Source of the DNA: an uncultured Lachnospiraceae bacterium
Lineage (GTDB): Bacteria > Bacillota > Clostridia > Lachnospirales > Lachnospiraceae
Assembly: GCA_902777355.1 (NCBI GenBank)
Contig: CACYTU010000019.1
Span: forward strand, 1-32,941
DNA length: 32,941 bases
Reading direction: 5' to 3'
This document shows, one piece after another, positions 1-32,941 of the stretch (positions are counted from its first letter, which is position 1; each line of letters begins with the position of its first letter). The position numbers were made by a program, and so were the translations under genes. The notes beneath the pieces are model-generated. The model did no database searches and was not told the origin of the DNA. It saw nothing but the letters and a program-made list of their open reading frames with translations.

Positions 1-36
1 TAATCCCTGTAACAGGGGATAGAGGGTATGTGTTGA

Positions 37-177
37 CCCTGCGAGGCTGGTCAGTCTCGCGAAGCCCCGGCCGACGAAGTCGTCCGTGGGTACATCACAT
101 GCGAAAAGAAGGATAAGAGTTACGGCGATTTTATAGATATCCTTATTTCCGATATCAGTGAAATACAGCCTGTCTGA
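37..177 (+). other. Possible 3' end of an upstream reading frame (remnant or frameshifted)
   Basis: The frame ending in TGA at 175-177 is open back to a TGA at 34-36. Its last 30 or so codons read like ordinary protein (for example RGYITCEKKDKSYGDF, then FIDILISDISEI). There is no ATG, GTG or TTG with a ribosome binding site in this stretch, so it is not a complete gene. It could be the tail of a gene starting left of the window that has suffered a frameshift near position 40, or chance coding-like sequence. recJ commonly precedes apt in Clostridia, but nothing here proves that identity. Confidence 0.25.
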
Positions 178-183
178 CTACGA

Positions 184-245
184 GGAGACGGGGAGGGCTC
201 TCCGGAGACAGCGGAGACAGAGAACCGTCCCTTGTCTCTTTTCTC
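184..245. repeat. REP-like inverted repeat with GAGACAG/TTGTCTC arms
   Basis: GAGACAG (214-220) pairs with TTGTCTC (232-238) across the loop AGAACCGTCCC, followed by a short T-rich run. A related GAGACGGGGA lies upstream at 184-193. The GAGACA...ACCGTCCC...TGTCTC pattern resembles REP-type palindromes often seen near Y1 (RAYT) transposases, which I recall rather than can check. No transposase is visible here. It could equally act as a weak terminator for whatever lies upstream. Confidence 0.35.
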
Positions 246-308
246 CTTGCGGAACTGTTTCGTGTGGAATTGTTTCGTAAGTTCTGACTGGAATCATGCA
301 GAGTGATG

Positions 309-317
309 TGGTAGAAT
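309..317 (+). promoter_or_regulatory. Candidate extended -10 promoter for apt
   Basis: TGGTAGAAT at 309-317 matches an extended -10 (TGnTATAAT) except at two positions. No good -35 sits 16-18 bases upstream. Transcription would begin near 324 and give a leader of about 100 bases before apt. Confidence 0.3.
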
Positions 318-427
318 GTTCATTGACTTTTGGAATAATGCGCCGGAGCCGGTACAGAACCGGAGCCGGCTGGAGCTCGCAGGAGCCAATCAGCACGAAA
401 AGATTGCTGTATGGGAGGAGAATAATT

Positions 428-952
428 ATGAAGAAGCTTGAAGATTATATTCGCGTGATTCCGGATTTCCCTGAAAAAGGCGTTATGTTCAGAGACATCA
501 CCACAGTGTTCCAGGACGCCGATGGTCTGCAGATGGCTATCGACGAGATGCAGGAGCTGGTGAAGGATCTCGATTTTGATGTGATTGTGGGCGCTGAGTC
601 GAGGGGCTTTATCTACGGCGCGGCTATGGCTTATAATCTTCACAAGCCTCTGGTCCTGGTGCGCAAAAAAGGAAAGCTGCCCTGGAAGACCACTTCTGTT
701 GATTATGATCTGGAGTACGGCAAAGCGACTCTGGAGATCCACATCGACGCGATCAAGCCCGGCCAGAAATGTCTCCTCGTGGACGACCTGCTTGCGACTG
801 GCGGCACAGTCAAGGCCGCAGCTGAGCTGATTGAGAAGCTCGGCGGCGAGGTTGCGGGTATTCTGGTCATGATCGAGCTCGCGGGCCTCAATGGCAGAAA
901 GAAACTGGAAGGATATCGTGTGGACTCTGCCCTGACATATGAAGGAAAATAA
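428..952 (+). CDS. apt: Adenine phosphoribosyltransferase
   Basis: Converts adenine and PRPP to AMP and pyrophosphate in cytoplasmic purine salvage. The 174-residue product has the usual family length. It begins MKKLEDYIRVIPDFPEKGVMF, contains the N-terminal FRDIT signature and AESRGFIYG, and carries the PRPP-binding loop LLVDDLLATGGT near residues 117-128. The frame is open further upstream to 296, but ATG 428 is chosen because GGAGGAG (414-420) sits 7 bases before it and homologues start here. In many Clostridia apt lies between recJ and relA. Here neither neighbour is intact in view and serA follows instead, separated by terminator-like hairpins, so it appears to be transcribed alone or with something to the left. 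Confidence 0.96.
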   Translation: MKKLEDYIRVIPDFPEKGVMFRDITTVFQDADGLQMAIDEMQELVKDLDFDVIVGAESRGFIYGAAMAYNLHKPLVLVRKKGKLPWKTTSVDYDLEYGKATLEIHIDAIKPGQKCLLVDDLLATGGTVKAAAELIEKLGGEVAGILVMIELAGLNGRKKLEGYRVDSALTYEGK

Positions 953-1015
953 TTCCGGGCACGGCCCGGCATCCGGACATGACCGATGCGCGGCCCTTTA
1001 TCAATGAAAATTCTG

Positions 1016-1072
1016 AACCCTGTGTTTTGCGGCGGGATAAAAATCCCCCTGCCGGAGAGCACAGGGTTTTTC
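1016..1072 (+). terminator. Rho-independent terminator after apt
   Basis: AACCCTGTG (1016-1024) is perfectly complementary to CACAGGGTT (1060-1068) and is followed by further T residues. The 35-base interior holds a smaller GGGAT/ATCCC hairpin. It lies about 60 bases after the apt stop. Confidence 0.7.
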
Positions 1073-1207
1073 ATATGGACTTCAGCCTGCTTTGCATGTA
1101 TCGGGACACTTTTGCAGGGATCTGATTACTGTAAATCACTGCAGTTCACTACTGTTTATCCGACAGCAGAACACTGTTTTCACCTGCTTTTTGACATTTC
1201 GCGGGCA

Positions 1208-1252
1208 GTTGATAACAATCGGTTTTTTGTCAGTTGTCAACCGTTTTTTTTT
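1208..1252 (+). terminator. Terminator-like hairpin with long T-tract
   Basis: GTTGATAAC (1208-1216) pairs with GTTGTCAAC (1233-1241), with one G-U pair. A C and a G then precede a run of nine T residues (to 1252). It lies just upstream of the serA promoter and could insulate serA from apt read-through. Confidence 0.55.
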
Positions 1253-1261
1253 ATGTCAGTA

Positions 1262-1290
1262 TTGACATTGAGCTGATAAATCATTATTAT
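1262..1290 (+). promoter_or_regulatory. Sigma-A-type promoter for serA
   Basis: TTGACA at 1262-1267 is a perfect -35. After exactly 17 bases comes TATTAT at 1285-1290, a five-of-six -10. Transcription would begin near 1297 and give a leader of about 325 bases before serA, long enough to carry regulatory structure. Confidence 0.65.
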
Positions 1291-1368
1291 TCGCTACGTG
1301 GCTTACGCTTTTTTACATAAAAACAGCTTCTGTCCGGAATGTTCCCGTCTCCGGGCGGTGCCGCACAG

Positions 1369-1480
1369 CTGCAAAGCTGTGATGAGCAGCAGCAAAAACA
1401 GAATCGCCTGGCTGCAAAGCTGTGATGAGCAGCAGCAAAAACAGGATCGCCTGGCTGCAGAGCTATGTTGAACAGCTGCA
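1369..1480 (+). repeat. 43-bp tandem repeat in the serA leader (about 2.6 copies)
   Basis: Copies begin at 1369, 1412 and 1455, each starting CTGCAAAGCTGTGATGAGCA or a close variant. The first two copies are nearly identical and the third diverges after about 12 bases. At the first copy ACAGCT-GCAA-AGCTGT (1365-1380) makes a perfect six-pair hairpin with a GNRA-type loop; the second copy keeps it with a wobble. The repeat lies between the predicted serA promoter and start codon, so it would be transcribed as 5' UTR. The rest of the 953-1622 gap shows only the hairpins and promoter listed separately. Confidence 0.85.
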
Positions 1481-1622
1481 AAATATATGATCCGGCGGCC
1501 GAAAAAGAAACGATTGCAAAAGCGGGAAAAAAGCGTGATCAGTGAAGAAAAAGACTGCAGCCCTTGCCGGGCAGCAGTGGAAGACGGCAGAGCAGTGCTC
1601 CAGGAAGGAATTGAAAATAGTC

Positions 1623-2792
1623 ATGTTTAAATATGCTTGTCTGAATAATATTTCCGAGAAGGGATTGAAAAAATTCACAGACCGTTACGAGAAAACCGAG
1701 GATCTGAGCGAGGCCAATGGTATTCTGGTCCGCAGTGCATCCATGCACGGCATGGAGTTTTCGGACCATGTGCTGGCTATTGCCCGCGCGGGAGCCGGTG
1801 TCAACAATATTCCGATCGATGATCTGGCCAAGAAGGGTATCGTAGTCTTCAATACTCCCGGGGCAAACGCCAACGGCGTCAAGGAGCTGGTTTTCGCCGG
1901 TATGCTTCTGGCTTCCAGGGACATTGTCGAGGGCGTTGACTGGGTCCGCGCCAACTGGAACAACGAAGACATCGCCAAGGTCGCCGAGAAGGAAAAGAAG
2001 AAATTCGCGGGGACCGAGCTGCAGGGAAAAAAGATGGGCATCATCGGTCTGGGAGCGATCGGCGTCCAGGTGGCAAATACAGCCGTCAATCTCGGCATGC
2101 AGGTCTATGGCTATGATCCCTATGTCTCGGTCGATTCAGCATGGCATTTATCCAGCCGTATCACTCATGTCATCCGCATTGAGGACATCTTTGATGTCTG
2201 CGACTATATCACGATCCACGTGCCCGCGCTTCCCTCCACAAAGGGAATGATTGATGAGCACGCCATTGCCATGATGAAAACCGGAGTGATCCTGATCAAT
2301 ATGGCCAGGGATGTGCTGGTGGACGAGGAGGCGGTCGTCATCGCCCTCAGAGCCGGGAAGATCCGCCGCTATGTCTCTGATTTCCCCAACCCCACTGTTG
2401 CCGGAAGGCGCGGATGCATCACGACCCCTCATCTTGGGGCATCCACAGAAGAGGCGGAGGACAACTGCGCGGTCATGGCAGTCGAACAGCTCTCCGATTA
2501 TCTGGAAAACGGCAATATCAAAAACAGTGTAAACTACCCTAATTGCGATCTTGGAAAATCCGAGACCGGAAACAGGATTAGCGTTTTCCACGAGAACAAG
2601 GCGAATATGATCACCCAGCTGACCAGCATCATCGGCAGCTCCGATGTCAATATCGCCAGCATGGCCAGTAAGTCCAAAAAAGACGTGGAGTATACCCTTT
2701 TTGACCTTGATAACGCGCCTGCTCCCGAACTCCTCGACCAGATCCGCCGTATTCCCGGCGTTTACCGCGTGAGAGAGATCTGCAGGACCTGA
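1623..2792 (+). CDS. serA: D-3-phosphoglycerate dehydrogenase, short ACT-domain type
   Basis: Oxidises 3-phosphoglycerate to 3-phosphohydroxypyruvate, the first committed step of serine synthesis. The 389-residue protein has a split catalytic domain around an NAD-binding Rossmann domain with GLGAIG at residues 142-147. It has R229 in NMARD, H270 in TPHLGAS followed by EEAEDN, and a C-terminal ACT domain (about 317-389) for likely serine feedback. ATG 1623 is chosen over the upstream in-frame 1542 because homologues begin MFKYACLNNIS and AGGAAGGA lies at 1602-1609; the 13-base spacing is a little long. serC, its common partner, is not in the window. A long repeat-bearing leader and a strong downstream terminator suggest a single-gene transcript. 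Confidence 0.93.
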   Translation: MFKYACLNNISEKGLKKFTDRYEKTEDLSEANGILVRSASMHGMEFSDHVLAIARAGAGVNNIPIDDLAKKGIVVFNTPGANANGVKELVFAGMLLASRDIVEGVDWVRANWNNEDIAKVAEKEKKKFAGTELQGKKMGIIGLGAIGVQVANTAVNLGMQVYGYDPYVSVDSAWHLSSRITHVIRIEDIFDVCDYITIHVPALPSTKGMIDEHAIAMMKTGVILINMARDVLVDEEAVVIALRAGKIRRYVSDFPNPTVAGRRGCITTPHLGASTEEAEDNCAVMAVEQLSDYLENGNIKNSVNYPNCDLGKSETGNRISVFHENKANMITQLTSIIGSSDVNIASMASKSKKDVEYTLFDLDNAPAPELLDQIRRIPGVYRVREICRT

Positions 2793-2835
2793 AAAGAAAC
2801 AAATCTTCAGCAGCTTTCAGCATTGTCTGATAACC

Positions 2836-2911
2836 GTCTCAGACGGTAAATTAACTCTCAGACGGTAACTTAAGTCTCAGACGGAAAATTAAGTCTCAGA
2901 CGGTAAATTAA
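2836..2911 (+). repeat. Four tandem 19-bp repeats with a palindromic core
   Basis: Units start at 2836, 2855, 2874 and 2893 with the pattern GTCTCAGACGGTAAATTAA; at most two bases vary per unit. Each contains GTCT-C-AGAC, a small palindrome, spaced 19 bp apart. The block lies between the serA stop and its terminator, so it would be transcribed. No reading frame is apparent. Confidence 0.9.
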
Positions 2912-2931
2912 TAAGTAAATAAGAAAAACAA

Positions 2932-2981
2932 AACCCTGAACTGCCGGTATGAAAATGGCCGGAGTTCAGGGTTCTTTTTTT
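2932..2981 (+). terminator. Rho-independent terminator after serA
   Basis: AACCCTGAAC (2932-2941) pairs perfectly with GTTCAGGGTT (2964-2973). An inner GCCGG/CCGG helix extends it, and a T-rich tail TCTTTTTTT follows. This is the strongest terminator in the window. From here to the end of the LOG gene at 3187 I see no gene or clear signal. Confidence 0.92.
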
Positions 2982-3187
2982 ATGACACGGTCTGTGCAAA
3001 GCGTTTTTCCGCCTTGCGGAGGACACTGACCGGTTGGAGGTCAGAGGGCGGCGTGGCGCCTCTGCCCTATCTGTATTTAACGCATGATTCAAGATTCATC
3101 TGCCGTGACTGATCGGATCGGCTGGATTCCGCAGATCAGTCCGGGAAACTGGCGGCGCTGGCTGACCCGCGTTCATGCACGTGTGAC

Positions 3188-3727
3188 TCAGCGGTTATAT
3201 TCCAGATACCACTCAGCGGATTCAACGGTGTTGGCGAAATAGACCTTGTTAAGATCGGTGCGGTCCAGGAATCCTTCCTCGACCATTTTTTCCAGCATTG
3301 CCTGGAGAGGCTTGTAGAAGCCTTCAATATTCAGTAGTGCCACAGGCTTCACAGTCCGGCCGAGTTTTTTCTGAGAGATGACATCCGAGATCTCCTCAAG
3401 AGTACCGGTTCCTCCGGGAAAAGCGATGAAGCAGTCTCCGAGTTCAATCATCTTTTCCCTGCGCTCGGAAATCGTGGCTGTTTTGATCATCTCTGTCAGC
3501 CCCTTGTGTTCCGTCCCGCGGTTCAGAAAGAATTCGGGAACCACGCCGGTCACTTCGCCGCCGTTTTCCAGGACGGCATCCGCGAGCGCTCCCATAAGTC
3601 CGATTCTGCCGCCTCCATAGATGAGACGGTGTCCTTTTTTGCCGATCCATTGTCCGAGAGCTTTCACTTCCATGAGGTACATTTGGTCGTCGCCCAGATT
3701 TGCGCCCAGAAATACTGTAATGTTCAT
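3188..3727 (-). CDS. LOG-family protein (TIGR00730), putative nucleotide 5'-monophosphate phosphoribohydrolase
   Basis: Members of this Rossmann-like family release the free base from nucleoside 5'-monophosphates; in plants and some bacteria this gives active cytokinins. The 179-residue product begins MNITVFLGANLGDD. It carries GGGRIGLMGALADAVL and the diagnostic PGGTGTLEE motif of the LOG/lysine-decarboxylase-like fold, and matches the short LOG class in length. The frame extends 29 codons further, but the start at 3727 is supported by a GGAAAAGGAAAG purine-rich site just upstream and by homology. It is the only minus-strand gene here and converges on serA. Its own promoter is predicted at 3946-3974. 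The physiological substrate is unknown; many members are annotated wrongly as lysine decarboxylases. Confidence 0.88.
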   Translation of the reverse strand: MNITVFLGANLGDDQMYLMEVKALGQWIGKKGHRLIYGGGRIGLMGALADAVLENGGEVTGVVPEFFLNRGTEHKGLTEMIKTATISERREKMIELGDCFIAFPGGTGTLEEISDVISQKKLGRTVKPVALLNIEGFYKPLQAMLEKMVEEGFLDRTDLNKVYFANTVESAEWYLEYNR

Positions 3728-3945
3728 GTTACTTTCCTTTTCCTTTCGATGATGATGATTGGATATTACAGAAAAATAATCGGATGACAGGAAGAATAAT
3801 TCCCCGCAGGGCATGGATCGTTTTGTTCTTCATCGCACAAGACTCGGGAGCGGGGCTTGCGTCTGGAAAACCACGTATGTCCGGCAGATCGGAAAACCTG
3901 AGTGGCCTGCGTCTGCCGGTCGGCAGCCACATGACCGCTGTATTT

Positions 3946-3974
3946 ATTATAGCAATTATTAGTGTGTCTCACAA
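3946..3974 (-). promoter_or_regulatory. Promoter for the LOG-family gene
   Basis: On the minus strand TTGTGA (3974-3969) is followed after 17 bases by TATAAT (3951-3946). TGC directly before it makes an extended -10, TGCTATAAT. The leader would be about 210 bases. Confidence 0.55.
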
Positions 3975-4100
3975 TCAGGATTTGCTTTCAAAACACGAAC
4001 AAAACACACTCAAGAAACGTTTAAAACAGCCTCAATACAGATTCAGGATCACATAAAACGCCCATATAATATGCAGCACATATGCGGACCGGACGCAGTA

Positions 4101-4284
4101 ACGTCCGCAGCCAGAACTCAATAAGGCCCGCAGCCAGAACTCAGAAAGGCCCGCAGCCAGAACGCAGAAAACGCCCGCAGCCAAAACGCGGCAACGTCCG
4201 CAGCCAGAACCCAGTAAGGCCCGCAGCCAGAACGCAATAACATCCGCAGCCAAAACGCAGTAAGGCCCAGCAGCCGGAACGCAG
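4101..4284 (+). repeat. Eight tandem 23-bp repeats upstream of udk
   Basis: CCGCAGCCAGAACGCAGTAA-like units recur at 4105, 4128, 4151, 4175, 4198, 4221, 4244 and about 4267. Spacing is 23 bases except for one 24-base interval. Copies differ at a few positions, and the last has CCCAGCAGCC. There are no unique spacers, so this is a minisatellite, not CRISPR. It lies between the minus-strand LOG promoter and the udk promoter. The minus strand can be read as a repetitive W-L-R-A-L peptide but has no credible start. The remainder of the 3728-4441 gap holds the two promoters and a shorter A-rich repeat. Confidence 0.92.
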
Positions 4285-4300
4285 CAGCGCCGGGCTGGCG

Positions 4301-4347
4301 GGAAATACAGGAAATAACATGAAATAAAGGAAATACATGAAATACAG
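4301..4347 (+). repeat. Short degenerate GAAATA(C)A repeat
   Basis: Five units of about 10 bases (GGAAATACAG, GAAATAACAT, GAAATAAAG, GAAATACAT, GAAATACAG) follow the 23-bp array and run up to the udk promoter. The A-rich run might act as an UP-like element, which is only a guess. Confidence 0.6.
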
Positions 4348-4384
4348 GTATATTTTCTTGAAAGTGCACGGATTCGTATTTTTC

Positions 4385-4393
4385 TGCTATAAT
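4385..4393 (+). promoter_or_regulatory. Extended -10 promoter for udk
   Basis: TGCTATAAT at 4385-4393 is a perfect extended -10. The nearest -35-like element, TTGAAA (4358-4363), is 24 bases away and too far, so the extended -10 probably carries recognition. Transcription would start about 40 bases before udk. The same TGCTATAAT occurs in the opposing LOG promoter. Confidence 0.6.
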
Positions 4394-4441
4394 GATTAGT
4401 GGTTTATTCTTCATGATAATCCCAGAAAGGACAAGGCTCAA

Positions 4442-5056
4442 ATGGATACAATCGTAATCGGCATCGCCGGTGGGAGCGGGAGCGGCAAGACTACTCTGGC
4501 GGACACACTGGTCAGTTATTTCGGGGAGAATGAGGTCAGTATCCTCCGTCATGACAATTATTATAAAAGAAATGACGATCTCACTTATGAAGAGAGGGCA
4601 AAGCTCAATTATGACCATCCGGATGCCTTTGACACAGAGCTGCTCTGTGAGCATATCCGCCAGCTGAAAGCGGGCAGGCCGATTGACATGCCTGTCTATG
4701 ACTATTCTGTGCACAATCGGTCGGAGAAGACCATCAGGATCCAGCCCAATCCGGTCATCATCCTGGAAGGCATTCTCATCCTGGCCGAACCCAGGCTGGT
4801 CGAGCTGATGGATTTCAAGATTTTTGTGGATACGGACGCTGATGAGAGGATTCTTCGCAGGATCATCCGCGATGTCAATGACAGAGGCCGGTCTCTGGAC
4901 AGTGTCATCAGGCAGTATCGGGAGACAGTCAAGCCTATGCATGACCAGTTCGTGGAACCCAGCAAGAGGAAAGCAAATATTATCATACCCGAGGGGGGCA
5001 GAAACGAAGCGGCCATGCAGGTGATCGTAGAGCTGATCCGAAGCCGCCTCAGATGA
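4442..5056 (+). CDS. udk: Uridine kinase
   Basis: Phosphorylates uridine and cytidine to UMP and CMP in pyrimidine salvage. The 204-residue cytoplasmic protein has a P-loop GGSGSGKTT at residues 10-18, the nucleoside-binding stretch HDNYYK, and NYDHPDAFDTELL, all typical of the uridine kinase/phosphoribulokinase family, and is of normal length. The start at 4442 has GAAAGGA at 4425-4431. It is followed after 212 bases by a nucleoside-importer lipoprotein, so the kinase could trap imported nucleosides as nucleotides. Whether both share one transcript is not clear because the gap contains T-runs and repeats. Confidence 0.95.
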   Translation: MDTIVIGIAGGSGSGKTTLADTLVSYFGENEVSILRHDNYYKRNDDLTYEERAKLNYDHPDAFDTELLCEHIRQLKAGRPIDMPVYDYSVHNRSEKTIRIQPNPVIILEGILILAEPRLVELMDFKIFVDTDADERILRRIIRDVNDRGRSLDSVIRQYRETVKPMHDQFVEPSKRKANIIIPEGGRNEAAMQVIVELIRSRLR

Positions 5057-5128
5057 TTGTTTTTCAGCCGGAAGACCAGACGTATAACCGGCGGGATGAT
5101 CATCCGGAGGTAATAGTTTTTTGCCAGG

Positions 5129-5200
5129 AAGAGACAGTCTTTTTGTTTTTTTTTACAGAAAGAGACAGTCTTTTTTGTCTTTTATAGTAAGAGACCCTGT
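5129..5200 (+). repeat. Imperfect 31-bp duplication with GAGACAGTCTTTTTGT
   Basis: GAGACAGTCTTTTTGT at 5131 recurs at 5162, and a decayed third copy GAGACCCTGTCT follows at 5191. The T-runs after each copy may weaken read-through from udk. Nothing else is seen in the 5057-5268 gap. Confidence 0.7.
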
Positions 5201-5268
5201 CTGTGCCTGTTTGTGACAGAATGGACGGAATGAACAGCAGCTGTTGAGTGATGATAAAGGAGGAAGCA

Positions 5269-7383
5269 ATGAAAAAGTGTACCAGAGGGGTGGCAGCCGC
5301 CCTGAGTCTGATCCTTTTGCTGTCTCTTGCCGCCTGCCGGTTTGTGCGTCCCGGTGAACTGACCGGGGGCAGCGCGGGTAGCGCGAGCGGCACCGGATCG
5401 AACATGAATCTGGACGTGGGAGATGTGGACGGAAGAGGATGGAAGATCGCCATGATCACGGACACCGGCGGCATCAACGACCAGTCCTTCAACCAGAGCG
5501 CCTGGGAAGGACTGCAGCAGTTGCACAAAGAGACCGGGGCGGAAGTTAATTACATCGAGTCCAAACAGAGCGCTGATTTCACGACCAACTTTGAGACACT
5601 GGTAGACAACGGAAACAGCCTTTGCTGGGCTATAGGTTTTGCGACCGCGGACGCTGTTGTGGAATCCGCCGCCGCCAACCCCGATGTTCACTTTGCCTGC
5701 GTGGACAATGCCTTTGCGGATACTCCGGCTAATGTGACCGGCGTGGTCTTCCGCGCGCAGGAATCTTCCTTCATGGTGGGATACATAGCCGCCGCGGTTT
5801 CAAAGACTGAGAAAGTCGGCTTCGTCGGAGGCATTTCCAGTGAAGTCATCGAGCAGTTCCAGCGCGGTTACGAGGGCGGTGTGGCATATGCCAACCGTGT
5901 CCTGGGCAAGAAGGTCAAGGTCTTTTCCCAGTACGCGGAGAGCTTCTCCGATGCAGCCAAGGGAAAGAGCATTGCCAACAAGATGTTCACTTCCGACGGC
6001 TGTGATGTCGTCTATCACGCGGCGGGAGCCACAGGCATGGGCGTCATCGAGGCAGCCAGGGAAGCCGGAAAGTTCGCCATCGGCGTCGACCGCGATCAGG
6101 CATATCTGGCTCCTGAAAATGTCCTCACTTCTTCTCTGAAAAATGTCAACGTCGCAGTCATGGCAGTCTCCAAGCGCCACATCGCAGGAGAGGAGATCGG
6201 AGGAAATACGCTTTCGTTCGGCCTGTCCGACGGCGCGGTAGGCATCCCGGCTGACCACAGCAATTATTCGGACGAGATCTACACAGAGGCCCTTGAAATC
6301 GGCGAGAAGATCAAGGCAGGAGTCCTGGCTCCTCCCGCGACAGAAGCGGAGCTGGCCGAATTTGAGCAGTTCCTGAAAGACACTCCGGTCAAAGTGCTGA
6401 CAGCACCCGTCAATGATCTTAGCGAAGTGGACGGTTTCGGGCACAAGATCGCCATGATCACAGATACCGGCGGCATCAACGACCAGTCCTTCAACCAGAG
6501 CGCCTGGGAAGGCCTGCAGCAGCTCAATAAAGAGACGGATGCCGAGGTCAACTATATCGAATCCAAGCAGAGCGCGGACTTTACGACGAATTTTGAGACC
6601 CTGGTGGATAACGGAAATGAACTCTGCTGGGGCATCGGCTTCGCCTGCGCGGATGCCGCCATGGAATCCGCGACAGCCAATCCCGATGTGCATTTCGCCT
6701 GTGTCGACAACGCTTACAGTGATATTCCCAAAAACCTGACGGGTGTGGTCTTCCGCTCGGAGGAATCCTCCTTCATGGTCGGTTACATCGCTGCCGCAGT
6801 CTCAAAGACTGAAAAAGTCGGCTTTGTGGGCGGAATCGCCAGCCCTGTCATAGAACAGTTTGAGAGCGGCTACACTGCCGGCGTTGCCTATGCCAACAAG
6901 AAGCTGGGCAAAAAAGTCAAGGTGGCCTCCCAGTACGCGGAGAGTTTCTCTGACGCTGCCAAGGGCAAGAGCATAGCAAATAAGATGTTCACCTCTGATA
7001 ACTGTGACGTCGTCTATCATGCGGCGGGAGCCACAGGCATGGGCGTCATCGAGGCGGCCAGAGAGGCAGGAAAATTCGCGATCGGTGTCGACCGCGACCA
7101 GGCTTATCTGGCACCGAAAAACGTCCTGACCTCCTCGCTGAAAAATGTCAACGTGGCCGTGGACGAAGTCTCCAGAAGGCTGATCGTCGGACAGGAGATC
7201 GGCGGACAGAATCTCTACTTCGGCCTTGCAGAAAACGCGGTCGGAATTCCGGAGAACCACGAGAACTATTCGGATGAGATCTATGAGCAGGCCCTGGAAG
7301 TCGGTGAACTGATCAGAGACGGAAAGATCGTTCCGCCCGCCTCCATGGAGGAGCTGAAAGAATATCTGAAGACACTGAAATAA
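5269..7383 (+). CDS. BMP-family nucleoside-binding lipoprotein with two tandem binding domains
   Basis: Extracellular receptor for an ABC nucleoside importer of the NupN/BmpA (PF02608) type. The 704-residue protein has a lipoprotein signal ending LAAC with the lipidated Cys at residue 23, then a Gly/Ser linker to about 55. Two copies of the BMP domain follow, from K59 to about 380 and from K393 to the end, offset by exactly 334 codons (1002 bp). Both begin KIAMITDTGGINDQSFNQSA, and they match through most of their length, including DVVYHAAGATGMG and GVDRDQAYLAP. Family members normally have one domain of about 350 residues. ATG 5269 follows AAAGGAGGAA. The ABC ATPase and permeases follow directly. 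Substrate (purine or pyrimidine nucleoside) cannot be told; the presence of udk and apt nearby favours nucleosides. Confidence 0.93.
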   Translation: MKKCTRGVAAALSLILLLSLAACRFVRPGELTGGSAGSASGTGSNMNLDVGDVDGRGWKIAMITDTGGINDQSFNQSAWEGLQQLHKETGAEVNYIESKQSADFTTNFETLVDNGNSLCWAIGFATADAVVESAAANPDVHFACVDNAFADTPANVTGVVFRAQESSFMVGYIAAAVSKTEKVGFVGGISSEVIEQFQRGYEGGVAYANRVLGKKVKVFSQYAESFSDAAKGKSIANKMFTSDGCDVVYHAAGATGMGVIEAAREAGKFAIGVDRDQAYLAPENVLTSSLKNVNVAVMAVSKRHIAGEEIGGNTLSFGLSDGAVGIPADHSNYSDEIYTEALEIGEKIKAGVLAPPATEAELAEFEQFLKDTPVKVLTAPVNDLSEVDGFGHKIAMITDTGGINDQSFNQSAWEGLQQLNKETDAEVNYIESKQSADFTTNFETLVDNGNELCWGIGFACADAAMESATANPDVHFACVDNAYSDIPKNLTGVVFRSEESSFMVGYIAAAVSKTEKVGFVGGIASPVIEQFESGYTAGVAYANKKLGKKVKVASQYAESFSDAAKGKSIANKMFTSDNCDVVYHAAGATGMGVIEAAREAGKFAIGVDRDQAYLAPKNVLTSSLKNVNVAVDEVSRRLIVGQEIGGQNLYFGLAENAVGIPENHENYSDEIYEQALEVGELIRDGKIVPPASMEELKEYLKTLK

Positions 7384-7449
7384 ACGGACCTGAAACTGAT
7401 TTTCCGCAGAGGATATACTCCGCGGATAAGAGAGGAACGGCAGGGCGCG

Positions 7450-7480
7450 CGGCAGCGGATCAAGCCCGCGCCTGCTGCCG
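7450..7480 (+). other. Stem-loop between lipoprotein and ATPase genes
   Basis: CGGCAGC (7450-7456) pairs with GCTGCCG (7474-7480), and further GCGCG/CGCGC pairing is possible inside. There is no T-tract. Such stems often stabilise the receptor-gene transcript so that more receptor than ATPase is made; here that is an inference. Confidence 0.4.
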
Positions 7481-7514
7481 GAGCTTCTACAGTATTAACG
7501 GAATGGAGGTAGAC

Positions 7515-10157
7515 ATGGCTGCTGAAGTCAGCAACAGATATGCTGTGCAGATGCATGGGATCACCAAGCGCTTCGGGTCCTTTTATGCACTCACAGACGT
7601 CGAACTCGATGTCGAGCAGGGAACCATCCACTCGATTCTGGGCGAGAACGGCGCCGGCAAAAGCACACTGATGAATATCCTCTACGGGCTTTACCGCGCG
7701 GACGAGGGAGAAATTTTCATCAACGGCAAAAAAGTCAATATCAAGAATCCCACGACGGCGATCCAGAACGGGATCGGAATGGTGCACCAGCACTTCATGC
7801 TGGTGGAGAATTTCACCGTCACTCAGAACATTGTCCTGGGCAGCGAGCCCCACAGAGGCATCCTGACCAACATGAAGAAGGCGCGTCAGGACGTTCTGGA
7901 CATTGTTCAAAAATACGGGCTTGAGGTCAATCCGGACGCCCGCATCCGCGATATTTCCGTGGGTATGCAGCAGCGCGTAGAAATCCTCAAGGCGCTGTAC
8001 CGCGGGGCGGAGATCCTGATCCTGGACGAGCCCACCGCCGTCCTGACGGAACAGGAGATCGACGAGCTTCTGGCGATCATGAAGAACCTGATCAAGGACG
8101 GGAAGACGATCATCATCATCACCCATAAGCTCAAAGAGATCCAGGCCTCCTCGGACGTCTGTACTATCATCCGGAGAGGAAAATACATCGACACTGTCCC
8201 TGTAAAGGGCATCACGGAGGACGAGTTGGCTACTAAGATGGTCGGCCACTCGGTCCAGCTGGTCGTCGAGAAGACTCCTCCCCAGCCCAAAGAGGTCGTT
8301 CTGGATATCCAGGATCTGTACGTAAAAAATGAAAAGGGTCTCAATGCCGTCAAGAATCTGAACCTGCAGGTCAGGGCCGGAGAGATCGTGGGTATCGCCG
8401 GCATCGACGGAAACGGCCAGCAGGAACTGACGGATGCCATCAACAATATCCGCAAGACATACAGGGGAAAGATCATTCTCTGCGGTCATGAGATTCAGAA
8501 TCGCAATCCCAAGTACGGCATCGATCTGGGCATGGCCACGATCCCGGCTGACCGCCATAAAGACGGCCTGGTATTGGGCTTTTCCGTGTATGAAAATACG
8601 ATTATTGAAAAATACCGTACCGATGAGTTCTCACCCAGAGGCAGGATCAACCGCAGGAAGATGAGATCCTTTGCGGAGGAACTCATCAAGGCATACGATG
8701 TGCGTCCCGATAACTGCGGGCCTCTGGCGGCAGGCGGTCTGTCGGGCGGTAATCAGCAGAAAATTGTCATCGGCAGGGAAATCGCCAATGATCCCAGACT
8801 CCTGATCGCCATCCAGCCCACCCGCGGTCTGGACGTAGGCGCCATTGAAAACGTTCACAAGATGCTGATCCGGGAGAGAGACAAGGGAGTAGCAGTCCTA
8901 TTGGTCTCATTCGAACTGGACGAGGTCATGAACGTCTCCGACCGCATTGCGGTCATCTATGACGGTCATATTCAGCAGATCTTTGCTCACGGCACCGTGG
9001 ACAACCGGACACTCGGACGAGTGATGGCCGGCGGAAAGCTTGAGGAAGAAGAGCTGAACAAGATTTCCAAAGAGGGCATCTATGAAGAAGCCCCTGAGGA
9101 GAAAGAACCCGAACCTGCTTCATCGGCATTTGCGGCAGCACCCACGGCGCCCGTGGCAGAGGCACCTGCAGCTCCCGCAGCAGCAGTTCCGGCGGCAGCA
9201 CCTGCGGCGCCCATAGCGGAAGCTGTGGCAGCAGTACCGGCGGCAGCGACGGTAGCTGCAGCGGCAGCACCTGCGGCGGCAGAAGCAATACCCGCAACAG
9301 CAACGGCAGCGGCAGCAGCTGAACCTTCAGAGCCCGCGCCAGTACCCGTTCCGGCAGCCGCTGAACCTTCAGCGCCTTCAGCGTCGATTCCGGCTTCCTG
9401 GGCAGGACCTGCTTATGCAGAGCCTGTGGCAGTGGCGGCAACCGCAGCGGAAGAACCTGTTGTGGCAGCGGCAGAAGCTGCTGAACCGGCAGTGGAAACA
9501 CCGGCGGATGCAGCTGTTGAGGCATTGGCAGCAGCCACTGCGGCAGCGGAAGTGCTTCCCTCAGCTTTTGAGGAAACAGAGCCGGAGACAAAAGCCCCTG
9601 CAGTGACACAGGCAGTGCCTGAGGTCAGGGCTTTTATGCCGGAATCCTCCGAAACCCCTGTGGCTTCTGCTGAGACCGTGGCAGATGCCGGGGAATCCGC
9701 AGCAGCGCAGGCCCCTGAAGCAGAAGCGGCAGCAGAACCGGCAGCAGTGGCGGCAGCACCCGCAGAAGCGATAGCTGAGCCTGCAGAAGAACCCGCGGCA
9801 GCGCCCGCAGAGGCGATAGCTGAGCCTGCAGAAGAACCCGCGGCAGCGCCTGCAGAGGCGATAGCTGAGCCTGCAGAAGAACCCGCGGCAGCGCCTGCAG
9901 CAGAAGCGGCAGCAGAACCGGCAGCAGTGGCGGCGGCTGAAGCAGTACCCGCAACAGCACCGGCAGCGGCCGAACCTTCAGAGCCTGCGGCAGCACCTGA
10001 AGAATCTGCTGAGCCTGCAGCAGCTCCTGCAGCTGAGCCTTCGGCAGCAGGCCAAGATATTACGGATATGAAGAAGAGCCTGGCGGACATGCAGCGTAAT
10101 CTTGCAGAGATGCAGAAGATGCTGGAAGAGATGCAGAACCGCCTGGCCGGAATGTGA
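7515..10157 (+). CDS. Double-cassette nucleoside ABC ATPase with long acidic Ala/Pro/Glu tail and C-terminal coiled coil
   Basis: ATP-hydrolysing subunit of the BMP-linked importer (NupO/YufO-like). In 880 residues, the first cassette has Walker A GENGAGKST at 43-51, signature ISVGMQQ and Walker B ILILDEPTA. The second has a degenerate loop GIDGNGQQ, then LSGGNQQ and QPTRGLD, as is usual for this family of about 510 residues. After about residue 515 comes an extra tail of about 330 residues, nearly all Ala, Pro, Glu and Val with only a few Lys or Arg. It ends (848-880) in LADMQRN-LAEMQKM-LEEMQNR-LAGM, perfect heptads with Leu and Met at a and d. ATG 7515 is chosen because GGAGGT lies at 7505-7510; the upstream ATG 7503 overlaps that site. 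The permease follows 25 bases later with its own AAAGGAGG. Confidence 0.93.
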   Translation: MAAEVSNRYAVQMHGITKRFGSFYALTDVELDVEQGTIHSILGENGAGKSTLMNILYGLYRADEGEIFINGKKVNIKNPTTAIQNGIGMVHQHFMLVENFTVTQNIVLGSEPHRGILTNMKKARQDVLDIVQKYGLEVNPDARIRDISVGMQQRVEILKALYRGAEILILDEPTAVLTEQEIDELLAIMKNLIKDGKTIIIITHKLKEIQASSDVCTIIRRGKYIDTVPVKGITEDELATKMVGHSVQLVVEKTPPQPKEVVLDIQDLYVKNEKGLNAVKNLNLQVRAGEIVGIAGIDGNGQQELTDAINNIRKTYRGKIILCGHEIQNRNPKYGIDLGMATIPADRHKDGLVLGFSVYENTIIEKYRTDEFSPRGRINRRKMRSFAEELIKAYDVRPDNCGPLAAGGLSGGNQQKIVIGREIANDPRLLIAIQPTRGLDVGAIENVHKMLIRERDKGVAVLLVSFELDEVMNVSDRIAVIYDGHIQQIFAHGTVDNRTLGRVMAGGKLEEEELNKISKEGIYEEAPEEKEPEPASSAFAAAPTAPVAEAPAAPAAAVPAAAPAAPIAEAVAAVPAAATVAAAAAPAAAEAIPATATAAAAAEPSEPAPVPVPAAAEPSAPSASIPASWAGPAYAEPVAVAATAAEEPVVAAAEAAEPAVETPADAAVEALAAATAAAEVLPSAFEETEPETKAPAVTQAVPEVRAFMPESSETPVASAETVADAGESAAAQAPEAEAAAEPAAVAAAPAEAIAEPAEEPAAAPAEAIAEPAEEPAAAPAEAIAEPAEEPAAAPAAEAAAEPAAVAAAEAVPATAPAAAEPSEPAAAPEESAEPAAAPAAEPSAAGQDITDMKKSLADMQRNLAEMQKMLEEMQNRLAGM
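9762..9896 (+). repeat. Three 45-bp in-frame repeats in the ATPase tail
   Basis: Units at 9762, 9807 and 9852 each encode the 15 residues AEAIAEPAEEPAAAP and differ by only one or two bases. The same GCAGCAGAACCGGCAGCAGT stretch flanks the block on both sides (around 9730 and 9910), so a larger duplication is nested around it. The 45-bp period keeps the frame. The near-identity points to recent expansion. Confidence 0.92.
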
Positions 10158-10182
10158 TTGAAAGGGAAAGGAGGTTTACAAA

Positions 10183-11376
10183 ATGGATCAATCAAGAAGA
10201 AAAGGCTTTTTTGACAACCCCTTTGTCCTGACGGTGATTGCCATAGCGCTCGGTTCCGGAGTGGCCGCTCTTATCCTTCTTCTGGCGGGATTTCCGCCCG
10301 TCGAATCGCTCAAGACACTTGTGACCAGTATGGTGGGGCGTCCCAAAGATATTTCCAGTGTGATCATCAGGAGCACACCGATCATCTTTACAGGCCTGGG
10401 CGTAGCTTTCGCGATCAAGACCGGTCTGTTCAATATCGGCGCGGAGGGTCAGTTCATTATCGGCGCCCTGACAGCTACTGTTGTAGGCAGTATGCTTGAT
10501 TTCCCTAAGCCGGTCGCTATTCTGATGGTAGTTCTGTCCGCCATGCTGGTTTCTGCCATCTATGCGGGAATTGTCGGTGTTCTCAAGGCCAGGTTCGGCA
10601 TTCATGAAGTAATCACCAGCATCATGCTCAACTGGATCGCTCTCTATTTTTCCAACTGGGTGTGCAGCCTTGACTTTTTCCATAAACCCGGCACGGTCGG
10701 CATGTATCCGGTCAACTATTGTACCTACACCATGATCGTTCCCTTCTGGAAGCGGACACCTGAAGGAATGGCCTGGATGGAACAGTATCCGATCCTCAAG
10801 GAGACCCTTGGCAGGACGGATGTAAACGCGGGATTTATCGTGGCTGTGATCGCCGCCCTGATGATTTCGCATCTGCTGAACCGGACCAGAAAGGGCTATG
10901 AGCTCCGCGCGGTCGGTCAGAATATCAATGCAGCCCGCTTCGCTGGTATCAATGTCAACAAGAGCATCGTCCACGCCATGATGATTTCCGGTGCTCTCTG
11001 CGGTCTGGGCGCGGCTCTGTATATTACGGGCCAGTCCCCTCACACAGTCAACACACTGTCCGCCTTTGAAAATGTAGGCTTCAACGGTCTCTCCGTTGCC
11101 TTTATCGCGTTCAGTTCCCCGATCGGGTGTATTTTCACGGGTCTGCTGTTCGGCGGCCTTCTCTACGGAGGAGCCGGGCTTCAGTCACAGATCGGTGCCC
11201 CGACCGAGATCATCAATATCGTGATCGGTGTCATCGTTTTCTTCTGTGCCCTTTCCTATCTGATTCCCCGCTTTATGGAATCCGCTTTCGGCGCCAGGAG
11301 AGCCAGAAGAGAGGCTAAGGCTGCGGCCAGAAGAGCGAAAAAGGCCGCTTCCGGGAAAGGAGGCAACAATGTCTGA
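10183..11376 (+). CDS. Nucleoside ABC transporter permease 1 (NupP/YufP-like)
   Basis: Membrane channel subunit of the BMP-type importer (BPD_transp_2 family). The 397-residue protein has about nine or ten hydrophobic segments beginning at residue 15. It contains the family pattern TPIIFTGLGVAFAIKTGLFNIGAEGQ, then HEVITSIMLNWIALY and YELRAVGQNINAARFAGI, a coupling-helix region. It is somewhat longer than typical members (about 350), mainly through a loop near 165-215 and a C-terminal cytosolic tail (from about 370) that is strongly basic: ARRARREAKAAARRAKKA. Start 10183 follows AAAGGAGG. The next permease begins inside its last codons (8-base overlap), showing translational coupling. Confidence 0.93.
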   Translation: MDQSRRKGFFDNPFVLTVIAIALGSGVAALILLLAGFPPVESLKTLVTSMVGRPKDISSVIIRSTPIIFTGLGVAFAIKTGLFNIGAEGQFIIGALTATVVGSMLDFPKPVAILMVVLSAMLVSAIYAGIVGVLKARFGIHEVITSIMLNWIALYFSNWVCSLDFFHKPGTVGMYPVNYCTYTMIVPFWKRTPEGMAWMEQYPILKETLGRTDVNAGFIVAVIAALMISHLLNRTRKGYELRAVGQNINAARFAGINVNKSIVHAMMISGALCGLGAALYITGQSPHTVNTLSAFENVGFNGLSVAFIAFSSPIGCIFTGLLFGGLLYGGAGLQSQIGAPTEIINIVIGVIVFFCALSYLIPRFMESAFGARRARREAKAAARRAKKAASGKGGNNV

Positions 11377-12289
11377 CAGAGCACTGCTTCTTCTTGGAAT
11401 CACACTCATGTACTCCACACCTATGATTTTCGCGGCACAGGGCAGCGTTATTTCCGAGGTGTCCGGTGTTGTCAATATCGGTATTGAGGGAATGATGACG
11501 ATCGGCGCTTTTGTCGGCGCCGCTGTCGGATATTTTTCCGGAAATCCCTGGCTGGGATTTATCTGCGCGGGACTTGCCGGAGCCTTATTCGGACTCATCC
11601 ATGCTTTCGCGTCGGTGACCTGCAAATCCGACCAGACTGTCTGCGGTATCGCCATGAACCTGATCGGTCCCGGCCTGGCCCTTTTCCTTTGCCGTATCTT
11701 CTTTGAAGGCGGAACCCAGACGCCTCCGGTGACCAACAAGATTCCCAAGCTTTTCGCCAACGGGCTGGAGGGAAGCCTCAATAACCTGAATGTGGACATG
11801 ACCACAGTAATCGCCCTGATCGTCTCCATCCTCATGTGCATTGTATTTTACGGAACCACCTGGGGACTCCACATCAGAGCGGTCGGCGAGCATCCCGGTG
11901 CCGCGGACACCCTGGGAATCAATGTCTACAAGGTCCGCTACATATGTGTGATCATTTCCGGCCTGCTTTCAGGTCTGGGCGGAGCAGCCATGACACTGGC
12001 GATCGTGCCCCAGTTCATGCCGACGGCTATCAGCGGCCAGGGCTTTATAGCGATTGCCGCGGTCATTTTTGGAAAATGGACTCCCCACGGAGGCTACTTT
12101 GCCTGCCTGCTCTTCGGCTTCGCGCAGGCTCTGACAGTCGTCCTGGGCGGCGGAAGCTTTGCTGTTCCCTCCGAGATCCTGGCCATGCTTCCCTATGTCA
12201 TGACTATTCTCGTTCTCATTCTTTTCGTCGGACGCGCTTCGGCCCCCAAGGCCAACGGCGTTCCCTACAACAAGGGATCCAGGGTCTGA
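11369..12289 (+). CDS. Nucleoside ABC transporter permease 2 (NupQ/YufQ-like)
   Basis: Second membrane subunit of the importer, pairing with the preceding permease. The 306-residue protein has eight or more hydrophobic segments, the family stretch GSVISEVSGVVNIGIEGMM near the start, LHIRAVGEHPGAADTLGINV in the cytosolic coupling loop, and FIAIAAVIFGKWTPHGG near the C-terminus. Length and order match B. subtilis NupQ. It starts by overlapping the first permease by eight bases, with GAAAGGAGG just upstream, and ends the operon before the hairpin terminator at 12407. Confidence 0.94.
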   Translation: MSDRALLLLGITLMYSTPMIFAAQGSVISEVSGVVNIGIEGMMTIGAFVGAAVGYFSGNPWLGFICAGLAGALFGLIHAFASVTCKSDQTVCGIAMNLIGPGLALFLCRIFFEGGTQTPPVTNKIPKLFANGLEGSLNNLNVDMTTVIALIVSILMCIVFYGTTWGLHIRAVGEHPGAADTLGINVYKVRYICVIISGLLSGLGGAAMTLAIVPQFMPTAISGQGFIAIAAVIFGKWTPHGGYFACLLFGFAQALTVVLGGGSFAVPSEILAMLPYVMTILVLILFVGRASAPKANGVPYNKGSRV

Positions 12290-12406
12290 GCCGGCCTGAC
12301 AGTGCCCTGAAATCGGGGTGCTTCCTTCCATGGAAAATACGGGTATAAGGCAAGACTGTAAATTATAATCGGACAGCAAGTATTCGTTCATGATCTGCAT
12401 AGTGAA

Positions 12407-12444
12407 AACCGGAACCGCGGCGAATGCCGCGGCGCCGGTTTTTC
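12407..12444 (+). terminator. Rho-independent terminator of the nucleoside-importer operon
   Basis: AACCGG-AA-CCGCGG (12407-12420) pairs with CCGCGG-CG-CCGGTT (12427-12440) around the loop CGAATG, with a small internal loop, and TTT follows. It lies about 120 bases after the last permease gene. The rest of 12290-12724 contains only a short degenerate repeat. Confidence 0.8.
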
Positions 12445-12502
12445 GTGCAGTTTTGAGAAACTGTTTTAAAAGCCTTTTTCATGGGGACTGCCGGCCGCCG
12501 CG

Positions 12503-12560
12503 GCTCCCGGAAAGGCGGACCCCGGAAACGCGGATCCCGGAAATCCGGCGGCTCCCGGGA
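12503..12560 (+). repeat. Degenerate CCCGGAAA-type short repeat
   Basis: CCCGGAAAGGCGGA, CCCGGAAACGCGGA, CCCGGAAATCCGGCGG and a decayed CTCCCGGGAAC follow each other with a period of about 15-16 bases. There is no reading frame of interest. It is one more example of an intergenic space occupied by its own small tandem repeat. Confidence 0.65.
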
Positions 12561-12724
12561 ACTTAGTTGTTTTTGAGCCCCGGCGGCACCGCAGGCGTGT
12601 CCTGAAAGGAGAATTCGCTTTTGCGGAGAAGGTGCTTTTGTTCATTTTTTCCGCCAACATACACTGCAGGGTACCGGAGCAGGATTCTGTTTCAGTGCGC
12701 AGGCACGTTGACATGGAGGAGATA

Positions 12725-13519
12725 ATGCAGGGTTTTGGAATTGTTTTTCTGACGGCGCTGATCTTCTGCGCCTGCGGCTTTTACATGTACATCTATTTTT
12801 TTTCACTTGGATACGGCTTTTCCATCGCTGCGATCGGTGCCGTTCTTCTTTTCATGTTCAGGGGGACGGTCTCGGCAGGAACCGCTGCCCAGTGTCTTCT
12901 TTTTATCATTTACGGACTGCGGCTGGGCGGCTATCTGCTCATCAGGGACCTCAGGAGTTCCTCTTATCGGAAAGTCCTGGATCCTGAGCTGAAACGGAGC
13001 AGAACCATGGGAATTGTCCCCAAATTGTCCATATGGATCAGCTGTGCCCTGCTGTATACCCTTCAGACTTCCCCGGTTCTTTTCAGACTGCAGAACGGGG
13101 ACGGCACAAATCCGGCATTAACTGCAGGAGCTGTGATCATGTTCCTGGGCGTCGTGATCGAGACGCTGGCTGACTATCAGAAGTCGCAGGCAAAAAAAAT
13201 CCGGCCATACCGCTTTGTGGACACAGGCCTCTACAGGATCGTGCGCTGCCCCAATTATTTCGGCGAGATACTTCTGTGGACGGGTGTCCTGATCAGCGGA
13301 ATCGGCTCTCTGCACGGAATTGTCCAGTGGACGTGCGCCGTCGCGGGATTTCTGCTCATAATCTATGTTATGTTCAGCGGCGCCAGACGGCTGGAACTGC
13401 GGCAGGACAAAAGCTACGGGAAGGATCCGGAATATCAAAAGTATATTGCGACAGTTCCCATTATCCTGCCCTTTATCCCGCTCTACAGTGTGAAAAAGTA
13501 TAAGTTCCTGGTGGCATGA
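12725..13519 (+). CDS. DUF1295 / isoprenylcysteine-methyltransferase-like integral membrane protein
   Basis: The 264-residue protein is mostly hydrophobic, with six or seven membrane segments. It ends in the part shared by DUF1295 and steroid-5-alpha-reductase/ICMT-like enzymes: KKIRPYRFVDTGLYRIVRCPN, then YFGE to E181 and a late acidic-basic stretch RRLELRQDKSYGKDPEYQKY. In ICMT-like enzymes this region binds S-adenosylmethionine; reductase relatives use NADPH, so the reaction is not settled. ATG 12725 is preferred to the earlier in-frame starts (12632, 12713) because GGAGGAG at 12715-12721 serves as its ribosome binding site, though spacing is short. It stands alone with no obvious pathway partner. 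Confidence 0.8.
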   Translation: MQGFGIVFLTALIFCACGFYMYIYFFSLGYGFSIAAIGAVLLFMFRGTVSAGTAAQCLLFIIYGLRLGGYLLIRDLRSSSYRKVLDPELKRSRTMGIVPKLSIWISCALLYTLQTSPVLFRLQNGDGTNPALTAGAVIMFLGVVIETLADYQKSQAKKIRPYRFVDTGLYRIVRCPNYFGEILLWTGVLISGIGSLHGIVQWTCAVAGFLLIIYVMFSGARRLELRQDKSYGKDPEYQKYIATVPIILPFIPLYSVKKYKFLVA

Positions 13520-13525
13520 TTTGGG

Positions 13526-13668
13526 TCCGGAGAGACGGCAGCCCACGTAACTTAAACTTTCCATGCTGCCGCACAAACAAATGCTCAGGGAACATTAATA
13601 TATCCGGAGAGACGGCAGCCCATGTAACTCCCGTGCCGTTGTACTGATAAATATTACGGGAACATTAA
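13526..13668 (+). repeat. Imperfect direct duplication of about 70 bp before the SF1 gene
   Basis: TCCGGAGAGACGGCAGCCCA begins at 13526 and again at 13603, and each copy ends in GGGAACATTAA (near 13597 and 13668). The middles have diverged. It fills nearly the whole gap between the two genes. No clear promoter was found. Confidence 0.8.
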
Positions 13669-13687
13669 CCTTTTCAGGGAGGAGAAG

Positions 13688-15271
13688 ATGAAGGCTCTGA
13701 ATCTGTACATTCTTACCAGAATCAGGGAGAGCGGTGAGTTTTCCCGTCTTGAAAATATTCTTTCGGGGAGAAACTGGCACAAGGAGTTCAGCGCCCATGA
13801 GGTGTCATCGCTCTGCACGCTGACGGACAGGCTGGTGCCTTTTCTGGAGGACAGGGACCGGCCGGCGGAGGATCTATGCCACGGCTGGGCCTCTTATTTT
13901 GACGGATTCTACTTCTCCTACACGATCGAGCACATCAGCAAGGAGTTCGATCTTTTGAAACTGTCGCCGGATGCCGGCTGTGTTCTCAATATTGAACTGA
14001 AGAGCGAGGCCATCGAGGAGGACCGCGTGCAGAGGCAGCTGGAGCAGAACCGCTACTATCTGTCTCATATTTCCAGGACCATTCTTTCCTACACCTATGT
14101 CATGGAAACAGACACATTGTACTGCCTCAATGACCACGGTTTTCTGAAAAAATGCCAAATGTCCGAGCTGGCGTGTGCCCTGAAAAGACCGGCGCTCCAG
14201 ATGTATGTGGAAGATAATATCAATCAGTATTTCCGGGCACAGGACTATCTGATCTCTCCGGTCGGCTCACCGGAGAAGTATCTGACCGGCAGATATTTCC
14301 TGACCAATCAGCAGTCGGAATTCCGGAGGCAGATCCTGGAACTTCTGAGCGGCCGGGGCCAGGGCGGGGAAAACCATTCCCATTCTGCTGCAGGGACACA
14401 GAAGGATCCGGATTCCCTTTTGCATGCAGCGGAAGTACCTGTGATCTCTCTGACCGGATATGCCGGAACCGGAAAGACTCTGCTGCTGTTTGACCTTGCC
14501 AGAGAATTTTCCCGCAGGAGGAAGGTGCTTTTCCTGCACGGGGGAGAGCTCAAGGAAGGGCATCGGCTGATTGACAGGCGTCTTCACAAGGTGAGGATCC
14601 TGTCGGGGACAGATCCCCGGGTGATGGCAGGCCTGAGCGGCAGGACCATGGACCTCTCCGTATATAGGGTGATCCTGGTTGATGAAGCAAACCGGTTTTC
14701 TGCTGATGTGCTGCGGGGACTTCTTGAGAAAGCGGCCTTTTTCCGGATTCCCTGTATTTTTTCTTATGATCCTCACAGCCTGCTGGGACCCATTCCCCCC
14801 ATGCAGGAGGCGGAGACAATCATCGGGGAAAGCGAGACTCTGCGCCTGGAACTGTCAGGGAATATCCGGATCAACCGGCCGGTTTTTTCTTTTCTGCGCA
14901 CTCTCTTCCACCGCAAGGACCGCCCCGGTTATGTAGACTACAGCTGTATAGATGTTCTCTACGCCGCAGACCGCAGGGAGGAAAAGGTGCTGACGGCGTA
15001 CTATCTGTCAAGAGGCTATGAGCTGATCAGAACCTCCCGTGAGAGCTTTGCGGCGGGGGAAATCATCAGCCGGGAATTTGACAAGGTGCTCATGGTCATG
15101 GACCGGCGTTTTTACTATGATGACGATCTGCGGCTGTGTGCCAGAGGGGAAAAGGAGGCTGCCATCACACCCCTCTATGAGGGACTCTCCCGGGCAAGAG
15201 AGAATTTATGCCTTGTGATCGTTGGAAACCGGGAACTGTATTCCCAGATTCTTTCGATCAGGATGCAATAA
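13688..15271 (+). CDS. DUF2075-like SF1 helicase/ATPase with a nuclease-like N-terminal region
   Basis: In 527 residues, the C-terminal half is a P-loop ATPase of superfamily 1 type: Walker A GYAGTGKT at 257-264, Walker B VILVDEAN with D332-E333, FSYDPHSLLG (motif III-like), GNIRINRP, then EFDKVLMVMD and the SF1 motif VI LYEGLSRARENL from 496. The N-terminal half has CVLNIELKSE (E103, K105) and a following Gln-rich helix, the layout of a PD-(D/E)xK or NERD-like nuclease fold. A Gly/His/Ser-rich linker (about 220-250) joins them. ATG 13688 follows AGGGAGGAG. DNA or RNA unwinding or cleavage is inferred from the family and not certain. No restriction, toxin or CRISPR partner lies beside it. Its stop codon lies in a 40-bp tandem repeat. 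Confidence 0.8.
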   Translation: MKALNLYILTRIRESGEFSRLENILSGRNWHKEFSAHEVSSLCTLTDRLVPFLEDRDRPAEDLCHGWASYFDGFYFSYTIEHISKEFDLLKLSPDAGCVLNIELKSEAIEEDRVQRQLEQNRYYLSHISRTILSYTYVMETDTLYCLNDHGFLKKCQMSELACALKRPALQMYVEDNINQYFRAQDYLISPVGSPEKYLTGRYFLTNQQSEFRRQILELLSGRGQGGENHSHSAAGTQKDPDSLLHAAEVPVISLTGYAGTGKTLLLFDLAREFSRRRKVLFLHGGELKEGHRLIDRRLHKVRILSGTDPRVMAGLSGRTMDLSVYRVILVDEANRFSADVLRGLLEKAAFFRIPCIFSYDPHSLLGPIPPMQEAETIIGESETLRLELSGNIRINRPVFSFLRTLFHRKDRPGYVDYSCIDVLYAADRREEKVLTAYYLSRGYELIRTSRESFAAGEIISREFDKVLMVMDRRFYYDDDLRLCARGEKEAAITPLYEGLSRARENLCLVIVGNRELYSQILSIRMQ

Positions 15272-15360
15272 CAATCTGTTTTACTGTGTGGTCCCGGTCA
15301 GGATGCGGTAACAATCTGTTTTACTGTGTGGTCCCGGTCAGGATGCAGGAGCAATCCTCA
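15258..15360 (+). repeat. 40-bp tandem repeat spanning the SF1-gene stop codon
   Basis: TCAGGATGCAATAACAATCT starts at 15258 and recurs at 15298 (TCAGGATGCGGTAACAATCT) and partly at 15338. The first two copies are 95% or more alike, including TTTTACTGTGTGGTCCCGG. The gene's TAA (15269-15271) is inside copy 1, so the repeat straddles coding and non-coding sequence. Confidence 0.92.
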
Positions 15361-15473
15361 TTTATAGCAGACAAAAACAGGAAACGGAGCAATCAGCAAA
15401 GCATACCGGGTATTGAGAAGACAAGATTCAACAGGGCCTGCAGAGAAGCAGACCCGGAGAAAAGAGGGATTAT

Positions 15474-16385
15474 ATGGAATTCAGAAGTGCTGCCCTGGTC
15501 GGAGCAGGGGCAATCGGCGGTTTTTTTATCAAAGGACTTTCAGAGGCGCTCGGCAGCAGCTTTTGCCTTGTGGCAAGCGGGGAGAGGGCAGACCGCCTCA
15601 GAAAAAACGGTCTGGTGATCAACGGGGAGCAGGTTTATTTTAACGTGTGTTCTCCGCAGGAAGCCGCGGGAGCGGACCTGATCCTGGTCGCCACAAAATA
15701 TAATTCTCTTCCCGGGATTCTGGAGGATGTCAGGTATATGACCGGTCCGGGCACAACGGTGGTCAGCACTCTCAACGGTGTTGACAGTGAGGAGATTCTC
15801 GCCGAAGTCATCGGTCAGGAACACATTCTCAATGCCTTTATGATAGTGGCTTCCAGAAGAGTGGGGAACAAGGTGGACTATAACCTGGACGCGCAAGGTC
15901 TGATTTTCGGAGAAAAGGATACGCCTGAAAAAACGCCCCGCGCCCAGGCGCTGGATGACCTTCTCACAAAGGCGGGGATCTCGCATCGGTTCACTTCCAA
16001 AATCCTGACGGAACAGTGGCAGAAGTATGTGACCAATATCGGCAACAACCTTCCGCAGGCGATTCTGGGTGTTGGGTATCAGGCATATCTTGACAGCGAA
16101 CATGTCCGCTTTATTCATGACAGGCTGCAGGATGAAGTCATACGCGTGGCAGCTGCCAACGGGATCAATGTTCATCGCGATGAAAACTACTCCGGCCGCG
16201 TGATCCCTGAGGCCAGATTCTCCACACTGCAGGATCTGGACGCCGGAAGACGCACGGAGATAGAGATGTTTGCCGGAATACTGATGAAAAAGGCGGCAGA
16301 GGCGGGAATCGAAGTTCCTTATGTGACATATACCTACCACGCGATCAAGGCTCTTGAAGAAAAAAATGAGGGCCTGATCCGCTGA
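15474..16385 (+). CDS. Ketopantoate reductase-family dehydrogenase (PanE/ApbA-like)
   Basis: NADPH-dependent 2-dehydropantoate 2-reductase fold; true PanE makes pantoate for coenzyme A. The 303-residue protein has the Rossmann loop GAGAIGG at 10-16, STLNGVDSEE with the conserved Asn, the catalytic-Lys region EQWQKYVTNIGNN, and a helical C-terminal domain with NYSGR and TEIEMFAGI. Length is normal. ATG 15474 has AGAGGGA about 5 bases upstream. panB, panC and panD are absent nearby, and this family contains many paralogues of unknown substrate, so I do not assign panE firmly. It stands between a repeat-bearing gap and the M20 gene. Confidence 0.82.
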   Translation: MEFRSAALVGAGAIGGFFIKGLSEALGSSFCLVASGERADRLRKNGLVINGEQVYFNVCSPQEAAGADLILVATKYNSLPGILEDVRYMTGPGTTVVSTLNGVDSEEILAEVIGQEHILNAFMIVASRRVGNKVDYNLDAQGLIFGEKDTPEKTPRAQALDDLLTKAGISHRFTSKILTEQWQKYVTNIGNNLPQAILGVGYQAYLDSEHVRFIHDRLQDEVIRVAAANGINVHRDENYSGRVIPEARFSTLQDLDAGRRTEIEMFAGILMKKAAEAGIEVPYVTYTYHAIKALEEKNEGLIR

Positions 16386-16542
16386 GAAAGCGAAGATGTT
16401 TTCATTTGCCTTGAAAGCAGGGACGGTAATTCATTTTTGAGCTGCCTGGAAGAAGTGGCAGCAATTCAATTTTCATCTGCCGCGCAGCAGAGGTGACTGA
16501 CTAAAGAGAAGGAACGGAAGAGCGGAGGCAGTCTGCAGGGAT

Positions 16543-18249
16543 ATGAAAGTGCTGATTTTTTTACTGATAATATTTGTGACCGCATGCATTTCGGCGGCAG
16601 TCATCTGTTTTCTGCGCACCCTGCTGATGCCCACCCGGAAATCCGATTATCGGCCCGAATTCACGGAGAGAGGGATGGAAAAGGAAAGGGCTGAGCAATA
16701 CGCCCGAAAGCTGTCAGCCATGGTCTGCTATGACACTACTTCCTATCCTTTTTCAGACCAACACCCGGAGCAGCTGCAGGTGGAGCGGTTTCTGGGTTAT
16801 CACAAGGTACTGGAAGAACTCTTTCCCCTGGTGCACCGTCATCTGGAAAAAGTGGAGATCTCAGGGAGTCTTCTCTATTGCTGGAAAGGCAGGGCTTCTG
16901 ATCAGCCCATTGTTCTGATGGGACATCAGGACGTTGTACCTGTCGAAGGGGCATCCTGGGGAAGCGTCCCCGGATATAAAGCATCAGAGGGGGAGACAGA
17001 TCAGACTCGGGAAGATAAGACACCCCCGTATATTCCTGCGGAAACCGCCCTCCGGCCTAAGCCGGACCAGGCAGAGCCCGTTCAGGAAGACGGAGATGAA
17101 AAAACTAATGTTTCCGACAATTCTGAGCAATCAGCTCCCGGATCCGATGGTGGCTGGATCCGGCCGCCTTTTTCGGGAGAAATCGCGGATGGAAGGGTCT
17201 GGGGGAGAGGATCGGTCGACACAAAGTGCTCCTGCATGGCTTTTTTCCAGGCAGTCGAGGAACTCTTGCGGGAGGGATTTGTCCCTGCTCAGGATGTATA
17301 CCTGTCTTCCTCCTGTACCGAGGAGTGGGGAGGACCGGGATGCCAGGCCATCATCGACGAACTCGGAAGACGCGGAGTCAGGCCATGGCTGGTCTGCGAT
17401 GAGGGCGGCGGTATTTACACAGATCCCATGCCGGGAATCCGCGGCAATTTCGCCATGATCGGAGTCGGGGAAAAGGGCCGCGCCAATGTGAGATTTGTTG
17501 CCCGCGGCAAGGGCGGACACGCAAGTACCCCGCAGAAGAATTCACCTATCGCCAGGCTGGCCGCCTTTGTCTGCGATGTGGAGAAACACAGCCCCTTCCG
17601 GAGCAGTATGGAACCTCCGACCAGAGCCATGCTGGAGGCACTTGCTCCGTCGGCATCCTTCCCGATCCGCCTGATCCTGCAGAACCTGTGGCTCTTCAGA
17701 CGGCCGATCGAGCTGGTCACACCGCGGATCAATGGTCAGGCAGCCGCCATGCTGGGGACGACCATTACCTTTACCATGGCTTCGGGTTCCGACGCGGTCA
17801 ATGTCTTTCCGCAGGAAGCGACGCTGGGTGCCAACATGCGCTTTGTCCACCATCAGGATATGAAAGAGAGCCTGGAAATCATCAGCAGGATCGCCTCGCG
17901 GTACGGTCTTGAGACGGAAGTGGTCCAGGGGGCAGCCTGTACCGGCAAAGTCGACTTTAAAGGCAGGGCCTTCCGCTATATCGAGGAAACGGTTGAAAAG
18001 ACTTTCCCCGGATGTGTCACCAGCCCCTATATCCTCACCGCCGCGACCGACGCGGCATTCTACGATGCGGTCTGTGACAACTGCATTCGTTTCGCGCCTG
18101 TCATTTATGGACCTGAGGAGAAGAAGGGAATCCATGGTGTAAACGAGGCTCTCCCCTATGACTGCCTCCCGGGAGCAGTGGATTTTTTTAAAAACCTGGT
18201 CATTGGGCTCGAAGGGCAGGAAGAGCTTTCCCGGATGCCCGGCACTTGA
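16543..18249 (+). CDS. Membrane-anchored M20 family metallopeptidase with a disordered insertion
   Basis: A zinc-dependent amidohydrolase of the M20 group (ArgE/CPG2/PM20D1-like). In 568 residues there is one N-terminal membrane segment (3-25), then the catalytic domain: H128 in GHQDVVPVE, bridging D226 in GRGSVDTK, catalytic E260 and ligand E261 in CTEEWGG, a dimerisation domain with RGKGGHASTP, and the last ligand H531 in GIHGVNEA. Between H128 and D226 the family normally has about 30 residues; here there are 98, because a Glu/Asp/Pro/Thr-rich stretch of about 65 residues is inserted before WIRPPFSGE. ATG 16543 has a weak GCAGGGAT site. Substrate unknown; a peptide or N-acyl amino acid is most likely. 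Confidence 0.88.
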   Translation: MKVLIFLLIIFVTACISAAVICFLRTLLMPTRKSDYRPEFTERGMEKERAEQYARKLSAMVCYDTTSYPFSDQHPEQLQVERFLGYHKVLEELFPLVHRHLEKVEISGSLLYCWKGRASDQPIVLMGHQDVVPVEGASWGSVPGYKASEGETDQTREDKTPPYIPAETALRPKPDQAEPVQEDGDEKTNVSDNSEQSAPGSDGGWIRPPFSGEIADGRVWGRGSVDTKCSCMAFFQAVEELLREGFVPAQDVYLSSSCTEEWGGPGCQAIIDELGRRGVRPWLVCDEGGGIYTDPMPGIRGNFAMIGVGEKGRANVRFVARGKGGHASTPQKNSPIARLAAFVCDVEKHSPFRSSMEPPTRAMLEALAPSASFPIRLILQNLWLFRRPIELVTPRINGQAAAMLGTTITFTMASGSDAVNVFPQEATLGANMRFVHHQDMKESLEIISRIASRYGLETEVVQGAACTGKVDFKGRAFRYIEETVEKTFPGCVTSPYILTAATDAAFYDAVCDNCIRFAPVIYGPEEKKGIHGVNEALPYDCLPGAVDFFKNLVIGLEGQEELSRMPGT

Positions 18250-18264
18250 GAAAGCATACTGATT

Positions 18265-18292
18265 TTGATATCGTAAAAGAGAAGATTATTAA
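18265..18292 (+). promoter_or_regulatory. Candidate promoter for the ADP-ribosylglycohydrolase-macro gene
   Basis: TTGATA (18265-18270) is five of six for a -35 and is followed after 16 bases by TATTAA (18287-18292), four of six for a -10. A transcript would start near 18299, about 40 bases before the gene. Confidence 0.35.
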
Positions 18293-18338
18293 AGAAAAAT
18301 CGGAAAAGAAGAAGTGTAAAGAATAAGAGGTGCAGTTT

Positions 18339-20054
18339 ATGGAAAACAGGAACGGAAAAGCAGCGGATCAAAGTCTTCGCCGTGACCGCATCAGAGGCAG
18401 TCTGATCGGAGGGGCAGCGGGCGATGCGCTCGGCTATGCGATTGAATTTGATCGTGAAAAAAGTATTTTCAAAAAATACGGGAAAAGCGGAATCACTGAG
18501 TATGAATATGAACCTTTCTCAGGTAAGGCGATTATTTCTGACGACACTCAGATGACTCTTTTCACCGCCAACGGCATTCTCACTGCCCTGACAGCGTCCC
18601 GTCTGAACGGAAGCCCGGTTCCCGCGCGCAGGGCGGTCACTGCAGCCTATCTGGACTGGCTCCGCACTCAGGACATGGCTTATTCATTACATGGGAAAAA
18701 GGAAATTCCCCATATTAAGACAAAGAGCACCTGGCTGGCGGATGTGACTGAACTCTACAGCCAGAGGGCTCCCGGCAATACATGTCTCTCTGCTCTGTAC
18801 AGCCTCAAAGACGAGGGCCAGGCGCCGCTTGATTTTATAAAGACCCGCCCTAATAACAGCAAGGGCTGCGGCGCTGTCATGCGGCTGGCACCTATGGGAA
18901 TGATCGAATGCGACGGCCCCGTTGAATTGATCATGCAGGAAGGTGCGCAGCTGGGCGCGATCACACACGGGAATTCACTTGGTTTTATCCCCGGGGCAGT
19001 GCTGGCCCACATTATCCACAGGATCATTTTCCCGGAAAAGGAAATGACCCTGAAGGAGATTGTCCTCGACGCCAGGGATACCATGCAGAGAGTCTTCAAA
19101 GAGGATGAGAATCTGCCTGTTATGACGGACCTGATCGACAGGGCTGTTTCTCTCTCGGAAAACAGTGACAGTGACCTCAACAATATCCACGCTCTTGGAG
19201 AGGGCTGGGTAGGAGATGAAGCTCTGGCCATCGCCCTTTACTGTGCGCTCAGGCACTGCGATGACTTTTCGGCGGGGCTGATCGCGTCTGTAAACCATAA
19301 AGGGGACAGCGATTCCACAGGAGCTGTCACAGGGAACATTCTGGGGGCACTGTTTGGATTTGATGCCATTGAAGAGAAGTGGAAAAAGAATCTGGAACTA
19401 ATCGATGTGATTTTGGAACTGGCGGATGACATCTCAAAGGGATGCCCTGCTGACAGGGCGGCAATTGAAGCCGACGCCGACTGGTACAGGAAATATGTGC
19501 GCATGCAGTGGAAGCCGGACCAGAAGACCGGTGATGCCGGCGCCACAAAGATCCTGGCGGTCATGGGCGATATCACTGCCGATCAGGGGGTTGAGGCGAT
19601 CGCCAACGCGGCCAATACAAGCCTGCTCGGCGGAGGAGGCGTGGACGGAGCCATCCACCGCGCGGCAGGCCCTGACCTTTTGAAGGAATGCCGCACCCTC
19701 AACGGATGCAGGACCGGAGAGGCCAAGATCACAAAAGCTTACCGCCTTCCCTGCAAATATGTCATTCATACTCCCGGCCCCATCTGGTATGGGGGTGACA
19801 GCAATGAGCGTGAACTTCTAGCCTCCTGCTATCGCTCCTGCCTGCAGCTGGCGGTTGACAACGGGATCCGCTCGATCGCTTTCCCGTCCATTTCTACCGG
19901 TGTGTACTGCTTTCCTCTTGAAGAGGCTGCTGAGATTGCTGTCAAAACTGCCCGAAAGTTTGCCTCAGACCATCCCGGCAGACTTGATGTCATCAAATGG
20001 GTGCTTTTCGACAAGAGGACTTATGAGGCCTATAGGAGCAGAATCAAAGAATAA
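18339..20054 (+). CDS. ADP-ribosylglycohydrolase fused to a MacroD-type macrodomain
   Basis: Two enzymes that remove ADP-ribose sit in one 571-residue chain. Residues about 14-345 are an ADP-ribosylglycohydrolase (DraG/ARH, PF03747): GSLIGGAAGDALGYAIEFD, the metal site SDDTQM (D68, D69), ITHGNSLGFIPG, and a second metal motif GDSDSTGA (D323, D325). After a helical linker, residues 403-571 form a macrodomain: GDITADQGVEAIANAAN (N423, N426), LLGGGGVDGAIH, TGEAKITKAYRLP, YVIHTPGP and PSISTGVYCFP, the MacroD catalytic-loop pattern. All key residues look intact in both halves. ATG 18339 is chosen over GTG 18330 because AGAGG at 18327-18331 fits it. No ADP-ribosyltransferase or sirtuin is present in the window. 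The alpha-amylase begins 46 bases later. Confidence 0.92.
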   Translation: MENRNGKAADQSLRRDRIRGSLIGGAAGDALGYAIEFDREKSIFKKYGKSGITEYEYEPFSGKAIISDDTQMTLFTANGILTALTASRLNGSPVPARRAVTAAYLDWLRTQDMAYSLHGKKEIPHIKTKSTWLADVTELYSQRAPGNTCLSALYSLKDEGQAPLDFIKTRPNNSKGCGAVMRLAPMGMIECDGPVELIMQEGAQLGAITHGNSLGFIPGAVLAHIIHRIIFPEKEMTLKEIVLDARDTMQRVFKEDENLPVMTDLIDRAVSLSENSDSDLNNIHALGEGWVGDEALAIALYCALRHCDDFSAGLIASVNHKGDSDSTGAVTGNILGALFGFDAIEEKWKKNLELIDVILELADDISKGCPADRAAIEADADWYRKYVRMQWKPDQKTGDAGATKILAVMGDITADQGVEAIANAANTSLLGGGGVDGAIHRAAGPDLLKECRTLNGCRTGEAKITKAYRLPCKYVIHTPGPIWYGGDSNERELLASCYRSCLQLAVDNGIRSIAFPSISTGVYCFPLEEAAEIAVKTARKFASDHPGRLDVIKWVLFDKRTYEAYRSRIKE

Positions 20055-20100
20055 ATGATAGAAAAAGTATTTTTATGACGGAGATGATCGGAGAAAAAAG

Positions 20101-21573
20101 ATGTCAGTGAACAGGACAATGATGCAGTATTTTGAATGGTATCTGCCCAATGACGGTCTATGGTGGAAACGCTGTGCCGCAAAAGCGGAAAACCTCAAAG
20201 GAATCGGAATCACCGATGTCTGGCTTCCTCCCGCCTACAAAGGGACATCGCAGGACGATGTCGGATACGGGGTCTATGATATGTATGACCTTGGGGAGTT
20301 TGACCAGAAAGGTACAGTGCGGACCAAGTACGGCACGAAGGAGGAATACATCGACGCGATCCGGGCTTTTCATGAGGTCGGGATTCGTGTTTTCGCGGAT
20401 ATCGTACTCAATCACAGGATGGCGGCAGATGAGGCAGAGGATGTGCTCGCTGTCGCGGATTCTCCGGACGACCGCACGCAGCAGGTCGGCGGAGAGCGCA
20501 AAATCAGAGTCTGGTCCAAATTCACCTTTCCCGGAAGGAAGGGGAAATACAGTGATTTTATCTGGGATCACCGCCATTTTTCCGGTACCGATTACAATGA
20601 ATACAAAAAAGACGAGGGCCTGATCTACAGGTTTGCCGGTAAGCAATGGGTAGAGGACGCGGATCCCGAGAGAGGCAACTTTGATTACCTGATGGGAATG
20701 AACGTCGACATGAACAATCCGGAAGTCGCCGAGGAAATCCTCAGATGGCTTCTGTGGTATATCCGGGCTACCGGCATCGACGGCCTGCGCCTCGATGCGG
20801 TCAAACATATCAGTTTCAGCTTTTTCAAGGAACTGCTCTGCAAGGCCAGAGAGAAACTGAAGAAGGATCTCCCGGCGGTCGGAGAGTACTGGAACACAGA
20901 CCTGGGCCGTCTGCTCTACTACCTCGATGAAGTGGACGGGACGATGTCCCTGTTTGACGTCGCTCTGCACTACAACTTTTTTAACGCTTCCCAGGCAGGC
21001 GGCAGCTATGACCTGCGGCAGATTTTTGACAATACACTGATAAAAGAGAGACCGGACCACGCCGTGACATTTGTGGATAACCACGATACGCAGATCGGGC
21101 AGAGCCTGCAGTCATTTGTGGCGGACTGGTTCAAACCCATCGCCTATGCCATGATACTGCTTCGTCAGGATGGAATTCCGTGTGTGTTTTACTCGGATTA
21201 CTACGGGAATCCTGTAATGGACAGGCCCCTGGTACCCAATCTGGGCAAGATGATCAAGATCCGCCGCGGCTATGCCTACGGTGAGCAGGAGGACTACTTT
21301 GACGATCCCCATATCGTCGGGTTTGTGCGCAGGGGCACTGCCGACCACCCGGATTCGGGACTGGCAGTCGTTTTCAGCAATACAGATGACGGCCAAAAAC
21401 GCATGTACATGGGTAAGGAGTGCGCCGGGATCGTCTATCGCGATGCTCTCGGATGCTGCCTTGATCCTGTAGTCATCGATGAAGAAGGATTCGGAATATT
21501 CTCTACTAAAGGGCAGAATGTCTCGATCTATGTGCGTGAAGTCGGATTCGAGTACCTGGTGGTAACAGAGTAA
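20101..21573 (+). CDS. Cytoplasmic alpha-amylase, GH13 subfamily 5 type
   Basis: Hydrolyses internal alpha-1,4 bonds of starch, glycogen or maltodextrins. The 490-residue protein has no signal peptide, so it should act inside the cell on glycogen or imported dextrins. It begins MQYFEWYLPNDG after a few residues and has GYGVYDMYDLGEFDQKGTVR, ADIVLNHR, the nucleophile D232 in GLRLDAVKH, acid/base E262 in VGEYW and D329 in FVDNHDT, the full GH13 set. It matches the GH13_5 cytosolic amylase length. ATG 20101 has CGGAG 7 bases upstream. It closely follows the ADP-ribosylglycohydrolase-macro gene, with only 46 bases between, and may share its transcript; no functional link is known. Confidence 0.94.
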   Translation: MSVNRTMMQYFEWYLPNDGLWWKRCAAKAENLKGIGITDVWLPPAYKGTSQDDVGYGVYDMYDLGEFDQKGTVRTKYGTKEEYIDAIRAFHEVGIRVFADIVLNHRMAADEAEDVLAVADSPDDRTQQVGGERKIRVWSKFTFPGRKGKYSDFIWDHRHFSGTDYNEYKKDEGLIYRFAGKQWVEDADPERGNFDYLMGMNVDMNNPEVAEEILRWLLWYIRATGIDGLRLDAVKHISFSFFKELLCKAREKLKKDLPAVGEYWNTDLGRLLYYLDEVDGTMSLFDVALHYNFFNASQAGGSYDLRQIFDNTLIKERPDHAVTFVDNHDTQIGQSLQSFVADWFKPIAYAMILLRQDGIPCVFYSDYYGNPVMDRPLVPNLGKMIKIRRGYAYGEQEDYFDDPHIVGFVRRGTADHPDSGLAVVFSNTDDGQKRMYMGKECAGIVYRDALGCCLDPVVIDEEGFGIFSTKGQNVSIYVREVGFEYLVVTE

Positions 21574-21637
21574 AAAACTATTCCGATTCATTATTTTTAC
21601 TCCGGACGTTTTGGCCTGGAGCCGGCACAAACATCCC

Positions 21638-21683
21638 GGGATCCTTCACCGTTATAGCATGAGCGAAAACGGTGAAGGGTACC
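21638..21683 (+). terminator. Long stem-loop after the amylase gene, possibly a terminator
   Basis: CCTTCACCGTT (21643-21653) pairs perfectly with AACGGTGAAGG (21668-21678), and outer bases add a few more pairs (stem of about 15) around a 14-base loop. There is no T-tract after it, so it may be an RNA-stability or attenuation structure instead. Confidence 0.5.
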
Positions 21684-21728
21684 GCTCTTGCATATACAGT
21701 CTGCGGCATTCAGCCATAGGAACGAAAA

Positions 21729-23030
21729 ATGAGAGACGAAACGAATTATCCTGATTTGGAATCTTCCAATACAGACAGACAAAGGCCGGCAGGCGGAAGG
21801 CAGAGATCCGGCAGCCCGGAAAAGCCATTTCATACACAGGACGCAGGGAAAAGAAGGGGAAACGGTTCATCCAACGGAATAAAAAAACTGTTTACCAGTC
21901 CTTTTCCCTATTTTTTTATGGCTATACTGCTGACCGGTATCCTTCTTTTTTATGGAAAGCAGGATGCCGTACAGACAGCGTCGGTCCGGGATGAAAACCA
22001 GCCTGCACAGACTCAGGACGGAAACCTGCAGGATGAATCGATGATTGAAACTCAGGAAGAAATTCCTCAGGAGGACATCCCTCAGGAGGATATTTCTCAG
22101 GGCGAAATTCCGCTGAACGAAAACCCACAAGGCGAAAATCTACAGACCGAAAATCTGCAAAACGAAAATCCGCAGTCCGGAGTCCCACAGCCCGATAATA
22201 CGCAATCCGGATTCCCACAATCAGATGATCCACAGTCCGGAGTCCCGCAGCCCGATATTCCTCAGCCTGAAAATCCCCAGTCCGGGATTCCGGAGGGAGG
22301 CGCGCAGGCGGAAACTCCCGGCGAGAATCTCCAGGGCGGAGATCAGGCTGGAGATTCCCGGCAGGAGATTCCTGCCGACAACGTAAACCAGGGCAGCGAA
22401 AATACTGATTCCACAGACAGGGAGGATGACATCTCCGTACCTGTTCAGTCGATCACAATCACTGCGGGCACGGATGTCATGGCACAGGGCGACACATTGC
22501 AGCTCACTGCCACCGTATCTCCTTCGAATGCTGACAATACCGCCCTGCTTTGGTTTTCAGACGATGAGACGATCGCCAGAGTGTCCCAGGACGGACTGGT
22601 CACATCGGTGAGCGCCGGATATACCGTGATCTCCGCGGTTTCCAGCAACGGAATCCAGACCGATTTTCCAATCAATGTCTCTTCCTCCCGGAAAGTGATG
22701 ACTTTGACTGTCAGCACTGAATGTACGCAGAATGATAAGGTGGGAAGCAACTGGACTTACAGATATCTGATGAACGGAACCCCGATCCATGCTGTCCAGA
22801 ATATGATGGTTGAGGCGGGAAAAACGATCAGCCTGGAATCCGAGATCATAGAGCACGACGAACAGCCCGACCTGGGCTCTGCCGAGAACAATTATTATGT
22901 CAGACAGTCCGATCTTGAAGATGGATTTGAAATCAGGCAGGAAGTTTTTGTCCAGGAGAACAGACCCAAGCTGGCGGGTAATACGGCTTCCTTTGTTGTG
23001 ACATATCGTTTTTCTGACGCAGTCGAGTGA
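21729..23030 (+). CDS. Membrane-anchored surface protein with a 5-residue-repeat stalk and a Big_2 Ig-like domain
   Basis: In 433 residues: a charged cytosolic N-terminus (1-53), one membrane segment (about 56-75, FFMAILLTGILLFYG), then an extracellular stalk of about 110 residues built of degenerate 5-residue units such as IPQED, NPQGE, NLQTE, NPQSG and VPQPD. A more irregular Gln/Asp/Gly linker follows, then a bacterial Ig-like group 2 domain (about 238-318; VQSITITAGTDVMAQGDTLQ, ending FPINV), and a beta-rich C-terminal part of about 110 residues that I do not recognise. No sortase motif. Orientation (inside-to-outside) follows from the basic residues before the membrane segment. ATG 21729 has AGGAAC upstream. 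Adhesion or cell-wall binding is possible but not shown. Confidence 0.75.
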   Translation: MRDETNYPDLESSNTDRQRPAGGRQRSGSPEKPFHTQDAGKRRGNGSSNGIKKLFTSPFPYFFMAILLTGILLFYGKQDAVQTASVRDENQPAQTQDGNLQDESMIETQEEIPQEDIPQEDISQGEIPLNENPQGENLQTENLQNENPQSGVPQPDNTQSGFPQSDDPQSGVPQPDIPQPENPQSGIPEGGAQAETPGENLQGGDQAGDSRQEIPADNVNQGSENTDSTDREDDISVPVQSITITAGTDVMAQGDTLQLTATVSPSNADNTALLWFSDDETIARVSQDGLVTSVSAGYTVISAVSSNGIQTDFPINVSSSRKVMTLTVSTECTQNDKVGSNWTYRYLMNGTPIHAVQNMMVEAGKTISLESEIIEHDEQPDLGSAENNYYVRQSDLEDGFEIRQEVFVQENRPKLAGNTASFVVTYRFSDAVE

Positions 23031-23052
23031 TCGGATCCGAACAGAGAAAACC

Positions 23053-23126
23053 CGGGCAGGATCTGAACAGATCAGGAAACGGGCAGGATTTGAACAGATC
23101 AGGAAACGGACAGTATCTGAACACAG
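23053..23126 (+). repeat. 27-bp tandem repeat, about 2.7 copies
   Basis: CGGGCAGGATCTGAACAGAT starts at 23053, with further copies at 23080 and 23107. The first two differ by one base. It lies in the leader of the PHP gene; the period keeps a reading frame open but no start signal precedes it. Confidence 0.88.
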
Positions 23127-23194
23127 GGATCCGCTTTTTTTGCCCGGTCTTAACGGATGATTCTGAATGCTTTTCCGGAAGGAGATATTGTCTT

Positions 23195-23995
23195 TTGGAT
23201 TATACGAAAATGATTGCGAATTATCATACACATACCTGGCGGTGCAATCACGCATACGGGATTGAAAAGCAATATATCGAGAATGCAATCAGGGCAGGAA
23301 TGCGTATTCTGGGGTTTTCAGACCACACTCCATATCCTTTTCCAAAGGGTTATGTGGGACCGGATAAAATGCTGCCTTCCCAGCTCGAGGACTATGTGGA
23401 CACTGTTCTGCGCCTGCGGGACGAGTACCGCTCCGACATAGAAATCCACCTGGGCCTGGAGGCGGAGTACTACCCGCGGTTATGGGAGGGGCTGCTCCGT
23501 CTGATAGAACCCTATCCCATTGAGTACCTTCTTCTGGGTCAGCACTACATCCACAACGAATATGAAGGAGACCGCTATAACGGGAAACCGGGGCACGGAG
23601 AAGATGATCTGCGGCTTTACTGCAGCCAGTGCAAAGAGGCACTGGATACGGGCAGATTTCTCTATTTTGCCCATCCGGATCTCATCAATTTCAGCGGAGA
23701 TCCGGCCCTTTACGATGATGAGATGACCGCTCTTTGCCGCTTCTGCAAGGAGCGCGGCATTCCGCTGGAAATGAACCTTCTGGGTGTCCGACAGGACAGG
23801 AACTATCCCGACAGACGGTTCTGGCAGATTGCCGCAAAAGAGGGAAATACCCTGATCTACGGAACCGATGCCCACTGGCCTGAACATGTATATTCTCCTG
23901 AAGTGATCCGCAAGGCGGACAGGCTTCTGGAGAGCTATGGGATCCCGCGCGACCGCCTGCTGACGACCCTGCCTCTGAGCGGCTCTGCCTGCTGA
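23195..23995 (+). CDS. PHP-domain phosphatase, histidinol-phosphatase (HisK) type
   Basis: A metal-dependent phosphoesterase of the PHP family; HisK members convert histidinol phosphate to histidinol. The 266-residue product has YHTHTWRCNHA (H11, H13, H19) near the start, GFSDHTPYPF, GLEAEYYP, a conserved LLLGQHYI stretch, FAHPDLINF and IYGTDAHWPEH, which supply the metal ligands. The start is taken as TTG 23195 because GGAGAT (23181-23186) lies 8 bases before it; ATG 23210 is 23 bases away from that site. The frame stays open to 23027, but that stretch is the 27-bp repeat. No other his gene is nearby, so the substrate may differ. The last 14 codons form the first unit of a long tandem repeat. 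Confidence 0.86.
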   Translation: MDYTKMIANYHTHTWRCNHAYGIEKQYIENAIRAGMRILGFSDHTPYPFPKGYVGPDKMLPSQLEDYVDTVLRLRDEYRSDIEIHLGLEAEYYPRLWEGLLRLIEPYPIEYLLLGQHYIHNEYEGDRYNGKPGHGEDDLRLYCSQCKEALDTGRFLYFAHPDLINFSGDPALYDDEMTALCRFCKERGIPLEMNLLGVRQDRNYPDRRFWQIAAKEGNTLIYGTDAHWPEHVYSPEVIRKADRLLESYGIPRDRLLTTLPLSGSAC

Positions 23996-24240
23996 CGGCC
24001 ATGTCTTCGGGCGCAACCGCCTGCTGACGACTATGCCTCTGAGCGGTCCCGCCTGCTTATGACCATACCTCCGGGCGAACCTGCCTGCTGACAGCCTCGC
24101 CTGCTGACGACTATGCCTCTGAGCGGCCCCGCCTGCTTATGATCATACCTCTGGGCGAACCTGCCTGCTGACAGCCTCGCCTGCTGACGACTATGCCTCC
24201 GGGCAGAACCGCCTGCTTATGACCATATCTCCGGATGGGT
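23955..24240 (+). repeat. Ten-unit 32/16-bp tandem array beginning inside the PHP gene
   Basis: GCCTGCT-led units begin at 23955, 23987, 24019, 24051, 24083, 24099, 24131, 24163, 24179 and 24211; spacing is 32 bases except two of 16. A higher-order 80-bp pattern (32+32+16) is visible from 24019. The PHP stop codon TGA (23993-23995) is part of unit 2, whose GCCTGCTGA recurs along the array. It ends about 45 bases before the GNAT-Nudix start. There are no unique spacers, so it is not CRISPR. Confidence 0.95.
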
Positions 24241-24285
24241 CTGATGTCCTGGCAGGAACTGACTGTAGAAAAAGGAATTGTTAAA

Positions 24286-25416
24286 ATGAAAGGCACCATA
24301 GATCTTTACACTGAACGCCTGATATTGCGCCGCTACAAAACAGAAGATGCAGCTGCGCTCCACCGCTTCTTCGGAATCGATGAAAAGATGTACGAATATT
24401 CCGGATGGAATCCTTACGCAACAGAGGAAATGGCAGACTCTGCCGTGAAACAGTTCATTGATTCCTACCGCGATCCGTCTTTTTACGGATGGGCAGTTGA
24501 ACTGAAAAAAGACCCGGGATCTGCCCCGGAAACAGCCTGTGAGCTGCACAGTACCCGGAAAAGAGGTTCGCAGGAAAGCCCGGAGGAGGCAAAGGCCGCC
24601 GAAGAACCCGGGACAGATAATGAAAATATGCACTGTGCCCTCATCGGCACCGTCGGTGCTTATGACTATGATTCCGAAGCCGGAACGATTGAGATCGGAC
24701 TCAGCATCCGTCCGGACTGCCAGGGGATGGGGCTGGGCACGGAGGCTCTCAGCCGCGTGCTTGCCTATCTGACAGAAGAGGAGAAGATCCCCTGTGTAAC
24801 GGCCTGGTGTGCCGGCCCCAATATGGGATCCCGAAAGGCCATGGAGAAGGCCGGCATGAAGCAGTCTGCCTTTGAGGCGGATGCCCTGGAAATCAAAGAC
24901 CGGGTATTTGACAAACTTACCTACGAATACAGACTTCCCGTCGATCTGACTTTCCGGACCCGGTGCGGAACTTTCAACTATCGTGTCGGCGCCGTCATCA
25001 TACACGAAGGAAAATATCTCCTGATGAAGAATGATGAAGAGCCCTATTATTACACAGTGGGAGGCAGAGTCCGCTTCGATGAGACGACCGAAGAGACCGT
25101 CCTGCGGGAGGTGGAGGAGGAAATCGGCGTAAAGCTGGAGATCGACAGATTTCTTTTTTTCCAGGAACAGTTTTTTGACGGAAAGGTGACAGGCACGCAC
25201 ATTCATGAACTGGGTGTCTATTATCTGATGAAAGACAGCCCCCTTCTGGAAAATCTCACCTGCCGCTCTGTCACGGCGCGGGGAGTCGCGGAGGAACTTT
25301 GCTGGATCCCGGCCGGGGAGATCGGAAACCACTATATAGTCCCCGAGTCGGTCGCGGCCAGGCTGGCCAGTCTCCCTCTCCATCCCGAACATATCATTGA
25401 GATCGACGAGAGGTAA
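24286..25416 (+). CDS. GNAT acetyltransferase fused to a Nudix hydrolase
   Basis: A 376-residue two-domain protein. Residues 1-215 are a GNAT N-acetyltransferase of the RimJ/RimL kind: LYTERLILRRYKTEDAAAL, then EIGLSIRPDCQGMGLGTEAL (the acetyl-CoA loop) and NMGSRKAMEKAGM. Residues about 216-376 are a Nudix domain with a perfect box GRVRFDETTEETVLREVEEE followed by IGV. Between GNAT strands (about residues 86-130) there is a charged, Glu/Ala/Pro-rich insertion not found in plain GNATs. ATG 24286 follows AAAAAGGA, and two earlier in-frame ATGs (24235, 24244) overlap the repeat array. Nudix partners of this type may hydrolyse nucleotide or ADP-ribose-like diphosphates; the real substrates are unknown. 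It precedes the MBL gene by 82 bases. Confidence 0.9.
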   Translation: MKGTIDLYTERLILRRYKTEDAAALHRFFGIDEKMYEYSGWNPYATEEMADSAVKQFIDSYRDPSFYGWAVELKKDPGSAPETACELHSTRKRGSQESPEEAKAAEEPGTDNENMHCALIGTVGAYDYDSEAGTIEIGLSIRPDCQGMGLGTEALSRVLAYLTEEEKIPCVTAWCAGPNMGSRKAMEKAGMKQSAFEADALEIKDRVFDKLTYEYRLPVDLTFRTRCGTFNYRVGAVIIHEGKYLLMKNDEEPYYYTVGGRVRFDETTEETVLREVEEEIGVKLEIDRFLFFQEQFFDGKVTGTHIHELGVYYLMKDSPLLENLTCRSVTARGVAEELCWIPAGEIGNHYIVPESVAARLASLPLHPEHIIEIDER

Positions 25417-25442
25417 AAAGAAAGCAGTGTGCCTGTCAACTG

Positions 25443-25488
25443 CCCACGCCCGTAAGGAAGTGGGTTTCCGCCTATACCAGGCGGGGAG
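25443..25488 (+). promoter_or_regulatory. Two adjacent hairpins overlapping the MBL ribosome binding site
   Basis: CCCAC (25443-25447) pairs with GTGGG (25460-25464), and CCGCCT (25468-25473) pairs with AGGCGG (25479-25484) around ATACC. The second hairpin's arm covers the start of the GGGGAG site (25483-25488), so it could reduce translation of the MBL gene. It does not match a riboswitch I know. Confidence 0.45.
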
Positions 25489-25498
25489 ATGATATTTT

Positions 25499-26185
25499 AT
25501 GAAAAACAAAGTGAAAAAAATCGGAACTCACACGTGGATCTTTCCGCTGAATTCCGCAAAAGACAGGCCTAACCTGGGCTATGTTCTTGGAGAAAATATG
25601 GCTCTTGCCATTGACGCGGGTCACTCCTCCTCTCATGTGGAGGACTTTTACCAGGCCCTGGAAAAAGAAGGGCTGCCCCTGCCGGATCTGACAGTAATCA
25701 CCCACTGGCATTGGGACCACACCTTCGGTATGCACGCTGTCCATGGCAGGACACTGGCACGGCCGGAGACTAACCGCCAGCTGGAAGAGATCAGGGACCG
25801 CATTGAACAAGACGCGTCATATGGCAAAAAATTTCTCCAGAGCGACCCATGCATACGCAGGGAATATGCGGGCGGAGTCCCTCTGGCTGTCGTTCCTGCA
25901 ACGGAAGAAGTGACAAAGGACATGATTTTGGACCTGGGCGGAGTTACCGCGAGGATCTGTTACGGCCAGTCCCCTCACACAGATGATTCCCTCCTGATCT
26001 ACGTGCCCGAAGACAGGGTACTTTTCATCGGCGATGCCCAGCTGGGCGAGTTTCCTTCCTGGAGAATGGATTTCGATAAACTTGCTGCCCTGCGCGAACA
26101 GATCCGCGGGTTTGACGCCCGCGTCGTCATTGACGGCCACTGGACCCCCTATACAAAGGAAGAACTGCTGGCCGAACTGGTGTGA
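25499..26185 (+). CDS. MBL-fold metallo-hydrolase
   Basis: A metallo-beta-lactamase fold hydrolase of 228 residues. It has the binuclear metal motif HWHWDH (H69, H71, D73, H74), an upstream AIDAGHSSSHV, then SPHTDDSLLIY with a third-motif His, and VLFIGDAQLG and VIDGHW with the later ligands. Length suits small MBL hydrolases. ATG 25499 has GGGGAG with about 10 bases of spacing. It is not of a subtype I can assign (no DNA-repair, lactonase or glyoxalase signature beyond the core). It lies between the GNAT-Nudix gene and ydcF, loosely spaced, with no operon evidence. Confidence 0.88.
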   Translation: MKNKVKKIGTHTWIFPLNSAKDRPNLGYVLGENMALAIDAGHSSSHVEDFYQALEKEGLPLPDLTVITHWHWDHTFGMHAVHGRTLARPETNRQLEEIRDRIEQDASYGKKFLQSDPCIRREYAGGVPLAVVPATEEVTKDMILDLGGVTARICYGQSPHTDDSLLIYVPEDRVLFIGDAQLGEFPSWRMDFDKLAALREQIRGFDARVVIDGHWTPYTKEELLAELV

Positions 26186-26289
26186 CAGTATGCTGCATGA
26201 AGTGTTCCCACGTTCCGTTGTGTAAAATGGAAAAACGAAAGATGTGAGGCACCCGGGGAGGGCAGACCAATCAGGCTTACCGGGCTTAC

Positions 26290-26369
26290 TATGAGAAATC
26301 CCGGCAGGGTTGACCCGGAACAGGATGACAGCCCGCATTTTGTCTATGGGAAATTCCGGCAGAGCTGAC
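26290..26369 (+). repeat. 25-bp imperfect direct repeat, 55 bp apart, before ydcF
   Basis: TATGAGAAATCCCGGCAGGG (from 26290) recurs as TATGGGAAATTCCGGCAGAG (from 26345), each continuing to a TGAC. The repeats lie in the 208-base gap before ydcF. No promoter was seen. Confidence 0.75.
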
Positions 26370-26393
26370 TGCGGAAAAAGAAGGAATCAGGAA

Positions 26394-27200
26394 ATGACTG
26401 TATCGGATCATATTAACACTCTGGGCGCATTCTGCGGCCGGCGCGACCTGCCCCGGCTGTCAGCGGAGGCCCTTTTTGAAAAGTACGGGATCCGCAAGGC
26501 GGATGTCTTCGTCCTTTTCGGAGGAAGCATTCTGGCAGGGGGAGATGTCCTGGCACAGGCCATTCGGGACAAGATCGCTGACAAATATGTGATCGTCGGC
26601 GGTGCGGGGCACACCACTGAGACACTCAGGGAAAGGGTCCGTACGGAATATCCGGAAATGGAGACCGCAGGGCTTGCCGAGGCGGAAATCTTTCAGATGT
26701 ATCTGCAAAGAATCCATGGCTGTCAGGCGGATTATCTGGAGACTGAATCCACCAATTGCGGAAATAACATCACCTTCCTGATCGATTTGCTGGACAGAAA
26801 TAAAGTCAGTTGGAAAAGTATCATTCTCTGTCAGGACGCGTCTATGCAGAACCGCATGGATGCCGGATTGAGAAAATATGCTCCCGAAGGCACGACGATC
26901 ATCAATTTTGCGGCCTATTCCGCCCGCCTGCAGGAGACGGACGGGCAGCCTGAATATACGTCTAAGATCCACGGAATGTGGGAGATTGACAGATACGTAA
27001 ATCTGCTGATGGGAGAGATTCCCAGACTGTCCGACAACCCGAATGGCTACGGCCCCTGCGGCAGGGGATTTATCGCCCACGTCGACATTCCCGCGGAAGT
27101 CCTTTACTCTTTTGATGAGTTGAAAAAAATATACGGCGGGAAAACCAGGGCGGCTAATCCTGCTTTTGCCGACAAGCCGAAAAAATCTGATGAGGCCTGA
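26394..27200 (+). CDS. ydcF: YdcF family protein (DUF218, ElyC/SanA/YdcF superfamily)
   Basis: A 268-residue soluble protein, close in layout to E. coli YdcF. It has LSAEALFEKYGIRKADVFVLF in the N-terminal part, IVGGAGHTTETLRE, the signature ESTNCGNNITF, the QDASMQNR stretch, GMWEIDRYVNLLMGEIPRL, and GYGPCGRGFIAHVDIPAEV near the end. E. coli YdcF is reported to bind S-adenosylmethionine, but its function is not established. The start at 26394 (MTVSDHINTLGAF) is chosen over 26310 because AAGGAA lies upstream at about 26381-26386 and homologues start nearby. The TTG-start exonuclease follows after 236 bases in which I see no clear signal. Confidence 0.9.
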   Translation: MTVSDHINTLGAFCGRRDLPRLSAEALFEKYGIRKADVFVLFGGSILAGGDVLAQAIRDKIADKYVIVGGAGHTTETLRERVRTEYPEMETAGLAEAEIFQMYLQRIHGCQADYLETESTNCGNNITFLIDLLDRNKVSWKSIILCQDASMQNRMDAGLRKYAPEGTTIINFAAYSARLQETDGQPEYTSKIHGMWEIDRYVNLLMGEIPRLSDNPNGYGPCGRGFIAHVDIPAEVLYSFDELKKIYGGKTRAANPAFADKPKKSDEA

Positions 27201-27436
27201 GAGCGGTTCCTGCCTGCTTGCCTGCGGCGCCGGGCTTTGAGGCCACAGAGCGGCGGATGATGCATGAGCGTATGGAGGCTGTGCGCTTACAATGCCCTGC
27301 TGATGATATCTGCGAACAGACGATGTCAGCATGCTGACTTGCTGCGGCATGAATTGAAAATGCCAGATCTTTGTTCAGATGAAAAATTGTCGGGCCTTTG
27401 TTCAGTTCAGAATAGGAGAATAAGGGAGAATACAGA

Positions 27437-28015
27437 TTGAGCAGAATTGCAGTAATTGATACAGAGACAACCTGGTCGGACCAGGTGATGTCCATCGGCG
27501 CGGTGGTTGCGGACAGCCGGGATTACCGGCTTGTGGACAGCAGATATTACCTGATCGACCCGGCTTACAGACGCGGAGGACTTTTTTCCAATGCTCTGCA
27601 CGCGAGAGGGACACCCGGGGAAATCATTCTGTCCAGGCAGAAAACTGCAGCGGACCTGAGAGAATGGCTCTCTTTTCACGGTGTGGACGCTATTTTTGCC
27701 TACAATGCGCTTTTCGATCAGAAACACATGCCGGAATTCATGGATTTCCAATGGTTTGATATTATGAAGGTCGCGGCTTACAGGCAATTCAACAGCTCCA
27801 TTCCCGAAACAATGCCCTGCTGTAAGACCGGGCGGCTCAAGAGCAATTACGGTGTGGAGAGCGTCTACCGCATGCTTTCAGAAAATCAGAGATATTTTGA
27901 GAAGCATAACGGCTGGCACGATGCAGTGGACGAACTGAAGATCATGGAGATGCTGGCGCTGCCCATCGACACTTATGAGGTGGCCAGACTGGCTGCCTGC
28001 AAGACGGTTAAATGA
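27437..28015 (+). CDS. DEDDh-type 3'-5' exonuclease domain protein
   Basis: A 192-residue DnaQ-like exonuclease fold protein with the first acidic pair D8-x-E10 in VIDTETTWSDQ, the AYNALFDQ stretch with the second Asp, and a late GWHDAVDELK (His and Asp) that gives the DEDDh catalytic set. The start is TTG 27437, with GGGAGA at 27424-27429 and 7 bases of spacing. No ATG lies close enough. The domain stands alone, unlike DinG or PolC fusions, so it may proofread or trim small nucleic acids; the role is unknown. The region 27201-27436 before it holds nothing recognisable. Confidence 0.82.
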   Translation: MSRIAVIDTETTWSDQVMSIGAVVADSRDYRLVDSRYYLIDPAYRRGGLFSNALHARGTPGEIILSRQKTAADLREWLSFHGVDAIFAYNALFDQKHMPEFMDFQWFDIMKVAAYRQFNSSIPETMPCCKTGRLKSNYGVESVYRMLSENQRYFEKHNGWHDAVDELKIMEMLALPIDTYEVARLAACKTVK

Positions 28016-28085
28016 GTCGTGGGAACTGCCTTCCGGGGATTTCCAACCTGCGAAAGCCCGGGGCAGACGTCGCTTTAATCATATT

Positions 28086-28159
28086 TACGGAAATTTTTGG
28101 ATGAAAATAATGGTCAGCTATATACGGAGATTTTCGGATGAAAATAATGGTCAGTGCCT
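28086..28159 (+). repeat. 37-bp tandem duplication covering the DUF523 start site
   Basis: Copy 1 (28086-28122) and copy 2 (28123-28159) both contain ACGGA, a short T-run, GGATG, then AAAATAATGGTCAG. Two base changes separate the shared 32 bases. Each copy has a ribosome-site-like purine run and ATG. The first ATG (28101) opens a 23-codon frame ending at 28172, out of frame with the second (28138), which is the true start of DUF523. Confidence 0.93.
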
Positions 28160-28563
28160 GTCTCATAGGTGAAAACTGCAAATACAATGGAAAAAATAAC
28201 AAAAATGAGAAGGTGCTGGCTCTTCTGGAGGGAAATGAAGTGATTCCGATCTGCCCCGAAGTGATGGGAGGCCTTCCCACCCCCAGGGTTCCGGCAGAGG
28301 TGGTCCGCGATGTGGTGACGACCAGGGACGGCAGAGTGGTGGACCAAGAGTTCCGCCGGGGAGCGCGGCTGAGTCTTGCCATCGCGCAGAGGGAAAAGCC
28401 GGATCTGATCATTCTTCAGTCCAGGAGTCCCAGCTGCGGCGCAAGGCAGCGCTATGACGGGACTTTTACGGGAACACTGATCGACCGGCCCGGAGTGACG
28501 GCAGAGCTGTTGATTGAAAACGGATTTCAGCCTGTGGATGTCGGCGATTTACCGTCGGACTGA
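28138..28563 (+). CDS. DUF523 family protein
   Basis: A 141-residue cytosolic protein of the DUF523 (PF04463) family. The family pattern is clear: [18 protein letters not shown] near the start, [18 protein letters not shown] in the middle, and LQSRSPSCG near residue 97, followed by YDGTFTG. The conserved Cys (8, 14, 39 and 100 by count) suggest metal or Fe-S binding, but the biochemical function is unknown. ATG 28138 has GGAGA about 8 bases upstream. The gene start region is duplicated just upstream; see the repeat entry. It is followed by the HD-domain gene with 74 bases of spacing. Confidence 0.9.
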
Positions 28564-28637
28564 GAAGACAGAAACCGTGTTCACGGTATTACAGACGCAG
28601 CCCGCAAAACAAAATCAGGGACATAAAAACAGGAAAA

Positions 28638-29231
28638 ATGGACCAACAGATCATCAGAGACGCTTTAGAGTATATACAGCAGCTTTTTTGCCAAGATGCA
28701 GGAGGCCACGATGCGGAGCACACTGTCCGCGTATGGCGGACTGCCATGCGCATAGCAGAGCAGACCCCGTCCTGTAATATGCGGAGGACGGCGCTTGCTG
28801 CCCTCCTCCATGACGCGGACGATCACAAGCTCTTCATGACGGAAAACAATGCTAACGCCAGGTCTTTTCTGGTAAAGCATTCCGTGCCGGAAGATGAGAT
28901 TGAAAGAATCTGCCGGGTCATCAATTCTGTTTCTTTCAGCAGAAACCAGGGCAGAAGACCTGATACAATAGAGGGAAAGATCGTCCAGGACGCTGACCGC
29001 CTGGATGCCATGGGGGCAATCGGAATAGCAAGAACATTTGCCTATGGAGGCCTGCACGCACGTCCGCTTGGAGAATCTATACAGCATTTTTATGATAAAC
29101 TCCTGCTCCTCAGGGATCTCATGAACACTGAGGCCGGCAGAGAACTTGCGGAAAAAAGACATGCTTTCCTGAAAATGTTTCTGCGGGAATATCTGGAGGA
29201 GACCGGAGAGCCATGCCGCTTCAATTCATGA
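28638..29231 (+). CDS. HD-domain phosphohydrolase (YedJ/YpgQ-like)
   Basis: A 197-residue metal-dependent phosphohydrolase. The HD motifs are [12 protein letters not shown] (H24, H28), [10 protein letters not shown] (H58, D59), and [20 protein letters not shown] (D118, D120). These match the YedJ/YpgQ group, some of which hydrolyse nucleoside triphosphates. ATG 28638 is preceded by CAGGAA. It may be co-transcribed with DUF523. The nearby Nudix and salvage genes make a nucleotide-cleaning role plausible, but this is inference. The array at 29256-29430 follows. Confidence 0.9.
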
Positions 29232-29255
29232 CGGATTTCATCAGGTGTTAAAATG

Positions 29256-29430
29256 ATTGATTCATCTATCAGGTGATATATCTATCCGGTGATTCATCTG
29301 TCAGGTTATTCATTTATCCGGTGATTCATCTATCCGGTGATTCATCTGTCAGGTTATTCATTTATCCGGTGATTCATCTATCCGGTGATTCATTTATTAA
29401 GTGATTTATTATTTAGGATTTATTTATTAA
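29256..29430 (+). repeat. 16-bp tandem array, about 11 copies, with a 48-bp higher-order unit
   Basis: Units GGTGATTCATCTATCC, GGTGATTCATCTGTCA and GGTTATTCATTTATCC follow each other from 29272 at 16-base spacing. The three-unit (48-bp) set 29288-29335 repeats at 29336-29383. Decayed AT-rich copies run on to about 29430. There is no frame and no unique spacer. It fills most of the 29232-29522 gap between the HD gene and the small protein; the AT-rich remainder (29430-29522) holds no clear promoter. Confidence 0.95.
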
Positions 29431-29522
29431 GAATTAATTTATTCGACAAAGTATTTTGATAGTAAGAGCATACAATAATAGGAGCTTAATAGTAAGAGTT
29501 TAAATATGAAACGGATGTAGTC

Positions 29523-29735
29523 ATGAACGTTGAAAAAGTGACTTGGAGAGTAAAGCGGATACAGGAAGCGGACTATGGCTGTGAAGAGAGACCGGAGGGA
29601 GAGAAGACCAGAGTCATTGTGACTTTGACGGACGGAAAAAGTGGAATCAGGCAGCTTCTGGTCGAGGACGACTGGCTGTATGAACAGGGAATCGATGAGG
29701 GAAGCGAATGGCCTGAGGGCAATGGCCGGATGTGA
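29523..29735 (+). CDS. Small acidic hypothetical protein
   Basis: A 70-residue product, mostly charged (many Glu and Asp), reading MNVEKVTWRVKRIQEADYGC at the start and VTLTDGKSGIRQLLVEDDWL in the middle. The pattern suggests a small beta-strand-rich soluble fold; I do not recognise a family. The start has only a weak ACGGA-like site about 10 bases upstream. Codon usage and the alternation of hydrophobic and charged residues make it plausible as a gene, but it could be chance. It precedes the zinc-ribbon/TPM pair by about 200 bases. Confidence 0.55.
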   Translation: MNVEKVTWRVKRIQEADYGCEERPEGEKTRVIVTLTDGKSGIRQLLVEDDWLYEQGIDEGSEWPEGNGRM

Positions 29736-29931
29736 ACGCTTCCGGCAGCAGCAATACCGCGGAAAAACGGGTCTGATGTTTCGGGTTAATCCGGATGAAT
29801 AAAGAAATTGAAGCACCGGGCCGGGGCAGCGATGAATGGATGTCGGGCCTGCAAAAAAAAGGCCGGCTTTGTGATAAAAGGGTAAAGGAACCGGCAGGGA
29901 CAGGGTCAGGTGACTCAAAGAAAGGAGGCCA

Positions 29932-31506
29932 ATGGGTTTTCGATGCGCAAACTGTGGAGGAAATATTTTATTTGACGTCGATTCACAGTCGATGAAGTGT
30001 CAGCACTGCGGAAGCATGGTTTCGCCGGACGAATTCGTAGTAAAGAGCAAAAGTCAGGGCGAGGACATTTCTGAGATGAATATGACGCTGTTCACCTGCA
30101 GCGGCTGCGGAGCGGAGCTTCAGGGAACAGAGGACTCGCAGGTCGGCTTCTGCCCCTATTGCGGCGGACAGAGCCTGCTGCAGAAGCCCGGCGGCGGCAG
30201 GTCAATGCCTGAGAGGCTTATCCCTTTCCAGGTTTCGAAGGACCACTGCGCGGATCTGTTCAAAAAGCACACGCAGAAAGTCCTGTATCTGCCCAGGGAG
30301 CTTAAGAACGCCGCTCACCTGAGGAGTTTCACCGGCATCTACATGCCTTATTATGAGTACGATGTGCAGCTGGGCCGTTCCAACATCACTGGGAAAAAGA
30401 CAGTCGAGAGCACGAGCAGTTATGAGACCATCAACACATACCAGATCGATGCCTCTGTGGCCGGGGACTACTGCGGTGTCCCCTATGATGCCAGCAAATA
30501 TTACGACGATGAGATCGCAGCCCGCTGCCTGCCCTTTGATATGAAAAAAGAGCGGTCCTTCAATGCGGCTTATCTCTCCGGTTTCTACGCGGACGCTTCC
30601 ACTGTGCCGGCCGAGACCTATTACCGGGACGCCGAAAGGACAGCTTCGAGCGACATTGTGGATGAAGTGAGCGCCCGTGTATACCAGCAGTCGGGCATCA
30701 AGGTGGAAAAGGAAAAGTCCAGTGTTGAGGCTCACACAAGGGGGCACCACGCCACCATGTTCCCGCTTTGGTTTTTGACCTGGCGCAAGGATGAGCGTGT
30801 TGCCTATGCGGTCGTGAACGGAGAGTCAGGCAAGGTGGTCTCCGATCTACCGGTGGATATGAAGGCTTTCTCCTCCGGCTGCGCTGCCATGGCTGTGGTG
30901 ATCTTTCTGCTGCTGGAAATTTTTGTCCAGCCGACTCCTGTGCTGACCTCGCTGGTGAGCATTTTGGCAGCTGCCATGATGGCGGCATCCATCCGCAGCA
31001 GCACGCGGCGCATTTTCGAGAAGGAGACCCATGTCTATGACAAGGGATGGTCGGGCTCAAAGGAACCGGTCATCACTGAAGCAGACCAGAACGCAAAGAA
31101 AGTGAAGAAGGTAAAGAAGTTCCTTGATATTGAGGGATATCCCCTCATGGCTTTCGCCATAATCGCCGTCACGGCCATTGTACAGCTTGCCGATATTAAA
31201 TCCGTGACGGGCGTGATAGGGGTTGCGGCCCTCTTCTATGTCCTGCTCACTGTGATAAAAATACTGGGATGGCAAAAATCCCTTCCTCAGAAACAGCCGC
31301 TGCTTGCGATCTTCCCCGTGCTGGCTGCAGTGGCCCTGAACGCCGCCATCGTGATCATTTCGCCGGTCAACGATTTCTGGTATTATCTGGGGGACGCCGC
31401 CTGCATTCTGATCCTGACTGTCTCCTCGGTGTTTATGTTGCAGGTGTACAATATCGGAACGACCAGGCCCCTGCCCCATCTTTTTGACCGAGAGGAGGTG
31501 CAGTAA
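29932..31506 (+). CDS. Zinc-ribbon multi-pass membrane protein
   Basis: A 524-residue protein of a clostridial conserved group. Two N-terminal zinc ribbons are visible: CANC with CQHC, and CSGC with CPYC (residues 5 to about 82). A soluble middle part (about 90-290) includes YMPYYEYDVQLGRS and MFPLWFLTWRKDERVAYAVV. About six membrane segments follow (near 316-355, 404-445 and 458-504). ATG 29932 follows AAAGGAGG. Its stop is one base before the TPM gene's ATG, so the two are made together. It probably senses or scaffolds an envelope or protein-quality process; the exact role is unknown. Confidence 0.85.
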   Translation: MGFRCANCGGNILFDVDSQSMKCQHCGSMVSPDEFVVKSKSQGEDISEMNMTLFTCSGCGAELQGTEDSQVGFCPYCGGQSLLQKPGGGRSMPERLIPFQVSKDHCADLFKKHTQKVLYLPRELKNAAHLRSFTGIYMPYYEYDVQLGRSNITGKKTVESTSSYETINTYQIDASVAGDYCGVPYDASKYYDDEIAARCLPFDMKKERSFNAAYLSGFYADASTVPAETYYRDAERTASSDIVDEVSARVYQQSGIKVEKEKSSVEAHTRGHHATMFPLWFLTWRKDERVAYAVVNGESGKVVSDLPVDMKAFSSGCAAMAVVIFLLLEIFVQPTPVLTSLVSILAAAMMAASIRSSTRRIFEKETHVYDKGWSGSKEPVITEADQNAKKVKKVKKFLDIEGYPLMAFAIIAVTAIVQLADIKSVTGVIGVAALFYVLLTVIKILGWQKSLPQKQPLLAIFPVLAAVALNAAIVIISPVNDFWYYLGDAACILILTVSSVFMLQVYNIGTTRPLPHLFDREEVQ

Positions 31507-31507
31507 C

Positions 31508-32326
31508 ATGAAGAAGAATCTACTGACCTCCGGGATCGTGAACCCCTTCAGCCCAACCCTGTGCCGGGAGAAAATGCGTGAGGAAATGAAAAAAATAATC
31601 ATGGCTGTGATTGCGGCCTTGATGGTCTTCTTCCTCCTGCCCCCTGTCAGCGCGGCTGCTGCCGGGACCCTGGTGGTGGATGACGGCGCGGACCTTCTGT
31701 CGGACACAGAAGAAGCCGAACTGATCCGGAGGCATTCCATCATCACGGAATATATGGATGCGGCTTTTGTTTCCACCGATCATTCAGATGGCTCTACCTC
31801 ATCCTATACAGAAAAATATGCCATTCAGCATTACGGAAATGATCCCGCGATCATTTTCATGATTGATATGGATGACCGGGAGATTTATATTTATTCAAAC
31901 GGAAGCGCTTTGAAAACTATTTCCAAAGCGGACGCCCGGGCCATCACGGACAATATTTACAAATATGCTTCGCGCGGCGAATATTTTAACTGCGCGGACG
32001 CTGCATTCAGCCAGATCTACACCAAATGCCAGGGCGGCCGTCTGGCCCGCCCCGTGAAACATATCACCAACGCGCTGATCGCCGTCCTGCTGGGCGTTCT
32101 GCTCAACTATCTGCTCACGGTCCTGACCAGGATCCCCAGGGCAGACCGACGCACCAGAGGAGATGTCAAAGTCAGTGTGACCCGGGAAATGGCATCCATG
32201 CCCGGAATTGCCCTGGCCGCGCCCATCGTTCTGAGCACCATCAGGCGCAGAAAGAGCAAGAGCTCCGGCGGAAGAGGCGGCGGAGGCGGCGGCCATTCCG
32301 GCGGCGGAGGCGGCCACGGTTTCTAA
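31508..32326 (+). CDS. TPM-domain (YgcG-like) membrane protein with a Gly/His-rich tail
   Basis: A 272-residue envelope protein. An N-terminal signal or anchor (about 27-52: MKKIIMAVIAALMVFFLLPP) is followed by a TPM domain (about 53-160; VVDDGADLLSDTEEAELI, then PAIIFMIDMDDREIYIYSNG). A second membrane segment (about 178-198) and a Gly/His tail, GGRGGGGGGHSGGGGGHGF, end the protein, as in many YgcG proteins. TPM domains are phosphatase-like or bind photosystem or envelope proteins; the substrate here is unknown. ATG 31508 is chosen because GAGGAGGTG (31491-31499) fits it; the frame is open to 31484, inside the zinc-ribbon gene. The two genes are coupled. Confidence 0.88.
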   Translation: MKKNLLTSGIVNPFSPTLCREKMREEMKKIIMAVIAALMVFFLLPPVSAAAAGTLVVDDGADLLSDTEEAELIRRHSIITEYMDAAFVSTDHSDGSTSSYTEKYAIQHYGNDPAIIFMIDMDDREIYIYSNGSALKTISKADARAITDNIYKYASRGEYFNCADAAFSQIYTKCQGGRLARPVKHITNALIAVLLGVLLNYLLTVLTRIPRADRRTRGDVKVSVTREMASMPGIALAAPIVLSTIRRRKSKSSGGRGGGGGGHSGGGGGHGF

Positions 32327-32463
32327 AGACAGGCTTCTAAATAGAATTGTTTCAGTTTCTCAAGAGGCAGCCACGGCTTTTAAAGGGGCGGCTGCAGCTT
32401 TTAGGAATAAAGACGTAAACATGAGTTGACTTTGCAAGCAATACATCGGCAAGGAGGTGAAAG

Positions 32464-32871
32464 ATGAACGATATAATCAGAGCAATGGAAGAACGCAGAA
32501 GTATTCGAAGCTTTAAGCCCGATATGCCTGCAAAGGAGGCAATCAGCCAGATCATGGAAGCGGGTCTGTATGCTGCAAGCGGCATGGGAAAACAGGGTGT
32601 CATCACGGTTGCAGTCACAAATAAGGAGATGAGAGACAGGCTTTCCGAAGTCAATCGGCAGATTGGCGGCTGGAAAGAAGGATTTGATCCCTTCTATGGC
32701 GCGCCCGTCGTCATCATCGTTCTGGGCAGAAAAGATATTCCCACACATGTATATGACGGAAGTCTGGTGATGGGAAATCTGATGCTCGCAGCACATTCCC
32801 TTGGCCTGGGCAGCATATGGATCCACAGGGCCAAAGAGGAATTTGAAAGATTAGCCAGCGCATTCTTGTGA
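32464..32871 (+). pseudogene. Nitroreductase-family protein, C-terminally truncated
   Basis: FMN-dependent nitroreductase fold in its first 127 or so residues: EERRSIRSFKPD (FMN phosphate-binding Arg), AGLYAASGMGKQG, PVVIIVLGRKD, DGSLVMGNLMLAAHSLGLGSI and WIHRAKEEFE. Family members run to about 165-180 residues and end with a GY/LG-type FMN-contacting segment; here the frame stops at 135 with RLASAFL, and the sequence after 32871 does not encode the missing part in any frame. AAGGAGGTGA (32451-32460) before ATG 32464 is a perfect ribosome binding site, so translation is likely, but the enzyme is probably inactive. It could still be expressed as a short protein; a sequencing error is a less likely explanation because no resumption is seen. 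Confidence 0.75.
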
Positions 32872-32941
32872 CTTCAGTCATGAGTTAGCTGGCTTTCGTT
32901 TCCCCATATAAGGGAGTGTTCGAACTGCCGTGACCGGCTGT

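Follow-up and report, generated by a model that had tools for sequence, protein, structure and literature searches.

An acidic tail ending in a predicted coil marks the fused ATPase of a putative nucleoside importer in one clade of Lachnospiraceae

The window, by which we mean the whole stretch of 32,941 nucleotides that was analysed, is one contig of the draft genome of an uncultured Lachnospiraceae bacterium (G000; 3.87 Mb, 150 contigs, completeness 84). It carries an importer operon with a uridine kinase gene upstream, and the features of interest are the following.

4442..5056, + strand, uridine kinase (udk); NCBIfam NF004018 302.9 bits (cut-off 180), TIGR00235 283.7 bits (cut-off 220.3)
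5248..7383, + strand, lipoprotein substrate-binding protein (SBP) with two tandem Bmp/PnrA domains, 711 residues; PF02608 in two stretches, E 3.5e-159
7503..9035, + strand, core of a NupO/RbsA-type fused ATPase with two nucleotide-binding domains (NBDs), residues 1-511; PF00005 in two stretches, E 5.8e-47
9036..10046, + strand, acidic Ala/Glu/Pro linker of the ATPase, residues 512-848 (337 residues); by composition, predicted disordered
9750..9900, + strand, 45-bp in-frame tandem repeat, 3.4 copies (15-residue unit); TRF, 97% match
10047..10154, + strand, C-terminal heptad coil of the ATPase, residues 849-884; heptad pattern, AlphaFold2 helix and profile A1
10183..11376, + strand, permease subunit 1 (NupP-like); PF02653, E 1.2e-36
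11269..11373, + strand, basic C-terminal tail of permease 1, 35 residues after LSYLIP, net charge +9
11369..12289, + strand, permease subunit 2 (NupQ-like); PF02653, E 3.1e-39

A PF02608 lipoprotein, a fused ATPase and two PF02653 permeases make up the layout of a PnrA/BmpA-NupOPQ importer, and the family of the SBP together with the neighbouring uridine kinase point to nucleosides as the probable substrate. When the four subunits were compared with the NCBIfam models of a putative B6 ABC transporter (NF047927-NF047930), all stayed below the equivalog cut-offs (ATPase 416.8 bits against 670, SBP 113.5 against 400, permeases 126.3 against 400 and 167 against 465). The gene order is identical in all eight fetched loci of the clade described below that hold all four genes (L149, L151, L153-L158). 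A uridine kinase gene lies upstream in 7 of the 13 fetched clade loci, a count in which L152, L159 and L160 are cut upstream, and there is no trace of it in L156-L158, each with more than 2 kb upstream of the SBP gene. The window is rich in repeat arrays (38 TRF rows, overlapping rows counted), among them those at 4093-4284 (23-bp units), 23947-24234 (32, 64 and 80 bp) and 29258-29397 (16 and 48 bp). Positions 18330-20054 encode one protein that fuses an ADP-ribosylglycohydrolase and a Macro domain, and 21729-23030 a protein with one Big_2 domain and coding repeats of 15 and 30 bp.

The ATPase reading frame (7503-10157, + strand) encodes 884 residues with no internal stop. Both marks of the NupO/RbsA type are present, namely two ABC_tran domains in one polypeptide and a NupO-like Walker pattern: the first Walker motifs are intact (GENGAGKST at residue 47, ILILDEPT at 171), the second Walker A lacks the lysine (GIDGNGQQ at 300) and the second Walker B lacks the Asp/Glu (LLIAIQPTRG at 433). 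The closest relative in the named collection, with 86% identity, is L038 from the uncultured Lachnospiraceae bacterium isolate RUG710. No solved relative of the fused ATPase was found in the PDB at E 1e-40, and at E 1e-15 the 60 matches listed of 255 were mostly ABC exporters and amino-acid importer ATPases that align with one NBD.

The initial annotation held that the ATPase overruns the end of its family near residue 515, and this is borne out, as the conserved family end (MAGG) lies at residue 511 and the frame then stays open for 373 more residues. The start that it gave for the feature, 9058, needs correction, since it does not fall on a codon boundary (9057 is in frame). Its acidic low-complexity tail of about 330 residues with a coil at 848-880 agrees well with a linker of 337 residues and an AlphaFold2 helix at 848-883, and its triplicated 15-residue unit is the 45-bp tandem repeat listed above. 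The whole tail has a net charge of -55. With the last 36 residues taken as the coil, the rest is the linker, which is composed to 75% of Ala, Glu and Pro and has 6 Lys and Arg against 60 Asp and Glu. AlphaFold2, run on a single chain with the window protein and 24 aligned rows from named contigs, gave pLDDT values below 50 across nearly all of residues 526-846, so that the linker is predicted to be disordered; the helix is the only one in the tail and is scored at 77-90 (pLDDT averaged by block) from residue 851, and the model of the whole ATPase has a mean pLDDT of 68.6 and a pTM of 0.57. The tail alone matched no Pfam domain above cut-off, hence no known C-terminal regulatory domain, and the two sub-threshold matches are both of the coiled-coil type (PUMA_CC 16.8 bits against 30.1, ATG16 14.8 against 33.7).

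The window's coil has Ile or Leu at position a, Met at d and mostly Gln at e. In the best four heptads all eight a/d positions are hydrophobic and only one of the 20 others is, a regularity that was reached by none of 1000 shuffles of the 48 residues. The four Leu-Met heptads of the initial annotation thus stand as a hydrophobic a/d pattern, except that the first of them has Ile and not Leu at a. Leu at a combined with Met at d would fit a number of oligomer states. The same pattern recurs in the relatives: all eight a/d positions over four heptads are hydrophobic in 11 of the 13 readable coils and seven of eight in the other two, and hydrophobic residues occupy at most two of the 20 remaining positions in each of the 13. 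A profile of these 13 coils (A1) matched 13 PDB sequences, most of which are, to judge from their names, designed coiled coils or bundles. Searched against the 62 genomes of the genus (E <= 1e-4) it matched 13, which are the carriers of the ATPase orthologue minus G323, and it found no coil-bearing genome there beyond the 13 used to build it; further matches lie at E 0.04-1. No second convincing match appeared in the window's own genome, where the next best hit (E 0.06) is a protein with a Helicase_C domain. The one extra match in G325 is weak and also a Helicase_C protein, and we have taken these similar helicase-like hits as chance rather than as a like coil elsewhere.

An ATPase match at E <= 1e-140 is found in 50 of the 62 genus genomes, own genome included, and an orthologue with 83-100% identity in 14 of the 62, the window being one of them and the 13 others at 83-96%. 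All 14, which are drafts in many contigs, have some tail, and in 12, the window among them, linker and coil are in frame with the core. In G323 the tail stops at a contig end within the linker. In G337 (the genome of L038, RUG710), where the core and coil pieces were read separately, the coil follows a Gly-Ser-Pro-like stretch (L038 7770-8020; L150 231-359) and its frame is not that of the core, through a real frameshift or else a mistake in the assembly. Since 11 draft genomes besides the window's have the full tail in frame, an assembly artefact or a chance ORF as its source was rejected, and an artefact at the start of the extension, which the initial annotation had been wary of, is for the same reason very unlikely.

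Outside the clade 153 usable loci were measured and no ATPase among them has a tail longer than 28 residues, which rules out the tail as a trait of the whole ATPase family; the search for C-terminal extensions among relatives that the initial annotation proposed has given full tails in 12 clade genomes and short ends in these outside loci. The first outside set consisted of 131 loci, seven of them ATPases of other groups from the window's own genome, and 129 were usable, with at most 28 residues past residue 505; L092, which has a stop five residues after the start of the match, and L008, an own-genome ATPase with a frame that ends early, were dropped. The 24 further loci, all 21 remaining rows of the genus together with the longest frames of the family scan (G118, G028, G241), have 8-21 residues past residue 505. 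Scans of the family (68 of 299 genomes with an ATPase match, own included; 29 + 3 loci measured and the remainder judged by open-frame length) and of the class (106 of 391, own included; most rows judged by open-frame length and the four longest fetched) yielded no further candidate tail. Three of these four longest class frames are short-tailed and the fourth, L189 (G631:C63), is an ATPase whose open frame continues into permease 1, with 883 residues in all, either a natural fusion or a lost stop.

A midpoint-rooted tree built from 75 ATPase cores unites the 14 in a single clade with a support of 100/100 and a long stem (0.33), and their sister is a group of tail-less ATPases from other genera of the family. 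As the carriers form a single clade, the simplest history is that the tail was gained once and has not been lost in any of the 14. The tail is a genuine addition, specific to this clade, to an importer of a known type.

Within the clade the two parts of the tail have evolved in different ways. The linker is 71-337 residues long in the 12 genomes with a full tail, an almost five-fold spread, and the net charge of these tails goes from -12 to -62. Tandem repeats are present in 11 of the 12 linkers with units that differ between genomes, and all repeat periods listed (up to three per linker) are multiples of three, so the reading frame is kept. The initial annotation would have given up its idea if the tail varied wildly or was broken by stops in relatives; the linker does vary wildly, but 12 of the 13 tails that are not cut by a contig end are open, and the heptad is there in 13 of 13 readable coils. 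The picture of a flexible arm with a regular heptad helix at its tip, as first described, is therefore well in line with the predicted disorder, the predicted helix and the conservation of the arrangement across the clade. Only one column of the coil is invariant and its identity to the window's is 16-48%. Its dN/dS in the five pairs listed is 0.05, 0.35, 0.33, 0.57 and 0.29; for the linker, indels and saturation make this ratio unreliable. The pooled pN/pS is 0.67 for the coil, 0.57 for the linker and 0.14 for the core (core pS 0.53). Beyond the heptad the residues of the coil are weakly constrained.

Two more changes in the operon, which go beyond the initial annotation, are found in the same clade. 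The first is the tandem SBP, with halves that are 81% identical in the window and 74-87% in the nine tandem proteins that could be split by pattern. Ten of the 11 uncut clade SBPs, the window's included, are tandem, nine with two whole domains and that of G336 shortened, and G316 has the sole single-domain one; these two short forms might be repeats collapsed in assembly. All 92 SBPs found outside the clade, of which three are cut at one end, have a single domain. The second is the C-terminus of permease 1, which is longer and more basic in the tail clade (window 11269-11373; L149, L151-L160). Over its last 40 residues 12 clade members have a net charge of 4-10, at least +9 in ten of them and +4 and +6 in the other two, whereas in 106 outside permeases the median is 3 and no value exceeds 7 (Mann-Whitney p 5e-8, kinship ignored). 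Because the three traits have a single origin they count as one co-occurrence and not as repeated evidence. Among the clade members the charge of the linker and that of the permease tail are correlated weakly in the direction expected of attraction between them, and not significantly (rho -0.49, p 0.11, n=12, no correction for kinship).

A multimerising role of the predicted coil is likely, and we propose, with a probability of roughly 0.45, that the tail of the ATPase is a tether that bundles the coils of different importers by way of flexible arms. Each importer complex would hold one fused ATPase; with both NBDs in one polypeptide there would be one coil per transporter and no like partner inside the complex, so that a homotypic bundle would have to join different complexes. 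The linking of several transporters, an idea already put forward in the initial annotation, is on this ground better argued than it was there, one such ATPase per transporter being predicted for the B. subtilis relative NupNOPQ (see below). The coil itself would be the simplest partner, because the rest of the own genome yielded no like coil. Two to four neighbouring complexes may join their coils in a bundle, with linkers that would reach, very roughly, 7-17 nm on average (a polymer estimate with generic scaling constants from general knowledge), enough to bridge neighbours, and the importers would then form clusters in the membrane. Outside the cell each lipoprotein would bring two binding domains, which would make a cluster rich in receptors, and on the inside the acidic linker may touch the tail of permease 1, which is basic and presumably cytoplasmic, a contact that could keep the arm near the membrane and help to hold the ATPase on the permeases. 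The effect would be a better capture and uptake of scarce nucleosides, or an uptake that is concentrated at one place. What speaks against this reading is the weak constraint on the coil beyond its heptad, with a single invariant column, the weak charge correlation, and the clade members that depart from the pattern, two with less basic permease tails and G316 with its single-domain SBP. More tentatively, it is possible that a clustering device of tandem receptor, acidic coil-tipped arm and basic permease tail was gained as a package in this one clade, where ATPases are bundled, clusters are non-covalent and receptors are doubled.

A somewhat unlikely alternative is that the coil docks on a different protein, which would place the importer or channel its substrate; such a protein could be a scaffold, belong to the membrane or the cytoskeleton, or be a salvage enzyme, for instance the uridine kinase encoded next door. 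The plan of a variable disordered linker with a short conserved end motif does resemble that of FtsZ and SSB, and the uridine kinase gene adjoins in 7 of 13 clade loci; against this, it is absent upstream in L156-L158, the own genome holds no like coil and no candidate partner was found, and the surface of the coil is poorly conserved outside a/d and e, which would be unusual for a specific foreign partner. It is unlikely, too, that the acidic tail acts in cis by binding the basic tail of its own permease 1, or the ATPase, and so stabilises the assembly or gates its activity, with the helix as a cap or lock of the arm. That the acidic tail and the more basic permease tail both mark the same clade would fit such a role, but the clean a/d heptad exceeds the needs of charge pairing, the permease tail has (by eye) no heptad for the coil to pair with, the linker lengths vary almost five-fold and the charge correlation is weak. 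That the tail is nearly neutral, a tolerated low-complexity stretch that repeat slippage has enlarged, with the helix as a leftover, agrees with the in-frame repeats by which the linker changes, the low identity and high pN/pS of the coil and the out-of-frame coil of G337, but is very improbable when a tail is present in 14 of 14 members, the frame stays open through linker and coil in 12 of the 13 whose tail no contig end truncates, and the heptad is retained in every readable coil at distances where core pS is 0.53.

If the arm clusters importers as we propose, this would be an ABC importer that is organised in the membrane by its own ATPase, and it would give a handle on the benefit of clustered nutrient importers and on what ATPases with fused NBDs, with their one coil per complex, allow. 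The natural variants of the linker, from 71 to 337 residues, are a ready-made test set, and should the partner be a different one, the conserved tip is still a short bait for finding it. The parts of the open-access literature covered, on coil-ended or disordered tails of ABC ATPases and on tandem binding proteins, describe no such tail, a weak absence given the open-access scope.

The end motif of FtsZ binds other proteins, and the tips of FtsZ and SSB are not known to be heptad coils. Both follow a plan of a disordered linker and a conserved end motif that makes contacts, in SSB likewise with other proteins (PMC12607630, PMC7145534), and the ATPase of the window shares with them the plan of core, disordered linker and short end, by which no homology is claimed. 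Two receptor domains in tandem per importer are also found in GlnPQ of Lactococcus lactis, where the substrate-binding domains are joined to the membrane subunit and have different specificities (PMC8025302). The domains of the window instead form a separate lipoprotein, and the halves are 74-87% alike in the clade. We know of no coil-ended ATPase arm in GlnPQ.

A closer system is NupNOPQ, the guanosine importer of B. subtilis, for which one fused-NBD NupO per transporter has been predicted, and in NupO the second Walker A lacks the lysine and the second Walker B the Asp/Glu (PMC11466899). As a type II importer with fused NBDs, it is like the operon described here in its SBP, one ATPase, two permeases, fused NBDs and degenerate second Walker A and B motifs. 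The window differs from it in the 373-residue acidic coil-ended tail of the ATPase and in the tandem duplication of the SBP, and its permease-1 tail is more basic than those of the 106 outside permeases, among which B. subtilis is not measured by name. The tail-less ATPases from sister genera (G038, G046, G082; L009-L011) are closest in the tree (100/98), with 66-70% identity, and there too the SBP and permease 1 adjoin the ATPase, but the ATPase ends 10-12 residues past residue 505, the SBP has a single domain and the charge of permease 1 is +1 to +6.
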